The position numbers were made by a program, and so were the translations under genes. A stretch of DNA of 64,000 bases from Streptomyces mobaraensis NBRC 13819 = DSM 40847 (GTDB lineage: Bacteria; Actinomycetota; Actinomycetes; Streptomycetales; Streptomycetaceae). The notes under the pieces were generated by a model that was not told where the DNA came from, did no database searches, and saw nothing but the letters and a program-made list of their open reading frames with translations. This document shows, one piece after another, positions 1 to 64,000 of the stretch. The stretch lies in the NCBI RefSeq assembly GCF_017916255.1, contig NZ_CP072827.1, positions 5,791,501 through 5,855,500 on the forward strand, given 5' to 3'. Positions within the stretch are counted from its first letter, which is position 1; every line of letters begins with the position of its first letter.

Positions 1-486
1 GCGGCCGACGCCGCGCGGCGCGTAGCCGATGAAGTCGTACGCCTCGGCGAGCCTCTTCCACGCCGGGAGACCGGCCAGCAGCGGGAAGATCATCCCGGAG
101 CCGCCGGGGCCGCCCGGGTTGAAGACGAGCGCGCCCTGCCGGGCCGAGCGGTCGCCGGTGGCGTGGCCCCTGCTGACGGTGAGACTGATGTGCTTGCCGT
201 TGGGGTGGGCGTAGTCCACCGGGACGGAGAACGTGCCGCACTCCACGGGCGCGGGCAGGCCCTCGGCGGCCGGGCAGGCCCCGAACGTGATGCCCTTGGC
301 CGCGGCCCGCTCGGCCGCGAGCACCACGCCGCGGGCCTCGGCGGGGCTGTCGGCGGCGGAGGGGGCCGTGGGGGCCGTGGGAGAGAGGAGCGCTTCGGTG
401 CCGTGGGCGGCCGGAGCGGAGGTGACGGCGGTGAGGCCGGTGAGGAGGAGGGATCCGACGGTTCCGTAGAGGGCGACTGCGCGCAC
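1..486 (-). CDS. Secreted alpha/beta hydrolase, S33 tripeptidyl-aminopeptidase type (partial, 3' end outside window)
   Basis: The gene runs off the left edge, leaving 162 N-terminal residues. I start it at a GTG at 486, because reading from there gives a signal-peptide-like stretch (residues 1-27, hydrophobic core GSLLLTGLTAV ending in an Ala-rich region). An ATG at 500 is in another frame. The mature part has a CGTFSVPVDYAHP block and NPGGPGGSG (123-131), the glycine-rich oxyanion-hole loop of Streptomyces S33 peptidases, then DFIGYAPRGVGR, the usual D-x-RGxGxS lead-in. The catalytic serine lies beyond the window. By family it would be an exported peptidase releasing short peptides or hydrolysing esters. 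Family assignment is good; substrate is unknown. Confidence 0.85.
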   Translation of the reverse strand, partial: MRAVALYGTVGSLLLTGLTAVTSAPAAHGTEALLSPTAPTAPSAADSPAEARGVVLAAERAAAKGITFGACPAAEGLPAPVECGTFSVPVDYAHPNGKHISLTVSRGHATGDRSARQGALVFNPGGPGGSGMIFPLLAGLPAWKRLAEAYDFIGYAPRGVGR

Positions 487-642
487 GGGCGTCCCTTCAT
501 ATCTAATTGCGACAAAAGGGATATTCGATACACGGATCGGCGAAGTAAAGCACCGGGGGGAGATGTCGGGGGAGTTGGGCCCGATGGGCCCCGCCCCCGC
601 CCCCGCCCCGGCCCCGGGTGGGGCCCGCGGGTGGTTCGCGCG

Positions 643-1428
643 TCAGTAGCGGTGGGCCGCCAGCGTCTCCGCCAGCGCGGCGCGCAGCTCCGGGTCGCGG
701 AGGGCGCGGCGGCCGTGCACGGCCAGTGAGGTGAGCAGGCCGACATCGTCCTGTCCGGTGCCGTCGGCCGGGCGGACCACCGGCGCCCGGTCGAGCAGCG
801 CCCGGCCGGCGGTGGAGGCCCAGAGGGTGTCGGGGTTCACCTCGTACCGCGCGATGGCCAGGCAGCCGGCCGTCAGCGCCAGCGGCACGGCCAGCCAGCC
901 GGCGGTCCGCCCGAACGCGGCGCCGTCGGGCAGCGTCAGCAGCGTCGCCACCCCGGTGAGCAGGGACAGCGCACAGGCCGCCCGGACCTGCCGGACGGCG
1001 CCCGTCACCTCCTGGCGGACCCGCGCGGGCACCGCCAGGCCGGCCGCCGTCAGCCGGTCGGCGAGCGCGCGCACCGCGTCGGCCGTGCCGTGCGCGGCCC
1101 GTATCCGCGGGACGGGGGACTGTCCTTCGGGGCCCATCGCGCTGATCACCGAGCGCTCGACCTCGTCCCGGCCCACCGGGTCGACGACGGTCGCCCACCC
1201 CGTGTGCGCCAGCAGCAGCCGCCGCTGCCGGGCCATCGCGACCAGCGTGAGGTCGGTGACCCGGTCCGGGCCGCCGTTCAGGAACGCCGTCTCGTACAGC
1301 GTCAGGGTGTCGAACCCGGCGACGGCCGGGCCGGGCGCGGGGCCCGCCGCCGCCATCGCGGCGTGGCAGAGACGGGCGCAGGCGGCGACGGCGACCACGC
1401 ACGTCACGATCAGCAGAACGACCCACAT
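643..1428 (-). CDS. TIGR04222-type membrane protein
   Basis: 261 residues. An N-terminal membrane helix (about 2-22) precedes a cytosolic stretch with the features of the TIGR04222 domain: LYETAFLNGGPDRVTDLTLVAM, then short helices and a VDRLTAAGLAV-like segment. Two further hydrophobic stretches (about 150-167 and 176-192) form a hairpin. The family is widespread in Streptomyces and has no known function that I can name. It stands alone, divergent from the NERD-like gene that begins at 1579. The ATG start is unambiguous, since the first codons already form the membrane helix. Confidence 0.75.
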   Translation of the reverse strand: MWVVLLIVTCVVAVAACARLCHAAMAAAGPAPGPAVAGFDTLTLYETAFLNGGPDRVTDLTLVAMARQRRLLLAHTGWATVVDPVGRDEVERSVISAMGPEGQSPVPRIRAAHGTADAVRALADRLTAAGLAVPARVRQEVTGAVRQVRAACALSLLTGVATLLTLPDGAAFGRTAGWLAVPLALTAGCLAIARYEVNPDTLWASTAGRALLDRAPVVRPADGTGQDDVGLLTSLAVHGRRALRDPELRAALAETLAAHRY

Positions 1429-1578
1429 ACGGGTGTTCTACTCGACGGCTCGCCTCTCGCGCACCTCCATGTCCGGAATGCGGGCTTTGGTGGTCCGGTG
1501 TGCCGGATCCGCGCCCGGCCGGCGAGCGGCGTACGGGTCCGGCGCCGCCGTCCTGCGGCAAGATGGCGGGTGGGGGTG

Positions 1579-2310
1579 ATGGGCGTGCGCGAGCGGCCGG
1601 GAACGGGAGCCGGAGCGGGAGCGGGGGCGGGTCCCGGGGCGAAGGGCGGGGCGGTCGGGCGGAGGTACGACCCGGACCGGCTGTTCCTGCCCCCCGACGA
1701 CGACCTGGCGCCCAACCGCCCCGGCGAGACCCTCCGCGCCCGCCTCGACGCGTCCCGCGCCGGCCGCGGCACCCTCCTGCTGGCCCGGCTGCTCGGCCGC
1801 CGTCCCGCGGAGGACCGCTGGCGCCGGGCCCTGGCCGCCGAACAGCAGGTCGGCGCGGCCCTGGACGGGCTGACCGCGGGCGGCTGGGAGGTGCTGCACT
1901 CCGTCGTCCTGCCCGGCGACGCCGTCATCCCGCACCTGCTGATCGGCCCCGGCGGCGTCTTCGCCGTCCTCGTCGAACCCACCCGGCGCGCCCCGGCGCG
2001 GGCGGACGACGCCGTGATCCGCGTCCCGCGCGAACGCCATCCGCGCCCCGCCGTCCGCCGCGCCCGCCAGAGCGCGGCCCGCGCCTCCCTGGTCCTCACC
2101 CGCGGCTGCGGCTTCCCGGTCCCGGTGGGCCCGGTCGTCGTCCTGCCCGGCGCCACGGAGGTCCACGACGAGTCCGAGCGGGGCGACGTCCGCGTGCTGC
2201 TGCTGCGCCAGGTGACGGGCCTGGGGGTGCTCGGCGGCGTTCTCCACCCGGACCGCGTGGACCGCGTCCATACGGTGGCGCGCAACCGGCGGTTGTGGCT
2301 GGGCTGTTGA
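1579..2310 (+). CDS. NERD-like (nuclease-related) protein, catalytic residues apparently lost
   Basis: 243 residues starting at an ATG just after an in-frame GTG at 1576. The N-terminal 20 residues are a low-complexity Gly/Ala run. The central part (about 85-220) follows the NERD fold as found in actinomycetes: AEQQVGAALDGL, GWEVLHSVVLPG, HLLIGPGGVFAVLVEP, and a C-terminal VGPVVVLPG with HPDRVDRV. In active relatives the strand before HLLIGPGG carries an Asp (usually xDxDH) and the next strand a Lys (NTK/VKH). Here those positions read VIPH and VEP, so nuclease activity is doubtful. The NERD call is inferred from pattern; a structural comparison would settle it. Confidence 0.6.
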   Translation: MGVRERPGTGAGAGAGAGPGAKGGAVGRRYDPDRLFLPPDDDLAPNRPGETLRARLDASRAGRGTLLLARLLGRRPAEDRWRRALAAEQQVGAALDGLTAGGWEVLHSVVLPGDAVIPHLLIGPGGVFAVLVEPTRRAPARADDAVIRVPRERHPRPAVRRARQSAARASLVLTRGCGFPVPVGPVVVLPGATEVHDESERGDVRVLLLRQVTGLGVLGGVLHPDRVDRVHTVARNRRLWLGC

Positions 2311-2478
2311 GGGGGGGCGGCCGGGAAGGATCCGGCTGACTGCCCAGGCCGGTCGCCGACCCGGCTCGCGGGCGGGTCCGACGGCTCGGCCGCCGGTACG
2401 GGCGTCGCGGCGGACGCCGGCGGCCTGGCCGCCGGGTTCGGCGGGTGGGGTGGTGGAGCCGGAGGCGGAGCGGACGGG

Positions 2479-2724
2479 CTAGACGGCCGCGTACGCGTAC
2501 GCGCGCCCGCGGGGTGTCCGGGTGAGGACGCGCTTGCCGTGCAGGCGGCGGAGGATGATCACGACCGTGCAGTAGGTGAGGGCCCCCGGCAGCTCCCGCT
2601 GCACCTCGCGCGGGGTCAGCGGGGTGCCGGCCCGGCGCAGTGCCGCGAGGACCTCGCACTCCAGCGCGCCGCTCGCGCGGCGGCGCCCGCGACGTACCGC
2701 GGTGGCAGGTGTGCCCGCTCCCAT
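2479..2724 (-). CDS. BlaI/MecI/CopY-type winged-helix regulator, C-terminally short
   Basis: 81 residues from an ATG at 2724, preceded by a strong GGAGGAACCGAGGAC ribosome-binding region. A longer GTG start at 2796 adds only unrelated sequence. The protein has the winged helix of BlaI-family repressors: LECEVLAALRRAGTPLTPREVQREL, YCTVVIILRRLHGKRVLTRTPRGRAYAY. It stops directly after the wing. Family members normally continue about 40 residues with a helical dimerisation region. No frame downstream of the TAG restores such a sequence. No BlaR-type partner lies nearby. It may be a truncated, possibly non-dimerising regulator. Confidence 0.65.
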   Translation of the reverse strand: MGAGTPATAVRRGRRRASGALECEVLAALRRAGTPLTPREVQRELPGALTYCTVVIILRRLHGKRVLTRTPRGRAYAYAAV

Positions 2725-2742
2725 GTCCTCGGTTCCTCCGCT

Positions 2743-2775
2743 GTACGACGTCTGCGACGTGCACGACGTGATCAC
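2743..2775. promoter_or_regulatory. Three CGACGT repeats upstream of the BlaI-type gene
   Basis: CGACGT occurs at 2746, 2755 and 2764, a 9-bp period, followed by ATCACGTGCT. It lies 20-50 bases upstream of the regulator's start, where an autoregulatory operator would sit. The function is inference from position and repetition only; the arrangement does not match the classical BlaI operator. Confidence 0.3.
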
Positions 2776-2902
2776 GTGCTGCAGGGGTCCGGTCACGGAC
2801 CCGACAGACGAGTGTAAGGGGCCGCCCGGACATATAGCGGCGAAGCGGTGGGACGGAGGGGCGGGGGCGGGGCCCTGGCGCGGGGGTGCGGCGGTGGGGC
2901 GG

Positions 2903-3730
2903 TTACGCGGTGGGCGCCGTCGTGCCGTCCGTGCCGTCTGTGCCGTCCGTGCCGTCGAGAAAGGAGCGGGTGAGGGACGCCAGCTCGCCCGGGTCGCCGA
3001 ACCAGTCCATGTGGCCCTGGCCGGGGACCTCCACGAGGCGGCTGCCGGGGATCGCGGCGTGCAGGTCGCGCGATCCGGCGATCGGGATCATCGCGTCGTC
3101 CGCGAACCCCACGACCAGGGTCGGCGCGGTGATGCGCGGCAGCAGGCCGCGGATGTCGACGTGCAATCCGAGTTCTATCTGGCGGAGCACGCCGGCGGGC
3201 GGCCAGGGGTCCCAGAGGTACCGCGCCAGCCCGTCGTGGCCGAAGTCGTCGAGGGCCGACGCGCCGTAGCCGGTCAGCGCGGAGAACCGTTTGAACAGTT
3301 CGCGGTCCGTGCGGCCGAGCTTGAGCCAGGTCTCGAAGTAGAACCGGTCGCGGGGTCCGGTCGAGTGCGACCAGCCGGCGACCAGGACGAGCCGGCGCAC
3401 CAGCCCGGGGTACTCGGCGGCGACGGCCGCCGCGGCGACCGCGCCGAGCGAGAAGCCCAGCAGGTCGACCGGGCCGTCGACGGCGGCGCGCGCCGCCCCG
3501 GCGACCTGGGCGGCGACGAGATCCAGGGTTAGGGGATCGCCGTTGTCGCCGGTCAGGCCGCTGCCGCTGAGGTTGGGGCGGACGACCGTGTGATCGTCGG
3601 CGAAGTACGGCACGACGTTGCCGAAGACCTTCTCGGCGTCCCCGCCGGTGCCGTGCACCAGGACCAGCCCCGGTCCTCGGCCCTCGCTTTCGTAGTGGAC
3701 GCGGGTGTCGCGAACGGTGGTGAAAGGCAT
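2903..3730 (-). CDS. Alpha/beta hydrolase
   Basis: 275 residues, ATG at 3730 with GGGAG upstream. The alpha/beta-hydrolase landmarks are present: LVLVHGTGG (oxyanion loop, 22-30), nucleophile elbow G-F-S-L-G (Ser94), an acid around Asp211/212 (VVGFADDAMIP) and His240 (GQGHMDW). This is the usual size of a soluble single-domain hydrolase of the 3-oxoadipate enol-lactonase or esterase type. The C-terminus ends in four DGT units from a 9-bp tandem repeat, probably disordered. It lies tail-to-head next to the LysR gene, separated by about 200 bp. Substrate cannot be inferred. Confidence 0.85.
   Translation of the reverse strand: MPFTTVRDTRVHYESEGRGPGLVLVHGTGGDAEKVFGNVVPYFADDHTVVRPNLSGSGLTGDNGDPLTLDLVAAQVAGAARAAVDGPVDLLGFSLGAVAAAAVAAEYPGLVRRLVLVAGWSHSTGPRDRFYFETWLKLGRTDRELFKRFSALTGYGASALDDFGHDGLARYLWDPWPPAGVLRQIELGLHVDIRGLLPRITAPTLVVGFADDAMIPIAGSRDLHAAIPGSRLVEVPGQGHMDWFGDPGELASLTRSFLDGTDGTDGTDGTTAPTA
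2922..2957. repeat. 9-bp tandem repeat inside hydrolase C-terminus
   Basis: Four copies of GTGCCGTCC/T encode the repeated Asp-Gly-Thr near the C-terminus of the hydrolase. The period is a multiple of three, so copy-number change keeps the reading frame. Confidence 0.8.
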
Positions 3731-3930
3731 GCGGGCTCCCTGGATCGCAGCACTGAGGAGACCCCGGACGCCGGCCGGCCGCCGGTCCCGGTGATCGTTC
3801 GCATCATGTCGGCGGCCGGGAGGCGAGGCCAAGGAGGCGCGGGGTTCTCTGTCACAACGCGCTTGCGGGCAGGGCGACTTCAGGGGGCGGGGGCGGGCCG
3901 GTGCGCTCTGCTGCCGGGCGCGGGGCCTCG

Positions 3931-4920
3931 TCATCGGGGGCGGGGTGCGCTGTCCCCCGGAGGGGGCTCCGTCGAGGTTCCGGCCCCGGCCCCGCCCCCG
4001 GTCAGCGTTCTGCGGACGGCCTCGCGGAGCCAGCGGTGGGCTCCGTCGGCGGCGTGGCGCGGGTGCCAGGCCATGCCCATGGTCACGGGCGGGAGCGGCA
4101 GGGGGATGTCCAGGAGGTGGAGGCCGAGGGCGGTGGCGGTGCGGGTGAGGGGCGAGGGGGCGGCGCCGGGGAGAGCGGCGGGGACGAGGCAGACGACGTC
4201 GCTGTGGGCGACGAGGTGCATCGCGGCCAGGTGGCTGGGGAGGACGGCGGTGACCCGCCGGCGGAGGTCCCGTTCGGCGAGTGCGGCGTCGAGGGGGCCG
4301 GTGAACCGGCCGCGGCGGCTGACCGTGACGTGTTCCGCCGCGGCGAGCCGGGCCGGGGTCAGCGGCTCCGCGGCGAGCGGGTGGCCGGGCCGGACGGCCG
4401 CGGCCATCCGCAGGGTGACCAGCTCCTCGACGCGGGTCTCGGGATCGACGTGGTCGATCACTCCGACCTCCAGGTCGATCCGGCCGTCGCGGAGGGCCGG
4501 ACCGGCCTCCAGTTCCTCGGCCCGCAGCCGCAGCGAGACCCCCGGCGCCTCCCGGCGGGCCAGCTCCAGCAGCCCCGGGGCGAGCGCCGCGCCGACCAGG
4601 TCGGCGGCCTGGAGGGTGAAGGTGCCGCGCAGGGCGGCCGGGTCGACCTCGGAGCCGGGGCTGAGCAGCGCGCCGAGGCGGCGCACCACCTCGGCGGCCT
4701 CGTCGCGCAGCTCCTGGGCGCGGGGGGTGGGCACCATGCCCTGCCCGGCCCGGACGAGGAGGGGGTCCTGGAGGACCCGGCGGAGGCGGGCCAGCGTACG
4801 GCTCATGGCGGCGGGCGAGGTGTGCAGGCGAGCGGCGGCGCGGGTGACGCTCCGCTCGTCCAGCAGGGCGTTCAGGGCGACGGCGAGCTGGGCGTCGATC
4901 ACCGGTTCGGGGCTGTTCAC
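3931..4920 (-). CDS. LysR family transcriptional regulator
   Basis: 329 residues from GTG at 4920, chosen because it lies 9 codons before the canonical LysR helix-turn-helix (LAVALNALLDERSVTRAAARLHTSPAAMSRTLARLR, about residues 12-47). Reading further upstream would overlap the divergent gene. The effector domain follows from about 85 to 300. The last 30 residues are Pro/Gly-rich. Transcribed divergently from the NmrA-like gene at 5033 across a 112-bp gap that contains an inverted repeat. By family habit it would control that gene. Confidence 0.88.
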   Translation of the reverse strand: MNSPEPVIDAQLAVALNALLDERSVTRAAARLHTSPAAMSRTLARLRRVLQDPLLVRAGQGMVPTPRAQELRDEAAEVVRRLGALLSPGSEVDPAALRGTFTLQAADLVGAALAPGLLELARREAPGVSLRLRAEELEAGPALRDGRIDLEVGVIDHVDPETRVEELVTLRMAAAVRPGHPLAAEPLTPARLAAAEHVTVSRRGRFTGPLDAALAERDLRRRVTAVLPSHLAAMHLVAHSDVVCLVPAALPGAAPSPLTRTATALGLHLLDIPLPLPPVTMGMAWHPRHAADGAHRWLREAVRRTLTGGGAGAGTSTEPPPGDSAPRPR

Positions 4921-4947
4921 CAGGGTAATTCCATTCTGGGCAATGAT

Positions 4948-4977
4948 TCGTTGCCGATATTCCCATTGTGGCAACGA
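4948..4977. promoter_or_regulatory. Inverted repeat between divergent lysR and nmrA-like genes
   Basis: TCGTTGCC (4948-4955) and GGCAACGA (4970-4977) form a perfect 8-bp inverted repeat with 14 bases between. The neighbouring CCATTCTGGGCAA (4931-4943) and CCATTGTGGCAA (4963-4974) are near-direct repeats sharing the right arm. Position and symmetry fit a LysR operator, with the TTGCC...GGCAA ends matching the usual T-Nx-A style. Binding is inferred. Confidence 0.5.
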
Positions 4978-5032
4978 GGGCTGCTCACCAGGATGAGGGC
5001 GTACCGAATCGGCTCGACCTCTGGGGTCCCTC

Positions 5033-5926
5033 ATGATCGTCATCACCGCTCCCACCGGGAAGATCGGCCGCCGGCTGCTGCCGCTGCTCCTGGAATCCGC
5101 CCCCGCCCGGGGCGAGCGCCTGCGCGTGGTCGTCCGCGACCCGGCCCGGCTCCCCGACGCGGTACGCGACCGCGTCGAGGTCGTCACCGGCTCGCACGGC
5201 GACGCCGAGGTCGTCGACCGGGCCTTCGACGGCGCGGACGCGGTCTTCTGGCTCGTCCCCCCGGATCCGTTCCGGTCCCCGGACGACGGCTACTCCGGCT
5301 TCACCCGCCCCGCCGCGAAGGCCCTCGCCGCCCACGGGGTCGGGCACGTCGTCGCCGTCTCCGCGCTGGGCCGCGGCACCCCGGCCGCCGGCCGCGCCGG
5401 GCTCGTCACGGCCTCCCTGGCCATGGACGACCTGATCGCGGGCACCGGCGTCGCCTACCGCGCCCTGGCCTGCCCGTCCTTCTTCGAGAACCTGCTGGAG
5501 GAGGCCGGCTCCCTGCGGGAGCGGGGCGTCTTCACCGACACCGTCGCCGCCGACCGCAAGGCCCCGCTCGTCGCGGTCGCGGACGTCGCCGCCGTCGCCG
5601 CCCGCCTGCTCCTGGACCGGACCTGGACGGGCACGGGCAGCGTCCCCGTCCTCGGCCCCGAGGACGTCTCCCCCGACGACCTCGCCCGCGTCATGAGCGA
5701 GCGACTGGGCCGCCCCGTCCGCTACGAGCGGCAGCCGCTCGACGAACTCCGGGCCGGCCTCTCCCGGCACGGTCTGGACGAGGCGTTCGTGCGGGGTGTC
5801 GTCGACATGAAGCGGGCCAAGGACGACGGCCTCGACGCCGGCGTCACGCGTACGCCGGACACCGCGACCCCGACGGCCTTCGAGGACTGGTGCGCCCGGG
5901 TCCTGAAGCCGGCCGTCCTGTCCTGA
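5033..5926 (+). CDS. NmrA-like NAD(P)-dependent oxidoreductase
   Basis: 297 residues. The N-terminus [20 protein letters not shown] is the Rossmann nucleotide-binding loop in the TGxxG/A style of the atypical short-chain family (NmrA / NAD(P)H-binding). [11 protein letters not shown] strand and an [14 protein letters not shown] loop are typical of quinone- or azo-reductase-like members. There is no YxxxK catalytic pair, as usual in this branch. It is divergent from the LysR regulator and followed 82 bases later by the darcynin-like gene, so the two probably form one transcript under LysR control. Substrate is unknown. Confidence 0.85.
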
Positions 5927-6008
5927 CGAGGACGCGAGTCCTCGCACCCGTTTCCCCCTCCCAGCCAATGCCCGACCAGTCCCAACCATCCCAACCGAAG
6001 GAAGCACT

Positions 6009-6374
6009 GTGTCCACTCAGGCAACCGAAGCCCCTGTCACCGTCTTCATGCTCGTCAAGACCACGCGCGCATGGCTCGACAAGACCCCCGAGGAGCGGAT
6101 GCACGCCCTCACCACCGAGATCGTCCCCGTCATCGAGGCCAAGACCACCGGCGTCCGGTCCCGCTTCTTCGACACCGAGTTCTACTCGACGCGCGTCACC
6201 GACGTCTGGCTCTGGGAGGCCCGCGACCACCAGGCGTACCAGCTCCTGATCGACGCGCTGCGGGAAACGCCGTTCTGGGACCACTACTTCGAGGTCGTCG
6301 ACCTCCTCGTCGGCGTCGAGAACGGCTATGCCCGCACCTACGGCTTCGACACCGTGACCACCATCAACACCTGA
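6009..6374 (+). CDS. Darcynin-like small protein
   Basis: 121 residues starting at a GTG with GAAGGAAG just upstream. The sequence carries the pattern I associate with the darcynin family: [60 protein letters not shown]. It is a compact alpha/beta (ferredoxin-like dimer) fold by analogy, and the family has no established function. Probably co-transcribed with the NmrA-like gene. The next 700 bp hold only remnants, so this gene marks the left border of the disturbed region. Confidence 0.75.
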
Positions 6375-6480
6375 CACACCAGCGAAAGACCGACGCGCCG
6401 GTGAACCTGGGCGACTGCGGATAGAGCGGGTTCGGCCCACCGCGACTTCGGACCCGCGTCCGCCGGCGGCGCGGCAGTGG

Positions 6481-6560
6481 TCAGGAGCGCCCGCGCAGGG
6501 CCGGGTGGTCGGCGATCACCGTCGCCGAGCCGGGGGCGATCTCGACCGCGCCGCCGTCGC
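6481..6560 (-). pseudogene. 3' fragment of an unrecognised gene (left copy)
   Basis: Reading the minus strand gives EIAPGSATVIADHPALRGRS and a stop at 6481. About 70 bp here (6479-6545) closely match 16469-16536, which encodes nearly the same C-terminus. Upstream of this block the sequence no longer reads as a protein. I do not recognise the parent family. The two copies are in the same orientation 9.99 kb apart. Confidence 0.5.
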
Positions 6561-6763
6561 CGTAGATCCGGCGTTCACTGTGGCAGCGGTCGGTGTCACG
6601 ACATCCCGGGTTCGACGAGCACCCGGGCGGCTGGCCGGTGCAGACGGCGCCCGGACGAAAGGGCTGGCTTCTTGTCGGCGAGTGGTGGCCGGACCTGGCC
6701 CAGGACAAGCGACGAAGCGGCGGCGGTGACGACGCGGTGACGGGCAGACGGAAATGTCTTTCT

Positions 6764-6895
6764 GCGTGAGGTGCGCGAGGTCGACCAGCGTCCGCACCGG
6801 CCCGTCCGTGCACAGCAGCCCGTCGCACAGCTCGAACAAGGCGTCGCCCTGTATGGTCAGAGACGCGTCCAGCCCAGACCGGAAGTGTGCGGCTT
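6764..6895 (-). mobile_element. N-terminal remnant of a DDE transposase
   Basis: The minus strand encodes FRSGLDASLTIQGDALFELC followed by DGLLCTDGPVRTLVDL. This resembles the start of a transposase group abundant in Streptomyces (the NF041680/IS701-like kind, whose N-terminus reads ...ADALFELxDALLCxDGPVRTLVxLSL). After VDL the match ends, and the catalytic part and terminal repeats are absent. It is therefore a fossil. Family naming is from memory and moderately sure. Confidence 0.5.
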
Positions 6896-7117
6896 CCGGC
6901 GAACGTAGCCAGCAGGGCGCCCTGTTGCGCCTTGCTCACGACCGCGGCCTTGGCGCTGATCCACGCTGTGACGGGAGCACAGGATCAGTCGAAGGCCGCC
7001 TTCACGTCCCCCGAATACGTGCCCCTTGTACAAGCCGGGCGGTACGCAACCTCCGGGCGGTCTGCTCGTTGTCCCTGTGTCGCGCGGCCGGCGGAAGATG
7101 CTCGATCGGGGGCGGAG

Positions 7118-9559
7118 ATGCAGCGACGGTGGGCACCGGTCTGGTTACTCTGCGGCGCCTTCGTGTTAGCCCTCGTCCGGGAACTCCAGCACGGTGAGGG
7201 AGGCGAGGGCGTGGCCGTCTCCGTGACGATCGCGGTGGGAGGGCTCTTCGGTGCGCTCGGCATGTGGACGTGGCGTGGTCGGCCGCGGACCGCTCGCTCG
7301 ACTCACCGGCAAGTCGCGGACGCGGCCGAGGCGTTGGCTATGCTCGTGCACCAGCAGTGGGAACAGGAGGCGATGCTGCGGCAGTTGTTCTCGCCCGCAC
7401 CGCTGCCCGTTCTCTGGTGGGACGCGGCGCTGCCCGACGCCTGTGACCACCGCCGGCTCATCGGCGACCCCGTCTCGTGCCGGGCGGACGCACCGGAGGA
7501 CCTGGCCGTCGCGTTCCGGCGCCTGCCGCACCGGCGGCTCGTCGTTCTCGGCCCGGCCGGATCGGGCAAAACCACCTTCGCCGTACTGCTGACGCTCGCG
7601 CTGCTGCGCGACCGCGCCCCCGGCGCCCCCGTACCGGTGCTCCTCTCCCTCGCCTCCTTCGACCCGGCACGGCACAGCGCCCACGACTGGCTCGCACGCC
7701 AGATCGCGGACGGCTATCCGGCGCTCGGCGACGTCCGGTCGTATGGCACCACCGCCGTAGAGGACCTGCTGGCCGCCCGGTGGGTGATCCCCGTACTGGA
7801 CGGGCTGGACGAACTGCCTCCGCCCAGCCAGCCCGGCGTACTCGCGGCCCTGAACGCCGCCTTCCCCGCCCACGCGCCGCTCGTCCTCACCTGCCGTACC
7901 AGCGCCTACGCCCGGGCGGTCGCTGGGGCGAGTGTGTTGACTGCGGCCGCCGTCATCGAACCGGCTCCCCTGGATGCCGTCGACGCCCTCGCGTCACTGC
8001 GGCTCGCCGCGCCGCCCGGCCCGGCGCAGCGGCGCTGGGACCTGCTGGCCCGGCACGTGGCCGACCACCCCGAAGGGCCCGCCGCGCAGGCCTTGCAGAG
8101 GCCCCTGCTCACGGCTCTGGCCCGTACGGTGTACGCCGACGCCGGGGGCGACCCCGCCGAACTCGCCGACGTCGGCCGCTTTCCCACGGCGAACGCGGTG
8201 GAACAGCATCTGCTCGACGCGCTCGTACCGAGCCTGCTCGAACGGGCCCGCCACTCCAGCGGATCCTCCCGGTCCGGCCGGTCCGTCCAGTCCACCGGGT
8301 CCGCCCTGCGCCACCTCGCCTGCCTGGCTCACGGGCTCAGCCGTCAGGGCACGCACGACCTGGCGTGGTGGCAGCTCCACCAGTGGGTTCCCCTGCTCGG
8401 CCGTACCTGGAGCCGGGCCGCGGTGTGGAGTCTCGTCGCGGCCCTGGCCGCCCTGTCGGGGTACGCGCTCCACCACGTGGCAGGCCCCCGGCCGCAACTG
8501 GATTCGCCCGCGTTCGTGAGGGTGACGTGCGGGGTCGCCCTCGCCCTCTTCGCCATGCAGTGCCTGGCCGCCCGAACCGTTACGCGAGGCGGCGTCCGCC
8601 CCCGCCCGCTGCGTACCGCCGCGCTGACGGCGCTGGTGGGGGCGTTGACCAACGCGCTGTGCCAGGTGGTGCTGCGGCGGATGTTCACCCATGTCGGAAC
8701 GGTGGAGACCGTTCAGCACAATCTCAAGCATCTCACCGTCTACGGCCTGGGCATCTTCCTGGTCCTTCTCGCGTCCGGCCCGCCGGCTCCGCCGCGGGTA
8801 CCGAGCCGGGGTTCGTTCACGTTGCTGCACTGGCGGGAACGGCTGCCGCGCGCCCTGGCGACCGTCGCCGGGACGGCCGTTCTCATCGGCACGGCGCTTC
8901 ACCTGTACGTGCTGATCGGCATCTGGCCGTCGGATCCGTGGACGCACAGGACCGCCGTCTCCGCCCTGGCCGTCTGGGCCACCGGCATCGCCGCCGGAGC
9001 CCTGTGCGGGGCCGTCCTCGGTGCCGTCCGGTCGGTCCGGACCTCCGCCTCACGGCTGGATGTCACCACTCCGGCCGAATCGATGCGGGCGGACCGGGCC
9101 ATCACCCTCGTCGGCGTGGCGGCCGCGGCCCTTCTCTTCCACCTGCCGGACGACGTCGCCCTGGCCATGAGCCTTGCCACCGGACACGACCCCTGGCCCC
9201 CGGTCTCCGACATCGTGCTGTTCGCCCTGTCCGATCTGCTGCCCGTGGGAATGGTCCTCGCCCTGACCGCCTTCGCCTGGCCGCACTACAGCGTGGCACG
9301 GCTGATCCTGGCCGCCCAGGGGCGTCTGCCGTTGCGCTTGCAGACGTTCCTGTCGGAGGCCCACCGGTTGGGCATCCTCCGCCAGGTCGGTTCCGTCTAC
9401 CAGTTCCGGCACGCGAGCCTGCAACACCGGCTCGCAGCCTCGGCCCACCTACCCCCTCAGCGCGACCGACGCGGCGACAGTCGCACGGCCGTCCGGTCGG
9501 CGCTCTGCTCCGGGGCGGGCCCGCCGGGGGAACGGCACGAGAGGCCGCAGGAAGAATGA
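7118..9559 (+). CDS. Membrane-anchored NACHT-domain NTPase
   Basis: 813 residues from ATG 7118, preceded by GGGGGCGGAG. Two N-terminal hydrophobic segments (about 8-24 and 32-47) precede a NACHT P-loop NTPase: Walker A GPAGSGKTTF (145-154), Walker B with the NACHT signature VLDGLDEL (226-233), and LVLTCRTSAYARAV as sensor region. The C-terminal half (about 425-760) has roughly eight predicted membrane helices, then LRQVGSVYQFRHASLQHRLA, the tail seen in Streptomyces NACHT proteins. STAND/NACHT proteins are signalling switches, some acting in phage defence; no effector domain is visible here. Codons 10 and 17 are TTA, the rare leucine codon read by bldA tRNA, so translation is probably developmentally gated. 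The gene sits alone among remnants. Confidence 0.85.
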   Translation: MQRRWAPVWLLCGAFVLALVRELQHGEGGEGVAVSVTIAVGGLFGALGMWTWRGRPRTARSTHRQVADAAEALAMLVHQQWEQEAMLRQLFSPAPLPVLWWDAALPDACDHRRLIGDPVSCRADAPEDLAVAFRRLPHRRLVVLGPAGSGKTTFAVLLTLALLRDRAPGAPVPVLLSLASFDPARHSAHDWLARQIADGYPALGDVRSYGTTAVEDLLAARWVIPVLDGLDELPPPSQPGVLAALNAAFPAHAPLVLTCRTSAYARAVAGASVLTAAAVIEPAPLDAVDALASLRLAAPPGPAQRRWDLLARHVADHPEGPAAQALQRPLLTALARTVYADAGGDPAELADVGRFPTANAVEQHLLDALVPSLLERARHSSGSSRSGRSVQSTGSALRHLACLAHGLSRQGTHDLAWWQLHQWVPLLGRTWSRAAVWSLVAALAALSGYALHHVAGPRPQLDSPAFVRVTCGVALALFAMQCLAARTVTRGGVRPRPLRTAALTALVGALTNALCQVVLRRMFTHVGTVETVQHNLKHLTVYGLGIFLVLLASGPPAPPRVPSRGSFTLLHWRERLPRALATVAGTAVLIGTALHLYVLIGIWPSDPWTHRTAVSALAVWATGIAAGALCGAVLGAVRSVRTSASRLDVTTPAESMRADRAITLVGVAAAALLFHLPDDVALAMSLATGHDPWPPVSDIVLFALSDLLPVGMVLALTAFAWPHYSVARLILAAQGRLPLRLQTFLSEAHRLGILRQVGSVYQFRHASLQHRLAASAHLPPQRDRRGDSRTAVRSALCSGAGPPGERHERPQEE

Positions 9560-9917
9560 TGCATCCGGCGTCTCGTCCGACGAGGACTCCGGGTCAGGGT
9601 CGCCACCGGCGAGGCGTCGCCCTGGAACCTCCCGGTCTGGACCTCACCGGACCCGGTGCCCCTCACCGGTGCCATCGGGCCGGTGACCCGGGCGACCACG
9701 ACGGTCTTGCCGCGCGGACGGGCGTCTGCCTCACGCCGCGACTTCCAAGTCGGGCGCTGCCCGTGCCTCGCTGCCAGGATGGGCCGGGAGTGGCTACGAA
9801 AGAGACGTGTTGTGTTCCCGGGCCGCTCAAAGGGAATTACTACTTCATGAGCTGCCGGTAAAGGGCATACTGCCCGTGTGCACAGACGGGAGGGCGACGG
9901 CACGCCCGTGGCAGCTA
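9560..9917. other. Intergenic, no gene seen
   Basis: 358 bp between the NACHT gene and the ArsR pseudogene. Six-frame reading shows only short out-of-character frames. A less GC-rich patch near 9830-9880 (aaagggaattactacttcatg) might hold a promoter for the downstream regulator before it decayed, but I see no confident boxes. Confidence 0.5.
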
Positions 9918-10373
9918 ACGCCACATCACCTGGAAACCACCGGTCCTGGAAGTCACCGGGACCATCAGCCGCCGCATCGATCTCCATCTCGACGGACGCG
10001 GGCTGTTGTTGATCCCCTCGTGGTTCGGTCACCGGCTTCCGCTGCTCGATCCCCATGCCGAGCCGCAACCTTTCCTCACGTATCCGGCGCACCGCGAGGC
10101 CGTCGGCGCCAGGCCGGACGGGGCGTCGACGGGCGCCTCGGCGGCCGCCCTGGGCGCGTTACTGGGCCGCACCCGCGCCGCGGTACTGCTGACGATCGCC
10201 GACAGGACAGGCTGCACCACAACCGAGATCGCCCGCCGAGTCGGCATCTCCGCCGCGAGCGCCAGCGAACACACGTCCGTGTCCGGTCGGCCGAACTCGT
10301 CACAACGGCCCGTCACCGCAACACCGCCCTGCACACGGCAACACCCACGGCCCTGGCCCTCCTCGGATCCTGA
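9918..10373 (+). pseudogene. ArsR-type transcriptional regulator, frameshifted and 5'-truncated
   Basis: One frame reads RHITWKPPVLEVTGT, GRGLLLIPSWFGHRLPLLDP, then LGALLGRTRAAVLLTIADRT and TTEIARRVGISAASASEHTS. This is the layout of large Streptomyces ArsR regulators (N-terminal DUF5937-like part, then winged helix). The sequence continues in another frame as RSAELVTTARHRNTALHTAT and ALALLGS. Restoring one base near 10281 (GTG-C-TCC) rejoins the two. Upstream, a TAA at 9918-9920 precedes the first recognisable codon, so the N-terminal half is also gone. Two independent lesions argue for a true pseudogene. Confidence 0.7.
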
Positions 10374-10643
10374 GGCGAAAGCCCTCGACTACGCCGTACT
10401 CCTCACCGAGGCGGTCGCCACGTCGGGTCGAGTTCATCTGCCGGCGCCCGTCCCGAGGGAGTGATCATCGAGATCGCGATCGACCGCGCTATGGGGCAAG
10501 CGAAGCTTTCGGCGCACAGGCGGGCTGCTTGCACCGGCTTCGTTCGTCCGCTGAGGGGGTGCTGCCCACGCGGCGCCCCGCCGAATCTGGCTCGGGCGGT
10601 CTTGAAGTGGTTTGCTGTCGGGCCTTTCACCGCGAACTCGTGG

Positions 10644-10726
10644 CTACGGTCGCCGCAGGCGTCCGACCGGGCAGTAGCGCTCGCCGCCCTCAACTGCAAG
10701 AGTTAGCCCGGGGGCGATCTCGGTGA
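10644..10726 (-). repeat. Displaced copy of the pth 3' end (left direct repeat)
   Basis: From 10652 to 10726 the sequence matches 19731-19805 with four mismatches in 75 positions. On the minus strand it encodes LTEIAPGLTLAVEGGERYCP, VGRLRRP and stop, the C-terminus of the intact peptidyl-tRNA hydrolase at 19723-20451. Identity stops at its right edge, where the truncated CBS gene begins. The two copies are in direct orientation 9.08 kb apart, as the att duplication of an integrated element would be. Confidence 0.85.
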
Positions 10727-11055
10727 GGGCGGGAGTGCGGACGCCATCGGCCGATGGCGCGGCCGGCGCTGGGCGGGACGAACGGTCCGGCGAGGACGTC
10801 CCGCAGACGGAGCCGGTCGGTGTAGGTGAGGCTGCCGCGGAGAACGGCGAGCTGGGCCAGGGTGATCAGGCCGGTGCTCTGGTCGTCCCCGTCGCAGAGG
10901 ACGAGGTGATCGACACGGGCGCCGGCCATGAGGGCCAGAGCCACCTCGACCGTCATGTCGTCACGGACCCGTGGTCCGGAGGCGTCCCTGTCGTCGGCCA
11001 CGGCCTTGGGGGAGGGATCCACGCCATGCTGATGCTGCGTTCGCGACGGTGTCAT
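10690..11055 (-). pseudogene. CBS-domain protein, 3' end replaced
   Basis: Starts at ATG 11055 with a perfect AGGAGG box. Residues 30-95 (VRDDMTVEVALALMAGARVDHLVL, STGLITLAQLAVLRG, DRLRLRDVLAGPF) are the first CBS motif of the two-motif proteins found beside cold-shock helicases in Streptomyces. After PFVPP the frame runs into the displaced pth fragment and stops. The second CBS motif (usually ...MAEAEHAM..LGALPVVD) is missing. A pair of CBS motifs is needed to form the nucleotide-binding module, so function is probably lost. Confidence 0.7.
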
Positions 11056-11106
11056 ACGCGCCTCCTGGCGGACAATGGAGAGGGGTGGGCTGGTGATCAC
11101 AGTGTG

Positions 11107-12563
11107 CTACGCGGCCGAATCGAAGCCGGTCCGCCGCCGTGACCCGCGGGACCCCGCTTCACCGACGGGCCGGCCCTGGCCGGCGTGGCCCCGGCACCCC
11201 CGGCGGGCCCGGGACGAGGAGGACGGCCCGCGGCGGTGTTCCACGTCCGGCGCGGTGATGACGACCGGGACACCGGAAGGGGTCTGGGCGCCGGTGATGC
11301 GGCTCAGCTCCGCCTCGCCCGAACGCACCTGGGCGACCCGCGGGGTGATGCCCGCCGAGACCATCAGCCGGCTCATCCCGCGCCGCTGACCAGGAGTCAC
11401 CAGGGTGACGACGCTGCCGGACTCGCCGGCGCGGGCCGTGCGGCCGCCGCGGTGCAGGTAGTCCTTGTGGTCGCCGGGCGGATCCACATTGACGACCAGG
11501 TCGAGGTCGTCGACGTGGATCCCGCGCGCCGCGACGTTGGTCGCCACCAGGACCTTCACATGCCCGCTCCTGAACTGAGCCAGGGTCCGCGTGCGCTGCG
11601 GCTGGGACTTGCCCCCGTGCAGGGCCGCGGCGCGGACACCGCTGCTCAGCAGGTGCTCGGTCAGCCGGTCCACCGCGTGCTTGGTGTCGAGGAACATGAT
11701 CACCCGGCCGTCCCGCGCCGCGATCTCGGTGGTCGTGCGGTGCTTGTCCGCGTCGTGCACGTGGAGGATGTGGTGCTCCATCGTGGTGACCGCGCCCGCC
11801 GACGGGTCGACGGAGTGCACCACCGGGTCCGTCAGGTAGCGGCGGACCAGAAGGTCGACGTTGCGGTCCAGGGTGGCCGAGAAGAGCATCCGCTGCCCGT
11901 CGGGACGCACCTGGTCGAGCAGGGCGGTGACCTGCGGCATGAAGCCCATGTCGGTCATCTGGTCGGCCTCGTCGAGGACCGTGACGCCGACGCCGTCCAG
12001 CCGGCAGTCGCCCCGGTCGATGAGGTCCTTGAGCCGTCCGGGCGTCGTGACGACCACCTCGGCCCCGGTGCGCAGCGCACCGGCCTGCCGTCCGACGGAC
12101 ATCCCGCCGACGACGGTGGTCAGCCGCAGGCCGCGGAGCGGGCGTACGGGGCGAGCGCGTCGGCGACCTGCTGGGCGAGCTCCCGGGTGGGGACGAGGAC
12201 GAGGGCGAGCGGTCGCCGCGGCTCGGCACGCCGCCCCGCCGTACGGGCCAGTACGGCTAGGCCGAAGGCGAGGGTCTTGCCCGAGCCGGTGCGGCCCCGG
12301 CCGAGCACGTCACGGCCGGCCAGGGAGTTCGGCAGGGTCGCCGCCTGGATCGGGAACGGTACGGTCACGCCTTCGTGGCCGAGCGCGGCCAGCAGCCGCG
12401 CGGGCATGGCGAGATCGGCGAACGCCCCGACGGCGGGCAGCGCGGGCGTGACCGTCTTCGGCGGCGCGAACTCGCCCCGCACGGCCGGTCGATTTCCGGG
12501 GGCCTTGGAACGGCGCGGACCGCCGGGTCGGTCGAATGTATGGGTGGGGCGGGAACGCTTCAT
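11107..12563 (-). pseudogene. DEAD-box RNA helicase with a frameshift
   Basis: Two frames carry one helicase. From ATG 12563 (AAGGAAGG upstream) come motif Q, motif I GRTGSGKT, motif Ia PTRELAQQ and then stop at 12120. From about 12138 another frame continues through VVGGMSVGRQ, TPGRLKDL, motif II VLDEADQM, motif III SAT, VATNVAARGIHVDDLD and motif VI HRGGRTARAG to 11107. A single base lost near 12139-12143 (CGG to CG within A-R-L-R-G-L) explains the break. The complete protein would be RhlE-like, about 485 residues. The truncated N-terminal product lacks the DEAD motif. A sequencing error is possible, but the neighbours are also damaged. Confidence 0.75.
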
Positions 12564-12730
12564 GCGGAACCTTCCTTGACGGGCACGTGGCAAGGAATTC
12601 CCGCAGCAGTCGATCCGCGCAGAGAATCTCGAGAGACGAGCCGGATGTGAAATGCCGGGTCGGACCGGTGGAACGTGTCACCGGTCGGATATGCGGCGGA
12701 GCGTTCCGCCGCGCGCCCTGAAAAACGGCG

Positions 12731-12767
12731 AGCCGGGGCCCGCACCCCAATGGTGCGGGCCCCGGCT
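12731..12767 (-). terminator. Strong hairpin terminator of the cold-shock gene
   Basis: AGCCGGGGCCCGCACC (12731-12746) and GGTGCGGGCCCCGGCT (12752-12767) form a perfect 16-bp stem with a 5-base loop. On the minus strand it is followed by CGCCGTTTTTC, giving a U-run. It lies 22 bp beyond the csp stop codon, the classic intrinsic terminator layout. Confidence 0.9.
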
Positions 12768-12789
12768 GCGCAGTACGTCGGTGCCGGTG

Positions 12790-13023
<234 letters not shown>

Positions 13024-13142
13024 TCACCACGACGCGCGTCAACGGTCCGCTGGGTCGCCGACGTGTGCCGGCGGCCCGGTGTTCGTCGTCGTTGTCCCCG
13101 TTCACGCCGGCGACGCCGCGCCGCAGCATACGGGCGGCGCTT

Positions 13143-14126
13143 TCACCAGGACAGTGTGAGGGAACCGTCCTGGCCGGCCTGTCCTTGACCGCCTTCGCCG
13201 CCAGGGCCGCCCGGGTTGGTTCTGCCCGTAACGGTATTCCCCTTGACGCCGGGGCCGCCGCCGACGCCGTGCTTCCCCCCGTCTCCCCCTCGGCCGGCGT
13301 GTGCCCCCGCCGGGCCGGGTCCGCCGCTACCGCCACGGAAATAGGCCGGCCTGCCCGGTTCTCCGGCATGCGTGGATACGCGCTTGACGACTTCCGCCCG
13401 CTGCGGATCGCAGGAACCGGTCTCCCCACCCCCGCCTCCGGCACCCGCTCTGGCATTGCCGGAACGGGGCTGTCCGCTTTGCTGTCGTTCTGCTCCGCCG
13501 CCTCCGCCCCCTCCCTCACCGCTGCGGCCGGCGGATCCGCCGCGGGCCAGGATCAGTTCGGGGAACCGTTTGGCGCGACGCTCGACGAAGGACGGGCCGC
13601 CGGCGGTTCCGTCGGCCCCGTGCCCGCCCGAGCTGCCGGAGCCGGCGGAGGTGGGGTCCCCGTGTCCTCCCTTGCCGCCCCCGCCCCCATTCCGGGGACG
13701 GAGACCTCCTTGGCCGACGCGGAGAATGAGCGGCTCTCCCGGTTCGACGCTGACCTCGCACACCAGCAGGGCACCGCCGGCGCCGCCTCCGCCGGGGCCG
13801 CCCTTGTGTCCGGCGCTTCCGTTTGCCTGCTGCGTTCCGCCGCCTCCCCCGCCGCCTCCGCCTCCGCCTCCTCCACCGCCGCCCGCCCCGACGGCGGTGA
13901 TGGTCAACCGGTGGATTCCGTCGGGGACTTGGAATTCGTAGCGGCCGGCCCGCGTGAAGACCCGCTCGGCAGCGGCGGCGGGCGAGGGTGCCACGACCCC
14001 AGCGGTGACGAGAGCCAAGACGACGCCGACCAGCGTCCCCGCCCGGCCCGCGCCGGCCGCCGGCCGTGTACGTGCCAGGCACCCGGGCGGGAAAGGGAAG
14101 GAGGAGACGGGGAAAGGGCTGCGCAT
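13143..14126 (-). CDS. Secreted glycine-rich protein, paralogue 1
   Basis: 327 residues, ATG at 14126 with GGAGG at good spacing. An Arg-rich n-region and hydrophobic core (TLVGVVLALVTAGVV, about 30-45) end in Ala-Ala-Ala-Ala, a signal peptide. The mature part begins RVFTRAGRYEFQVPDGIHRL, then enters poly-Gly (16 in a row) and collagen-like Gly-x-y stretches, ending GSLTLSW. The VPDG..LTITAVGAGGG motif is the hallmark of glycine-rich-domain proteins seen in actinomycete surface or phage-tail-like proteins. Same architecture and final Ser-Trp as the next gene, so they are tandem paralogues. Role probably extracellular or wall-associated; inferred. Confidence 0.75.
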   Translation of the reverse strand: MRSPFPVSSFPFPPGCLARTRPAAGAGRAGTLVGVVLALVTAGVVAPSPAAAAERVFTRAGRYEFQVPDGIHRLTITAVGAGGGGGGGGGGGGGGGGTQQANGSAGHKGGPGGGGAGGALLVCEVSVEPGEPLILRVGQGGLRPRNGGGGGKGGHGDPTSAGSGSSGGHGADGTAGGPSFVERRAKRFPELILARGGSAGRSGEGGGGGGGAERQQSGQPRSGNARAGAGGGGGETGSCDPQRAEVVKRVSTHAGEPGRPAYFRGGSGGPGPAGAHAGRGGDGGKHGVGGGPGVKGNTVTGRTNPGGPGGEGGQGQAGQDGSLTLSW

Positions 14127-14346
14127 ACTGAGCCTCCGTTGTGGATGCTTGACGGGTGCGTCGGACCTTGCGAGGGGATCGAGCCGCGTGTCGGGAGCAC
14201 GGCGGCCGAGGGCCCGGAGGGCCGCCGGCTCAATCCTCGTTCGCGCGCTTCCGCTGTCTCAGGCCGTCTTCCGGCCCGCCGCGTGCTTGGCCGCCGGCGT
14301 CGCCGGTGTCCTCATCGCCAACGGCCTGTCTTCCGAGGGTGCGGGG

Positions 14347-15504
14347 CTACCAGCTGATGTAGGCGTAGCCGGGCCCGCCGTCCTTGCCGGGGTGCCCCGG
14401 GGAACCCGCGTGGCCTGCCAGGCCCGGTGAGCCCGCGCTGCCTCCGGCGGGGGTTCCCCCGCCTTTGCCGCCTCGCCCACCATCGCCGCCTCGCCCACCG
14501 TCACCGCCGGCCCCTCCGACCGCCGTGCCGGGAGGCGGGGTGATGGGGTCCGGGGCCTCGACGGCGGCTTGGTGTCCCCCGGCTCCTCCGGCTCCGCCGC
14601 CGGCGTCGCGGACGAGGTTGCCCCCCCTGCCGCCTTCGCCCCTGTCTCTGTCGGAGTTCCGGCCGGCCTCGCCATTGGCGCCGTTACCGCCCTTGTGCCC
14701 CGGGTTGATGACGGCCGGGACGGAGGCTTCCTGCGTCCCGCCGCATCGGAAACGTGATCGCACCGATGGTGCGGAGACGGCTGTCGCGACTCCGCCCGCC
14801 CCGCGCCCCCCGCCGGATTTGGCGTTCCCGGAGGAGAGGCTGCCCCCTCCGTAGTGCCCGCCTCCACCGGGCGCGGCCGCTGCCCCTCCCGGAACACCTT
14901 TGAGATCCGGGGAAAACGCGGAGGCATAAGCCACGGCCCCGCGCCGCTCATCTTTCACGACGACACCGATGGCCAGACCGCCTCGGCTGCCGGGCGTACC
15001 GGTCTCGCCGGCGTGGCCGTCATAGCCACCGGCGGCTCCGGAGCCGCCTTGACCGCCGGTGCCCTGCCTGCCTGCGGAGCCCGCAGCCCCTCCACGGCTG
15101 CCGGGCCGCACCAATACGGACAGTTTGTCTCCGGCGCGCACGGGGACGGCGGCGCAGCGCAAGTACGCACCGCTGTGACCGGAGAATCCGCCGTTGCCAC
15201 CGCCCCCGCCGCCTCCACCGCCTCCTCCGCCACCGCCACCGGTTCCGAAGGACGCGCCCCCGCCGCCGCCACCCCCGCCGCCGCTCCCACCGGCGCCACC
15301 CCCGCCGCCGGCGCCGGCACTCCACAGGTGGAAGGTGACCGACGTCACCCCTTCGGGCACGGTGAAGGTATGCGACCCGAGGCCGAATCCCTGCCCCCCG
15401 GCCGCGTGCGCCTGCCCGGGGGCGCCCAGCAGCGCCGCACAGCTCGCCACGCCCACAGCGGCGGCGACAGCCCGGCTGCGCACCCGCTCGTTCAACCGCT
15501 TCAC
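14347..15504 (-). CDS. Secreted glycine-rich protein, paralogue 2
   Basis: 385 residues from GTG at 15504. Signal peptide 1-34 (KRLNERVRSR, then AVAAAVGVASCAALLGA, AHA-A cleavage). The mature start SHTFTVPEGVTSVTFHLWSA precedes glycine runs and irregular collagen-like triplets, with a non-repetitive island around SVLVRPGSRGG. The C-terminus ends YAYISW, paralleling LTLSW in the neighbour 220 bp away. Both are on the minus strand and were probably duplicated in tandem. The glycine tracts are built of GGN codons that could slip. No membrane anchor or sortase motif is present, so release or non-covalent wall association is likely. Confidence 0.75.
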   Translation of the reverse strand: MKRLNERVRSRAVAAAVGVASCAALLGAPGQAHAAGGQGFGLGSHTFTVPEGVTSVTFHLWSAGAGGGGGAGGSGGGGGGGGGASFGTGGGGGGGGGGGGGGGNGGFSGHSGAYLRCAAVPVRAGDKLSVLVRPGSRGGAAGSAGRQGTGGQGGSGAAGGYDGHAGETGTPGSRGGLAIGVVVKDERRGAVAYASAFSPDLKGVPGGAAAAPGGGGHYGGGSLSSGNAKSGGGRGAGGVATAVSAPSVRSRFRCGGTQEASVPAVINPGHKGGNGANGEAGRNSDRDRGEGGRGGNLVRDAGGGAGGAGGHQAAVEAPDPITPPPGTAVGGAGGDGGRGGDGGRGGKGGGTPAGGSAGSPGLAGHAGSPGHPGKDGGPGYAYISW

Positions 15505-15607
15505 TGAATCCCCGTCCTCCCCATTACGTATGCGGTTCGGCGATCAGAGAGCACCGTCCCGCGCTTCCCACCCGCCACGCGCACCGCACAGGCGCGCCGG
15601 CTATCCG

Positions 15608-15883
15608 TCAGCACTGCCTCAAGGCCGCGTTCACCGTGCTTGAGACGCCCGACGTGGTGCTCTGGACCGTCGGGCCGAGCGTGTCCTTGGTACTGCCCAC
15701 CGGCCCCGCCCCCGGCTGCCCGGCCGAGGACTGTTCGCCGGCGTAACCGCCGGGCGAGGCGGAGCCCATGGGGTCGTACCGGTACGGGTCGGTCACCTCG
15801 CGTTCCTGGGTGATCCTGCCTGGGGCCGGCGAGACGATCAGCGCCGGAAACGGAGCACGGTCCACGACCACGACCACGGCCAT
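15608..15883 (-). CDS. Small hypothetical protein
   Basis: 91 residues from ATG 15883 (a longer reading is possible). A short hydrophobic N-terminus (VVVVV...APFPALIV) is followed by an uncharged region rich in Gly, Ser, Thr and Pro that ends STVNAALRQC. Codon use is plausible and it lies on the same strand as the glycine-rich genes, 104 bp upstream of the second one. No family recognised; it could equally be non-coding. Confidence 0.3.
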   Translation of the reverse strand: MAVVVVVDRAPFPALIVSPAPGRITQEREVTDPYRYDPMGSASPGGYAGEQSSAGQPGAGPVGSTKDTLGPTVQSTTSGVSSTVNAALRQC

Positions 15884-16470
15884 GGTCGTCGGCCGCCGGC
15901 AGGCCCACCGCACGCCCGCGCATCGAAGCCATGCACTCCTCCCTTCGGACAGACCTGTACTGCCGCCACACGGGCACCCTTGAGAGGGGTGCGCCGCAGG
16001 GACCCGGCCACGCCGAACCATCGGCACGTGCGCGGGACCGCTTCCGGAGGACCCGACCGTCCTGTGGCTCCAGACAACTACTGGCTCGGCCGCCGGCCGC
16101 ACAAGGCCCCGCCGGTCCGCGAACGGCACCGGTCTGAATGGCTGTTCAAAGGGGAACGGCAATCCGAGGAGTCGCCATGCCGTAACCCGGACGCAGCGAC
16201 CCAAATGGCGCCCCCGGCCCATCCCCCCGAACCGCCTACCGTGCCCTCATCACCTACATGGGTGCATTTTCCGGATGTAACCGAAAGTCAACGCCGCAAG
16301 CACCCGCGACGGCGCCTGACCCCAGCTGCGACCGCGGCGTCCAGGGCCGGCGAGAGGATCGGTTCGCCGACCGCGCACGGGCAGTCCTGCGGAGAGGGCG
16401 GGCCGTCCCAGCTCCCGCGTTCCAACGCGGCGGCAGTCCGCCTACGGCCGTCGCAGGCGGACCGGAGCGG
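15884..16470. other. Intergenic, nothing recognised
   Basis: 587 bp. No frame here looks coding on either strand. The GC content is slightly lower than in flanking genes. It lies inside the disturbed region, so it may be old coding sequence beyond recognition. Confidence 0.5.
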
Positions 16471-16625
16471 TCAGAGGCGCTCGCGCAGCGCCGGGTGGTC
16501 GGCGACCACCGTCGCCGGAGCCGGGGGCGATCTCGAGGTCTGCCGGCGTAGACGACAGCGTGCTTGTCCGGCGCCGGGAACTCGAAGCGGGCGAAGAAGT
16601 CGTCCAGAGCACCGGGGTTGACGGC
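16471..16625 (-). pseudogene. 3' fragment of an unrecognised gene (right copy)
   Basis: The minus strand reads LDDFFARFEFPAPDKHAVVY, then after an extra G near 16518 continues EIAPGSATVVADHPALRERL and stop at 16471. The last 70 bp repeat 6479-6545, differing mainly by that extra base. This copy keeps more of the parent coding region than the left one, but no start is visible. Family unknown. Confidence 0.5.
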
Positions 16626-17256
16626 TTGGGTCCCGAGGGATCGCCAGGCAGTGGGGGATCGCCCGCCTGTTCTGGTCGGGTGGGATGCGAGCGAGGGAGC
16701 CCTGGCGGGGCCCCGACACGCACAGTGGCCCGGCATGTTGTCAAGCGATGAGGAGTGCTCGTGCTGTCCGCACGACATGGGCGTGCGGACAGCACGGCCG
16801 CGTCGGGGCGGCGTCCCCGTCACCGTAGCGTGGTTCGGGACTGTACATGGCCCCCGAAATCCGCTGCGGAGGTGAGGAATTCCCTGGTGGGGATCCCGTG
16901 GCGAGGGCCTCCCATGGACTGCGGGGGGCCATGATCCGGCCCGGGGCGGGAGCCTTGGGGGCGGAATTCGATTGCTGACCTCGCGATCAGGAACGTAGCC
17001 TGGGGTCGCTCACGGAGCTGTCTGCTCCGCTCGTATATGTCACGAGGTGATGACCTATCTCCCAGGCCTGAGAACCGCTTGCTGTGAGGCTTGACCCCCT
17101 GCTCTGTGCAGCAGCGCGCGGTCGTCTCTCAGCAGAGGTCTGCCTTTCGGCCTGGGCGTTGCCATACCCGATTTTCCTGTCGCCGCGCAGTAAGCGGGAC
17201 GGGCATGCCTGGCCTGCCCCTTTCCCCTTGCTGTCCGCCAGAACAGGAACTGTGTC
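16626..17256. other. Intergenic upstream of the MFS pseudogene
   Basis: 631 bp with no supported gene. The part near 16990-17060 (tcacggagctgtctgctccg, tatatgtcacgaggtgatgac) is more AT-rich and may carry the transporter promoter. I see no clear -10/-35 pair. Confidence 0.4.
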
Positions 17257-18692
17257 GTGTCCGCTGACACCAAATCCCTCCCCTCCCGCTCCGCCTCCGC
17301 CGGCGGCCGGCCAGGCGGTGGTCGCACCGTCATGCTGGTCGTCGTCTTGGTCGCGGAGCTGATGAACGCTCTCGACGGCTCCGTCGTCTACACGGCCCTG
17401 CCCGCCATTCAGCACGACACCGGTGCCTCGGGCGCCGCGGTGCAGTGGATTCACGCCGCCTACGCGCTGACCTTCGCCATTGGGCTGGTCACCGGCGGCC
17501 GGCTCGGCGATCTCCACGGCCGCAAGCGGCTCTTCCTCCTGGGGACCGGCGTCTTCACCGCGGCGTCGCTGCTCTGCGGCCTGGCCGGCACACCCGCCGT
17601 GCTGATCGCCGCCCGCTTCGTCCAGGGCGGTGCCGCGGCGGTCATGATTCCCCAGGTCCTGGCCACGCTGCACGTGACCTTCGACGAAGGCTCCCGTGCC
17701 AAGGCGTTCAGCCTCTACGGCACCGTCATGTCGCTGGGCAGCGTCGCCGGACCGGTCCTGGGCGGCGTGCTCACCAGCGCCGACGTCTCCGGCCTCGGAT
17801 GGCGCCCGATCTTCCTGATCAATGTGCCCATCGGCCTGGCGGCCGTGCTCCTCGGCCTGCGGCACCTGCCCGAATCCCGCGACCTCGCCGCCCGGCGCCC
17901 GGACCTCGCGGGCATGCTCCTGGCCGGCTTGGGCCTGCTGCTGATCGCCTACCCGCTCACCGCCGGCGGGGCACACCAGTGGCCCGTCTGGAGCTTCCTC
18001 ATGATGGCCGGGGGATTCCTGACCCTGATGGTCTTCGTGGTCCAGCAGCGGGCCAGGACCGCACGGGGCCGCGACCCACTCGTCGTCCTGGCGTTGTTCA
18101 AGCGCAGGGCGTTCGCCGCGGGGCTGTCCGCGCAGCTCGTCTTCGGTCTGCTGTCCGGGGTGTTCTTCCTGGCGTGGACTCTGTTCATGCAGGACGGGCT
18201 CGGGCTCTCCCCGCGGCAGGCGGCGGCAGGTTTCGTGGTGGCGTCGCTGGGTGAGATGGCCGGGGGGTGGCTGACGATGAGCCTGGCCGGCCGGCACGGC
18301 ACGCCCTGCTGGCCGCGGCCACCCTGTGCGGATACGCGTGGCTGATCGCAGAGCGGAACACCAGCATGTCCCTGGTGTCGACGGTCGCGCCGATGCTGCC
18401 GGTCGGCCCCGGTCTCGGCATGATCGGGGCGGCACTGGCCGACACGACGCTGCGTCAGGTGGACCACGACCACGCCGGCTCCGCGTCCGGGCTGTTCAAC
18501 ACCTCGACCCAGCTCGGCATCGCCCTGGGCACGGCATTGACCTCCGTGGTGTTCTTCGCCCACTCCCCGGCCGGCAGCCATGGCACCACCGTCACTGCCG
18601 CGTTCACCGGAACCCTCTGGTACGTCATCGCAGCCCTGCTGGCGATGTGGGCCCTCACGCTCCTGCTGCCCAAGCGCCACGCCACGGATTAG
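17257..18692 (+). pseudogene. DHA2-type MFS drug transporter, frameshifted
   Basis: From GTG 17257 (AGGAAC upstream) the frame encodes helices 1-10 of a 14-helix MFS exporter. Landmarks are LMNALDGSVVYTALPAI (motif D1), GGRLGDLHGRKR (motif A), GSVAGPVLGG (motif C) and FLINVPIG. Near 18290-18300 the frame is lost (stop at 18343). A second frame, RHALLAAATLCGYAWLIAER to ALTLLLPKRHATD, completes the C-terminal helices to 18692. The break falls in SLAG-R-RHALLAA and needs one base added or two removed. Without correction the protein lacks its last four helices. Confidence 0.7.
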
Positions 18693-18836
18693 AACCGGCC
18701 CTCCGGGGTCCGGACGGCAACGACCGGGCCCCGGGTGCCTCAGGGCGGCCGCCCGGACGTCTGGGTCCGCGCCAACCGGTCCGGACCGCTGCTCTCGCCT
18801 GCCGACACATCTGTCAACGAGGAACAACCGATCCCC

Positions 18837-19442
18837 ATGATTCGCGTGTTGATCACCGATGGCCTGCGCCTCACGCGCGAAGCGCTGTCCGTCGTGGTCG
18901 CGTCCGAACCCGGCATGCAAGTGGTCGCGCAGGTGCCACGAGGCGACGAGATCGCGCCGCAGGCCCTGCGCACCCGCCCGACCGTGGCGCTGCTCGACGC
19001 CCAGCTCCCCGGCCTGGACGGGATCCCGGCCGCGGAACGGCTCAAAGCCGCTCTGCCCCCCTGCCGCGTCGTCATCCTGACCACCCTGGAACGCCCCGGC
19101 ACCTTGCGAACCGCCCTGGAACTGGGAGTCGAAGGATTCCTGAGCAAAGCCGTATCGGTCAAAGAACTGACCGACTCCGTCCGCAAGGTCGCCCGGGGTG
19201 AACGTGTGCTGGACCCACGGCTCGTCACCGACGCCCTGCACACCCCCGACAACCCGCTCAGCGAACGCGACAGGGAACTTCTCCGCCTGGCCGCACATGG
19301 CCACACACCCCCGGAGATTGCCGAGATCCTGCATCTCTCACCCGGGACGGTCCGCAACAATCTGGCCGCCGTCAACCGCAAGGTCGGGGCGCGCAACCGT
19401 ATCGAGGCGATACGCACCGCCACCGCCCTCGGCTGGATCTGA
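18837..19442 (+). CDS. NarL/FixJ-type response regulator (orphan)
   Basis: 201 residues, ATG 18837. The receiver domain (1-115) has the acidic start LITDG, phospho-acceptor Asp in LLDAQLPGLDG (about residue 54), the Thr switch ILTTLE and Lys in LSKAV. It is followed by a LuxR helix-turn-helix (about 137-198: LSERDRELLRLAAHGHTPPE, LSPGTVRNNLAAVNRKVGAR). No histidine kinase is adjacent. It sits 144 bp downstream of the MFS pseudogene on the same strand, suggesting it once controlled or was co-transcribed with it. Full length and free of lesions, unlike its neighbours. Confidence 0.88.
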   Translation: MIRVLITDGLRLTREALSVVVASEPGMQVVAQVPRGDEIAPQALRTRPTVALLDAQLPGLDGIPAAERLKAALPPCRVVILTTLERPGTLRTALELGVEGFLSKAVSVKELTDSVRKVARGERVLDPRLVTDALHTPDNPLSERDRELLRLAAHGHTPPEIAEILHLSPGTVRNNLAAVNRKVGARNRIEAIRTATALGWI

Positions 19443-19495
19443 CCGGACCGGCCTTCGCCACCGCGCCCTCGGGTGCAATATGCACAGACGACGCC

Positions 19496-19527
19496 GGACA
19501 GCGATGGTGTGAACACCGTCGCTGTCC
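19496..19527. terminator. Hairpin downstream of the response regulator
   Basis: GGACAGCGATGGTGT (19496-19510) and ACACCGTCGCTGTCC (19513-19527) pair over 15 bp with one mismatch and a 2-base centre. It lies 54 bp after the regulator's stop and could act as a bidirectional terminator with the convergent pth gene. There is no U-run. Confidence 0.5.
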
Positions 19528-19722
19528 TCATAGACGGACTGATACTCCAGCAGGATCCCGGGTCCCGGCCGCATCCCTGGAAGGCGCCGAGTGCGAAGCT
19601 GCGGGCCCCGCGTTCGCGCGGCGTAGGGGCTCCACGTCGGTCAGACCTACGTGCCGAGAACGACGCCTCGGTCGTCGCCGCGCGCCCCCCTGCTCCCGCG
19701 TTCGAACGCACGGGCAGGCCCT

Positions 19723-19805
19723 CTACGGATGCCGCAGGCGTCCGACCGGGCAGTAGCGCTCGCCGCCTTCAACTGCAAGAGTCAGCCCAGGGGCGATCTC
19801 CGTGA
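19723..19805 (-). repeat. Intact pth 3' end (right direct repeat)
   Basis: Right partner of 10644-10726; 71 of 75 positions agree between 19731-19805 and 10652-10726. Here it is the native C-terminus of the hydrolase. Integrative elements that target a gene's 3' end leave this arrangement, but no integrase is visible between the copies. Confidence 0.8.
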
Positions 19806-20451
19806 AGCCGGCGTCGCGGACGAGTGGCAGGTCGCTGGAGGTCAGTTCCGTCCAGCGGGTGGGGGTGGCAGTGCGGACGGAGAGGGGGAAACCGTCCTCG
19901 CGCCACGCCTTGCGGGCCGTGTCGTCCAGGCGCCACCAGGCGAGCTGGGCGCCGTGTCCGGCCTGGGCCATGGTCTTGCCCGCGGACATCTCCAGGCCGG
20001 GGTTCAGCCAGAGCACCGGCCCGTCCGGGTCGGCGGGGCCGGGCGGGGCCGGGTCGTCCAGGTCGGTGCCCGACACCTGGAGCTTCACCAGCTCCGGCGG
20101 CCAGCCGTCGAGCGGGACCGGCGGGAAGACCCGTACCTCCGCCGTCCCGCCCGTCACCGTGATGCCGGGCAGGGCCGAGGCCCGGCGCCACTCCGCGCCC
20201 CGGGCCCGGCGGACGACCTTGCGGATGCGGGCGTCCTGCCAGTCCCGTACGGCTTCGGCCCACTCGCCGTCACCGGTGGAGCGCTCGTCCGACAGCAGGA
20301 CGAGCACCGCGCGGGCCGCCGTCTCCAGGGCGTCGGTACGGGCCGGCGGGGCGGCCTTCTCGATCCGCACCACCAGCGGCAGGACGAACTGCGGCGCGGT
20401 GTCGCGGGGGTCGCTGGAATCGGCCGGGATGCCGGCTTCGGAGCTGGTCAC
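19723..20451 (-). CDS. PTH2-type peptidyl-tRNA hydrolase family protein
   Basis: 242 residues from GTG 20451. The C-terminal half carries the PTH2 hallmark GKTMAQAGHGAQLAWWRLDD (about 150-169) with a preceding LWLNPGLEMSAGKT, then VRTATPTRWTELTSSDLPLV and RDAGFTEIAPG at the end. These enzymes free tRNA from prematurely released peptides. The roughly 100-residue N-terminal extension with VRIEKAAPPARTDALETAAR is common in Streptomyces members. The gene is intact, while its last 25 codons also occur as a displaced copy at 10.65 kb. It therefore forms the right border of the disturbed region. Confidence 0.85.
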   Translation of the reverse strand: MTSSEAGIPADSSDPRDTAPQFVLPLVVRIEKAAPPARTDALETAARAVLVLLSDERSTGDGEWAEAVRDWQDARIRKVVRRARGAEWRRASALPGITVTGGTAEVRVFPPVPLDGWPPELVKLQVSGTDLDDPAPPGPADPDGPVLWLNPGLEMSAGKTMAQAGHGAQLAWWRLDDTARKAWREDGFPLSVRTATPTRWTELTSSDLPLVRDAGFTEIAPGLTLAVEGGERYCPVGRLRHP

Positions 20452-20530
20452 GGACCCAGTCTGCCAGCCGCCCGGCCGGAGCCCCGGGCCGCTATGGTGA
20501 TCCGGGGAATCGGGGAGGGGTGGGGATCCT

Positions 20531-21370
20531 GTGGAACTCCGGGACGTCGGCCGCCGGTACGGCGTGCGCGGCCGGTGGGTGCTCAAGGACGTCGCACTGC
20601 GGGTGCCGCGCGGCACGCTGCTGAGGATCGAGGGCGGCAACGGCAGCGGCAAGTCGACGCTGCTGCGGCTGCTGGCCGGCATCGACGCCCCCAGCGCCGG
20701 ACGGATCACCGGCCGGCCCCGCACCGCGTACGTCCCCGAGCGCTTCCCCGCGGCGCTGCCGCTCACCGCCCTCGGCTACCTCACCCGCCTCGGCCGCGTC
20801 CACGGCCTCGGCCGGCGGGCGGCCGACCGCGCCGCCCGGGACTGGCTCGAACGCTTCGACGCCGGGCGGTACGCCCGCACGCCGCTGCGGGAGCTGTCCA
20901 AGGGCACGGCCCAGAAGGTCGCCGTCGCGCAGGGCCTGGTCGGCGCGCCCGAGCTGCTCGTCCTCGACGAGGCGTGGACCGGTCTGGACGGCGCGTCCCG
21001 GCGCGTCCTCGACCGGGCCGTGCTCGAGCGCGTCGCCGGCGGGGGTGCCGTCGTGTTCGTGGACCACGATCCGCGCCGGCTGGCGGGGGAGTGCGGCGCG
21101 GTCCACCGGGTGGAGGGCGGACGGCTCGTGGACGGGTCCGCGGGCCCTCGGGCCCGTACCGAACGGGTCCGCGTCGAGGCGGAGGGCACCGGTCCGCTGC
21201 CGGAGCGGCTGCCCGGCGACCCGGCCCGGGAACGGCTCACCGGCGCCGTCCGGCTCACCGTCGCCACCGCCGACTCCGACGCGCTGCTCCACGCCCTGCT
21301 CACCACCGCACCGCCCTGGCACATCCGCTCGGTGACCGCCGTGCCCGCCCCGGAGGAACCGCACCGATGA
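20531..21370 (+). CDS. ABC transporter ATP-binding protein
   Basis: 279 residues from GTG 20531. Walker A GGNGSGKST (about 35-43), signature-like LSKGTAQKVAVAQGL (LSGGQ replaced by LSKGT, as in CcmA-like and some exporter ATPases), Walker B LLVLDEAWTGLD, and switch His in VFVDHDPRR. After about residue 205 there is a 70-residue extension. Overlaps the next gene by 4 bp (ATGA), implying translational coupling with the membrane partner. Likely an exporter; cargo not deducible. Confidence 0.88.
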   Translation: MELRDVGRRYGVRGRWVLKDVALRVPRGTLLRIEGGNGSGKSTLLRLLAGIDAPSAGRITGRPRTAYVPERFPAALPLTALGYLTRLGRVHGLGRRAADRAARDWLERFDAGRYARTPLRELSKGTAQKVAVAQGLVGAPELLVLDEAWTGLDGASRRVLDRAVLERVAGGGAVVFVDHDPRRLAGECGAVHRVEGGRLVDGSAGPRARTERVRVEAEGTGPLPERLPGDPARERLTGAVRLTVATADSDALLHALLTTAPPWHIRSVTAVPAPEEPHR

Positions 21371-22032
21371 CCGCCCTGCTGCGCTACCAGGCCGCGCTGC
21401 TCCTCCGCTCCCACCGCTGGCTGCCGCCGGTGCTGCTCTACGCCGCCCTCTTCGCGGTCGGGGTACGGCCCGGGGAGCCGGTCCTCGACTCCTTCGGCCT
21501 CGCCGCGGGCCTCCTGCTGCCGGTGGCCGCCTGGCTGGTACGCGTCTGCGTCACCAACGAGCCGGACGCCGCCAGGGACTGCGCCGCCGCGGCGGCGCGG
21601 CCGTGGCGCGTCCACCTGGCCGGGCTGCTGACCGGCCTGGGGGCCTCGCTCGTCCTGGCCGCCGCCGGGACCGCCGTCGTGGCGCTGATATCGGATCCGC
21701 ACAGCTCCCGCGGGCGGGTGGCCGTCCCGCAGGCACCGGCCGTCGGCGCGGGGCTCACGGCCGCCGTGAGCTGCGCCCTGCTCGGCACGGCCGTCGGCGC
21801 CCTCTGCAACCGGCCGCTGCTGCGCAGCGCGGCCCGGTCCGTACCGGCCACCGTGCTCGCCGTGTTCCTGGTGCTGCTCCCCGGTGGCTCGCCCGCCAAC
21901 GCCGCCGTCACCGAGCTGGTCAGCGCCTCGCGCAGCGGCGCGGTGAGCTGGCCGCTGCTGCCGCTGGCCGTCGCGGCGGTGTTCGCGGCGGGGGCGGCGG
22001 CGGTGGCCTGCGCGCTGAGCTCGCGGCGGTGA
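21367..22032 (+). CDS. ABC transporter membrane subunit
   Basis: 221 residues, almost entirely hydrophobic, with six predicted helices (for example LPPVLLYAALFAVGV, FGLAAGLLLPVAAWLV, LLTGLGASLVLAAAGTAVVA, VGAGLTAAVSCALLGTAVGA, VPATVLAVFLVLLPG, LLPLAVAAVFAAGAAAVAC). Start codon overlaps the stop of the ATPase. The layout matches ABC-2-like permeases with no large loops. It should form the channel part of the exporter with the upstream ATPase. Confidence 0.8.
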   Translation: MTALLRYQAALLLRSHRWLPPVLLYAALFAVGVRPGEPVLDSFGLAAGLLLPVAAWLVRVCVTNEPDAARDCAAAAARPWRVHLAGLLTGLGASLVLAAAGTAVVALISDPHSSRGRVAVPQAPAVGAGLTAAVSCALLGTAVGALCNRPLLRSAARSVPATVLAVFLVLLPGGSPANAAVTELVSASRSGAVSWPLLPLAVAAVFAAGAAAVACALSSRR

Positions 22033-22057
22033 CCCGGCCGTTGTGCGGGGCTCCGGG

Positions 22058-22906
22058 TCAGCCGCCGGCGATCAGGTCGGACACCCGGACGAACTCGTAG
22101 CCGCGCTCCCGGAGCCGCGGGACGATCGTCCGGACGGCCGCCTCCGTGGCCGGGGCCGCGCTGCGGGTGCAGTGCATCACCACGACCGAACCCGGCCGCG
22201 CCTTCGCCAGCACCTCGTCCGCCACCGGCCCGGGCCGCTTGGCGAACGCGTCGCCGCTTATCACGTCCCACTGCACGGCCGTCACCTTCGCCGGGCCCAA
22301 CTCCCTGAGCACGGACGGGTTGTGACACCCGCCCGGGAAGCGGAAGTACGGCACCGTCCGCTCGACCCCCGCGCGCCGGAACGCGGCGAACGCCTTCTCC
22401 ACGTCCGCCCGCGCCCCGCCCTTCACCGGCGGGAGGCCGTAGCACGGTGTGGCGAACGCGTGGTGGCTGTACGAGTGGTTGGCGACCTCGAAGAGCGGAT
22501 CGGCGCCGATCGACCGGGCCTGGTCCGGGTACTGCTCGGCCCATCTGCCGGTCATGAAGAGCGTGGCGGGCACTTTGAGGCGGCGGAGGGTGGCGATGAG
22601 GGCGGGGTTGTCGAAGTGTTCGCCGCGGGCGGCGCGGGGGCCTTGGTCGGACGTCATGTCGGCGTCGAAGGTGAGGGCTATGTGTTTGCCGTGGTCGCGG
22701 CGGCCGTGTGAGAAGAGGGGGGCTGCGCCGGCTTTGCCTGGGGGGAGCGTCGGGGCGGATGTGGGTGAGGGTTTTGCCGGTGCGGCTGCGGCGGCCGGCT
22801 TGTTGCCGGGGGTGGCGGCCTGCGTCGTGCCTTCACCGCCGCCGCAGGCGGTTGCGCAGCAGAGGAGGGCCAGGGCGGGGGCGAGGGCGCGGGATATGCG
22901 GGGCAC
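22058..22906 (-). CDS. Polysaccharide deacetylase (NodB domain) lipoprotein
   Basis: 282 residues from GTG 22906. A signal peptide with a lipobox-like end (LALLCCATAC-GGG) suggests lipidation near residue 21; an Ala/Pro linker follows to about 65. The NodB catalytic domain has the Asp-Asp-type first motif in HIALTFDADMT, the metal-binding His pair in NHSYSHH, FRFPGGCHNPSVL and a final VVVMHC. It is probably an exported, membrane-tethered enzyme acting on cell-wall or exopolysaccharide N-acetyl groups. Its promoter region is occupied by the large palindromic repeat. Confidence 0.85.
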   Translation of the reverse strand: MPRISRALAPALALLCCATACGGGEGTTQAATPGNKPAAAAAPAKPSPTSAPTLPPGKAGAAPLFSHGRRDHGKHIALTFDADMTSDQGPRAARGEHFDNPALIATLRRLKVPATLFMTGRWAEQYPDQARSIGADPLFEVANHSYSHHAFATPCYGLPPVKGGARADVEKAFAAFRRAGVERTVPYFRFPGGCHNPSVLRELGPAKVTAVQWDVISGDAFAKRPGPVADEVLAKARPGSVVVMHCTRSAAPATEAAVRTIVPRLRERGYEFVRVSDLIAGG

Positions 22907-22930
22907 GGTGGGACGTTACCCCGGTGGGGT

Positions 22931-23130
22931 GTGCCCCGGTCCCGCCCTTTCACCGTTTCTTGCGGGGGCAAGCCCCCGCACCCCCTGAAACCGCGCTCCG
23001 CGCGGTTGTCCTCAAGCGCCGGACGGGCTGATTCAGCCCGTCCGGCGCTTGAGGACGAGCGGCGAAGCCGCGAAAGGGGGGTCTGGGGGCGCAGCCCCCA
23101 GGAAACGGTGAAAGGGCGGGACCGGGGCAC
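22931..23130. repeat. Nested-palindrome intergenic repeat, full copy 1
   Basis: Outer arms 22931-22959 and 23102-23130 are perfect 29-bp inverted repeats. Inside lie several small hairpins: TGCGGGGGC-aa-GCCCCCGCA, CCGCG-ctc-CGCGG, GCGGC-gaa-GCCGC and CTGGGGGC-gca-GCCCCCAG. The centre is a perfect 24-bp palindrome (23008-23031 / 23033-23056, one central T). It fills the gap between zapE and the deacetylase. Related copies are at 29901-30003 (half) and 61274-61510. Confidence 0.9.
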
Positions 23131-23139
23131 CCCACCCCC

Positions 23140-24231
23140 TCAGCCGTCCGCCAAGGACTTCGCGTCGCGCGCCAGCGCCGTGAGGCGGGAGATGGCGCGG
23201 AAGTACTTCTTCCGGTAGCCCCCGGCCAGCATCTCCTCGCTGAAGAGCCGGTCGAACGGCCGCCCGGACGCGAGCACCGGTACCTCCCGGTCGTACAGCC
23301 GGTCGGCGAGCACGACGAGTCGCAGGGCCGTCGACTGGTCCGGCACCGGTTCGACGCCGGTGAGGCAGACCGCGCGGACGCCGTCGCAGAGGGCGCCGTA
23401 GCGGCTCGGGTGGACCTGGGAGAGGTGCCGGAGGAGGGCGGGGAAGTCGTCCAGCGAGGCGCCGTCCACCGAGTAGGCCACCCGCTTGACGGTCTCGTCG
23501 TCGAAGGGGGCCGGTGCCTCGGGGAGGCCCCGGTGGCGGTAGTCCTCGCCGTCGATGCGCAGGGCGCGGAAGTGGGCCGAGAGGCCCTGGATCTCGCGGA
23601 GGAAGTCGGCGGCGGCGAACCGGCCCTCGCCGAGCTTGCCGGGCAGCGTGTTGGAGGTCGCGGCGAGCGCGACGCCCTGTTCGACGAGCTTGCCGAGCAG
23701 GGTGGAGACGAGGACGGTGTCGCCCGGGTCGTCCAGTTCGAACTCGTCGATGCAGAGCAGCTCGTGGCCGCCGAGCGTGCGGACGGTCTGCTGGAAGCCG
23801 AGGGCACCGACCAGGTTCGTCAGCTCGACGAAGGTGCCGAACGCCTTCCGTTCCGGGGCGGCCGGTGCCGCGTGCCAGAGGGAGGCCAGCAGGTGCGTCT
23901 TGCCGACGCCGTAGCCGCCGTCGAGGTAGACGCCGCGCGGTCCGGCCGGGGCGGGCTTGGCCTCCCGCCGGAACCAGCGCTTCCGGCCGCTGCCGGCGGC
24001 CGGGGAGCCGAGCCCGGCCGCGAAGCCGGACAGCACCCGGACGGCCTCGGTCTGGCTGGGCTGGTTCGGGTCCGGTATGTAGGTGTCGAACCGCACCGCG
24101 TCGAAGCGCGGCGGCGGCACCATCTCGGCGACCAGGCGCTCGGCCGGGACGTGCGGGGTGCGCGAGGTGAGCGCGACGGGCTGCTCGCCCGTCGGGCGGG
24201 GTTCTGGGGATGCTGCGGTGGAGGACGACAC
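23140..24231 (-). CDS. zapE: ZapE / AFG1-like cell division ATPase
   Basis: 363 residues from GTG 24231 with GGAGAG 5 bases upstream. P-loop GVYLDGGYGVGKTHLLASLW, Walker B LLCIDEFELDD and a downstream LAATSNTLPGKL are the signature of the AFG1/ZapE AAA-like ATPases. FDTYIPDPNQPSQTEAVRVL is the conserved N-terminal block. In bacteria ZapE associates with the FtsZ ring; in mitochondria AFG1 handles respiratory proteins. Divergent from the RibD-like gene at 24328, sharing a 96-bp promoter region. Confidence 0.88.
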   Translation of the reverse strand: MSSSTAASPEPRPTGEQPVALTSRTPHVPAERLVAEMVPPPRFDAVRFDTYIPDPNQPSQTEAVRVLSGFAAGLGSPAAGSGRKRWFRREAKPAPAGPRGVYLDGGYGVGKTHLLASLWHAAPAAPERKAFGTFVELTNLVGALGFQQTVRTLGGHELLCIDEFELDDPGDTVLVSTLLGKLVEQGVALAATSNTLPGKLGEGRFAAADFLREIQGLSAHFRALRIDGEDYRHRGLPEAPAPFDDETVKRVAYSVDGASLDDFPALLRHLSQVHPSRYGALCDGVRAVCLTGVEPVPDQSTALRLVVLADRLYDREVPVLASGRPFDRLFSEEMLAGGYRKKYFRAISRLTALARDAKSLADG

Positions 24232-24327
24232 AACTCTCCAGGGTAGTTCGCCGCCGCGTGCGGGGTGGCCGGGGGCGGAGCGAGGCATGTCACACCGGGG
24301 GCGGCGAGGCGTGTCACACTGCGGCCC

Positions 24328-25155
24328 ATGCGACGCCTGTTCCCCTCGCCCACCGCCCCCGCCGACCTCCAGGACCGCGAATGGGGGCTCGACGAACTGG
24401 CCGACCTCTACGCCTACCCCGGGGCCGTCGCGGACGGGCGTCCCTGGCTGCGCGCCAACATGGTCTCGTCCCTCGACGGCGCCGCCCACCACGAGGGCCG
24501 CTCACAGCCGCTGTCCTCCGCCGCCGACATGCGGATCTTCGGTACGCTGCGCGCGCTCGCCGACGCCGTCGTGGTCGGCGCCGAGACCGTACGGCAGGAG
24601 GGCTACCGCCCGGCGCGCGTCCGCGAGGCGTTCGCCGCCCGGCGCGCCGCGCTCGGCCAGTCCCCGGCGCCGGTGATCGCGGTGGTGAGCGCCGGGCTCG
24701 ACCTGGACTTCGCGCTGCCGCTGTTCGCCGAGCCGCTGGTGCCGACCCTGGTGCTGACCGGCGAGGCGGCCCCCGCCGAGCGGCGGGACGCGGCCGCCGC
24801 GGCGGGCGTGGAGGTCGTCGTGGCCGGCGAGGGGAGGACGGTGGACGTGGCGCGCGTACCGGAGCTGCTGGCCGCCCGCGGGATGACACGGCTGCTGACG
24901 GAGGGCGGGCCGCGGCTGCTCGGGCAGTTCACGGCGGCCGGGGTGCTGGACGAGCTGTGCCTCTCGCTCGCCCCGATGGTCGCGGCCGGGGTCGCGCCGC
25001 GGATCGCCGGCGGGCCCCCGCTGGAGGTGCCGCGGCGGTTCGCGCTGGCGTCGGTGCTGGAGCAGGACGGGTTCCTGTTCACCCGGTACCGGAGGGGGAC
25101 GGGTGGGCCGGCGGCGGGTGCCGCGGCGGCCGGGGCCGGAGGAATCGGCATCTGA
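24328..25155 (+). CDS. RibD C-terminal-like pyrimidine reductase family protein
   Basis: 275 residues, ATG 24328. DHFR-fold reductase landmarks: RANMVSSLDGAAHHEGRSQPL (substrate loop), ADAVVVGAETVRQEGYRPAR, PAPVIAVVS, MTRLLTEGGPRLLGQFTAAG, DELCLSLAPMVAAG. The family includes 5-amino-6-(5-phosphoribosylamino)uracil reductases of riboflavin synthesis. As a stand-alone protein lacking the deaminase half, it may reduce a related pterin or pyrimidine. A Gly/Ala-rich tail (about 255-275) is dispensable-looking. Confidence 0.82.
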   Translation: MRRLFPSPTAPADLQDREWGLDELADLYAYPGAVADGRPWLRANMVSSLDGAAHHEGRSQPLSSAADMRIFGTLRALADAVVVGAETVRQEGYRPARVREAFAARRAALGQSPAPVIAVVSAGLDLDFALPLFAEPLVPTLVLTGEAAPAERRDAAAAAGVEVVVAGEGRTVDVARVPELLAARGMTRLLTEGGPRLLGQFTAAGVLDELCLSLAPMVAAGVAPRIAGGPPLEVPRRFALASVLEQDGFLFTRYRRGTGGPAAGAAAAGAGGIGI

Positions 25156-25313
25156 CAATCGGCGGAATCCCCTGTTCCGCTTATCGTCCGACGGGCAGAA
25201 TTGTGTCGGACGCTCCCCCGGGGGCACGGGTTCGAAACAGCGGGCTCCGAGGGAGCACGCGCAGGATGGTTTCTGTGTGGGCCCGGGGCCCACGGAGGAG
25301 AAGGGCGCCGACC

Positions 25314-25811
25314 GTGTTCACGAGCGTATTGATGATCGAGCAGCCGCTGTCCGCGACGGACGTCGACTTCGTCACCGGCCTGCACGACGAGGAGATGTCC
25401 TTCGTCGTCCTGATGCAGCCCAGAGGCGCCGAGGACCGGCTGCTGCGCGCCATCGACGACGTCGCCCTGGGCGAGCTGGAACAGGCCGTCCACGAGGCGG
25501 ACGAGCCCGAGGGCGAGGCCGCGCTGCGGCCCGCCGCCCTCGCGCTGGAGCACTCCCTGCGCCTCCTGCGGGGGGCCGGCAGCGAGGCGGTCGGCCAGAT
25601 CATCGACGATCATCCGCTGGACCTGCTCCGTTCCGTCGTCGAGCAGACCCACGCCGACGAGGTGATCGTGCTGACCGCACCCCACCTCGTCGAGGAGTTC
25701 TTCCACCGCGACTGGGCCTCGCGCGCCCGCCACAAGGTCGGCGTGCCGGTCCTCAAGCTGTACGCGCACGCCGACGCGGACGAGGAGCGGTCCGCGGCCG
25801 ACGTGGAGTAG
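25314..25811 (+). CDS. Conserved actinomycete protein of unknown function (USP-like C-terminus)
   Basis: 165 residues from GTG 25314 (VFTSVLMIEQPLSATDVDFV). A GGAGGAG box lies 13 bases upstream, longer than usual. The N-terminal half has VTGLHDEEMSFVVLMQPRG and an acidic helical middle. The end, THADEVIVLTAPHLVEEFFH and GVPVLKLYAH, resembles the beta-alpha-beta of universal stress proteins. Such proteins are sometimes labelled indole-3-glycerol phosphate synthase in databases; I see no TIM-barrel motifs that support that. Function unknown. Confidence 0.7.
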   Translation: MFTSVLMIEQPLSATDVDFVTGLHDEEMSFVVLMQPRGAEDRLLRAIDDVALGELEQAVHEADEPEGEAALRPAALALEHSLRLLRGAGSEAVGQIIDDHPLDLLRSVVEQTHADEVIVLTAPHLVEEFFHRDWASRARHKVGVPVLKLYAHADADEERSAADVE

Positions 25812-26042
25812 ACCCTGGACGTCAAACGGGGCCGCCCGCCCGCGGCCATCCGGACAGGTGAGTTTGCCGCCGGACGGGCTGACCCCTCAGCCCGTGGGGG
25901 GGTGCCCGCTCCGGGGGACGGGGGCACCCCACCCGGCCGGAGGCCGCCCCGCCCGCACCGGGTGCGAGAATCGGCGCAGTCAGAAGTCCCCGGACCCCCG
26001 GGGACGGAGCAGCAGCCGAGAACGACCCAGGGAGCACCGCAC

Positions 26043-27440
26043 ATGGCACCGGCCGTCCCCACGACGATGGACCGCCCGCACTTCATCGGCATCGGCGGCG
26101 CCGGCATGTCGGGCATCGCGAAGATCCTCGCCCAGCGCGGCGCCCGGGTGGCGGGCAGCGACGCGAAGGAGTCCGCGACCGCGGCGGCGCTGCGCGCCCT
26201 CGGCGTCACGGTCCACATCGGGCACGCGGCCGGGCACCTCGCCGAGGACGCCAGCTGCGTGGTCGTCTCCAGCGCCATCCGGCAGGACAACCCCGAGCTG
26301 GCCGCCGCCGCCGAGCGCGGCATCCCGGTGGTGCACCGCTCGGACGCGCTGGCGCGGCTGATGGACGGGCTGCGCCCGATCGCCGTCGCGGGCACCCACG
26401 GCAAGACGACCACCACCTCGATGCTGGCGGTGGCGCTGGACGCGCTCGCGCTCGACCCGTCGTACGCCATCGGCGGCGACCTCCACGGCCCCGGCACCAA
26501 CGCCCGGCACGGCGCCGGCGAGATCTTCGTGGCGGAGGCGGACGAGAGCGACCGCAGCTTCCACAAGTACGCGCCCGAGGTCGCGATCATCCTCAACGCC
26601 GAGCTGGACCACCACGCGAACTACGCCTCGATGGAGGAGATCCACGAGTCGTTCGAGATCTTCGTGGGCCGGATCCGCCCGGGCGGCACGCTCGTCGTCT
26701 CCGCCGACCAGGAGGGCGCCCGGGAGCTGACCCGCCGCCTCGCCGGGCGCACCGGCGACGTCCGGGTCGTCACCTACGGCGAGTCCGAGGACGCCGACGT
26801 GCGGATCCTCGACGTCACCCCGCGCGGCCTGACCAGCGAGGTCACCGTGCTCCTCGACGGCCGCGAGCTGTCCTTCGGCGTCTCCGTGCCCGGCCGGCAC
26901 TACGCGAACAACGCGGTCGCCGCCCTCGCCGCCGGTGTCGCCCTCGGCGTCCCCGCCGACGACCTGGCCGCCGCCCTCGGCAAGTACACCGGTGTGGGCC
27001 GCCGCCTCCAGCTCAAGGGCGAGGCCGCCGGCGCGCAGGTCATCGACTCGTACGCGCACCACCCCACCGAGATGACCGCCGACCTGGAGGCCATGCGCGG
27101 CGCCGCGGCCGGCTCCCGCGTCCTGGTGGTGTTCCAGCCCCACCTGTTCAGCCGCACCCAGGAGCTCGGCACGGAGATGGGCCGGGCGCTCGCCCTGGCC
27201 GACGCCTCCGTCGTCCTCGACATCTACCCGGCCCGCGAGGATCCGATCCCCGGCGTCACCAGCGCCATGATCATCGACGCGGCCCGTGAGGCCGGTGCCG
27301 ACGTGCGTGCCGAGCACGACATGGCCGCCGTTCCGGACGTCCTCGCGGGAATGGTCCGCCCCGGCGATCTCGTTCTCACCATGGGCGCGGGGGACGTCAC
27401 GGACCTCGGTCCGCGGATCCTGGCCCGCCTGGAGAGCTGA
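26043..27440 (+). CDS. murC: UDP-N-acetylmuramate--L-alanine ligase
   Basis: 465 residues, ATG 26043. N-terminal Rossmann start FIGIGGAGMSGIA, central P-loop AVAGTHGKTTTTSMLA, acid cluster VAEADESDRSF, ILNAELDHHANY with the Mur-ligase His, and SYAHHPTEM in the C-terminal domain. It adds the first amino acid (L-Ala) to UDP-MurNAc in the cytoplasm for peptidoglycan synthesis. Stand-alone rather than in the division cluster, and followed 22 bp later by msrB, probably one transcript. Confidence 0.95.
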   Translation: MAPAVPTTMDRPHFIGIGGAGMSGIAKILAQRGARVAGSDAKESATAAALRALGVTVHIGHAAGHLAEDASCVVVSSAIRQDNPELAAAAERGIPVVHRSDALARLMDGLRPIAVAGTHGKTTTTSMLAVALDALALDPSYAIGGDLHGPGTNARHGAGEIFVAEADESDRSFHKYAPEVAIILNAELDHHANYASMEEIHESFEIFVGRIRPGGTLVVSADQEGARELTRRLAGRTGDVRVVTYGESEDADVRILDVTPRGLTSEVTVLLDGRELSFGVSVPGRHYANNAVAALAAGVALGVPADDLAAALGKYTGVGRRLQLKGEAAGAQVIDSYAHHPTEMTADLEAMRGAAAGSRVLVVFQPHLFSRTQELGTEMGRALALADASVVLDIYPAREDPIPGVTSAMIIDAAREAGADVRAEHDMAAVPDVLAGMVRPGDLVLTMGAGDVTDLGPRILARLES

Positions 27441-27462
27441 CCCCCGAGAGGACGTACGGCCG

Positions 27463-27870
27463 ATGCCCTACGAGGTCGAGAAGACGGACGAGCAGTGGCG
27501 CGCGGAACTGACGCCGGCGGAGTACCAGGTGCTCCGCCGCGCCGGGACGGAACCGGCGTTCCGCGGCGAGTACACGGACACCACCACGGCCGGCGTCTAC
27601 TCCTGCCGCGCCTGCGGAGCCGAACTCTTCCGCTCCACCGAGAAGTTCGCGAGCCACTGCGGCTGGCCGAGCTTCTACGACCCCAAGGACTCCGACGCCG
27701 TCGAGCTCCTGGAGGACCGCTCGCACGGCATGGTCCGCACCGAGGTCCGCTGCGCCCGCTGCGGCTCCCACCTGGGCCACGTCTTCGAGGGCGAGGGCTA
27801 CCCGACGCCGACGGACCAGCGCTACTGCATCAACAGCATCGCGCTGCGCCTGGAGCCCGCGGAGGGCTGA
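27463..27870 (+). CDS. msrB: Peptide-methionine (R)-S-oxide reductase
   Basis: 135 residues, ATG 27463. Zinc-binding pairs Cys48/Cys51 (CRAC) and Cys97/Cys100 (CARC), the HCGWPSFYDP block, and the catalytic Cys122 in RYCINSIAL define MsrB. It repairs R-methionine sulfoxide in proteins using thioredoxin. Follows murC by 22 bp. Full length for the single-domain family. Confidence 0.96.
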   Translation: MPYEVEKTDEQWRAELTPAEYQVLRRAGTEPAFRGEYTDTTTAGVYSCRACGAELFRSTEKFASHCGWPSFYDPKDSDAVELLEDRSHGMVRTEVRCARCGSHLGHVFEGEGYPTPTDQRYCINSIALRLEPAEG

Positions 27871-27911
27871 GCCCGGCCGGGAGGCCGGGACGGGAAGCGG
27901 GCCGGCCGGAT

Positions 27912-27945
27912 CCGGCCGTCGGCGACGGGGGGCGCCGACGGCCGG
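27912..27945 (+). terminator. GC-rich hairpin after msrB
   Basis: CCGGCCGTCGGCG (27912-27924) pairs perfectly with CGCCGACGGCCGG (27933-27945), loop 8 bases, 42 bp beyond msrB. There is no U-tract, as is common for Streptomyces terminators. The flanking sequence is also rich in GGCCGG palindromes. Confidence 0.6.
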
Positions 27946-28133
27946 ACGGCCGGCGGACCGACGGAGGGGTGGCGGCCGGGACCGGTCGGCCGGGCGGGTG
28001 AGGGATGGCCGGCCGGCCCCGACCGCGACCAGGGACGGAATCCCCCCGGTCGGTCGTCCACCACCTTGCCCTGCCCGCCCGCCGGCGCACGGGGGCCGAA
28101 CGGGCCGTTCGGGGACCGTTCGGCCCCGGTCCG

Positions 28134-29876
28134 CTACTCGCTCACCCGCAGGACCGCCGCCGACTCCGCCGGCAGGTGGAGCAGGCCGTTCCGCTCCGGG
28201 GGCGGGAGGGGGCGCCAGGCGGCGAGGACGCGGGCGGACGCGGGGACGGGGAGCTCGGCCGGGGTGCGGCCGAGGTTGGCGGCCACGAGGAGGGGGCCGC
28301 GGCGGAAGGTGACGCATCGGTCGGGGCCGACCGCCGGGTCCGTGTCGGTCCAGCCGGGGGCGGTCAGGGCCGGTTCCGTGTGCCGGAGGGCGATCAGCCG
28401 GCGGTGCCAGGCCAGGAGTTCGGCGTGCGGGGCGCGGCCCGGCTCGTCCCAGTCGAGGCAGGAGCGCAGCCGGGTGGCCGGGTCCTGCGGGTCGGGGATC
28501 TCCTCCGCGGGCCAGCCGTGGGCGGCGAACTCGCGGCGCCTGCCGCGGCGTACGGCCTCGGCCAGCTCCGGGTCGGTGTGGTCGGTGAAGTACTGCCACG
28601 GCGTCCGGGCGCCCCACTCCTCGCCCATGAAGAGCATCGGCGTGAACGGCGCGCACAGCACCAGCGCGGCGGCGCAGGCGAGCAGGCCGGGGGAGAGGCG
28701 GGCGGCGAGGCGGTCGCCGAGCGCACGGTTGCCGATCTGGTCGTGCGTCTGCGCGTAGCCGAGCAGCCGGTGGGCGGGGACGGCCGCCGGGTCCAGGGGG
28801 CGGCCGTGCGGGCGGCCGCGGAACGACGAGTGGGTGCCGTCGTGGAAGAAGCCGCCGCGCAGCGTCTTGGTGAGGGCGTATTCGGGGTCCGCCGCGAAGT
28901 CGGCGTAGTAGCCCTGGGATTCACCGGTCAGTGCGGTGTGCAGGGCGTGGTGGAAGTCGTCGTTCCACTGGGCGTGCAGGCCCAGGCCGCCGGACGGGCG
29001 CGGGGTGATCGTGGCGGGGTCGTTGCGGTCGGACTCGGCGATGAGGAAGAGGGGGCGGCCCAGGCGTTCGGCGAGGCCGTCGACGGCCTCGGACAGGTCC
29101 GCGAGGAAGTGGCGGGGGCTGTCGTCCGCGAGGGCGTGGACGGCGTCCAGGCGCAGGCCGTCGAGACGGTAGTCCGTCAGCCAGGCGAGGGCGCTGCCGA
29201 TGAGGTACGTCCGGACTTCGGCGGAGCCGGGGCCGTCCAGGTTCACCGCCGCGCCCCACGGGGTCTGGTGGCGGTCCGTGAAGTACGGGCCGTAGGCGGG
29301 GAGGTGGTTGCCGGACGGGCCCAGGTGGTTGTGCACCACGTCCAGGACGACGCCGAGACCGTGCCCGTGCGCCGCGTCGACGAACCGGCGCAGGCCGTCC
29401 GGGCCGCCGTACGGCTCGTGGACGGCCCAGGGCGCCACCCCGTCGTACCCCCAGCCGTGTCGGCCGGGGAACGGGCAGACGGGCATCAGCTCGATGTGGG
29501 TGATGCCGAGCGCGGCGAGGTGGGGGAGGCGTCGGGCCGCCGCGTCGAAGGTGCCTTCGCGGGTGAACGTGCCGGTGTGCAGCTCGTAGAGGACCGCGCC
29601 GGGGAGGTCGCGGCCCGGCCAGTCGTGCCGCCACTCCCAGCGCGCCGGGTCGATGACGGCCGCCGGGCCGTCGGGGCCTTCGGGGAGGCGGCGGGCCCGG
29701 GGGTCGGGGCGGAGGGGGCCGTCGTCCAGGGCGAAGCGGTAGCGGGTGCCTTCGGTGCCCGGTGCTTCGCGCTGCCACCAGCCTTCGTGGGCGTGCGTGC
29801 GGTGCATGGGGTGGGTGCCGTCGTCCGTGTGGAGCGTGACGCGTCGCGTGTGCGGGGCCCATACCTCGTACAGCAC
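28134..29876 (-). CDS. treZ: Malto-oligosyltrehalose trehalohydrolase
   Basis: 580 residues from GTG 29876, with GAGGAG upstream. A longer ATG reading would begin inside the dispersed repeat. N-terminal carbohydrate-binding-like domain (VWAPHTRRVTLH, GWWQREAPG), then GH13 barrel motifs DVVHNHLGP, GLRLDAVHAL (nucleophile Asp), LIAESDRND (acid Glu) and TPMLFMGEEW, with AQTHDQIGNRALGD. It releases trehalose from maltooligosyl-trehalose made by TreY. Its partners treY and treX lie 6 kb away on the same strand, separated by lpd, lysR and the lasso genes. Confidence 0.93.
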   Translation of the reverse strand: MLYEVWAPHTRRVTLHTDDGTHPMHRTHAHEGWWQREAPGTEGTRYRFALDDGPLRPDPRARRLPEGPDGPAAVIDPARWEWRHDWPGRDLPGAVLYELHTGTFTREGTFDAAARRLPHLAALGITHIELMPVCPFPGRHGWGYDGVAPWAVHEPYGGPDGLRRFVDAAHGHGLGVVLDVVHNHLGPSGNHLPAYGPYFTDRHQTPWGAAVNLDGPGSAEVRTYLIGSALAWLTDYRLDGLRLDAVHALADDSPRHFLADLSEAVDGLAERLGRPLFLIAESDRNDPATITPRPSGGLGLHAQWNDDFHHALHTALTGESQGYYADFAADPEYALTKTLRGGFFHDGTHSSFRGRPHGRPLDPAAVPAHRLLGYAQTHDQIGNRALGDRLAARLSPGLLACAAALVLCAPFTPMLFMGEEWGARTPWQYFTDHTDPELAEAVRRGRRREFAAHGWPAEEIPDPQDPATRLRSCLDWDEPGRAPHAELLAWHRRLIALRHTEPALTAPGWTDTDPAVGPDRCVTFRRGPLLVAANLGRTPAELPVPASARVLAAWRPLPPPERNGLLHLPAESAAVLRVSE

Positions 29877-29900
29877 CGGCGGCTCCTCGGGTCGGAGTGG

Positions 29901-30003
29901 GGTTGCCCCTGCCCCGCCCTTTCCCGTTTCTCGCGGGGGCAAGCCCCCGCACCCCCGTAACCGCGCTCCGCGCGGTTGTCCTCAAGCGCCGGACGGGCTG
30001 ATT
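29901..30003. repeat. Nested-palindrome repeat, left half only (copy 2)
   Basis: Carries the left part of the element seen at 22931: CCCTTTCCCGTTTC, GCGGGGGCAAGCCCCCGC, CCGCGCTCCGCGCGG and the left arm of the central palindrome (ending GGACGGGCTGA at 30002). The right half is missing; the sequence moves directly into the lpd stop codon at 30007. Confidence 0.85.
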
Positions 30004-30006
30004 GGC

Positions 30007-31419
30007 TCAGACCTGGTGCAGCCCCCGCCCCGCCAGGGAGAGCATCACCTCGCCCACCGCCTCCGACAGCGTCGGGTGCGGATGGATGTGCTGGGCCACG
30101 TCCGCCGCCTCCGCGTCCCAGCCGACCATCAGCTGGCCCTCGGCGATCATTTCGGAGACGTGGGGGCCGACGAGGTGGACACCGAGGATGCGGCCGGTGC
30201 GGTCGGCGACCGCCTTCACCATGCCGCCCTGGCCGTGGACCATGCCCTTGGCGGTGCCGGTCAGCGGCATGGAGTTGACGGTGACGTCGTGGCCGGCGGC
30301 GACGGCCTGTTCCTCGGAGAGGCCGACGGACGCCGTCTGCGGGCTGGAGTAGGTGACGCGGGGCACGGCCGCGTAGTCGACCGGGCGGGGGGCGCGGCCG
30401 GCCAGGGTCTCGGCGACGAGCAGGCCCTCGGCGAACGAGGCGTGGGCCAGGCCGAGGGAGGGCGGCGGCAGCAGGTCGCCCACGACGTGGACGCCGGGCA
30501 CCGCCGTCTCCAGGCGCGTCCAGTCGGCCGGGGCGAGGAAGCCGCGGGCGTCGGTGGACAGTCCGGCCGCCGCCAGGCCCAGGCCGTCCGTGACCGGCAC
30601 CCGGCCGACGGCCACCAGCAGGCGGTGCACGGTCAGTTCGCGGACCTCGCCGCGGGCGGTGCGGACGGTGGCCCGCACCCCGCCCTCGAAGGGGCGCGCG
30701 TCTTCCAGGCGCGCGCCCGTCTGCACGTCGATGCCGCGCTTCTTCAGGCCCCGGGTGAGGTGCCGGCTCACGTCGGCGTCCTCCAGCGGAAGCAGCCGGT
30801 CCGCCGCCTCCACCAGCGTCACGCGGGCGCCCATGGAGCGGTGCAGCGAGGCGTACTCGACGCCGATCGCACCGCCGCCCAGCACCAGGACGGACGCCGG
30901 GAGCCCCGGCGCGAACAGCGCGTCGTCGCTGGTCACCACGTGCCGGCCGTCCGGTTCCAGGCCCGGGAGGGTGCGCGGGCGCGACCCCGTGGCCAGGACG
31001 ACGCCGCGCCGGGCGCGCCACTCCGTACCCGCCTCGGCGCCGGAGTCCACCCGGATCGTACGGGCGGAGGTGAGGGAGGCGGAGCCGCGGACGACGCGGA
31101 CGCCCGCCTGGGACAGGTGGCTCTCGACGCCCTTGTGGTTGCGGCCGACGATGTCGTCGCGGGTGGCGGTCAGCGCGGCCCAGTCGACGGACTCCAGTGT
31201 GGCCCGCACGCCCCAGCGCTCGCGCGCCTCCGCGATGCCGTCCACCAGTTCCGCCGCGTGCAGCATCGCCTTGCTCGGTATGCAGCCCCGGTGCAGGCAC
31301 GTGCCGCCGACGAGGTCGCGTTCGGCGAGCACCACGTCCAGCCCGAGGTGCGCCGCGCGCAGTGCGGTGCTGTAGCCGCCGGTGCCGCCGCCGATGACGA
31401 TGACGTCTGTCTCATGCAT
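30007..31419 (-). CDS. lpdA: Dihydrolipoyl dehydrogenase
   Basis: 470 residues, ATG 31419 with GGCGGAGGG upstream. FAD-binding DVIVIGGGTGGYSTALRAA, redox-active disulfide GGTCLHRGCIPSK, NAD-binding VLVLGGGAIGVEYAS, and the interface His-Glu in HPHPTLSEAV. It reoxidises lipoamide in 2-oxoacid dehydrogenase complexes or the glycine cleavage system. No E1/E2 genes are near, so it may serve distant complexes. Divergent from a LysR gene that may regulate it. Confidence 0.93.
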   Translation of the reverse strand: MHETDVIVIGGGTGGYSTALRAAHLGLDVVLAERDLVGGTCLHRGCIPSKAMLHAAELVDGIAEARERWGVRATLESVDWAALTATRDDIVGRNHKGVESHLSQAGVRVVRGSASLTSARTIRVDSGAEAGTEWRARRGVVLATGSRPRTLPGLEPDGRHVVTSDDALFAPGLPASVLVLGGGAIGVEYASLHRSMGARVTLVEAADRLLPLEDADVSRHLTRGLKKRGIDVQTGARLEDARPFEGGVRATVRTARGEVRELTVHRLLVAVGRVPVTDGLGLAAAGLSTDARGFLAPADWTRLETAVPGVHVVGDLLPPPSLGLAHASFAEGLLVAETLAGRAPRPVDYAAVPRVTYSSPQTASVGLSEEQAVAAGHDVTVNSMPLTGTAKGMVHGQGGMVKAVADRTGRILGVHLVGPHVSEMIAEGQLMVGWDAEAADVAQHIHPHPTLSEAVGEVMLSLAGRGLHQV

Positions 31420-31477
31420 GGCACAACCCTCCGCCCAGCAGTGAATATGAGTCCAACGCAAGGTTTCGATCGGAGCG

Positions 31478-31492
31478 ATGAACGATGTTCAT
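31478..31492. promoter_or_regulatory. Palindrome ATGAACGATGTTCAT between lpdA and lysR
   Basis: A perfect 6-3-6 palindrome 10 bases before the GTG start of the LysR gene, in the 82-bp divergent gap. It could be an autoregulatory LysR site. It also contains an in-frame ATG (31478), so an alternative start must be kept in mind. Confidence 0.45.
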
Positions 31493-31501
31493 GGGGGAGT
31501 C

Positions 31502-32476
31502 GTGAGTCTGCGGCAGATGGAATATCTGGTGGCGGTGGTCGAGGAGCGGTCCTTCACCCGTGCCGCCGAGACGCTCAACGTCACCCAGTCCGCCCTGTCC
31601 CACCAGATCAAGGCGCTCGAACGGGAGGTGGGCGGCGCCCTGCTGGAGCGGCTGCCGCGCGGGGTCGGGCTGACGCCCATGGGACGGGCCTTCCTGCCGC
31701 ACGCCGAACTCGCCGTCCGCAGCGCGGGGCTGGCCCGGCGGGCGGCCAAGGCGGCGGCCGGGGCCGAGGGCGGCGAGCTGCACATCGCGACGCTGCACGC
31801 GCTGGCGATCGGCGCGCTGCCGCCGGTCCTCGCCCGCTGGCGGCGCGTGTTCCCCGACGTCCGGCTGCACCTGCGCGAGTACCTGACCACGGACGAGCTG
31901 CGCGACCACGTGGACCGGGGCGTCGCCGACATCGCGATCGGCCCCCGGCCCGAGCGATGGGCGGGGCCGGTGGTCTCCCTGGGGACCGAGGAGATCATGA
32001 TCGTCGTCTCCCGGGACGATCCCCTGGCGGGGCGTACGCGCCCGGTCCACCTCGCCGAACTCGCGGACCGGGCCTGGGTGCGCTGCGTCCTGGAACCGGT
32101 GATCGGCGGCCGGCGGTGGCTCGACCGCGAGTGCGAGCGGTACGGGTTCCGCCCGGTGACCGCCATGGAGGTGCAGCACGCGTCCACGGCGGTCCGGCTG
32201 GCCGTGGCGGGCGTCGGCATCCTCGCCTGCTCGGTGGAGGTGGCGCGGGCGACGGCGGGGGCGGTCGCCGTTCCGGTGGAACCGGCGTGGCGGCAGGAGC
32301 TCACGGCGTACGCGCGCGTCGAACTCACGGGCGCCGCGCTGCGGTTCGTCGAGGCGTGCCGCGAGGACCGGCGGGCGACGGGCGCGCCGGCGCCGCACGT
32401 CGGCGGACCGGCCGCTGCCCATCCGGCGCCGCGCGTCAGCGGACCGGCCGTCGCCCTCGCGGCGCCGGCACGGTGA
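31502..32476 (+). CDS. LysR family transcriptional regulator
   Basis: 324 residues from GTG 31502 (GGGGGAG just upstream). I prefer it to ATG 31478 because it gives the canonical N-terminus VSLRQMEYLVAVVEERSFTR. The helix-turn-helix is FTRAAETLNVTQSALSHQIKAL (about 18-39); the LysR substrate domain spans 90-290. The last 30 residues come from an imperfect 37-bp direct duplication (PAPHVGGPAAAHPAPRVSGP). Its 3' end overlaps the 3' end of the convergent lasso B2 gene by 41 bp. Targets may be lpdA or the lasso genes; unproven. Confidence 0.87.
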   Translation: MSLRQMEYLVAVVEERSFTRAAETLNVTQSALSHQIKALEREVGGALLERLPRGVGLTPMGRAFLPHAELAVRSAGLARRAAKAAAGAEGGELHIATLHALAIGALPPVLARWRRVFPDVRLHLREYLTTDELRDHVDRGVADIAIGPRPERWAGPVVSLGTEEIMIVVSRDDPLAGRTRPVHLAELADRAWVRCVLEPVIGGRRWLDRECERYGFRPVTAMEVQHASTAVRLAVAGVGILACSVEVARATAGAVAVPVEPAWRQELTAYARVELTGAALRFVEACREDRRATGAPAPHVGGPAAAHPAPRVSGPAVALAAPAR

Positions 32477-32876
32477 ACAGGACGCGGAAGTACGACGCGT
32501 CGGCCCGCTCCTCGACCATCCGGCCCTCCGCCTCCACCCAGGCGTGCGCGCCGAACGGCGGGCGGGCCCGGACGCCCACCGCCCAGGCGGGCCACTGACC
32601 CCGCGCCCGGCACAGCAGCACCGTCGCCAGGGAGCGCGGGAGGCAGCCCTCATCCGAGGCGCAGCGCAGGCTGACCGCCTCGACGGCCGCCCGCGCGGCG
32701 CGCGCCTCGGCGTAGGTGGCCGGGCGGGCGCCGCGCGCGAGGCGGGTGAGGAGGGCCCGGATCCTGGCCGGGGGCCGGCGGGCCAGGCGGCCGGCGAGCG
32801 CGACGGCGGCCAGGGCGAGCAGCCGCCGGCCGGGGGAGAGCCGTACCGGGGCCCGCCGGGGGACGACCGCGCTCAT
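32436..32876 (-). CDS. Lasso peptide biosynthesis B2 protein (leader peptidase)
   Basis: 146 residues, ATG 32876, overlapping the B1 stop by 4 bp. It matches the McjB C-terminal transglutaminase-like protease: Cys78 in SLRCASDEGCLPRSLATVLL, His111 in FGAHAWVEAEG, and an ARPPFGAHAWVE block typical of B2 proteins. In lasso pathways B2 removes the leader peptide with the help of B1. An Arg-rich N-terminal third is also typical. Last gene of the cluster; its 3' end overlaps the convergent lysR. Confidence 0.9.
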   Translation of the reverse strand: MSAVVPRRAPVRLSPGRRLLALAAVALAGRLARRPPARIRALLTRLARGARPATYAEARAARAAVEAVSLRCASDEGCLPRSLATVLLCRARGQWPAWAVGVRARPPFGAHAWVEAEGRMVEERADASYFRVLFTVPAPRGRRPVR

Positions 32877-33130
32877 CCGCGGACCACCTTCGCTGCGCGC
32901 ATGCCGGTCAGCAGCCGTTCCACGTCGGCGCGGGCCCGCTCCGCGTCCACCGCGTAGCCCTCGGTCAGGGCGTCCGCCGCCTGGTCGACCGTTCCGCCCG
33001 CCAGGAGGGTGCGGAGCGCCAGCGACGCGGTGGCGTTGAGCTGCCAGTAGCGTCCGGTTGCTTCGTCGAGCAGCACCGTGCCGTACTCGGTGTCGGTGGT
33101 CGAGGCGTCGGGACGCAGGTGCAGGGCCAT
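32873..33130 (-). CDS. Lasso peptide biosynthesis B1 protein (PqqD-like RRE)
   Basis: 85 residues. The sequence LDEATGRYWQLNATASLALR, LLAGGTVDQAADALTEGYAV, RARADVERLLTGM has the PqqD/RiPP recognition element fold: strand, strand, then three helices. RRE proteins bind the leader, here probably through its YxxP motif, and deliver the precursor to protease B2 and cyclase C. 48 bp downstream of the cyclase and translationally coupled to B2. Confidence 0.9.
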   Translation of the reverse strand: MALHLRPDASTTDTEYGTVLLDEATGRYWQLNATASLALRTLLAGGTVDQAADALTEGYAVDAERARADVERLLTGMRAAKVVRG

Positions 33131-33178
33131 CGTTCGTTCTCTCCGTGACGGTGTCGGACGCGGACAGGGCGGGGCGGG

Positions 33179-34993
33179 TCAGCCGGCGGACCGCACCCAC
33201 AGCTCGCAGGCGAGCGCGGTGGCGAAGGCCCCCTCGTGCGAGCGGGGCGCGTACGGGCGCTCGCAGAGCGCGCGGAGCGGTCCGGGGTCGGCCAGGCCCA
33301 GGGCGGCGAGCCGGGAGGAGTCCCACAGCGCGGCGAGTTCCCGGCGGTGCGCGGCGAAGCCCTCGGCGGCGATCGTCGTGCCGTCCGACTTCGTCCGCCG
33401 CTCCAGCACTTCGGAGGGTGTGATCCCGCGCATCGCGGCCTTGGCCAGCGGCTTGAACTCCCATGGGGTGACGCGGTCCTGGGGCCTGGTGGCGAGGCAC
33501 GCCTCGACCACCCGGTCGTCCAGGAACGGCGAGGCCGACAGGATGTCGTCGGTGCTCGTGAGCTGGTGGAAGCCACGGACCTGCCGCCCGGCGTCCTGGA
33601 TCCCCAGCAGGTCGGCGTGGGCGCCGCGGGCCGGCGCGAGCGGTACGGCCGTCCGGACGGTCTCCCGCAGGGCCACGGTCACCAGGTGCCGCGCCTCGGG
33701 GGTGGCCCACGGGGGCAGCCGCAGTTCGCCGCCCCAGTCGAAGGCCCGGTCGCGGGCGCGGCGGGCGCGACCCCGGACCAGGGCGGCGGCCTCCGCGGTG
33801 AGCCAGCGGCGGTAGGAGTCGCCGTCCAGCAGCGTCCGGGCCGCGTCGGCCAGGGGGAATCCGGCGAGCCGCCGGTAGGCGTACAGGGACCGGGCGGCGG
33901 TCAGCGGACGGCTGCGCAGCAGGTCGTGGTAGCGGGCCGGGTGACCGGACAGGCTCTGGTCCCCGCCGAGTCCGTCGAGGTGCAGCCGGGAGCCGTGTCC
34001 GATGGCGAGGGCGCGCAGGGCCCGCAGCCTGGGGGCGCTCAGCAGGGCGGTGGACGGCTCGTCCGGCGGGCCGGTGAGGTCGGTGAGACCGCTGAAGAAG
34101 GACGGCAGGTCCCGTTGGGGGAAGACGATGTGCTTCACCCCCGGCAGCCGGGCCGCGGCCAGCCGGGCCCAGTACACGTCGTCGTCGGCGCTGTCGTCGT
34201 TCTCCACGGTGAAGGCGGTCAGCGCGACGGGCTCCCGGGCGGCCAGCACGGTCATGGTGGTGGAGTCCATGCCGCCGGAGAGGTCGCTGGTCAGCGTGGA
34301 GGAGTCCCGGGTACGGACGCGGACCGCCTCCTCCAGGGCCCGCCGCAGCGGTGCTGCCGCCTCCGCCAGCGGACGGACCGCCTCCGGGAGGTGCCACCAG
34401 CGGTCGACGCGGTGCCGCCGGCCGTCGGGGGAGAGGGTCAGCCGGGAGCCGGGCGGGACGGCGGCCACGCCCCGCCACGCCGGACGGTCGCTCAGCGGGT
34501 GCGGAAGGGAGCCGAGCAGACGCAGCGCCAGCACGGTCCGGTCGAGGGACGCGCCGGTGAGGGCGGCCAGGACGTCGGCGCGGTCGCCGGCGACGGCCAG
34601 GCCGTCGAGGCTGCCGTGGAAGACGCGGCGCAGGCCGGAGGCGCTGCCCCGGATCTGGGTCCGGCCGCCGACGGAGGCGATGAGGTGGTGGCTGCCGGCC
34701 CAGCGGGAGGCCGGCCCGTCGAGCTGCGCCGGATCGGTGGTGCGGGCGGCGAGGGCCGTCAGCTCGGACCGGCTCGCCGAGCAGTGGCCGACGACGACGA
34801 GCCGCGCCGTGCCCGCCTCGACGGAGACGACGGGTTCGGCGCCCGTCCGGCCGACCACCCAGGGCCGGCCGGACGGGTGCGTCATGATCCGCGTATGGCC
34901 CGGAGGAAGCCGGCCGGCGGCGGCCGCCGCCGTCTCATGGTCCGGCAGGACCACGAAGAACCGCTCTTCTTGACCGGTCACCTCAACCTCCAT
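33179..34993 (-). CDS. Lasso peptide isopeptide bond-forming cyclase (C protein)
   Basis: 604 residues, ATG 34993. An asparagine-synthase-like protein: a degenerate N-terminal glutaminase-like domain (to about 200, without a Cys2 nucleophile), then the ATP-pyrophosphatase loop LTSDLSGGMDSTTMTVLAAR (SGGMDS at 239-244) and the substrate loop HLDGLGGDQSLSG (338-350). C proteins adenylate the ring Asp/Glu side chain and couple it to the core N-terminus, threading the tail. 46 bp downstream of the precursor gene. Length and motifs are standard. Confidence 0.92.
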   Translation of the reverse strand: MEVEVTGQEERFFVVLPDHETAAAAAGRLPPGHTRIMTHPSGRPWVVGRTGAEPVVSVEAGTARLVVVGHCSASRSELTALAARTTDPAQLDGPASRWAGSHHLIASVGGRTQIRGSASGLRRVFHGSLDGLAVAGDRADVLAALTGASLDRTVLALRLLGSLPHPLSDRPAWRGVAAVPPGSRLTLSPDGRRHRVDRWWHLPEAVRPLAEAAAPLRRALEEAVRVRTRDSSTLTSDLSGGMDSTTMTVLAAREPVALTAFTVENDDSADDDVYWARLAAARLPGVKHIVFPQRDLPSFFSGLTDLTGPPDEPSTALLSAPRLRALRALAIGHGSRLHLDGLGGDQSLSGHPARYHDLLRSRPLTAARSLYAYRRLAGFPLADAARTLLDGDSYRRWLTAEAAALVRGRARRARDRAFDWGGELRLPPWATPEARHLVTVALRETVRTAVPLAPARGAHADLLGIQDAGRQVRGFHQLTSTDDILSASPFLDDRVVEACLATRPQDRVTPWEFKPLAKAAMRGITPSEVLERRTKSDGTTIAAEGFAAHRRELAALWDSSRLAALGLADPGPLRALCERPYAPRSHEGAFATALACELWVRSAG

Positions 34994-35039
34994 ATCGGGA
35001 CCGCCGGATCACGACGGATTTACCGGACTTCGAACGGGA

Positions 35040-35189
35040 TCACCAGAACTTCGAGAAGCTGTGCGTGATCGGTTCGGAGCCCTCGAGGCCGATGTATCCG
35101 GTGTCCTCCTGGAAAGAGCCGACCTCGAACATTTGCGGAGCCTCGTACGGTGCGAGCGCACGCGGCTCGGTTGCCTCATCGTTCTTCAT
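35040..35189 (-). CDS. Lasso peptide precursor (citrulassin-like, core with Glu8)
   Basis: 49 residues from ATG 35189 to a TGA at 35040, just upstream of the cyclase. The leader has YEAPQMFEVGSFQEDTG (15-31). It contains the YxxP recognition motif, the Gly-x-Phe spacing and Thr at position -2 before the cleavage site, as in citrulassin leaders ending TG. The predicted core is YIGLEGSEPITHSFSKFW (18 residues). Glu8 is at the normal ring position, giving an 8-residue macrolactam Tyr1-Glu8 and a 10-residue tail with bulky Phe/Lys/Phe/Trp as candidate plugs. The pattern xxGLxGx(D/E) parallels citrulassin A (LLGLAGND...). Codons and motifs are read directly; ring and cleavage are inferred. Confidence 0.9.
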   Translation of the reverse strand: MKNDEATEPRALAPYEAPQMFEVGSFQEDTGYIGLEGSEPITHSFSKFW

Positions 35190-35335
35190 CGCACATTCAC
35201 CTTCTTCCTTGTGAATACGGTGGACAAGGTGGTTTCCCGGCAGGGAACGGCGCGAGTCCGCTGCTCATGGGCATGATCGAGCAGTGCGTCCGCGGTCCCT
35301 CCGGAAAACCGGGTGTTCTTCCGGGAAGACGATCA

Positions 35336-35365
35336 ACCGTAACCACGGTGGATCACCGCGGGCAA
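35336..35365 (-). promoter_or_regulatory. Candidate promoter of the lasso cluster
   Basis: On the minus strand TTGCCC (35365-35360) and TACGGT (35341-35336) are separated by 18 bp, a fair match to a housekeeping promoter. This predicts a roughly 140-base leader before the precursor start. The palindrome CGGTG-gat-CACCG (35346-35358) lies in the spacer and could be an operator. The rest of the 310-bp gap between the precursor and treY holds no gene I can see, and no second precursor. Confidence 0.4.
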
Positions 35366-35499
35366 CCCCGAACCGGCCCGGAACACGGGGGAGTTGCGGA
35401 ATGGCGCCCACTGTTTCCCGAGATCCGACATTTGTCATTCCGATGAAGTGAACTCCGGGAAAATGCCGCGAAATTCAGGCATTACGTCGCCGGAACGCC

Positions 35500-37875
35500 T
35501 CATTCCCGGGCCAGCAGCGCCACCGGGTACCGGTGCAACAACCGGCCCAGCAGCACCCGTTCGTCGCACGCCCGGCCCGTCAGCAGCTCCCGCCACCCAC
35601 CGCCTCCGCCGCCGTCTCCCGGCAGCGTCAGCGCCGTGTCGCCCCAGCCGCCCGCCGCCTCCAGCCCCCGTGCCAGCCGCGTCGCCACCGTCACCACCTC
35701 GCCCGAGCGGGCGAAGGCGACGCAGTGGTCGGCGGCGGGCCCCTCGGCGGTCAGCGGGGCGTACGTGGCGTCCGGGCCGAACCAGGCGGGGTGGGCGCGG
35801 CGCAGGCGCAGCGCGGTACGGGTGAGGTGGAGCTTCTCCGCCCCCAAGCCGGCGGGCTCCCCGGCCGCGAAGTCCGGCGGGCGGCGGTTGTCGGGGTCGA
35901 CGAGGGTGCGGGAGACGCGTTCGGTGCCCATGTAGACGTCGGGGACGCCGGGCATGGTGAGGTGGAGCAGTGCCGCGCCGAGCGTGTTGGCCCGGATCGA
36001 CGCGGCGGCGGTCGCCGCGAAGGCGGTGAGCTCCTCGTGGGCCGGGCCGCACGGCCCGGCGACGACGAAGCGCTCGACCGCCTCCTCGTACGCCGCGTCG
36101 GGCTCGGTCCACGTCGTCCGCAGCGCCGCCTCGCGGACGCCCTTGAGGACGGCGGGGACGAGCCGCAGGGCGTCCGGTTCGCCCAGGCCGAAGGCGGTCT
36201 GCCAGGCCGTCCAGGCCACGTGCGGCTCGGGCGCGGGCGTCCGTTCCGCCAGCCGGGCGAGCAGCCGCGCCCACGCGTCCGGGTACTCGGTGAGCACCGC
36301 TATCCGCGCCCGGACGTCGGCGCCGCGCTTGGTGTCGTGGGTGGACAGGACCGTGCCGGTGGTGGGCCGGTCGCGCTGCGAACGGGCGCAGAAGGCGTGG
36401 AACTCGGCGGGCGCGACGGCCGGCCGGCCGGGGGAGCCGCCGACCTCGGTGGCGGACAGCAGGGGCGCGTAGCGGTAGAAGGCGGTGTCCTCCACGGACT
36501 TGGCGTGCAGGGCGGCGGCGGTCTGGGCGAACCGGGCGCAGAAGTCCCGATGGTCCGGCCCGTCGCCGAGCCGTCCCAGGGCCGCGTCCCGCACCACGTC
36601 CACCGCGTCCGCCTCCGCCGGCACGGCGAACGCCGTCCGCGCCTCCCGCGCCGCCTCCTCCAGCAGGGCGGCGTCGGCGGGGGCCACGGGTGCGCCGGGC
36701 CGGGCGTAGGGGCGGTAGACGGGCAGCCGGACGAGGATCTCGCAGAGGGCCGTGCGCAGCGCCCAGGGGGCGTGGTCGCGCAGCGGCAGCGCGCCGTCGC
36801 AGATCCGGCCGGCGACGCGGACGAGGCGTTCGACCTCCGTCACCAGCTCGTGGGAGACCATCCGCCAGGCGGCCCGGCGGGCCGTGGCCGGCCAGTCGCC
36901 GCCGCGGTCGGGCGGCGGCGCGGCGAACGTCCGGTAGGCGGCGGTGAGCCGCTCGGCGCCGGCCGGGTCGGTGAACAGGCCGTCGACGCGGTGGAGGGCG
37001 TCGTAGCCGGTGGTGCCGGCCACCGGCCAGTCGGCGGGGAGCGTCTCGTCGCGGGCGAGGATCTTCTCGACGACCGTCCAGCGGCCCCCGGTGGCCTCGT
37101 GCAGCCGCCGCAGGTAGCCGGCCGGGTCGGCGAGCCCGTCCGGATGGTCGATCCGCAGTCCGTCGGCCACCTCTTCGCGGAGCAGCTGGAGCACCTTGGC
37201 GTGGGTGGCGTCGAAGACCTCGGGGTCCTCGACGCGGACGGCGATCAGCTCGGAGACGGTGAAGAAGCGGCGGTGGTTGAGCTCGGTGCGGGCCAGCCGC
37301 CACCAGGCCGGCCGGTACCACTGGGCGTCCAGCAGCTCGGGCAGCGGCAGCTTCTCGGTGCCGGGGCGCAGGGGGAGGACGTGGTCGTAGTAGCGCAGGG
37401 TGCCGTCGTGGACGGTGAAGCGGTCGAGTTCGTCGCCGAGCCGGCCGGCCAGCAGGGGAAGCAGCACCCGGCCGCCGTGCTCGGCCCAGTCGATGTCGAA
37501 CCAGCGGGCGTAGCGGGAGACCGGCCCGTCCCGCAGCACCTCCCACAGCGGCCCGTTGAGGTGCTCGGGCGCGGGGACGGCCATGTGGTTGGGCACGATG
37601 TCGAGGATCAGGCCGAGCCCGTGGGCGCGGGCGGCGCGGGACAGCGCGCGCAGCCCGTCCTCGCCGCCGAGTTCGGCCCGGACCGCCGTGTGGTCCGTCA
37701 CGTCGTACCCGTGCGAGGAGCCGGGGACGGCCTCCAGGACGGGGGAGAGGTGCAGGTGGGAGACGCCGAGGGCGGCGAGGGCGGGCACGGCCCGCTCGGC
37801 CGCGGCGAACGGGAAGGAGGGCTGGAGCTGGAGGCGGTAGGTCGCCGTCGGAGGCGCCGGGCTGTCGCGCTTCAT
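35500..37875 (-). CDS. treY: Malto-oligosyltrehalose synthase
   Basis: 791 residues, ATG 37875. GH13 features specific to TreY: ATYRLQLQPSFPFAAAERAV at the start, DIVPNHMAVP, GLRIDHPDGLADP (catalytic Asp), WTVVEKILARDETL (catalytic Glu) and TGTVLSTHDTKRGADVRARI. It isomerises the reducing-end alpha-1,4 bond of maltodextrins to alpha,alpha-1,1, the step before TreZ. 39 bp downstream of treX, probably co-transcribed. Full length for the family. Confidence 0.94.
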   Translation of the reverse strand: MKRDSPAPPTATYRLQLQPSFPFAAAERAVPALAALGVSHLHLSPVLEAVPGSSHGYDVTDHTAVRAELGGEDGLRALSRAARAHGLGLILDIVPNHMAVPAPEHLNGPLWEVLRDGPVSRYARWFDIDWAEHGGRVLLPLLAGRLGDELDRFTVHDGTLRYYDHVLPLRPGTEKLPLPELLDAQWYRPAWWRLARTELNHRRFFTVSELIAVRVEDPEVFDATHAKVLQLLREEVADGLRIDHPDGLADPAGYLRRLHEATGGRWTVVEKILARDETLPADWPVAGTTGYDALHRVDGLFTDPAGAERLTAAYRTFAAPPPDRGGDWPATARRAAWRMVSHELVTEVERLVRVAGRICDGALPLRDHAPWALRTALCEILVRLPVYRPYARPGAPVAPADAALLEEAAREARTAFAVPAEADAVDVVRDAALGRLGDGPDHRDFCARFAQTAAALHAKSVEDTAFYRYAPLLSATEVGGSPGRPAVAPAEFHAFCARSQRDRPTTGTVLSTHDTKRGADVRARIAVLTEYPDAWARLLARLAERTPAPEPHVAWTAWQTAFGLGEPDALRLVPAVLKGVREAALRTTWTEPDAAYEEAVERFVVAGPCGPAHEELTAFAATAAASIRANTLGAALLHLTMPGVPDVYMGTERVSRTLVDPDNRRPPDFAAGEPAGLGAEKLHLTRTALRLRRAHPAWFGPDATYAPLTAEGPAADHCVAFARSGEVVTVATRLARGLEAAGGWGDTALTLPGDGGGGGGWRELLTGRACDERVLLGRLLHRYPVALLARE

Positions 37876-37914
37876 GGGAACATCCGTACCCAGTCGAAGG
37901 GCTGTGTGCTCGTC

Positions 37915-40041
37915 CTACAGTGGGCGTTGCAGGACGGCCAGGCTCCGGTCGGTCAGGGTGAGCCGGTCGCCGGCGGCGAGCTTCCGGCCGTCGTCCGTCA
38001 CCCCGTCCGGGAGCGCGGTGTCGACCACGACCTGCCAGAGCCGCCCGTGGTCCGGGGGGATGACGAAGTCCAGCGGTCCGTGGTGGGCGTTGAACAGCAG
38101 CAGGAACGAGTCGTCGACCACCCGTTCCCCGCGCGGGCCCGGCTCGGAGATGGCGCCGCCGTTGAGGAAGACCGCCAGGGACTTGGCGTACGCGGCCTGC
38201 CAGTCGGCGTCCCGCATCTCCTCCCCTTCCGGGGTGAACCAGGCGATGTCGGACAGTTCGTTGAAGGTGCCCTGCTCGGGGCGGCCGTGGAAGAAGCGGC
38301 GGCGGCGGAAGACCGGGTGGTCGCGGCGGAGCCAGACCATGGCGCGGGTGAACGCCAGCATCCGCCGCGCCCGCTCGGCCGCCGTGCCGTCCGGACCCGG
38401 CCAGTGCACCCAGGACAGCTCGCTGTCCTGACAGTAGGCGTTGTTGTTGCCGCGCTGGGTGCGGGCGAACTCGTCGCCGTGGCTGATCATCGGCACGCCC
38501 TGGCTGAGCAGCAGGGTGGCGATGAGGTTGCGCATCTGCCGCTCGCGCAGGGCGAGCACCGCCGGGTCCTCGGTCTCGCCCTCGGTGCCGCAGTTCCACG
38601 ACCGGTTGTGGCTCTCGCCGTCCCGGTTGTCCTCGCCGTTGGCCTCGTTGTGCTTCTCGTTGTACGAGACCAGGTCGTGCAGGGTGAAGCCGTCGTGGCA
38701 GGTCACGAAGTTGACGGAGGCGAGCGGGCGGCGGCCGTCGTCCTGGTAGAGGTCGGAGGAGCCGGTCAGCCGGGATCCGAAGTCGGCCAGGGTGGCCGGC
38801 TCGCCGCGCCACAGGTCCCGGCAGGTGTCCCGGAACTTTCCGTTCCACTCGGTCCACAGCGGCGGGAAGTTCCCGACCTGGTAGCCCCCCTCCCCGACGT
38901 CCCACGGCTCCGCGATCAGCTTCACCTGGCTCACCACCGGATCCTGCTGCACCAGGTCGAAGAACGACGACAACCGGTCCACCTCGTGGAACTGCCGGGC
39001 GAGCGTCGCCGCCAGATCGAAGCGGAACCCGTCCACCCGCATCTCCGTCACCCAGTACCGCAGCGAGTCCATGATGAGCTGGAGCACATGGGGACTGCGC
39101 ATCAGCAGTGAGTTCCCGGTGCCGGTGGTGTCCATGTAGAACCGCGGGTCGTCCGCCAGCCGGTAGTACGAGGCGTTGTCCAGACCGCGGAACGAGAGCG
39201 TCGGCCCCAGGTGGTTCCCCTCGGCCGTGTGGTTGTAGACGACGTCCAGGATCACCTCGATGCCGGCCTCGTGCAGCGCCCGCACCGCCGACTTGAACTC
39301 CAGGACCTGCTGCCCCCGGTCGCCCCACGAGGCGTAGGCGTTGTGCGGGGCGAAGAAGCCGATGGTGTTGTAACCCCAGTAATTGGCCAGGCCGAGATCC
39401 ACCAGGCGGTGGTCGTTGACGAACTGGTGCACCGGCATCAGCTCGATCGCCGTCACCCCCAGGTCCTTGAGGTGGTTGACGATCGCCGGGTGCGCCAGCG
39501 CCGCGTAGCTGCCCCGGACGTCCTCCGGCAGCTCCGGGTGAAGCATCGTCAGACCCTTGACGTGCGCCTCGTAGATGACCGTGCGGTGGTAGTCGGTGCG
39601 CGGCGGCCGGTCGTCGCCCCAGTCGAAGTACGGATTGACGACGACGGACGTCATCATGTGCGGAGCGGAGTCCAGATCATTGCGGGCGTCCGGATCGTCG
39701 AAGTGATAGCCGTAGACCGCCTCACACCAGTCGACGGCGCCGCTCACCGCTCGTGCGTACGGATCCAGGAGCAGCTTGGCGGAGTTGCACCGCTGCCCCC
39801 GCTCGGGGGCGTACGGGCCGTGGGCCCGGAAGCCGTACCGCTGGCCCGGCATCACCCCCGGCAGATAGGCGTGGCGCACGAACGCGTCGCTCTCCCGCAG
39901 CTCGACCGCCGTCTCCGAACCGTCGTCGTGCAGCAGGCACAACTCGACCCGCTCCGCCGCCTCGGAGAAGACCGCGAAATTGGTGCCCGCACCGTCATAG
40001 GTGGCACCGAGGGGATACGCCTGTCCCGGCCAGACCTGCAT
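37915..40041 (-). CDS. treX: Glycogen debranching enzyme (isoamylase type)
   Basis: 708 residues, ATG 40041. N-terminal CBM48-like domain (YPLGATYDGAGTNFAVFSEA), then GH13 motifs DVVYNHTAEGNHLGP, MRVDGFRFDLA (nucleophile Asp), KLIAEPWDVG (acid Glu) and VTCHDGFTLHDLVSYNEKHN. The GlgX/TreX class hydrolyses alpha-1,6 branches, supplying linear maltodextrin to TreY. Order treX-treY on one strand, with treZ further downstream, supports the trehalose route. A 350-bp gap separates it from the divergent HEPN gene. Confidence 0.93.
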   Translation of the reverse strand: MQVWPGQAYPLGATYDGAGTNFAVFSEAAERVELCLLHDDGSETAVELRESDAFVRHAYLPGVMPGQRYGFRAHGPYAPERGQRCNSAKLLLDPYARAVSGAVDWCEAVYGYHFDDPDARNDLDSAPHMMTSVVVNPYFDWGDDRPPRTDYHRTVIYEAHVKGLTMLHPELPEDVRGSYAALAHPAIVNHLKDLGVTAIELMPVHQFVNDHRLVDLGLANYWGYNTIGFFAPHNAYASWGDRGQQVLEFKSAVRALHEAGIEVILDVVYNHTAEGNHLGPTLSFRGLDNASYYRLADDPRFYMDTTGTGNSLLMRSPHVLQLIMDSLRYWVTEMRVDGFRFDLAATLARQFHEVDRLSSFFDLVQQDPVVSQVKLIAEPWDVGEGGYQVGNFPPLWTEWNGKFRDTCRDLWRGEPATLADFGSRLTGSSDLYQDDGRRPLASVNFVTCHDGFTLHDLVSYNEKHNEANGEDNRDGESHNRSWNCGTEGETEDPAVLALRERQMRNLIATLLLSQGVPMISHGDEFARTQRGNNNAYCQDSELSWVHWPGPDGTAAERARRMLAFTRAMVWLRRDHPVFRRRRFFHGRPEQGTFNELSDIAWFTPEGEEMRDADWQAAYAKSLAVFLNGGAISEPGPRGERVVDDSFLLLFNAHHGPLDFVIPPDHGRLWQVVVDTALPDGVTDDGRKLAAGDRLTLTDRSLAVLQRPL

Positions 40042-40393
40042 AGGCTCGACTCTTTCGCTTCTCCGGGCTCTCCCGGGCACCGTTGCCCTGGACCGTCGAG
40101 ATACAGATCTTCCCCAAAAGCGGCGCCCCCACCGCTCGCCGGGCCACGTCCACCCGGGTGACGGGCGGGATTTCCCCTCGGAGGCCCGCCTTCCGCAAGC
40201 GGGTTTCGGCCTTTCTCCGTGCTCCGCGCCGGATATCACTATGAATCAGCTCACTCCCGCACCGGTGCCCCCGGACAACCGCCACACCCGGCAGGCGAGT
40301 TCACCGGGCGGCCGACCGGGGCGTGTGCGCCGGCTCCCGCGGGCGCAGTAGTCTGCCTTGATCATTGAACGGGGGGCGGAAGGCGGTGGACTG

Positions 40394-41632
40394 GTGAGCT
40401 CGGGCGGGCTGGAGCTGCCCCCTGCGGACGGCGACGCGGGGGAGGAAGCGCCCGGCGGTACACCCCTCGGCGCCGTCTCGCTGGTGCGCCCCGGCGAGAT
40501 CGGGGCGGAGCTGGACTGGGACGCCGCCGCGTGGAGCGAGGTGCGCACCCGCGCCCGCCGCGCCGGCCGCGCCTACATCTGGCTGAATCTGGTGGAGCAG
40601 CGGCTGCGCGCCGTCGTCGCCGCCGTGCTGCGGCCGGTGTACGAGCCGGTGCACGGCGAGGACGAGTGGGTCGTCGCCGCGGCCGGCCCCGCCGGCCAGG
40701 AGTGGGTGCAGCGGGCCGTCGCCGTCCGCGAGGTCAGCCGCCGCAAGGGCTACCTCCTCGACCCCGCCGACGACAACGTCCTCAGCTTCCTCACCCTGCC
40801 CCAGCTGCGGGAGCTCCTGGTCCAGCACTGGCCGTGCTTCGAGCCGTACCTCGACGACCGGCGCGAGCTCGAACTGGCCCTCGACGAGCTGGAAGTCACC
40901 CGGAACGTCGTCTCCCGCAACCGCGCCCTCTCCCGGACCGTCCTCGACCAGGCGGAACGGGCGTCCGCCCGGCTCCTGGACATCCTCGGCAGCGGACCCG
41001 GCGGGCACTCCGTGGACCGGCTGCCCGTCGACGCGGTCGAGGATCTGGTCGGCGACCGGTACGCGGACGTCGTCGGCGTCCACCCGGACCGGGTGCGGCT
41101 CCAGCGGCAGCTGCCCGTCGAGGACCTGTTCGGCAGCGCCCGCCGCCTCGACGCGGTGGGCATCGGCCTGAACCTGCTGGTGCAGAACTACTCGGGGCGC
41201 CGGCTGGTGCGGCTCGCCGAGCACGGCTGCCGGGCGCGGCTCCTCTTCCTCAACCCGGCGAGCAGCGCGGTCCGCCGCCGGGAGCGCGAGCTCGGCCTGA
41301 AGAAGGGCGAGATGAGCCGGTCCGTGGAGATGAACATCATGCACATGCGGCGGGTGCGCGACCGGCTGTCCGACCCGACCGCGTTCGAGATCCGCGTCTT
41401 CGACGAGACCCCGCGCTTCACGGCCTACCTCGTCAACGGCGACGGGCCTGACGGGCTCGCCGTGGTCCAGCCCTATCTGCGCAAGGCGCGCGGGATGGAG
41501 GCGCCGGTGCTGGTGCTGCGCGGCGGCCGGCGCGCCGAGGTACGGGCGCAGGCACCGGACGAGCACGGGCTGTTCGACACCTATCGCGAGGAGTTCGAAG
41601 GGGTCTGGCAGGACTCGCGGCCGGTCTCCTGA
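40394..41632 (+). CDS. SAV2148-type HEPN domain protein
   Basis: 412 residues; I place the start at GTG 40394 because relatives begin SSGGLELPP. Blocks RAYIWLNLVEQRLRAVVAAV, QEWVQRAVAVREVSRRKGYL, LSFLTLPQLRELLVQHWPCF and LEVTRNVVSRNRAL are near-invariant in Streptomyces. An R-x5-H (Arg139-His145) sits in the helical N-terminal part, as expected of HEPN ribonuclease motifs. The C-terminal half (GIGLNLLVQNYSGRRLVRLA, ARLLFLNPASSAVRRRE) looks like a phospholipase-D-type alpha/beta fold without the HKD motif. Conserved and single-copy; role unknown, perhaps RNA-related. Confidence 0.75.
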   Translation: MSSGGLELPPADGDAGEEAPGGTPLGAVSLVRPGEIGAELDWDAAAWSEVRTRARRAGRAYIWLNLVEQRLRAVVAAVLRPVYEPVHGEDEWVVAAAGPAGQEWVQRAVAVREVSRRKGYLLDPADDNVLSFLTLPQLRELLVQHWPCFEPYLDDRRELELALDELEVTRNVVSRNRALSRTVLDQAERASARLLDILGSGPGGHSVDRLPVDAVEDLVGDRYADVVGVHPDRVRLQRQLPVEDLFGSARRLDAVGIGLNLLVQNYSGRRLVRLAEHGCRARLLFLNPASSAVRRRERELGLKKGEMSRSVEMNIMHMRRVRDRLSDPTAFEIRVFDETPRFTAYLVNGDGPDGLAVVQPYLRKARGMEAPVLVLRGGRRAEVRAQAPDEHGLFDTYREEFEGVWQDSRPVS

Positions 41633-41797
41633 CGGTTCGCCGCGCCGGGGCCCCGCTGTGCGGAACCCCTCGCCTGGAGCCTCGCGCTCGGCGCTCCCTT
41701 GTCCGCCGGCCGGTATGACGCGGTCTCAGCCCGTTGTCAGTGCCTCGTGCGAGGCTGTTCTTCCAACGGGGAAAGCACCACCGAGGGGGGATGTGCC

Positions 41798-42487
41798 ATG
41801 GGCTGGCACGGGGAGCTGCTGGTCGGGTTCGACCTGGAGACGACGGGGACGGATCCGGCGGAGGCCCGGATCGTCACGGCGGCCGTCGTGGAGACCAAGG
41901 CCGGTGAGCCGGTGGGCCGGAGGAGCTGGCTCGCCGATCCCGGCGTACCGATCCCGGCCGAGGCTGCCGCCATCCACGGCATCACCGGGGAACGGGCGGC
42001 GGCGGAGGGCCGGCCCGCCTACGAGGTGGTCGCGGAGATAGGGCGGACCCTGGCCGCGCACTGGGCGGCGGGCACCCCGGTCGTCGTCTACAACGCCGCC
42101 TTCGACCTCAGCCTGCTCGCCGCCGAGCTCCGCCGGTACGGCCTGCCGCCGCTGCTGCCGGAGGGCCTCGGCCCGGTCGTCGACCCCCTCACCATCGACC
42201 GCGCCGTCGACCGTTACCGCAAGGGGCGCCGCACTCTCGGCGCGGTCTGCGCCGAGTACGGGGTCGTCCTGGACGCCGCCCACGAGGCGGGCGCCGACGC
42301 CCTGGCGGCGGTACGGGTCGCCCGCGCGATAGCCGAGCGGCACCCGGGCATAGCGGAGGCCGACCTGGCGGACCTGCACCGCAGCCAGGTGCGCTGGTAC
42401 GGCGAGTGGGCCGCGGGCTACCAGGCGTGGCTGCGGAGGCAGGGGCAGGAGGGGGCCGTGGTGGACGGGAAGTGGCCGCTGCGGTAG
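41798..42487 (+). CDS. DEDDh 3'-5' exonuclease (DnaQ-like)
   Basis: 229 residues, ATG 41798 behind GAGGGGGG. ExoI FDLETTGTDP, ExoII VVVYNAAFDLSLL, and ExoIII AHEAGADALAAVRVA with the His of DEDDh; IHGITGERA is the usual substrate loop. A stand-alone proofreading-type or RNase T-like nuclease acting on 3' ends. Substrate (DNA or RNA) cannot be told from sequence. The C-terminal 30 residues are polar and variable. Confidence 0.87.
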   Translation: MGWHGELLVGFDLETTGTDPAEARIVTAAVVETKAGEPVGRRSWLADPGVPIPAEAAAIHGITGERAAAEGRPAYEVVAEIGRTLAAHWAAGTPVVVYNAAFDLSLLAAELRRYGLPPLLPEGLGPVVDPLTIDRAVDRYRKGRRTLGAVCAEYGVVLDAAHEAGADALAAVRVARAIAERHPGIAEADLADLHRSQVRWYGEWAAGYQAWLRRQGQEGAVVDGKWPLR

Positions 42488-42526
42488 GGCGGGGGAGCGG
42501 GGCAGCCCCCGCCGGGCGGCTGCCGG

Positions 42527-43300
42527 CTACCGGCTGTGGCTGCCGGGCGCGTCGTCGGGCTCGGCCGGGAGGTCCTGCTCCCGGGCCGGTCGCGGCTTCG
42601 TGTGGAGCACCTCCCGGGCCTGCTCGGCGGCGCGGAAGGTGCTCTCGGAGACGAAGTCGAGGAAGCGCGCGATGTTCTCCATGCGGATGCCGGCCGGGGT
42701 GTCGGAGCCGAGGACGCCGACGCCCTCCCGCGCGGTCCCGACGAGCCCGGCGAGCGCGCGGGCGCTGGCCGTCATCGACTGGTACCAGACGTCGTCGTCG
42801 ACGGTGTAGCGCTCCCGGCGGCCCTGGTCGCGCTCCCGGCGGATGAGGCCCTGGCTCTCCAGGAACGCGGCCGCCTTGGAGACGGAAGCCGGGCTCACCT
42901 GGAGGCGGCGGACGAGTTCGGCGGCGGTGAGGCTGCCGGAGTCGGTGAGGGTGAGGCAGGCCAGCACCCGGGCCATCATCCTGGGTACGCCCGACGCCAT
43001 GAGGACGGTGGTGAAGGTCTCCTCGTACGCGCGCACGGCCTCGGCGTCGCGTCCGTGGAGCTGCGGGGGCGCCTCCGCGGCCCGCGGCGCGGCCGGTCCG
43101 CGCCGCCGGGCGCGGTGTTCGGTGGCACGGTGGGCCAGGTCGGCGCGGTAGGCGGTGGGGCCGCCGTTGCGCATCACCTCGCGGGTGACCGTCGAGGTCG
43201 GACGGTCGAGACGGCGGGCGATCTCCGCGTAGGCGAGGCCGTCGGCCAGGCCCAGCGCGATCTGCCGGCGTTCTTGCTGGGTGAGCCTGCCTCCCGGCAT
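42527..43300 (-). CDS. GbsR/MarR-type regulator with an IS30-like N-terminal helix-turn-helix
   Basis: 257 residues, ATG 43300. N-terminal 45 residues (RLTQQERRQIALGLADGLAY, AEIARRLDRPTSTVTREVMR) form a helix-turn-helix like that of IS30 transposases. A MarR/GbsR winged helix follows (about 92-170: ARVLACLTLTDSGSLTAAEL, LQVSPASVSKAAAFLESQGL, RRERYTVDDDVW). The double DNA-binding design is a recurring Streptomyces arrangement next to DUF4097 genes. Divergent from the DUF4097 gene at 43531; the gap holds repeated ATTGCAACGA sites that are good operator candidates. Confidence 0.82.
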   Translation of the reverse strand: MPGGRLTQQERRQIALGLADGLAYAEIARRLDRPTSTVTREVMRNGGPTAYRADLAHRATEHRARRRGPAAPRAAEAPPQLHGRDAEAVRAYEETFTTVLMASGVPRMMARVLACLTLTDSGSLTAAELVRRLQVSPASVSKAAAFLESQGLIRRERDQGRRERYTVDDDVWYQSMTASARALAGLVGTAREGVGVLGSDTPAGIRMENIARFLDFVSESTFRAAEQAREVLHTKPRPAREQDLPAEPDDAPGSHSR

Positions 43301-43362
43301 CTCGTCCTCCTTCGCGGTCCTGGTCCCGGGGAAGCCGCCACCATAGCGTTCGCCTTCATCTC

Positions 43363-43490
43363 ATTGCAACGAGAGGAGGGCTGACGTTGCGTTACCTGTC
43401 AGGATCGTTGCAATGATTTACCCCGATTGACCTGCGTAAATGAGGAGTTGCTGCAACAATGTCGTTGTGAGGTTCGTAAATGCAACGTAG
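43363..43490. promoter_or_regulatory. Repeated TTGCAACG operator-like sites
   Basis: ATTGCAACGA (43363-43372) and its exact inverse TCGTTGCAAT (43405-43414) flank the regulator side. TGCAACAATGTCGTTG (43452-43465 region) and AATGCAACG (43479-43487) lie nearer the DUF4097 start. CGTAAATG also recurs at 43435 and 43475. Clustered inverted sites in a divergent promoter suggest cooperative binding by the adjacent MarR-type protein. Confidence 0.55.
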
Positions 43491-43530
43491 CGTTTCCTTC
43501 GTCGGAAAGAGATCGAGCAAGGAGACCACC

Positions 43531-44202
43531 GTGCAGAAGTTCGCCACCCCCGCCCCCATCTCCGCCGTCCTCGCCATCCCCGCGGGCCGCGTCCGGTTCA
43601 TCGCCGCCGACCGGGCCGACACCGTGGTCGAGGTGCTGCCCGCGGACGCCTCCAAGGCCCGGGACGTCAAGGCCGCGGAGCGGATCGCGGTCACCTACGA
43701 CGACGGAGTCCTGCGGATCACGGCCGAGCCGGCGAAGAGCCCGGTCCTGGGCAGCTCCGGATCGGCCGAGGTGACCGTCCGACTGCCCGCCGGTTCCCGG
43801 GTCGACGCCAAGACCGCCGACGGTGAACTCCGGGGCGTCGGACGGCTCGGCGACGTCGCCTTCGAGAGCGCGCGGGGCGAGGTCAAGCTCGACGAGGCCG
43901 CGAGCGCCCGCCTCGTCCTCCAGGCCGGTGACGTCACGGTCGGACGCCTGGGCGGCGACGCGGAGATCAGCACCCGGAAGGGCGACCTCCGAGTCGCCGA
44001 GGCGGTGCGCGGCACGGTCGTGCTGCACACCGAAGCCGGCGAGGTGTCGGTCGGCGCGGCCCGCGGCGTCTCCGCGTCGCTGGACGCGGGCACCGCCTAC
44101 GGCCGGATCCACAACGCGCTCAAGAACAGCGAGGGCGCGGACGCCGCCCTGAGGATCCGCGCGACCACCTCCTACGGTGACATCACCGCGCGCAGTGTCT
44201 GA
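43531..44202 (+). CDS. DUF4097 beta-strand repeat protein
   Basis: 223 residues from GTG 43531 with AAGGAG upstream. DUF4097 pattern: alternating short strands such as VTVRLPAGSRVDAKTADGEL, GDVAFESARGEVKLDEA, GDAEISTRKGDLRVAEAVRG and a final TTSYGDITARSV. The right-handed beta-helix-like fold is often linked to cell-surface stress systems. No signal peptide, so it is probably cytosolic. Likely the main target of the divergent regulator. Confidence 0.85.
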   Translation: MQKFATPAPISAVLAIPAGRVRFIAADRADTVVEVLPADASKARDVKAAERIAVTYDDGVLRITAEPAKSPVLGSSGSAEVTVRLPAGSRVDAKTADGELRGVGRLGDVAFESARGEVKLDEAASARLVLQAGDVTVGRLGGDAEISTRKGDLRVAEAVRGTVVLHTEAGEVSVGAARGVSASLDAGTAYGRIHNALKNSEGADAALRIRATTSYGDITARSV

Positions 44203-44239
44203 CGCCGTGTCCGGCGGAGCGCGCGCCTGCCGCCGGCCG

Positions 44240-45127
44240 TCAGAAGGGCCGCCAGCGCACCGCGGGGTCGCCGTCGCGCAGCGACGCGACCCTGCGCCGG
44301 AACTCGGCCAGCGCGGCCGGATTGCCCGGCGCGTGCTGGGCGACCCAGGCGCAACTGGCCGTCTCACGCGCCCCGCGCAGCACCGCGCAGCCGTCCCACT
44401 CGCGGACGTCCCAGCCGTAGGCGCGGACGAAGGTGTCGTAGGCCCGCGGGTCGAGGCCGTAGCGGTCGCGGCTGAGCGCCATCACGACCAGGTCGTGCTC
44501 GCGCAGGTCGGCGGCGAAGGTCTCCAGGTCGACCAGGACGGGCCCGTCCGGCCCGACGTGGACGTTGCGGGGGAGCGCGTCGCCGTGCACCGGGCCCGGC
44601 GGGAGGTGCGGGACGAGCGCGGCGGCGGCCCCGGCGAAACCGTCGCGCCGCTCGCGCAGGTACGCCGCGTCCGCCGGGTCGATCGCCTCGCCGGCCAGCA
44701 GCAGCCAGCGCTCGACACCGTCGAGCAGTTCGCGCGGCGGCAGGCCGAAGTCCGGGGCGGGCAGGGCGTGGACGAGCCGGAGGAGCCCGGCCAGGTCCTC
44801 GGGGGCCGCGGGGCGGACGGCGTCGGGGAGGCGGTGCCAGAACGTCACCGGGTGCCCGTCCGCCAGTGCCACCTCCGCCTCGGCGGGCCGCACGGCCGGG
44901 ACGCCGCTCTCCGCCAGCCACGTGGCGACGCGCAGTTCACGGCGCGCGCGGTCGGCGAGCGAGGCGTGCCGCCCGACCTTCACCACCAGCCCGCCGGTCG
45001 CGAACACCGCGTTCTCGCCCAGGGCGAGCAGCGTCGCGTCGCGCGCCGTGGGCGCCGCCACCCCGGCCCGCGCCAGGAGGGCGCGCGCCCGCCGCTCCGT
45101 GAATGCCGCCTCCGACACGTCGGCCAC
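44240..45127 (-). CDS. APH-type phosphotransferase family protein
   Basis: 295 residues from GTG 45127 (GAGGGTG upstream; GTG 45118 is also possible). Kinase-like fold: LLALGENAVFATGGLVVKVGR (ATP-lysine in VVKV), VHGDALPRNVHVGPDGPVLV (Brenner catalytic loop HGDxxxxN), VDLETFAADLREHDL (the Mg-binding D-x-E/D). The family includes aminoglycoside, choline and homoserine kinases. Members of this size are common in Streptomyces and rarely confer resistance. Substrate unknown. Confidence 0.82.
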   Translation of the reverse strand: MADVSEAAFTERRARALLARAGVAAPTARDATLLALGENAVFATGGLVVKVGRHASLADRARRELRVATWLAESGVPAVRPAEAEVALADGHPVTFWHRLPDAVRPAAPEDLAGLLRLVHALPAPDFGLPPRELLDGVERWLLLAGEAIDPADAAYLRERRDGFAGAAAALVPHLPPGPVHGDALPRNVHVGPDGPVLVDLETFAADLREHDLVVMALSRDRYGLDPRAYDTFVRAYGWDVREWDGCAVLRGARETASCAWVAQHAPGNPAALAEFRRRVASLRDGDPAVRWRPF

Positions 45128-45615
45128 CGTCCGCACCCTCGCTCTCGTTCCGTCCCCTCTGGTCCGTGGGGCGGGCGTTCGGCGCCCGGCGTTCCGGCGA
45201 GGGGTGTCCCCGGGCATTCTGCCGCCTGCCGGTGCCGGGGCCCGCACCGGCAACCGCCCGCCGGGGCGGTCGGCCGTCGAACGTCCGTCCCCGCGGACGG
45301 ATCGCCGAGGCGGGCACGCGGCGCGCAGGAGGCCGTATGAGGTGTGGACGCGGCGGAATGGCCACCGTTGCCCGCGTCGGACGCGCCCGCGACCGGCGGA
45401 CGCCCCGGCCGGCCGCCGGCGATCGGACGCGCGGGGTACCGACCGCCTGGTACGGTCCCCTCGGCCGCCGTGCCTCACCCCCACGGGGCACGGCGGCCAC
45501 CTCCGTCACCGGCGGCACCCGCGGAGAATTGCCGGCGCCCGCGGAGAATTGCCGGCGCCCGTCCGCCCGGCCCGCATTAGGCTCCGATCACCGACGTGTG
45601 TGACTGGAGCGCTGC
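45128..45615. other. Long intergenic region upstream of lysE-like gene
   Basis: 488 bp without a supported gene. It contains the 20-bp tandem duplication at 45521-45560. No convincing frame on either strand. Confidence 0.5.
45521..45560. repeat. Perfect 20-bp tandem duplication
   Basis: GCGGAGAATTGCCGGCGCCC occurs at 45521-45540 and again at 45541-45560, 55 bp before the LysE-type start codon. It is a recent slippage product or a duplicated promoter/operator element. Confidence 0.9.
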
Positions 45616-46266
45616 ATGACGACCGCGATACTCGGCTTCGCCCTCTTCTCCCTCCTGGTGACGGTCTCTCCCGGCCCCGACCTCGTGCTCGTCCTGCGCA
45701 ACTGCCTGCGCGGCGGCCGTCGGGCGGGTGCCGCCACCGGCCTCGGGGCGGCCGTGGGGTCGCTCGGCTGGGGGGTGGCCGCCGCGTTCGGTCTGGCGGC
45801 GGCGCTCCAGCGGTGGGACGCGGCGTTCACGTTCGTCAAACTCGCCGGCGCCGCCTATCTCGTCTTCCTCGGCGCCCAGGCGCTCTGGGCGCAGCGCCGT
45901 GCCGTCGCCCTGTCCAAGGAGCCGCCGCCCGCCCTGCTGCGCGAGGGCGACGCGCCCGGGGCGCTCGGCGCCGGCGCGGCCTTCCGGCAGGGCGTCCTGA
46001 GCTGCCTGCTCAACCCCAAGGTCGGCGTCTTCTTCGTCGCCGTCGCCCCGCAGTTCCTGCCGGACGGCGCGTCCCCGCTCGCCACGACCCTCCTCTTCGG
46101 GGCGATCGACGCGGTCATCGCCGCCGCCTGGCTGCTGCTCGTGACCTTCGGCGCCACCCGCTTCATGGCCTGGCTGCGCCGGCCGCGCGTCCACCGCAAC
46201 CTGGAACGCGCCACGGGCGGCGTGCTGTTGGTGCTGGGCATCGGGACGGCCGTCGAGTCGGCCTGA
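45616..46266 (+). CDS. LysE/RhtB family amino-acid exporter
   Basis: 216 residues, ATG 45616. The N-terminus FALFSLLVTVSPGPDLVLVLRN is the LysE/RhtB signature (TPGPD-like). Six helices follow: GAAVGSLGWGVAAAFGLAAA, AAYLVFLGAQALW, FRQGVLSCLLNPKVGVFFVA, TLLFGAIDAVIAAAWLLLV and ATGGVLLVLGIGTAVESA. Exports amino acids or derivatives (Lys, Thr, homoserine lactone in known members). Convergent with the NmrA-like gene across a hairpin. Confidence 0.9.
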   Translation: MTTAILGFALFSLLVTVSPGPDLVLVLRNCLRGGRRAGAATGLGAAVGSLGWGVAAAFGLAAALQRWDAAFTFVKLAGAAYLVFLGAQALWAQRRAVALSKEPPPALLREGDAPGALGAGAAFRQGVLSCLLNPKVGVFFVAVAPQFLPDGASPLATTLLFGAIDAVIAAAWLLLVTFGATRFMAWLRRPRVHRNLERATGGVLLVLGIGTAVESA

Positions 46267-46371
46267 CGGGCGTCCCGGCGGGGCGAAGCCTGCGCCCGGA
46301 TGCCCGGATGCCCGGAGGCGGGGAGCCAAGAGGCCCGGCCGCCCGGGGTGCCCGTGCTGAGAGCGCCCGCC

Positions 46372-46410
46372 CGCCCGACGCGGGATAGGGCGCCCCTGTC
46401 CCGTCGGGCG
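46372..46410. terminator. Bidirectional hairpin between convergent genes
   Basis: CGCCCGACG (46372-46380) pairs with CGTCGGGCG (46402-46410), with partial inner pairing GGG/CCT. It sits in the 154-bp gap between the ends of the LysE-type and NmrA-like genes. Confidence 0.55.
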
Positions 46411-46420
46411 CCGTTCCCGC

Positions 46421-47260
46421 TCAGGCGGTGAAGTCCGCCGCGTGCTCCTCGGCCCAGGTCGCGAACGTACGGGCCGGACGCCCGGTCAGCAGCTCGACGC
46501 CGGGCGCGACCGCGTCAGGAACACCGTCCGTGGCCCGCCACGCGTCAAGCAGCGTGTCCGCGTACTCCTCCGGGATGAAGGCGGAGACCGACCGCTTCCA
46601 CTCCTCCGGGCTCACGGTCTCGACGGTCAGGGTCCGGCCCACGGCGCGCCCGATGTGCTCCACCTGCTCGCGGAAGGTGAGCGATTCCGGGCCGGAGAGC
46701 GTGTGCCCGGTGCCGCGATGCGCCGCGGAGGTGAGCACCGCGTGGGCGGCCTCGGCGATGTCCCGCTCGTGGATGGAGGCGGAGTGCGCCTCGGGGTAGG
46801 GGAGGCGGACGACGCCCTCGGAGCGGATGGCGTGGGCCCACCCGAGCGCATTGGTGGCGAAACCTCCCGGCCGCAGCGCGGTGGAGAGGATGGGGGACGC
46901 CGCCAGCGCCCGCTCGGCGTCCCGGTGCATGTCGGCGATCGGGTTCCGGACGTCGTCCGGCACCAGTGCGGCGGTCGACGACAGCAGGACGATGTGCTCC
47001 ACTCCGGCGCGTTCCGCCTCCGCGAGGAAGGCGTCGGCGTGCGACGCCTGCGCGTAGAGGAACACCGACGTCACCCCGTCGAGGGCGGCGGGGAACGTCT
47101 CCGGCTCCCCGAGCGAGCACCGCACGGTGGGCGTGCCGTCCGGGAGTTCGAGCCGCTCGGGGGCGTTCGAGGCGACGCGGACCGGACGGCCGTCGGCGCA
47201 CAGGAGGTCGACGAGGGCCCGGGCCACGCGCCCGCGGCCGCCGGTGACGAGTGTGGTCAT
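46421..47260 (-). CDS. NmrA-like NAD(P)H-binding oxidoreductase
   Basis: 279 residues, ATG 47260. MTTLVTGGRGRVARALVDLL is the Rossmann GxxGxxG-type loop. VEHIVLLSSTAALVP, LRPGGFATNALGWA and SIHERDIAEAAHAVL are typical of NmrA / SDR-a5 proteins. Often called nucleotide-diphosphate-sugar epimerase or quinone reductase-like; the reaction is unknown. Divergent from a MarR regulator that begins 97 bp away, a frequent redox-sensing pair. Confidence 0.87.
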   Translation of the reverse strand: MTTLVTGGRGRVARALVDLLCADGRPVRVASNAPERLELPDGTPTVRCSLGEPETFPAALDGVTSVFLYAQASHADAFLAEAERAGVEHIVLLSSTAALVPDDVRNPIADMHRDAERALAASPILSTALRPGGFATNALGWAHAIRSEGVVRLPYPEAHSASIHERDIAEAAHAVLTSAAHRGTGHTLSGPESLTFREQVEHIGRAVGRTLTVETVSPEEWKRSVSAFIPEEYADTLLDAWRATDGVPDAVAPGVELLTGRPARTFATWAEEHAADFTA

Positions 47261-47310
47261 GGTGGAGGAGAGCCTTCCGTAGCATGGTGAGGCACATGAA
47301 ATATGCGCCG

Positions 47311-47323
47311 CACAAAGATTGTG
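47311..47323. promoter_or_regulatory. MarR-type operator palindrome CACAAAGATTGTG
   Basis: A perfect 5-3-5 palindrome midway between the divergent NmrA-like and MarR genes, with a half-site-like GCGCAAAGATCG immediately after. Symmetry, length and location fit a MarR dimer site; binding is inferred. Confidence 0.5.
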
Positions 47324-47357
47324 TCGCGCAAAGATCGACCAACGCAAGGGGATTTCC

Positions 47358-47852
47358 ATGGCGGACGAAGGCCGCGCGCCGGAGCGCGCCGAGCTGCTCG
47401 CGCGGATCGAGGCGGAGAGCCGCGGCCATTACGCGGTGTGGACCCTCTTCAACCAGGCGCTGGCGGACCACCTGGGCCTGCACCCCACCGACCTCCAGTG
47501 CCTCGGCGTCCTGGACGAGCAGGACGGCCCGCTGTGCACCGGAGAGATCGCCCGCCTCACCGGCCTGACCCCCGGCTCCGCCACCCGCCTCGTCGACCGC
47601 CTCGTCAAGGCCGGCCTCGCCGAACGCCACACCGACCCCACCGACCGCCGCCGCGCCCTCGTCTCCCTCGCCCCCGGGTCCCTCGCCACCGTCCGCGCCG
47701 CGTGGGACGAGCCGAGCCGGGCCTTCGGCGAAGTGCTGGCCGGCTACACCGACGACCAGCTCGCCGTCATCGGCGACTATCTCCGCCGCGCCTCGGAGGT
47801 GGGCCGCGCCCAGGCCGAACGGCTGCGGGGGGAGGCGGCGGGCCGGGCCTGA
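47358..47852 (+). CDS. MarR family transcriptional regulator
   Basis: 164 residues, ATG 47358 with AAGGGGA upstream. Winged helix: LGLHPTDLQCLGVLDEQDGP, LCTGEIARLTGLTPGSATRL, VDRLVKAGLAERHTDPTDRR, RALVSLAPG with the DxRR wing. N- and C-terminal helices form the dimer interface. Probably represses itself and the divergent NmrA-like gene through the palindrome at 47311. Confidence 0.9.
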   Translation: MADEGRAPERAELLARIEAESRGHYAVWTLFNQALADHLGLHPTDLQCLGVLDEQDGPLCTGEIARLTGLTPGSATRLVDRLVKAGLAERHTDPTDRRRALVSLAPGSLATVRAAWDEPSRAFGEVLAGYTDDQLAVIGDYLRRASEVGRAQAERLRGEAAGRA

Positions 47853-47897
47853 GCGCCGCTCGCCTCCCGGAACCGGCCGACACGCCCTCCGCCCCGG

Positions 47898-48668
47898 CTA
47901 AGCCGCCGCGCGTACGCCCGTCGCCACCCCGGCGGCCGTGCCGGCCACCCCCGCCTCGTACCGCCGCACCAGCAGTGCCACCACCTCCCGCGCCGCGCCC
48001 AGCGGTTCCGTGACCGCGTCGGCGCCCGCCGTGGCGGCGCTCGCGGCGACGCGGTCCGGGAGGCGGCCGGGGGCCAGCATGTAGCGGGCCACGGCGACGC
48101 GTCGGCAGCCTCCGGCGCGGAGGGCGCGGACGGCGTCTTCCGTGCGGGGGCCGGTGGCGGAGGCGTACGCGGGGTGGACGGTGTGCCAGCCGGTGGCCTG
48201 CCAGGTGCGGGCCAGGGCTTCGACGGTGGCGGTGGCCGCCGGGTCGGAGGAGCCGGCGGCGGCCAGGACGACGCCCGTGGTGCGACGGGCGTGCGCGGGG
48301 ACGCCCGCCTCGCGCAGACGACTTTCCAGGGCCGAGAGGAGGAGGCGGGACGGGCCCAGCACCGGCGCCTGATGGACCGTCAGCTCACGTGGTGTGGCGG
48401 TGCGGAGTACGTCCGGGATGTCCGTCGACGCGTGGAAGGCGTGCGTCAGCAGCAGCGGTACGGCCACCGCCGTCCGTACCCCGTCCTCCGCCAGACGGGC
48501 GAGGGCCGTCGGGACGTCGGGCGTGCGCAGGTCCAGGAAGCCGGCCGCGACGCGTACGCCCGGGAGGCGGGCCGCGACCCGGGAGCGCAGGGCGGCGACG
48601 GTCGCCGCGTGGCGCGGGTCGCGGCTGCCGTGGGCGACCAGGAGCAGCGCGGGGGGCGTGCCGGTCAT
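47898..48668 (-). CDS. Sirohydrochlorin chelatase (CbiX/SirB type)
   Basis: 256 residues, ATG 48668, overlapping the permease stop by 4 bp. Two chelatase half-domains: VAHGSRDPRHAATVAALRSR with the metal-entry His, AVPLLLTHAFHASTDIPDVL with the second His, and VARYMLAPGRLPDRVAASA in the second half. Inserts iron into sirohydrochlorin to make sirohaem, the cofactor of the sulfite reductase at the head of this array. Placement at the end of the sulfur genes supports that role. Confidence 0.88.
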   Translation of the reverse strand: MTGTPPALLLVAHGSRDPRHAATVAALRSRVAARLPGVRVAAGFLDLRTPDVPTALARLAEDGVRTAVAVPLLLTHAFHASTDIPDVLRTATPRELTVHQAPVLGPSRLLLSALESRLREAGVPAHARRTTGVVLAAAGSSDPAATATVEALARTWQATGWHTVHPAYASATGPRTEDAVRALRAGGCRRVAVARYMLAPGRLPDRVAASAATAGADAVTEPLGAAREVVALLVRRYEAGVAGTAAGVATGVRAAA

Positions 48669-49570
48669 TTCGCCGCCAGCCCGCGCGTGCGGAGCACCCG
48701 GCGTTCCAGGGGGCTGAAGACCGCCAGGTCGATGGCGATGCCGACGAAGAGGATCAGCAGGATGCCGAGCAGCACCCCGGGCATGTCCGAGTCGGTGCGG
48801 GCGTTCTCCAGGTACTGGCCCAGCCCCAGGCCGAGATCCGGTGAGGATGCGATGAGTTCGGCCGCCATCAGGGAGCGCCAGGCGAACGCCCAGCCCTGTT
48901 TGAGGCCGGCGATGTAGCCGGGGAGTGCCGCCGGCAGCAGGACGTGGCGTGCGCCCCGGGCCCCCGTCGCGCCCAGGGTGCGGCCGGCCCGCAGGTACAG
49001 CGGCGGCACTTGGTCGATGCCGGACACCAGCCCGTTGGCGATGGACGGGACGGCGCCCAGCAGGATCACCGCGTACATCGCCGCGTCCGTGATCCCCAGC
49101 CAGATGACCGCCGCCGGCACCCACGCCACCGAGGGCAGCGACTGGAGGCCGGAGAGGATGGGGCCGAGGGCCGCCCGGACGAAGGGCACGCGCGCCACCA
49201 GCAGGCCCAGCGGGGTGCCCAGGGCGAGGGCGGCGAGGAAGCCGAGCAGGCCGCGCGAGACGCTGGTCCAGATGATGTCGAACAGCGTCCCCTGGAGCCA
49301 GAGTTCGCGCAGGCTGTGCCAGACGGCGGAGGGGTCGGGCAGCTTGTAGTCCGCGGTGACCCCGGCGACGACCAGCAGCTTCCAGACGGCGAGGACGAGC
49401 ACGACGGCCGTGACCGGCGGCAGCACCTTGTGCAGCAGCACCCGCCGCAGCGGCGGCCGTTCGACCGGGACGGCGTCCAGGGCGTCGAGCCCGGCCTCCA
49501 GCCCGGCCAGGTCGGAGGAGGCGGTCCCGGAGACGGCGGTCCCGGAGGAGGCGGTCTCAGTGCTTGCCAT
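48665..49570 (-). CDS. ssuC: Sulfonate ABC transporter permease
   Basis: 301 residues, ATG 49570. Variable N-terminus, then helices including VTAVVLVLAVWKLLVVAGV and LLGFLAALALGTPLGLLVAR. The EAA-like loop VPPLYLRAGRTLGATGARGA, RHVLLPAALPGYIAGLKQGW contacts the ATPase. WRSLMAAELIASSPDLGLGL is typical of SsuC/TauC. Overlaps the ATPase gene by 14 bp. Works with SsuA and SsuB to import organosulfonates as a sulfur source. Confidence 0.88.
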   Translation of the reverse strand: MASTETASSGTAVSGTASSDLAGLEAGLDALDAVPVERPPLRRVLLHKVLPPVTAVVLVLAVWKLLVVAGVTADYKLPDPSAVWHSLRELWLQGTLFDIIWTSVSRGLLGFLAALALGTPLGLLVARVPFVRAALGPILSGLQSLPSVAWVPAAVIWLGITDAAMYAVILLGAVPSIANGLVSGIDQVPPLYLRAGRTLGATGARGARHVLLPAALPGYIAGLKQGWAFAWRSLMAAELIASSPDLGLGLGQYLENARTDSDMPGVLLGILLILFVGIAIDLAVFSPLERRVLRTRGLAAK

Positions 49571-50396
49571 GGCGGCGGATCTCCCCACGCAGTTCCTCGG
49601 TGATCTCCACGGACAGGTCGGCGACCGCCGCGTCCTCGATGCGGCGCGGCTGCGGGATGCCGATCGTCCACTCCCGCGCCACCCGGCCCGGCCGGGACGA
49701 CAGCAGGACGACCCGCTGCCCCAGCCGGACCGCCTCGCGCACGTTGTGCGTGACGAACAGCACCGACAGCGCGGACCCCGACGCCGGCGCCTCCGACCAG
49801 ATCCGGGTGAGTTCGTGGTGCAGCACGTCCCGGGTGATGGCGTCGAGCGCGGCGAACGGCTCGTCCATCAGCAGCAGCCGGCTGTCCTGCGCCAGCGCCC
49901 GGGCGAGGGCGACGCGCTGCCGCATGCCGCCGGACAGCTCGTGCACCCGCTTGCGGTGCGCGCCGCCCAGGCGGACGAGGTCGAGCAGCCGCTCGGCCTC
50001 CGCCCGCCGGTCGGCCCGGGGCACGCCGCGCAGCCGCAGCGCCAGCTCGATGTTGCGGCCCGCCGTCAGCCAGGGGAACAGGGCGTGCTCCTGGAACATC
50101 AACGCCGGCCGGCCGCCGGGCACGTCGATGGTGCCCGCGGTGGGCCGGTCCAGCCCGGCGACCAGGTTCAGCAGCGTGGACTTCCCGCAGCCGCTGGCCC
50201 CCAGCAGGCAGACGAACTCCCCGGGGCGGACGTCGAGCGTGATGTCCTCCAGGACCGGCCGCCCGTCGCCGGACCGGCCGAAGTTCTTGTGGACGCGGTC
50301 GATCCGGACGGCCGGCGGCGCGTCGCCGGCCGGTGCGGGCGGGGTGCCGGCCGTGCCGGTGCTCGTGGTGGTCGTGGGGGTCGTGGTCGGGGCCAT
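49557..50396 (-). CDS. ssuB: Sulfonate ABC transporter ATP-binding protein
   Basis: 279 residues, ATG 50396 with a perfect AGGAGG. Walker A LLGASGCGKSTLLNLVAG, Q-loop FQEHALFPWLTAGRNIELAL, signature LSGGMRQRVALARAL, Walker B LLLMDEPFAALD, switch VTHNVREAV. The Thr/Pro-rich first 25 residues are variable. The nitrate/sulfonate/taurine subclass fits the neighbours. Tightly packed with ssuC. Confidence 0.92.
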   Translation of the reverse strand: MAPTTTPTTTTSTGTAGTPPAPAGDAPPAVRIDRVHKNFGRSGDGRPVLEDITLDVRPGEFVCLLGASGCGKSTLLNLVAGLDRPTAGTIDVPGGRPALMFQEHALFPWLTAGRNIELALRLRGVPRADRRAEAERLLDLVRLGGAHRKRVHELSGGMRQRVALARALAQDSRLLLMDEPFAALDAITRDVLHHELTRIWSEAPASGSALSVLFVTHNVREAVRLGQRVVLLSSRPGRVAREWTIGIPQPRRIEDAAVADLSVEITEELRGEIRRHGKH

Positions 50397-50445
50397 CCGG
50401 ACCTCCTGGTGTGCGGTCGGGTGGTGCGGGGACGTGGCGTTCCGC

Positions 50446-51567
50446 CTACTGCCGGCCGAGCCCCGCCGCGTCGACGGGTGGCCGGCCCTCGGCCTTGAGG
50501 ACCTTGTTGAGCGGAGCGAGGTCGTAGATGCCCGACAGATCGGGCTTGTCCAGCAGGCCGGCGGCGACCGCGTGGTCGGCCTCGGCCCGCAGCGTGGCCG
50601 CCAGCGGGTCGTCGGTGGTCCGGATGGACGCCCACGCCGGGTCGAGGACGTCGGCCGGCAGCGCCTTGCCGGACAGCTTCTTCAGCGCCGCGTTGGCGGA
50701 CGCCTTCGCCTTCGCCGGGTTGGCCGCGATCCAGGCGTTGGTGCGCACCGAGCCGCGCAGCACGGCCTCGACGACGTCCGGGTGCCGATCGAGGAACTTC
50801 CTCGACACGATGACGTTGGTGATCACGAACTTCCCGCCGGGCCACAGGGACGACTCGTCCAGCAGCACCTTCCCGCCCTCGGACACCAGCTTCGACGCCG
50901 TCGGCTCCGGCACCCACGCGCCGTCCACCGAACCGGACTTGAACGCGTCCGGCGTGACCTTGTTGTCCGTCCGCACCACCGACACGTCGCCCTTGCCGCT
51001 CCCCGGGTCGACCTTCCAGCCCTTGCCCGCGACCCAGTTGAGGAAGGCGACGTCCTGGGTGTTGCCCTTCTGCGGGGTGGCGATCCGCTTGCCCTTGACG
51101 TCGTCGAGCGTGCGGACCTTCTTGGGATCGACGACGAGCTTGACGCCGCCGGAGGCCGAGCCGGAGACGATCCGCAGGTTCTCGCCCTTGGCCTTGACGT
51201 AGCCGTTGATCGCCGGCGAGGGGCCGATCCAGCCGATGTCGATCGAACCGGCGTTGAGCGCCTCGATCTCGGAGGGGCCCGCGTTGAACGTGGTCGACTT
51301 GAGCTTGGTGCCGCCGAGTTCCTTCCGGAGGATGCCCTCCTGTTCGCCGACCAGCGGGGTCGCGTGCGTGATGTTGGGGAAGTAGCCGATGGTCACGGAG
51401 TCGGCCGACAGCTTCGCCGCGCCCTCGCCGGCCTGCCCGGCGGGGCGCGTGTCGTCCTTCGCGGAGCCGTAGCCGCAGGACGCCAGGGTGAGGGAGAGGG
51501 CCAGTGCCAGGAGGGGGACGGCGGTGAGGGAGGCCGCGCGTGGTCGGCGGCGGGCGGAGGCGGGCAT
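50446..51567 (-). CDS. ssuA: Sulfonate ABC transporter substrate-binding lipoprotein
   Basis: 373 residues, ATG 51567 with AGAGGAA upstream. Signal peptide with lipobox LTLASC-GYG (Cys around 31). Mature part: VTIGYFPNITHATPLVGEQE, STTFNAGPSEIEALNAGSID, IGWIGPSPAINGYVKAKG and GKRIATPQKGNTQDVAFLNW are the SsuA/TauA (PBP2) blocks. Captures aliphatic sulfonates outside the membrane. A 436-bp leader region lies between this gene and cysN. Confidence 0.9.
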   Translation of the reverse strand: MPASARRRPRAASLTAVPLLALALSLTLASCGYGSAKDDTRPAGQAGEGAAKLSADSVTIGYFPNITHATPLVGEQEGILRKELGGTKLKSTTFNAGPSEIEALNAGSIDIGWIGPSPAINGYVKAKGENLRIVSGSASGGVKLVVDPKKVRTLDDVKGKRIATPQKGNTQDVAFLNWVAGKGWKVDPGSGKGDVSVVRTDNKVTPDAFKSGSVDGAWVPEPTASKLVSEGGKVLLDESSLWPGGKFVITNVIVSRKFLDRHPDVVEAVLRGSVRTNAWIAANPAKAKASANAALKKLSGKALPADVLDPAWASIRTTDDPLAATLRAEADHAVAAGLLDKPDLSGIYDLAPLNKVLKAEGRPPVDAAGLGRQ

Positions 51568-51683
51568 GCGGGTGGTTCCTCTCGGCGGGGCGGTGGGGGA
51601 GGAGTGGGGGCGCGGCGGGGGCTTGAACAGGAGGTTCCGGCAGGGGCGTTGCGGGGACGTTGCACCGGCGTTGCACGGCGGTG

Positions 51684-51763
51684 CGGGGTGTGGAGGTTCA
51701 CGGGGCACGCGTGGTGCCCGGGGTGCGGCGACGACGGGTGGAGGCCGTCGTCGCCACACCCCG
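51684..51763 (-). ncRNA. Candidate three-way-junction structured RNA in the ssuA leader
   Basis: CGGGGTGTGG (51684-51693) pairs perfectly with CCACACCCCG (51754-51763). Enclosed are GGGCAC/GTGCCC (51703-51708 / 51714-51719) and GGCGACGAC/GTCGTCGCC (51727-51735 / 51747-51755). GGTG/CACC extends the outer stem past a 2-base bulge. The rest of the 436-bp gap (51568-52003) shows no gene. It could be a riboswitch-like leader of ssuABC or a terminator of the cys genes. It does not match the SAM-I core I know. Confidence 0.4.
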
Positions 51764-52003
51764 AGCACCCTCCGGGGCGGCGCCGGGTGACGGACGAGCC
51801 CCCGCCACGCCCGCCACCCGGCTGCGATCGGAGCGGCCCCCGCCGTACCGCCCGCCGTCACCCGGCGTGCGGTGCGGGCCGCCCGCCCGCACATCGCGCG
51901 ACGCCGCCCCGGCCGCTGCCCAGCGTCCCGCCGCCGACCCGGCCGCCCAGGCGTCCGAAGGTCGCGAAGACGCCCGGGGCGCCACCCCCGCCGCCTGTCG
52001 CCA

Positions 52004-53368
52004 TCAGAAGTCCCAGCCGTCGTCCGGAGCCGGGACGGAAGCGTCCGCCTCCGGTCGTCCGGACCCCCCGGACGCCGCCGTGAACGCCGGGCCCGCCATG
52101 CCGGCGGTCAGGGTCGTTCCGTCGGCCGGGTCGATCAGCAGGAAGGCGCCGGTGCTCCGGGAGACCGCGTAGTCGTCCAGGGCCAGCGGCTCGGCGGTGC
52201 GCAGGACCACCCGGCCGATGTCGTTGGCGGCCAGGGCGCCGGGGGACGGGCGCAGGGCGAGGTCCGCCGGGTCGAGGCGCGACGGCAGCGCCTTGACGAC
52301 GGCCTTCACCGTGCGCGTGGTGTGCTTCAGGAGCACCCGGTCGCCCTCCCGCAGCGGCCGGTCGGCGACGTGGCAGACGGTCGCCTCGACGTCCCGGACC
52401 GGCTCCGGCGCGCCCGCCGCCGGGGCGATGAGGTCGCCGCGCGCGACGTCGAGGTCGTCGGCGAGCCGCACGGTCACCGACTGCGGCGCCCACGCCACGT
52501 CCACCGGCGTGCCGAGCGCGTCGATCGCGGTGATCGTGCTCGTCCGGCCGGACGGCAGGACGGTCACCCGCTCCCCGACGCGCAGCACGCCGGAGGCGAT
52601 GCGTCCGGCGTAGCCGCGGTAGTCGGGGTGGCCGGCGGTCCGCGGGCGGATCACGTACTGGACGGGGAACCGGGCCGGGTCGCCGGTGGGGTCGGCGATC
52701 ACCGGGACGGTCTCCAGGTGCTCCAGGACGGTCGGACCGCCGTACCAGTCCAGGTGGGCCGAGGGCGTCACCACATTGTCGCCCGCGAGCGCCGACACCG
52801 GGATCGCGGTCACGTCGGGGACGCCGAGCGAGCCCGCGTAGGCGGTGAACTCCTCGGCGATCCGGGCGAAGACGGCCTCGGACCAGTCCACCAGGTCCAT
52901 CTTGTTCACCGCGAGCACCAGGTGCGGGACCCGCAGCAGCGCGGCCACCGCGGCGTGCCGGCGGGTCTGCTCGACGACGCCGTGCCGGGCGTCGACCAGG
53001 ACCAGGGCCAGCTCGGCGGTGGACGCGCCGGTGACCATGTTGCGCGTGTACTGCACGTGCCCGGGGGTGTCCGCGAGGACGAACCGGCGGCGGGCGGTGG
53101 CGAAGTAGCGGTAGGCGACGTCGATGGTGATGCCCTGCTCGCGCTCGGCCCGCAGCCCGTCGGTCAGCAGCGCCAGGTCGGGCGCGTCGTGGCCGCGGTC
53201 GCGGGAGGCGTGTTCGACGGCCTCCAGCTGGTCGGCCAGGACCGACTTGGAGTCGTGCAGCAGCCGTCCGACCAGGGTGGACTTGCCGTCGTCGACCGAA
53301 CCGGCGGTGGCGAAGCGGAGCAGCGAGGTCGCGGCCGCCGGCTCCGTGGCGATACTGGCGATGCTCAT
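52004..53368 (-). CDS. cysN: Sulfate adenylyltransferase subunit 1 (GTPase)
   Basis: 454 residues, ATG 53368, 2 bp after cysD. EF-Tu-like GTPase: G1 GSVDDGKSTL (23-32), G3 ADTPGHVQYTRNM, G4 NKMDLVD, then two beta-barrel domains (YRGYAGRIASGVLRVGERVT; DRVLLKHTTRTVKAVV). It couples GTP hydrolysis to APS formation by CysD. No APS kinase domain is fused; cysC is separate. Confidence 0.95.
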   Translation of the reverse strand: MSIASIATEPAAATSLLRFATAGSVDDGKSTLVGRLLHDSKSVLADQLEAVEHASRDRGHDAPDLALLTDGLRAEREQGITIDVAYRYFATARRRFVLADTPGHVQYTRNMVTGASTAELALVLVDARHGVVEQTRRHAAVAALLRVPHLVLAVNKMDLVDWSEAVFARIAEEFTAYAGSLGVPDVTAIPVSALAGDNVVTPSAHLDWYGGPTVLEHLETVPVIADPTGDPARFPVQYVIRPRTAGHPDYRGYAGRIASGVLRVGERVTVLPSGRTSTITAIDALGTPVDVAWAPQSVTVRLADDLDVARGDLIAPAAGAPEPVRDVEATVCHVADRPLREGDRVLLKHTTRTVKAVVKALPSRLDPADLALRPSPGALAANDIGRVVLRTAEPLALDDYAVSRSTGAFLLIDPADGTTLTAGMAGPAFTAASGGSGRPEADASVPAPDDGWDF

Positions 53369-53370
53369 GA

Positions 53371-54288
53371 TCAGAAGTACCCCTCGCGCTTGCGGTCTTC
53401 CATCGCGGCCTCCGACAGCTTGTCGTCGGCGCGCGTCGCGCCCCGCTCGGTGAGCCGGGAGGCGGCGATCTCCTCGATGACCCGGTCGACGGTCGCGGCG
53501 TCCGACTCCACGGCGCCCGTGCAGGACATGTCACCGACCGTCCGGTAGCGCACCACGCGTCTCTCCACCCGCTCCCCGTCCCGGGGGCCGCCCCACTCGC
53601 CGGGGGTCAGCCACATCCCGGACCGGGCGAAGACCTCGCGCTCGTGGGCGTAGTAGATGGAGGGGAGTTCGATCCCCTCGCGGGCTATGTACTGCCAGAC
53701 GTCCAGCTCGGTCCAGTTGGACAGCGGGAAGACGCGGACGTGCTCGCCGGGCGAGTGCCGCCCGTTGTACAGGTCCCACAGCTCCGGCCGCTGGCGGCGC
53801 GGGTCCCAGCCGCCGAACTCGTCGCGCAGCGAGAACACCCGCTCCTTCGCCCGCGCCTTCTCCTCGTCCCGTCGGCCGCCGCCGAACACCGCGTCGAAGC
53901 GGTGCCGTTCGATGGCGTCCAGCAGCGGCACGGTCTGCAGTGGGTTGCGGGTGCCGTCGGGGCGCTCGCGCAGCCGTCCGTCGTCGATGAACTCCTGGAC
54001 GGACGCGATGTGCAGCCGCAGCCCGTGCCGGGCGACGACGCGGTCGCGGTAGGCCAGCACCTCCGGGAAGTTGTGCCCGGTGTCCACGTGCAGCAGCGCG
54101 AACGGCAGCGGGGCCGGGGCGAACGCCTTCAGCGCCGTGTGCAGCATGACGACGGAGTCCTTGCCGCCGGAGAACAGCAGCACCGGCCGTTCGAACTCGC
54201 CCGCCACCTCCCGGAAGACGTGCACGGCCTCCGACTCCAGCGCGTCGAGGTGCGTCAGGGCGTACGGACTGTCGCCGCGAGCCGTCAC
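53371..54288 (-). CDS. cysD: Sulfate adenylyltransferase subunit 2
   Basis: 305 residues from GTG 54288, overlapping the cysC stop (GTGA). PP-loop [10 protein letters not shown] (40-49), [51 protein letters not shown] and a conserved C-terminal [10 protein letters not shown]. Forms APS from sulfate and ATP together with CysN in assimilatory sulfate reduction. Confidence 0.96.
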
Positions 54289-54818
54289 AGCACTCCCCTC
54301 CCCGCCAGCAGCGCGTGCACCGCGTCCGCCGACTCCGCCACCGTCCGCTCGTGGGCGTCGATGCGCAGGTCGGGGTCGTCCGGTACCTCGTACGGGTCGT
54401 CCACGCCGGTCAGTCCGGTGAGTTCGCCGGCGGCCTGGCGGGCGTACAGGCCCTTGACGTCCCGGGCCGAGCAGACCTCGACGGGCGTCGCCACGTGCAC
54501 CTCCAAGTAGCCGGTGCCCAGCGCCTGGTGGCGTTTGCGCACCGCCTCGCGGGTGTCGGCGTACGGCGCGATGACGGGGACGAGGACCGTGACGCCGTGG
54601 GCGGCGAGCAACTGGGCGACGAAGCCGATGCGCCGCACGTTGACGTCGCGGTCGGCGCGGGAGAAGCCCAGGCCGGCGGAGAGGAACTCGCGGATCTCGT
54701 CGCCGTCCAGCACCTCCACCGGGCGGCCCTCGGCCCGCAGCCGGTCCGCGAGCGCGCGGGCGATCGTCGTCTTGCCCGCGCTCGGCAGGCCGGTGAGCCA
54801 CACCGTGGCACCCGTCAT
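54285..54818 (-). CDS. cysC: Adenylylsulfate kinase
   Basis: 177 residues, ATG 54818. P-loop [60 protein letters not shown], and [20 protein letters not shown]. Phosphorylates APS to PAPS. Because the neighbouring reductase has iron-sulfur cysteines and likely uses APS directly, CysC may supply PAPS for sulfation instead. Coupled to cysD by overlap. Confidence 0.95.
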
Positions 54819-54892
54819 CCTGTTCTCCCAGGGGGTCGGTCGGTTCGGTTCGTGCGGTGGGTACGCCGTGTGCGGCGCGTGGCTTCCCGCGG

Positions 54893-55591
54893 TCATCCGT
54901 GCAGCCCGCACTCGGTCTTGGTCCGGCCCGCCCAGCGGCCGGCCCGGGCGTCCTCGCCCTCCCGCACCCGGCGGGTGCAGGGTGCGCAGCCGATGGACGC
55001 GTACCCGTCCATGAGCAGCGGGTTGGTGAGCACCCCGTGCTCGGCGACGTACGCGTCCACGTCGTCCCGCGTCCAGCGGGCGATCGGCGCGACCTTGACC
55101 TTGCCGCGCCGGGCGTCCCAGCCGACGACGGGCGTCGCGGCCCGGGTCGGGGACTCGTCGCGGCGCAGCCCGGTCGCCCACGCGTCGTACCCCGCCAGCC
55201 CCTCCCGCAACGGCTCCACCTTGCGCAGCGCGCAGCACAGGTCCGGGTCGCGGTCGTGCAGCGCCGGACCGTACGCGGCGTCCTGCTCGGCGACGCTCTG
55301 CGGCGGGGCGAGGGTGATGACGTTGACGTCCATCACCGCCGCCACCGCGTCGCGCGTCCCGATGGTCTCCGGGAAGTGGTAGCCGGTGTCGAGGAAGACG
55401 ACGTCGACGCCGGGCCGGACGCGGGAGGCGAGGTGGGCGACGACGGCGTCCTCCATGGAGGAGGTGACGCAGAAGCGGTCGCCGAAGGTGTCCGCGGCCC
55501 AGCGGAGGATCTCCTCGGCGGGGGCGTCTTCCAGGTCGCGGCCGGCGCTGAGGGCGAGCCGTTCGAGATCGGCCTGCTCACGACGGGTCAT
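54893..55591 (-). CDS. cysH: APS/PAPS reductase
   Basis: 232 residues, ATG 55591 with GGAGGA upstream. PP-loop-like core ([37 protein letters not shown]). Cys119-Cys120 and Cys202/Cys205 (CAPC) are the 4Fe-4S ligands diagnostic of APS-using reductases. Cys228 in KTECGLH is the catalytic residue. Reduces APS to sulfite with thioredoxin. Overlaps the small zinc-ribbon gene by 14 bp. Confidence 0.95.
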
Positions 55592-55775
55592 CCGGTCCTC
55601 CGTTCCTCCGGCCGTCCGTTCCTCCGGAGATCCCTCGGGACAGCAGCCCCAGGAACCTCAGCTGGAACGCGCGGTTGCAGGCGGCGCACTCCCAGGCGCC
55701 ATGGCCCGCCTCGTGGGGCCGCAGGTCCTCGTCGCCGCAGTACGGGCAGTGGAAGGGGGCGGCGCGCTCGCTCAC
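55578..55775 (-). CDS. Small zinc-ribbon protein of the sulfite reductase operon
   Basis: 65 residues from GTG 55775, overlapping sulfite reductase by 4 bp and cysH by 14 bp. Two CxxC knuckles, HCPYCGDEDL (Cys10/Cys13) and WECAACNRAFQLRFLGLL (Cys30/Cys33), form a rubredoxin- or zinc-ribbon-like fold. A polar tail follows. The strict translational coupling to sir and cysH implies a role in sulfite reduction, for example metal/electron handling or redox sensing; no experiment known to me defines it. Confidence 0.8.
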   Translation of the reverse strand: MSERAAPFHCPYCGDEDLRPHEAGHGAWECAACNRAFQLRFLGLLSRGISGGTDGRRNGGPDDPS

Positions 55776-57478
55776 GACAGCTCCTCCTCGCCGGCCCGGG
55801 CCGCCCACGCGGCGAAGCGCTCGCCGTCCGCGCGGCCGGCGAGGTAGCGCCGGAGCACCCGCTCGATGTAGTCGGGGAGTTCGTCCGCCGTCACCTTGAG
55901 GCCGCGTACCTTGCGGCCGAACCCGGCCTCCAGGCCCAGCGCCCCGCCCAGGTGCACCTGGTACCCCTCGGCCTGGCGCCCCCGCGCGTCCGTGACCAAC
56001 TGCCCCTTGAGACCGATGTCCGCCACCTGGATACGGGCGCAGGCGTTGGGGCAGCCGTTGAGGTTGATGGTGAGCGGCTCGTCGAACTCCGGGAGCCGCC
56101 GCTCCAGTTCGTCGATGAGGGACGCGCCGCGCGCCTTGGTCTCGACGATCGCCAGCTTGCAGAACTCGATGCCGGTGCAGGCCATCGTGCCGCGCCGGAA
56201 CGGGGACGGGGCGACCCGGAGGTCCAGTGCCTCCAGACCGGCGGTCAGCGACGCGACCCGGTCCTCCGGCACGTCGAGGACGATCATCTTCTGCTCGGCG
56301 GTGGTCCGCAGCCGGCCCGAGCCATGGGCCTCGGCCAGCTCGGCGATCTTCGTCAGGGTGCTGCCGTCCACCCGCCCGACGCGCGGCGCGAAGCCGACGT
56401 AGTACCGGCCGTCGCGCTGCCGGTGGACGCCGACGTGGTCGCGCCAGCGCTCCGCCGGGCGCTCGGGCGCGGGCCCGTCGAGCAGCGGGCGGCCGAGGTA
56501 CTCCCGTTCCAGCACCTCGCGGAACCGTTCCGGCCCCCAGTCGGCGACGAGGAACTTCAGCCGGGCCCGGTTGCGCAGCCGCCGGTAACCGTAGTCGCGG
56601 AAGATGCCGATGACGCCGCCGAAGACGTCCGGCACGTCCTCCAGCGGCACCCACGCGCCGAGCCGGACGCCGATCTTGGGGTTGGTGGACAGTCCGCCAC
56701 CCACCCACAGGTCGAAGCCCGGGCCGTGTTCGGGGTGGCGCACGCCGACGAACGCCACGTCGTTGATCTCGTGGACGACGTCGAGCAGCGGGGATCCCGA
56801 GATCGCCGTCTTGAACTTGCGGGGGAGGTTGGAGAAGTCCTTGTTGCCGATGAAGCGGCGCTGGATCTCCTCGATGGCCGGGGTGCCGTCGACGATCTCG
56901 TCCTCGGCGATGCCGGCGACCGGCGAACCGAGGACGACACGCGGGGTGTCGCCGCACGCCTCGGTGGTGGAGAGGCCCACCGCCTCCAGCCGTCGCCAGA
57001 TCTCGGGGACGTCCTCGATGCGGATCCAGTGGTACTGGATGTTCTGGCGGTCGGTGATGTCGGCGGTGCCGCGCGCGAACTCCTGTGACACCTCGCCGAT
57101 CACGCGCAGTTGGGCGGTGGTCAGCCGGCCGCCGTCGATCCGCACCCGCAGCATGAAGTACTCGTCGTCCAGCTCCTCCGGCGCCAGGACCGCGGTCTTC
57201 CCGCCGTCGATGCCGGGCCGGCGCTGGGTGTACAGCCCCCACCAGCGCATCCGGCCGCGCAGGTCGGCGGGGTCGATGGAGGCGAAGCCCGCCTTGGCGT
57301 AGATCGTCTCAATACGTGTCCGTACGTTGAGACCGTCGTCGTCCTTCTTCACCTGCTCGTTGGCGTTGAGCGGGGTGAAGTGCCCGACGGCCCACTGGCC
57401 TTCGCCGCGGTGGCGGCCGGCCTTGCGGCGGGGTGTCGCCGGTGCGGCGGCTGCGGGGGGTTGCGCGGTGGCGGCCAT
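55772..57478 (-). CDS. sir: Ferredoxin-type nitrite/sulfite reductase
   Basis: 568 residues, ATG 57478 with AAGGACA upstream. Two ferredoxin-like half-domains and sirohaem/4Fe-4S cysteines Cys434, Cys440, Cys476 and Cys480 (TGIEFCKLA ... NGCPNACAR, the C-x5-C / C-x3-C pattern). RQNIQYHWIRIEDVPEI and NLPRKFKTAISG are the sulfite/nitrite reductase blocks. Cys-gene neighbours make sulfite the likely substrate. First enzyme gene after the leader peptide, 243 bp downstream of it. Confidence 0.93.
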   Translation of the reverse strand: MAATAQPPAAAAPATPRRKAGRHRGEGQWAVGHFTPLNANEQVKKDDDGLNVRTRIETIYAKAGFASIDPADLRGRMRWWGLYTQRRPGIDGGKTAVLAPEELDDEYFMLRVRIDGGRLTTAQLRVIGEVSQEFARGTADITDRQNIQYHWIRIEDVPEIWRRLEAVGLSTTEACGDTPRVVLGSPVAGIAEDEIVDGTPAIEEIQRRFIGNKDFSNLPRKFKTAISGSPLLDVVHEINDVAFVGVRHPEHGPGFDLWVGGGLSTNPKIGVRLGAWVPLEDVPDVFGGVIGIFRDYGYRRLRNRARLKFLVADWGPERFREVLEREYLGRPLLDGPAPERPAERWRDHVGVHRQRDGRYYVGFAPRVGRVDGSTLTKIAELAEAHGSGRLRTTAEQKMIVLDVPEDRVASLTAGLEALDLRVAPSPFRRGTMACTGIEFCKLAIVETKARGASLIDELERRLPEFDEPLTINLNGCPNACARIQVADIGLKGQLVTDARGRQAEGYQVHLGGALGLEAGFGRKVRGLKVTADELPDYIERVLRRYLAGRADGERFAAWAARAGEEELS

Positions 57479-57721
57479 GGCGTTCTGTCCTTCGGGAGGT
57501 CCGCCCGCCGGGCCGGCGCCGCACACCCGGGACGCACACCTGCGCCGCGGGCCGGCCGCCGCAGCCGCTGTATGGCGGCATGGCGGTGCTGACCTGCGGG
57601 TATGGCGAGCGGCAGGGTGGGGAGGGTGCGGCTGACGACCCGATAGCGGACGGAATCGGGTGGGGCCCGCCGGTCCGCGCCTTCGGGGACGGCGGTCAGG
57701 GAAGCGGTGGTGCTGAGCCTG

Positions 57722-57805
57722 TCAGCCCGCTGGACAGATGGCGCTGGACACGCGGCCGAGGTCGACGTGACGCCGACTCACCAAGGCAACTCCAGCTCGT
57801 GACAT
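57722..57805 (-). CDS. Putative leader peptide of the sulfur operon
   Basis: 27 residues from ATG 57805 to TGA 57722: it ends LVSRRHVDLGRVSSAICPAG. Peptides with the RRHVDLGRVSSAIC pattern recur upstream of sulfur-metabolism genes in Streptomyces. The near-terminal Cys codon invites comparison with cysteine-responsive leader peptides described in mycobacteria. The 243-bp space before sir leaves room for an attenuator. A clear ribosome-binding site is not visible, so it may be leaderless. Confidence 0.85.
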   Translation of the reverse strand: MSRAGVALVSRRHVDLGRVSSAICPAG

Positions 57806-57895
57806 GAGGGCAGCGTGGCACGGGCTTTTGGGGGGAGTCCACTGTTCGCCATATGGTGAGACGGCTTGTCTTGATATATGAGATATTGATGATGG

Positions 57896-58582
57896 TCAGG
57901 CGGGACTGTCAGGACTGTCAGGGCTGTCGGTGGCGGCCGGGTGCGCGCCGGGCCAGGGGCCGGGGGTCGGAACGTCCGGCTCGTCCTCCGTCTTCGTCGC
58001 GAAGACGGTGAAGCCCCGGCGCTCGTAGTTGGCCATGGCGTGCTCGCCGTCCCTGGAACAGGTGTGCAGCCAGACGCGTCGGGTCGGCGGCAGCTCCGGC
58101 CACCGTTCGGCCAGGTCCCAGGCGCGCCGGACGCCGTGGGTCAGCAGATGGCCGCCGATGCGCCGGCCCCGGAAGGCGGGCAGCAGCCCGAAGTAGACGA
58201 TCTCGACGGAGGCCGCGCGTCCGGTGTCCTCGTGGCCGGCGCCCCCGAACCCGTCGTCGGCGCCCCCGAACTCGGGGCCGGGGTCCCCGGGCGCCAGCTC
58301 CGCATAACCGGCCGGCGTCCCCCGGTCGTACGCGACCCACGTCTCCACGCCGGGCCGGTCCAGGTACGCGCGCCACCGCGCGTACGGCCAGTCCAGCCGG
58401 TCCGTCCACGTGTGGTCGCCGCCCACGGCCGTGTAGAGGAACCGGCTGAACTCGGGCGACGGCACCTCGGAGCGGACGAAGCGGACATCGGGGCCCGGGC
58501 CGGGAGCGCCGGCGGGGACGAGGGCGTCCGGTGCGGTCATGTGGAGTGACCAGGTGGTCACCGGGGTCGTTCTGTTGTCCAT
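57896..58582 (-). CDS. GNAT family N-acetyltransferase
   Basis: 228 residues, ATG 58582 behind GGGTGAGG. EFSRFLYTAVGGDHTWTDRL and WVAYDRGTPAGYAELAPG lead to motif A EIVYFGLLPAFRGRRIGGHL (R/Q-x-x-G-x-G/A acetyl-CoA loop) and motif B HAMANYERRGFTVF. Similar Streptomyces proteins have this WTDRL/WxAY layout. C-terminus ends SPDSPDSPA from short DNA repeats. Acceptor unknown. The Gly/Asp-rich insert around 125-140 is unusual. Confidence 0.85.
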   Translation of the reverse strand: MDNRTTPVTTWSLHMTAPDALVPAGAPGPGPDVRFVRSEVPSPEFSRFLYTAVGGDHTWTDRLDWPYARWRAYLDRPGVETWVAYDRGTPAGYAELAPGDPGPEFGGADDGFGGAGHEDTGRAASVEIVYFGLLPAFRGRRIGGHLLTHGVRRAWDLAERWPELPPTRRVWLHTCSRDGEHAMANYERRGFTVFATKTEDEPDVPTPGPWPGAHPAATDSPDSPDSPA

Positions 58583-58680
58583 GACCTCACCCAACCACGC
58601 GTGCCGCGGGGGTTCCGGGTGGCCCCCGCACGGCCGTCCGGCGGATGAACGGACCGGTCGGAGACGGATACGGTTAGGGC

Positions 58681-59901
58681 GTGCAGGCAGCAACAAATGA
58701 ACCACCGGGGCAGCGGAAGGGCCGGCTCCACCGAGCCCGGGCCCTGTACCGAAATGTGTCGAAGCGGAGGATGGCGTGGCTGCTCCTCAAGGACACGATC
58801 AATTCCTGCATGGAGTACCGCGTCACCGGCCTCGCCGCCGAGGCCGCGTTCTTCACCCTGTTGTCGCTGCCGCCGTTGCTCCTGGGCTTCATGAGCCTGC
58901 TGGGGTACCTGGACGACTGGACCGGCACCCACACCATCAGGAGCCTCCAGGACAACATCATCAAGGCGTCCTCGGCCGTCCTGTCGGACCGCGGCGTCAA
59001 CCAGATCACCGTACCCCTGCTGAACGACGTACAGAACGGCGCCCGCCGGCCCGAGATCGTCTCCGTCGGCTTCGCCATCGCCCTGTGGTCGGGGTCGCGG
59101 GCCGTCAACGTCTTCGTCGACACCATCACCATCATGTACGGGCTGGAGGGCCGGCGCGGCATCGTCCGCACCAGGCTGCTGGCCTTCCTGCTCTACATCG
59201 TCGCCCTGCTGATCGGGGCGGTGGTGATGCCGCTGATGGTGGTGGGGCCGGAGGCGGTGGAGAACATCGTTCCGTGGAGCGCCGGCGTCGTCCAGGTGCT
59301 CTACTGGCCCGTCGTCCTGGTGCTGTCCGTCGCCTTCCTGACGACGCTGTACCACGTGTCGGTGCCCGTGCGGTCGCCGTGGCGCGAGGACATCCCCGGT
59401 GCGCTCGTCGCGCTCACGATGTGGGTGATCGGCAGCTTCCTACTGCGCATCTACCTCACCCACACGGTGGAAGGTCTGACGATCTACGGCTCGCTCGCGG
59501 CGCCGGTCGCCGTCCTGCTGTGGATCGGCGTCTCCGCCTTCGCGGTGCTCGTGGGCGCGGCGGTCAACGCGGCCATGGACCGCGTCTGGCCGTCGGTGAC
59601 CACCGCCGCCGCCCGCGCCGAGGCGGACCGCCGCAAGGCCGCCGCGGCGGCGGTGGCGGCCGAGCGGGCGGCGCTGGCGATGGTCCACGAGTACGAGGAC
59701 GATCCCGAGGGCTACTCGGAGGACGGGCTGCGGGACCGGGAGCCGCCGTCGGAGTTCCCGGAGCGGTGGGCGCAGTTCCTGCCGCCCGAGGACGTGCGGA
59801 CGCGGCTCCAGCACGTGCGGTCGGACAAGTCGGACAAGGTGGGGAAGGCGGCCAAGGGGGCCAAGGGGGAGCCCCGACACGCCAAGCACCGGAGGCGGTA
59901 G
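58681..59901 (+). CDS. YihY/BrkB family envelope protein
   Basis: 406 residues from GTG 58681. Core of six membrane helices with the family pattern LAAEAAFFTLLSLPPLLLGF, VSVGFAIALWSGSRAVNVFV, LLYIVALLIGAVVMPLMVVG, YWPVVLVLSVAFLTTLYHVS, IPGALVALTMWVIGSFLLRI and GSLAAPVAVLLWIGVSAFAV. The last 120 residues are charged and cytosolic, ending in Lys/Gly-rich repeats. The family is sometimes called ribonuclease BN by mistake; no nuclease motif is present. Confidence 0.88.
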   Translation: MQAATNEPPGQRKGRLHRARALYRNVSKRRMAWLLLKDTINSCMEYRVTGLAAEAAFFTLLSLPPLLLGFMSLLGYLDDWTGTHTIRSLQDNIIKASSAVLSDRGVNQITVPLLNDVQNGARRPEIVSVGFAIALWSGSRAVNVFVDTITIMYGLEGRRGIVRTRLLAFLLYIVALLIGAVVMPLMVVGPEAVENIVPWSAGVVQVLYWPVVLVLSVAFLTTLYHVSVPVRSPWREDIPGALVALTMWVIGSFLLRIYLTHTVEGLTIYGSLAAPVAVLLWIGVSAFAVLVGAAVNAAMDRVWPSVTTAAARAEADRRKAAAAAVAAERAALAMVHEYEDDPEGYSEDGLRDREPPSEFPERWAQFLPPEDVRTRLQHVRSDKSDKVGKAAKGAKGEPRHAKHRRR

Positions 59902-60139
59902 AGGGGCGCGTCGGCGGCTCGGGGGAGCGCCGGCGCGGTCGGATAAATCGCTCGCGAGCGCGGCCCGCCGCGCCCTAGAGTCCCCCCGACGGCCGCGGCA
60001 GAGCGGCAGGAGGACGCGGCAGCGATGCCGCGCGCGGAATCAGGAGGTGAGCCCGGGATGACTGTCACCACGGCGGCCACGACGGCCCGTACCCGGCGAT
60101 CGACCACTCTCACCTCCCTCCTTCCGAAGGAACACCGCG

Positions 60140-61258
60140 TTGTCCTCCAAGTCGTCCACGCATTCCCCGCAGCACCCCCTCGCCCGCTACGGCTGGGACG
60201 AGGGCTTCGCTGACGCCTTCGCCCCCTACGCCGCCGAGGGTTGCGCCCCCGGCCGGATCGTCCGCGTCGACCGGGGCCGCTGCGACCTCGTCGTCGCCGA
60301 CGGGACCGCCGACGACGGCGTCCGCACCGTCCACGGCGACACCTCGCTCGTCACCACGGGCGACCCGCTCCGCATCATGTGCACCGGCGACTGGGCGGCC
60401 GTCGACCTGACGACCGGTCATGTACGGGCGCTGCTGCCGCGCCGCACGGCGTTCGTGCGGTCCACGTCCTCCCAGCGGTCCGAGGGCCAGATCCTGGCCG
60501 CCAACGTGGAACTGGCCCTGATCGCCGTCCCGCTCTCCACCGACCCCGACCTCGGCCGGGTGGAACGCTTCCTGGCGCTCGCCTGGGAGTCCGGGGCCGA
60601 GCCGGTCGTGGTCCTGACCAAGGCGGACCTGGTGCCTGACCCGGCCGCGCTCGGCCACCTCCTCGCCGACACGGAGACGGCCGCGCCGGGCGCCCAGGTG
60701 TTCGCCGTCAGCGCGGCCACGGGAGAGGGCGTCGACGTGCTCGGCGCCGTGCTGTCCGGGGGCACGTCGGTGCTCCTCGGCCCGTCCGGCGCCGGCAAGT
60801 CCACCCTCGCCAACGCCCTGGTGGGCACCGACGTCCAGGACGTCCAGGCGATCCGCGACCGCGACGGCAAGGGCCGCCACACGACCACCACCCGCAACCT
60901 GCTGCCCCTGCCGGGCGGCGGCGTTCTCATCGACACCCCCGGGCTGCGGGGCGTCGGCCTCTGGGACGCCGAGGGCGGCGTCTCCCGCACCTTCTCCGAG
61001 ATCGAGGCCCTCGCCGCGGAGTGCCGCTTCCACGACTGCGGCCACGACAGCGAGCCCGGGTGCGCGGTGACGGCGGCGATCTCGGACGGGAGCCTGAGCC
61101 CCCGCCGCCTCGACAGCTACCGCAAGCTCCTCCGCGAGAACCAGCGCCTCGCGGCCCGCACGGACGCGCGCCTGCGGGCGGAGCTGCGGCGGGAGTGGAA
61201 GCTTCGGCGGGCGGAGGGGGCGTACATGGTCGAGCGCAAGCGGGGGCGCTCGCGCTAG
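60140..61258 (+). CDS. rsgA: Ribosome small subunit-dependent GTPase A
   Basis: 372 residues; best start is TTG 60140, 8 bases after AAGGAA. Circularly permuted GTPase: N-terminal OB part (RIVRVDRGRCDLVVADG), G4 VVLTKADLV, G1 LGPSGAGKSTLANALVG, G3 IDTPGLRG, then the zinc knuckle CRFHDCGHDSEPGC. It checks and matures the 30S subunit. The TTG start suggests modest expression. Followed by the dispersed repeat. Confidence 0.9.
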   Translation: MSSKSSTHSPQHPLARYGWDEGFADAFAPYAAEGCAPGRIVRVDRGRCDLVVADGTADDGVRTVHGDTSLVTTGDPLRIMCTGDWAAVDLTTGHVRALLPRRTAFVRSTSSQRSEGQILAANVELALIAVPLSTDPDLGRVERFLALAWESGAEPVVVLTKADLVPDPAALGHLLADTETAAPGAQVFAVSAATGEGVDVLGAVLSGGTSVLLGPSGAGKSTLANALVGTDVQDVQAIRDRDGKGRHTTTTRNLLPLPGGGVLIDTPGLRGVGLWDAEGGVSRTFSEIEALAAECRFHDCGHDSEPGCAVTAAISDGSLSPRRLDSYRKLLRENQRLAARTDARLRAELRREWKLRRAEGAYMVERKRGRSR

Positions 61259-61273
61259 GCGGTTTCGGTGGGG

Positions 61274-61510
61274 GTGCCCCGGTCCCTCCCCCAGAGGGGG
61301 CACCCCCATTCACCGATTCTTGCGGGGGCAAGCCCCCGCACCCCCGAAACCGCGCTCCGCGCGGTTGTCCTCAAACGCCGGACGGGCTGAGTGTCGCGCC
61401 CGGGCGCACTGATCAGCCCGTCCGGCGTTTGAGGACGAGCGGCGAAGCCGCGACAAGGGGGTCTGGGGCGCAGCCCCAGGAAGCGGCGAAGGGGCGGGAC
61501 CGGGGCAACC
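61274..61510. repeat. Nested-palindrome intergenic repeat, full copy 3
   Basis: Same order of hairpins as copy 1. The central 24-bp arms (61367-61390 / 61413-61436) are perfect but separated by a 22-base insert containing GCGCCCGGGCGC. Relative to copy 1 the left arm has A for G and the right arm T for C at the paired position, a compensating change. The outer arms are less perfect (CCCCGGTCCC... / GGGACCGGGG). Confidence 0.88.
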
Positions 61511-61581
61511 CTCCCCGGAGGGGCAACCCCGCGTCCGATTTCCGCCAGTCCCCCCACCTCCCCTCCCGCACACTGGAACAC

Positions 61582-63138
61582 GTGACAACGACCGCACCCC
61601 ACCCCGACGACCTCCGGTACCAAGCCGTGAGCAGCAGAGACGCCCGCTTCGACGGCGAGTTCTTCTTCGCCGTCGCGACGACCGGAATCTACTGCCGGCC
61701 GAGCTGTCCGGCGGTGACGCCGAAGCGGGCCAACGTCCGGTTCTACCCGTCGGCGGCGGCCGCGCAGGGCGCCGGGTTCCGGGCCTGCCGGCGGTGCCGG
61801 CCCGACGCGGCGCCCGGGTCGGCGGAGTGGAACATCCGGGCCGACCTGGTGGGCCGGGCGGTGCGGCTGATCGCGGACGGGGTGGTGGACCGGGAGGGCG
61901 TCGCGGGGCTCGCCGCGCGGCTCGGGTACAGCGAGCGGCAGGTGCACCGGCAGCTCACCGAGGAGCTGGGCGCCGGGCCGGTCGCCCTCGCCCGGGCGCA
62001 GCGCGCGCACACCGCCCGCGTCCTGCTGCAGACCACGGACCTGCCGGTCACGGAGACCGCCTTCGCGGCCGGTTTCGCGAGTGTGCGGCAGTTCAACGAC
62101 ACCATCCGCGAGATCTACGCGCAGACGCCGAGCGAGCTCCGGGCGCAGGCCAGGACCGGCAAGCCGCTCCGCGCGGGCAAGGGCACCACCCCGGCGGGCG
62201 TGCCGCTGCGGCTCGCCCACCGGGGCCCGTACGCCGCGCGGGAAGTCTTCGACTTCCTGGAGCGCCGGGTGATCACCGGGGTCGAGGAGGTGACGGGCAC
62301 CCCGGGTGCCCGCGTCTACCGGCGCACCCTGCGCCTGCCCTACGGCACCGGCATCGCCGAGGTCCAGGAACCGCCCGCCGGGCACGGCCGCGCGGGCGGC
62401 CGGAGCGGCCGGGGCTCTCAGGGCTCCCAGGGCACCCGGGGCAGCTGGCTCGCCTGCCGGCTGCACCTCACCGACCTGCGCGACCTCGCCAACGCCGTCC
62501 AGCGGATGCGCCGTCTCTTCGACCTGGACGCCGATCCCGACGCGGTGGCGGAGCGCCTCGGCGCCGACCCTCGGCTCCGTCCGCTCGTCGCCGCCCGGCC
62601 CGGCCTCCGGTCACCGGGGGCGGCGGACGCGGAGGAACTGGCCGTCCGGGCGGTGCTCGGGCAGCAGGTCTCGGTCGCCGCGGCGGCCCGCCTCGCGGCT
62701 CGGCTCGTCGCCGCCCACGGCACCCCGCTCCCCGTACCCGACGGCACGCTCACCCACGTCTTCCCGGAACCCGGCGTCCTCGCCGAGGCCGGTCTCGACG
62801 GCCCCGACGACCCGGGCATGCCGGAGTCCCGCAGGCGCGCCCTGCGGACGGCGGCGGCGGCCCTCGCCGACGGTACCGTCCGGCTCGACCCGGGTGTCGA
62901 CCGCGACGACGCCGAACGGCGGCTGCTCGCCCTGACCGGCGTCGGCCCGTGGACCGCGGGCTACATCCGGATGCGGGCGCTCGGCGACCCCGACGTCTTC
63001 CTCCCCGGCGACGCCGGGGCGCGCCACGGACTCGCCGCCCTCGGCGTGGGTCCGGATGCCGCCGACGACTGGCGGCCCTGGCGTTCGTACGCACTGCACC
63101 ACCTCTGGAACCACACGCCCGCTGCTGCGGGGAAGTAA
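61582..63138 (+). CDS. alkA: Ada-AlkA fusion, DNA-3-methyladenine glycosylase
   Basis: 518 residues from GTG 61582. N-terminal Ada zinc domain with Cys38, Cys42, Cys69, Cys72 (TTGIYCRPSCP, FRACRRCRP; Cys38 is the usual methyl acceptor). An AraC-type helix-turn-helix follows (about 95-185: LAARLGYSERQVHRQLTEEL, VTETAFAAGFASVRQFNDTI), then an AlkA glycosylase with HhH-GPD LTGVGPWTAGYIRMRALGDP and catalytic Asp in VFLPGDAGARHGL. Senses methyl-phosphotriesters, likely activates its own operon, and excises alkylated bases. ogt follows after 12 bp. Confidence 0.93.
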   Translation: MTTTAPHPDDLRYQAVSSRDARFDGEFFFAVATTGIYCRPSCPAVTPKRANVRFYPSAAAAQGAGFRACRRCRPDAAPGSAEWNIRADLVGRAVRLIADGVVDREGVAGLAARLGYSERQVHRQLTEELGAGPVALARAQRAHTARVLLQTTDLPVTETAFAAGFASVRQFNDTIREIYAQTPSELRAQARTGKPLRAGKGTTPAGVPLRLAHRGPYAAREVFDFLERRVITGVEEVTGTPGARVYRRTLRLPYGTGIAEVQEPPAGHGRAGGRSGRGSQGSQGTRGSWLACRLHLTDLRDLANAVQRMRRLFDLDADPDAVAERLGADPRLRPLVAARPGLRSPGAADAEELAVRAVLGQQVSVAAAARLAARLVAAHGTPLPVPDGTLTHVFPEPGVLAEAGLDGPDDPGMPESRRRALRTAAAALADGTVRLDPGVDRDDAERRLLALTGVGPWTAGYIRMRALGDPDVFLPGDAGARHGLAALGVGPDAADDWRPWRSYALHHLWNHTPAAAGK

Positions 63139-63150
63139 GGACGGCACCCG

Positions 63151-63684
63151 ATGCTTCCGACGCTGTACACCGAGATCGACAGCCCCCTCGGCACCCTGCT
63201 GCTCACCGGCCGCCCCTCCGTGACCGCCCCGGGCGGCACCGCCCTCGTGTCCCTTTCCGTCCCGGGCCAGCCCAACGGGGCCACCGTCCGTCCCGACTGG
63301 CACCGCGCACCCGACGCCTTCGCCGAGGCCCGGCGCCAGCTCGCCGCCTACTTCGCGGGCGGGGCCAAGGAGTTCGCACTCGAGTACGCCGTCGAGGGGA
63401 CGGAGTTCCGCCGCCGGGTGTGGGACGCGCTCGACGCCGTCCCGTACGGCGCGACCACCAGCTACGGCGAACTCGCCGCCCGCGTCGGCGCGCCCCGCGC
63501 GGCCGTCCGCGCGGTCGGCGGGGCCATCGGCGCCAACCCGCTGCTGGTCCTGCGCCCGTGCCACCGCGTCATCGGCGCGGACGGGTCGCTGACCGGTTAC
63601 GCGGGCGGGCTGGACCGCAAGCGCCTGCTGCTCGCGCTGGAGGCGGGGGAGCGGCCGGTGCAGGACGGGCTGCCCGGCATGTGA
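63151..63684 (+). CDS. ogt: Methylated-DNA--protein-cysteine methyltransferase
   Basis: 177 residues, ATG 63151. Catalytic motif RPCHRVIG (Cys137), DNA-binding VPYGATTSYGELAARVGAPR and the GGLDRKRLLLALE C-terminus. Removes O6-alkyl groups from guanine in a suicide reaction. Immediately downstream of alkA, forming an adaptive alkylation-repair pair. The N-terminal domain is slightly longer than usual, with an insert at about 35-48. Confidence 0.95.
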   Translation: MLPTLYTEIDSPLGTLLLTGRPSVTAPGGTALVSLSVPGQPNGATVRPDWHRAPDAFAEARRQLAAYFAGGAKEFALEYAVEGTEFRRRVWDALDAVPYGATTSYGELAARVGAPRAAVRAVGGAIGANPLLVLRPCHRVIGADGSLTGYAGGLDRKRLLLALEAGERPVQDGLPGM

Positions 63685-63720
63685 GGCGGGTTGTGCGGGC
63701 GCACAGGGGGGGGCGCCCGC

Positions 63721-64000
63721 TCAGCTCCGTGCCACCGACGGCCGTCGGCATGCCGCTCCCGACGGCCCCGGGCCCCCCGCCGTCCAGCCTCGCTCCGCCG
63801 CCTTCCAGCCGAGTTGGAGCCGCGTCGTCACCCCGGCCAGTTCCATCAGCCGCTTCACTCGCCGCTGTACCGTCCGCAACCCGAGCCCCAGTTGTTTGGC
63901 GACGCTCGCGTCGGTCAGGCCCGACAGGAGCAGCGACAGGACCGCCAGGTCCGTGGCGTCCGGGACGTCGGAGACGGGCGGTAAAGGAGCGTCCTCGACG
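63721..64000 (-). CDS. LuxR-type HTH regulator (partial, 5' end outside window)
   Basis: The C-terminal 92 residues are present. DLAVLSLLLSGLTDASVAKQ, LGLGLRTVQRRVKRLMELAG and VTTRLQLGWKAAERGW form a LuxR-like helix-turn-helix in the style of Streptomyces TrmB/LuxR hybrid regulators, whose N-terminal part would lie beyond 64000. A short Gly/Pro tail follows. Convergent with ogt across 36 bp. Confidence 0.8.
   Translation of the reverse strand, partial: VEDAPLPPVSDVPDATDLAVLSLLLSGLTDASVAKQLGLGLRTVQRRVKRLMELAGVTTRLQLGWKAAERGWTAGGPGPSGAACRRPSVARS

Follow-up and report, generated by a model that had tools for sequence, protein, structure and literature searches.

Which class of lasso peptide does the short frame at 35040..35189 of the window (the whole 64,000-nucleotide stretch of Streptomyces mobaraensis DNA analysed here) encode? 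An earlier note had described it as the precursor of a citrulassin-like peptide, a distinct member of that group marked by Tyr1 and Glu8. Comparison of the precursor and its cyclase with related loci points instead to Snou-LP, which has already been produced in the laboratory: the peptide would be a new relative of that lasso peptide and not of the citrulassins.

The precursor gene and its cluster

The 49-residue frame upstream of the cyclase is present at 35040..35189 and lies on the minus strand, which the earlier note had left unstated; it has an ATG start and a TGA stop (35040-35042). The plus-strand reading of the same bases was rejected; it gives an unrelated frame. The full translation of the minus strand, MKNDEATEPRALAPYEAPQMFEVGSFQEDTGYIGLEGSEPITHSFSKFW, consists of a leader of 31 residues, MKNDEATEPRALAPYEAPQMFEVGSFQEDTG (35097-35189), and the core YIGLEGSEPITHSFSKFW (35043-35096), and the gene is called lasA here. 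The lasso leader that had been reported is also seen in the translation: Y15xxP18, G24-S-F26 and, if the core begins with Tyr32, T30 at position -2. The first of these motifs reads YEAPQM, with Met where Leu is usual. Two traits of lasso precursors are found together in lasA, namely a YxxP leader with Thr at -2 and an Asp or Glu at core position 7-9 (here Glu8). Against the NCBIfam model NF033521 (lasso_leader_L3) the precursor scores 26.9 bits (cutoff 19), and against PF19397 22.1 bits, slightly under the cutoff of 22.6. A strict leader motif (Y..P.[LMI]...G.F...T. plus a tail of 10-45 residues) matched once in the window and in none of 100 dinucleotide shuffles; a loose motif also matched a single time in the window, and five of the 100 shuffles had one match or more. 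lasA is confirmed as a genuine precursor gene by its conserved homologues ahead of related cyclases, which are part of a 23-row family alignment. The 310 bases between treY and lasA (35190..35499, read on the minus strand) are presumed to hold the promoter region, and a AAGGAAGAAGG stretch, found by eye and ending 10 bases ahead of the ATG, could be the ribosome site of lasA.

The cyclase gene lasC (33179..34993, minus strand) starts 46 bases downstream of lasA, at 34993, and encodes an asparagine-synthase-like protein of 604 amino acids with a PF00733 match (1.4e-37). Seven of the nine residues of its DLSGGMDST motif (D, SGG, DST) do not vary across a 32-row alignment. The best NCBI family for lasC, NF033561, scores 263 bits, under its cutoff of 300, and a search of solved structures gave no match at E <= 0.001. 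The 85-residue product of lasB1 (32873..33130, minus strand) is a PqqD-like RRE, predicted to bind the leader; it scores 109.2 bits with NF033530 (cutoff 70) and matches TfuB1 of structure 6jx3 at 5.9e-14 (we take TfuA and TfuB1 to belong to fusilassin). The start of lasB2 (32436..32876, minus strand; 146 amino acids) overlaps the end of lasB1 by 4 bases, and its product resembles transglutaminase-like leader peptidases (NF033537, 111.9 bits; cutoff 33). The Cys of the GCL/ACL block (EGCLPRSLA) and the His of the HAW block (AHAWVE), presumably the catalytic residues, occur in all 12 rows compared, and 11 of the 12 have an Asp at the column of the one near the end of lasB2. The A-C-B1-B2 cluster is complete, with four genes in one direction, and the genes for the RRE (B1), the peptidase (B2) and the cyclase (C) that mark a lasso peptide locus stand beside the precursor. 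Among the flanking proteins tested with Pfam and NCBI models, none was recognised as a transporter or a tailoring enzyme.

Relationship to Snou-LP, fusilassin and the citrulassins

Snou-LP of Streptomyces noursei ATCC 11455 derives from the precursor ...GSFQEDTG-YFGLTGYENLFHFYDKLH, has an 18-residue core with Tyr1, and was produced in S. lividans (Mevaere et al. 2018, PMC5974421). As described there, it was the first lasso peptide with a bulky first residue known to its authors, and its lasso topology was demonstrated by MS/MS, with [2]rotaxane ions, by nearly full resistance to carboxypeptidase Y (with a minor Y1-N9 product) and by lasso-like ion mobility. It was inactive on the bacteria tested, and its cluster is described as having no transporter genes (PMC5974421). 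The precursor that we found in S. noursei A-2-1 (locus L043) is letter-identical to that of Snou-LP of ATCC 11455 in Table 1 of the same paper. The window peptide shares with Snou-LP the 18-residue core, Tyr1, Gly3, Leu4, Gly6 and Glu8, the identical leader end GSFQEDTG, the A-C-B1-B2 genes, the absence of a cluster transporter and the cyclase clade (the S. noursei A-2-1 cyclase is 58% identical to lasC). They differ at position 9, which is Asn in Snou-LP and Pro in the window core, at ring residues 2, 5 and 7, and over most of the tail, LFHFYDKLH in Snou-LP but ITHSFSKFW in the window, where the core ends in Trp; because of this unlike tail, locking in the window peptide could differ. Tyr1 and Glu8, put forward earlier as what sets the peptide apart, are no novelty, as Snou-LP already has both.

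Used alone as query, the precursor retrieved itself and two homologues, P0005 (94%) and P0006 (65%); cyclase neighbours and a profile were needed to assemble the wider family. Searching with the cyclase yielded a set of sequences 55-65% identical to it, whose named members come from Streptomyces and Kitasatospora (best 120 of 460). A first scan of genome contigs with the single cyclase sequence gave no match, and an alignment-based scan gave related stretches, of which the best 80 of 517 were used. Precursors beside cyclases were sought with a leader pattern that demanded T, I or V at -2, so that other leaders would escape it; it matched in 118 of 120 cyclase loci (all but L005 and L109), a count in which some places appear twice, for example L001/L006, L003/L004 and L007/L012. 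The profile search with the precursor family found 16 proteins. Together, precursors beside related cyclases and the profile search make up a set of 23 rows with 19 distinct cores. The leader GSFxE(D/E)TG followed by the core xxGxxxxE is found in 23/23 rows, that of the window included, and the core pattern in 19/19 distinct cores. Looking at the distinct cores position by position, Gly3 and Glu8 are each present in all 19 and Gly6 in 17; position 1 is Tyr in 14, Met in three, Ile in one and Ala in one; position 9 is Pro in 12, Asn in six, Ser in one and Arg in none. Trp is the last residue in 12 of the 19. Close relatives of the precursor are annotated by NCBI: nine of the 16 profile matches are named "keywimysin-related RiPP". 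All nine carry PF19397, and it may be this leader model that gives them the label.

The Snou-LP family, as we group it here, is rare in the genus. The precursor was matched at E <= 0.01 in six of 392 sampled genomes of the genus, and judged by their cores only the genome of the window and G035 hold family members. The cyclase had a match at E <= 1e-60 in 129 of the 392, and among the matches listed only the same two genomes exceed 50% identity (61% in G035). Relatives of lasC are present in 22 of 72,556 plasmid records, all under 60% identity; the closest among the 10 of the 22 that were listed reaches 41%. Between the window precursor and P0005 the leader (31/31) and core residues 8-18 are identical, and the only differences fall at residues 2, 5 and 7. 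A bolder reading, which we regard as speculative, combines these points: the window would encode an undescribed Tyr1-Glu8 lasso peptide, and in its rare family the leader and Glu8 would be fixed, as is the whole tail (window versus P0005), while ring positions 2, 5 and 7 vary. If that were true, it would suggest changing selection on the ring face, for example because this face makes contact with a target or a competitor.

The cyclase tree was built from 42 hand-picked rows (the window, 35 of the 120 loci and six proteins) by a quick method with SH-aLRT supports in place of a bootstrap, with L002 chosen as the root. Rows L012 and L046 carry the same sequence, any stop within a row was entered as X, and L002, L109 and L119 form long branches of uncertain position. 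In this tree lasC belongs to a 14-row clade (SH-aLRT 99) together with the S. noursei A-2-1 cyclase, and 17 citrulassin-type rows, three of which have untypical cores (L015, L065 and L084), stand apart from it (SH-aLRT 99). The Snou-LP-type clade joins four fusilassin-like rows first (96), before the citrulassin-type rows. Fusilassin/fuscanodin-type clusters of Thermobifida (L049 and L050) have the same four-gene plan, a leader ending in Thr-Gly, an aromatic residue 1, Glu at position 8 or 9 and the sister cyclase clade; they differ in their core, in the cyclase (47% identical in L050, from T. cellulosilytica) and in the nine-residue ring of fusilassin (PMC13352647).

Concerning the citrulassins, the 34 predicted cores listed in PMC12971885 all have Asp8 and Arg9, Arg9 is called defining there, and PAD is present in 15 of the 34 strains. 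Citrulassins (A and N) resemble the window peptide in the eight-residue ring, Gly6, a first residue other than Gly and the Thr-Gly leader end; they differ in Asp8, in Arg9, which is turned to citrulline by a PAD encoded outside the cluster, in a 15-residue core that ends in SKN in 33 of the 34 listed (PMC12971885), and in their separate cyclase clade. In our own comparison set, which was chosen by Asp8 and an SKN/SKH tail so that only positions 1 and 9 are informative, Arg9 occurs in 51 of 52. The window core has Pro9, Glu8 and a tail ending in SKFW. The details noted earlier on this side hold: Pro9 stands in the translation where a citrulassin has the citrullinated Arg, the core of 18 residues is three longer than that of citrulassin A, and relatives support Glu8, not Asp, as the predicted ring closer.

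A divergent citrulassin, made by citrulassin machinery acting on a changed core, would account for the ring layout xxGxxGx(D/E), the same gene order, the Thr-Gly leader end in both and a cyclase sharing 45% identity with the one that neighbours the citrulassin A core in L098. It is nevertheless very unlikely, since the cyclase clades are separate (99 each) with the fusilassin-like clade nearer (96), Arg9 is present in none of the 19 family cores, and the same genome carries a citrulassin-type precursor, LLRTSGNDRLILSKN, about 3.8 Mb off. Arg9, Asp8, the tail and the position of lasC in the tree all led us to reject citrulassin membership. What remains of the likeness to citrulassin A that was noted earlier is the loose layout xxGxxGx(D/E), a weak resemblance that two related but distinct families have in common and that gives no support for membership of the group. 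A PAD gene does exist elsewhere in the genome (G000:C1:7266348-7267550, L121; PF03068, 215 bits), and it would be explained by the genome's own citrulassin-type locus; with a separate citrulassin-type precursor and a PAD in the same genome, the window cluster is a separate locus. The window cluster is very probably a minimal four-gene (A-C-B1-B2) lasso cluster of the Snou-LP family.

Predicted cleavage site, ring and product

The earlier note placed the cut before Tyr32, with Tyr1 as first residue and an eight-residue ring closed on Glu8, and homology to characterised relatives supports this. The TfuA leader chain of 6jx3 aligns without gaps to precursor residues 14-31 (18 residues) and ends in Thr-Gly, with an E value of only 0.8. 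A second match in the PDB, the MS-271 precursor (E 1.8), carries TK instead of TG at the end of its leader. In the precursors compared in PMC10368454 a YxxPxL motif spans -17 to -12, and Thr at -2 is given as a general rule. Tyr15 at -17 and Thr at -2 fit if Gly31 is -1, although the motif of the window ends in Met. Leepeptin (...ETG|L) starts after Gly, with Leu1-Glu8 closure established by NMR (PMC6856326); like the window peptide it has a leader ending in TG (ETG), a first residue other than Gly, an eight-residue ring to Glu8 and 18 residues, and it differs in its core, LYGVRNDEEINWHFDYWT (PMC6856326). Taken jointly, the TfuA alignment, the -17 and -2 positions and the analogy with leepeptin favour a Tyr1-Glu8 ring.

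For Snou-LP, a cut after TG and loss of one water give calculated m/z values of 1123.5389 and 749.3617, and 1123.54 and 749.36 are printed (PMC5974421); the agreement places the cut after Thr-Gly and means that no additional modification can be accommodated. In a 2026 review Snou-LP is termed "Tyr-acylated" (PMC13352647), a label which does not fit this mass unless the ring bond is meant. The alternative start at Gly31, which would give a 19-residue product with a nine-residue G1-E9 ring and which the earlier note had named as contrary to its proposal, has in its favour that Gly is common as first core residue and that fusilassin natively has a nine-residue ring (PMC13352647); leepeptin's authors also first guessed a Gly start (PMC6856326). 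We give it very little probability, as it puts Thr at -1 and runs against the Snou-LP mass and the Leu1-Glu8 product of leepeptin, which starts after TG (PMC6856326); the TG end of the TfuA leader chain is a weaker point on the same side.

With the start at Tyr32, the predicted 18-residue product has a calculated monoisotopic mass of 2079.010 ([M+2H]2+ 1040.512). By analogy with Snou-LP, leepeptin and fusilassin, B1 would bind the YxxP leader, B2 would cut after Thr30-Gly31, and the cyclase would activate the Glu8 side chain with ATP and couple it, around the threaded tail, to the Tyr1 amino group. The product would be a Y1-E8 lasso with Pro9, whose loop and tail, PITHSFSKFW, would be held by bulky tail side chains.

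Three pieces of the window core gave no match in the main texts of the literature searched, and no report of the peptide appeared among the papers listed in literature searches on citrulassin, keywimysin, fusilassin, Snou-LP and Tyr1/Glu8 lasso peptides. For product hunts, the Snou-LP work (SARP-driven expression in Streptomyces and solid SFM medium; PMC5974421) can serve as template, and citrulline should not be expected. The 19 distinct Glu8-closing cores, with Tyr, Met, Ile or Ala first, are gathered around one characterised member and are useful for the study of ring tolerance by lasso cyclases; should a product with a target be found, the ring variation becomes a testable structure-activity set.

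Genomic setting and other lasso loci

The 3,023 bases that separate lysR from treY are taken up by the lasso cluster. On one side TreY is followed by an isoamylase-like protein and, beyond it, an HTH/MarR-like protein; on the other side are LysR, a lipoamide dehydrogenase, an alpha-amylase with DUF3459, which we infer to be TreZ-like, and then a Mur ligase-like protein. This survey covered part of the frames of the window, and seven of 10 further frames, without a Pfam match, may not be genes. Across 31478-37875 the lasso genes stand between lysR and treY inside a trehalose locus, and the 3' ends of lysR (plus strand) and lasB2 (minus strand) overlap by 41 bases (32436-32476).

Among the 41 genomes compared, own included, a LysR match (E <= 1e-60) is present in nine and a TreY match (E <= 1e-100) in 30; both occur together in four genomes besides the own. 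In G020 and G009, which belong to the genus, lysR and treY are on one contig and convergent as in the window, with 200 and 498 bases between them, measured from match end to match end and not between gene ends; these spacings are too short for the lasso cluster. In G017 and G003 the matches are on different contigs, and say nothing on occupancy of the site. No treY was found in any of the nine family loci (L012 and L041-L048) within the flanks compared, which are short for L012 and L042. This distribution suggests that the lasso cluster arrived at the lysR-treY site, or was lost elsewhere.

No transporter was recognised alongside the cluster and no regulator of its own, since lysR adjoins treY in G020 and G009 too, where the lasso genes are absent; this would agree with a silent or decayed cluster that gives no product. 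We consider this unlikely, given that all four frames are intact with conserved key motifs and that Snou-LP was made without a cluster transporter (PMC5974421). The cluster is complete and is probably functional as a member of the Snou-LP family.

Two further lasso loci were seen in the same genome. The citrulassin-type precursor LLRTSGNDRLILSKN lies at 2.03 Mb (G000:C1:2032720-2034437; L003, L004), beside a cyclase that runs across two overlapping frames (offset 2), through either a frameshift or a sequencing error; the PAD gene, at 7.27 Mb, is about 5.2 Mb from it, which agrees with the location of PAD outside the cluster in citrulassin producers. A third lasso cyclase (G000:C1:5354260-5356056; L002) adjoins a precursor with the core GWFMSKKSENLTWRIGGS, the leader of which closely resembles that of 9810-LP. 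Among the other loci, a precursor family with the leader FL(K/R)RGPHEP(K/R)VRLPLG- also has Glu8-Pro9 (L020, L023, L090, L102, L112 and L118), and those of its cyclases that are in the tree (L020, L090 and L102) form a different clade. Tandem precursors occur as well, three at L119:7585-7999 and two at L008:1489-1786, some of them leepeptin-like (VFYVRNGEEVLWFFDTWI and VFGIRNGDEITWFFDTWQ).
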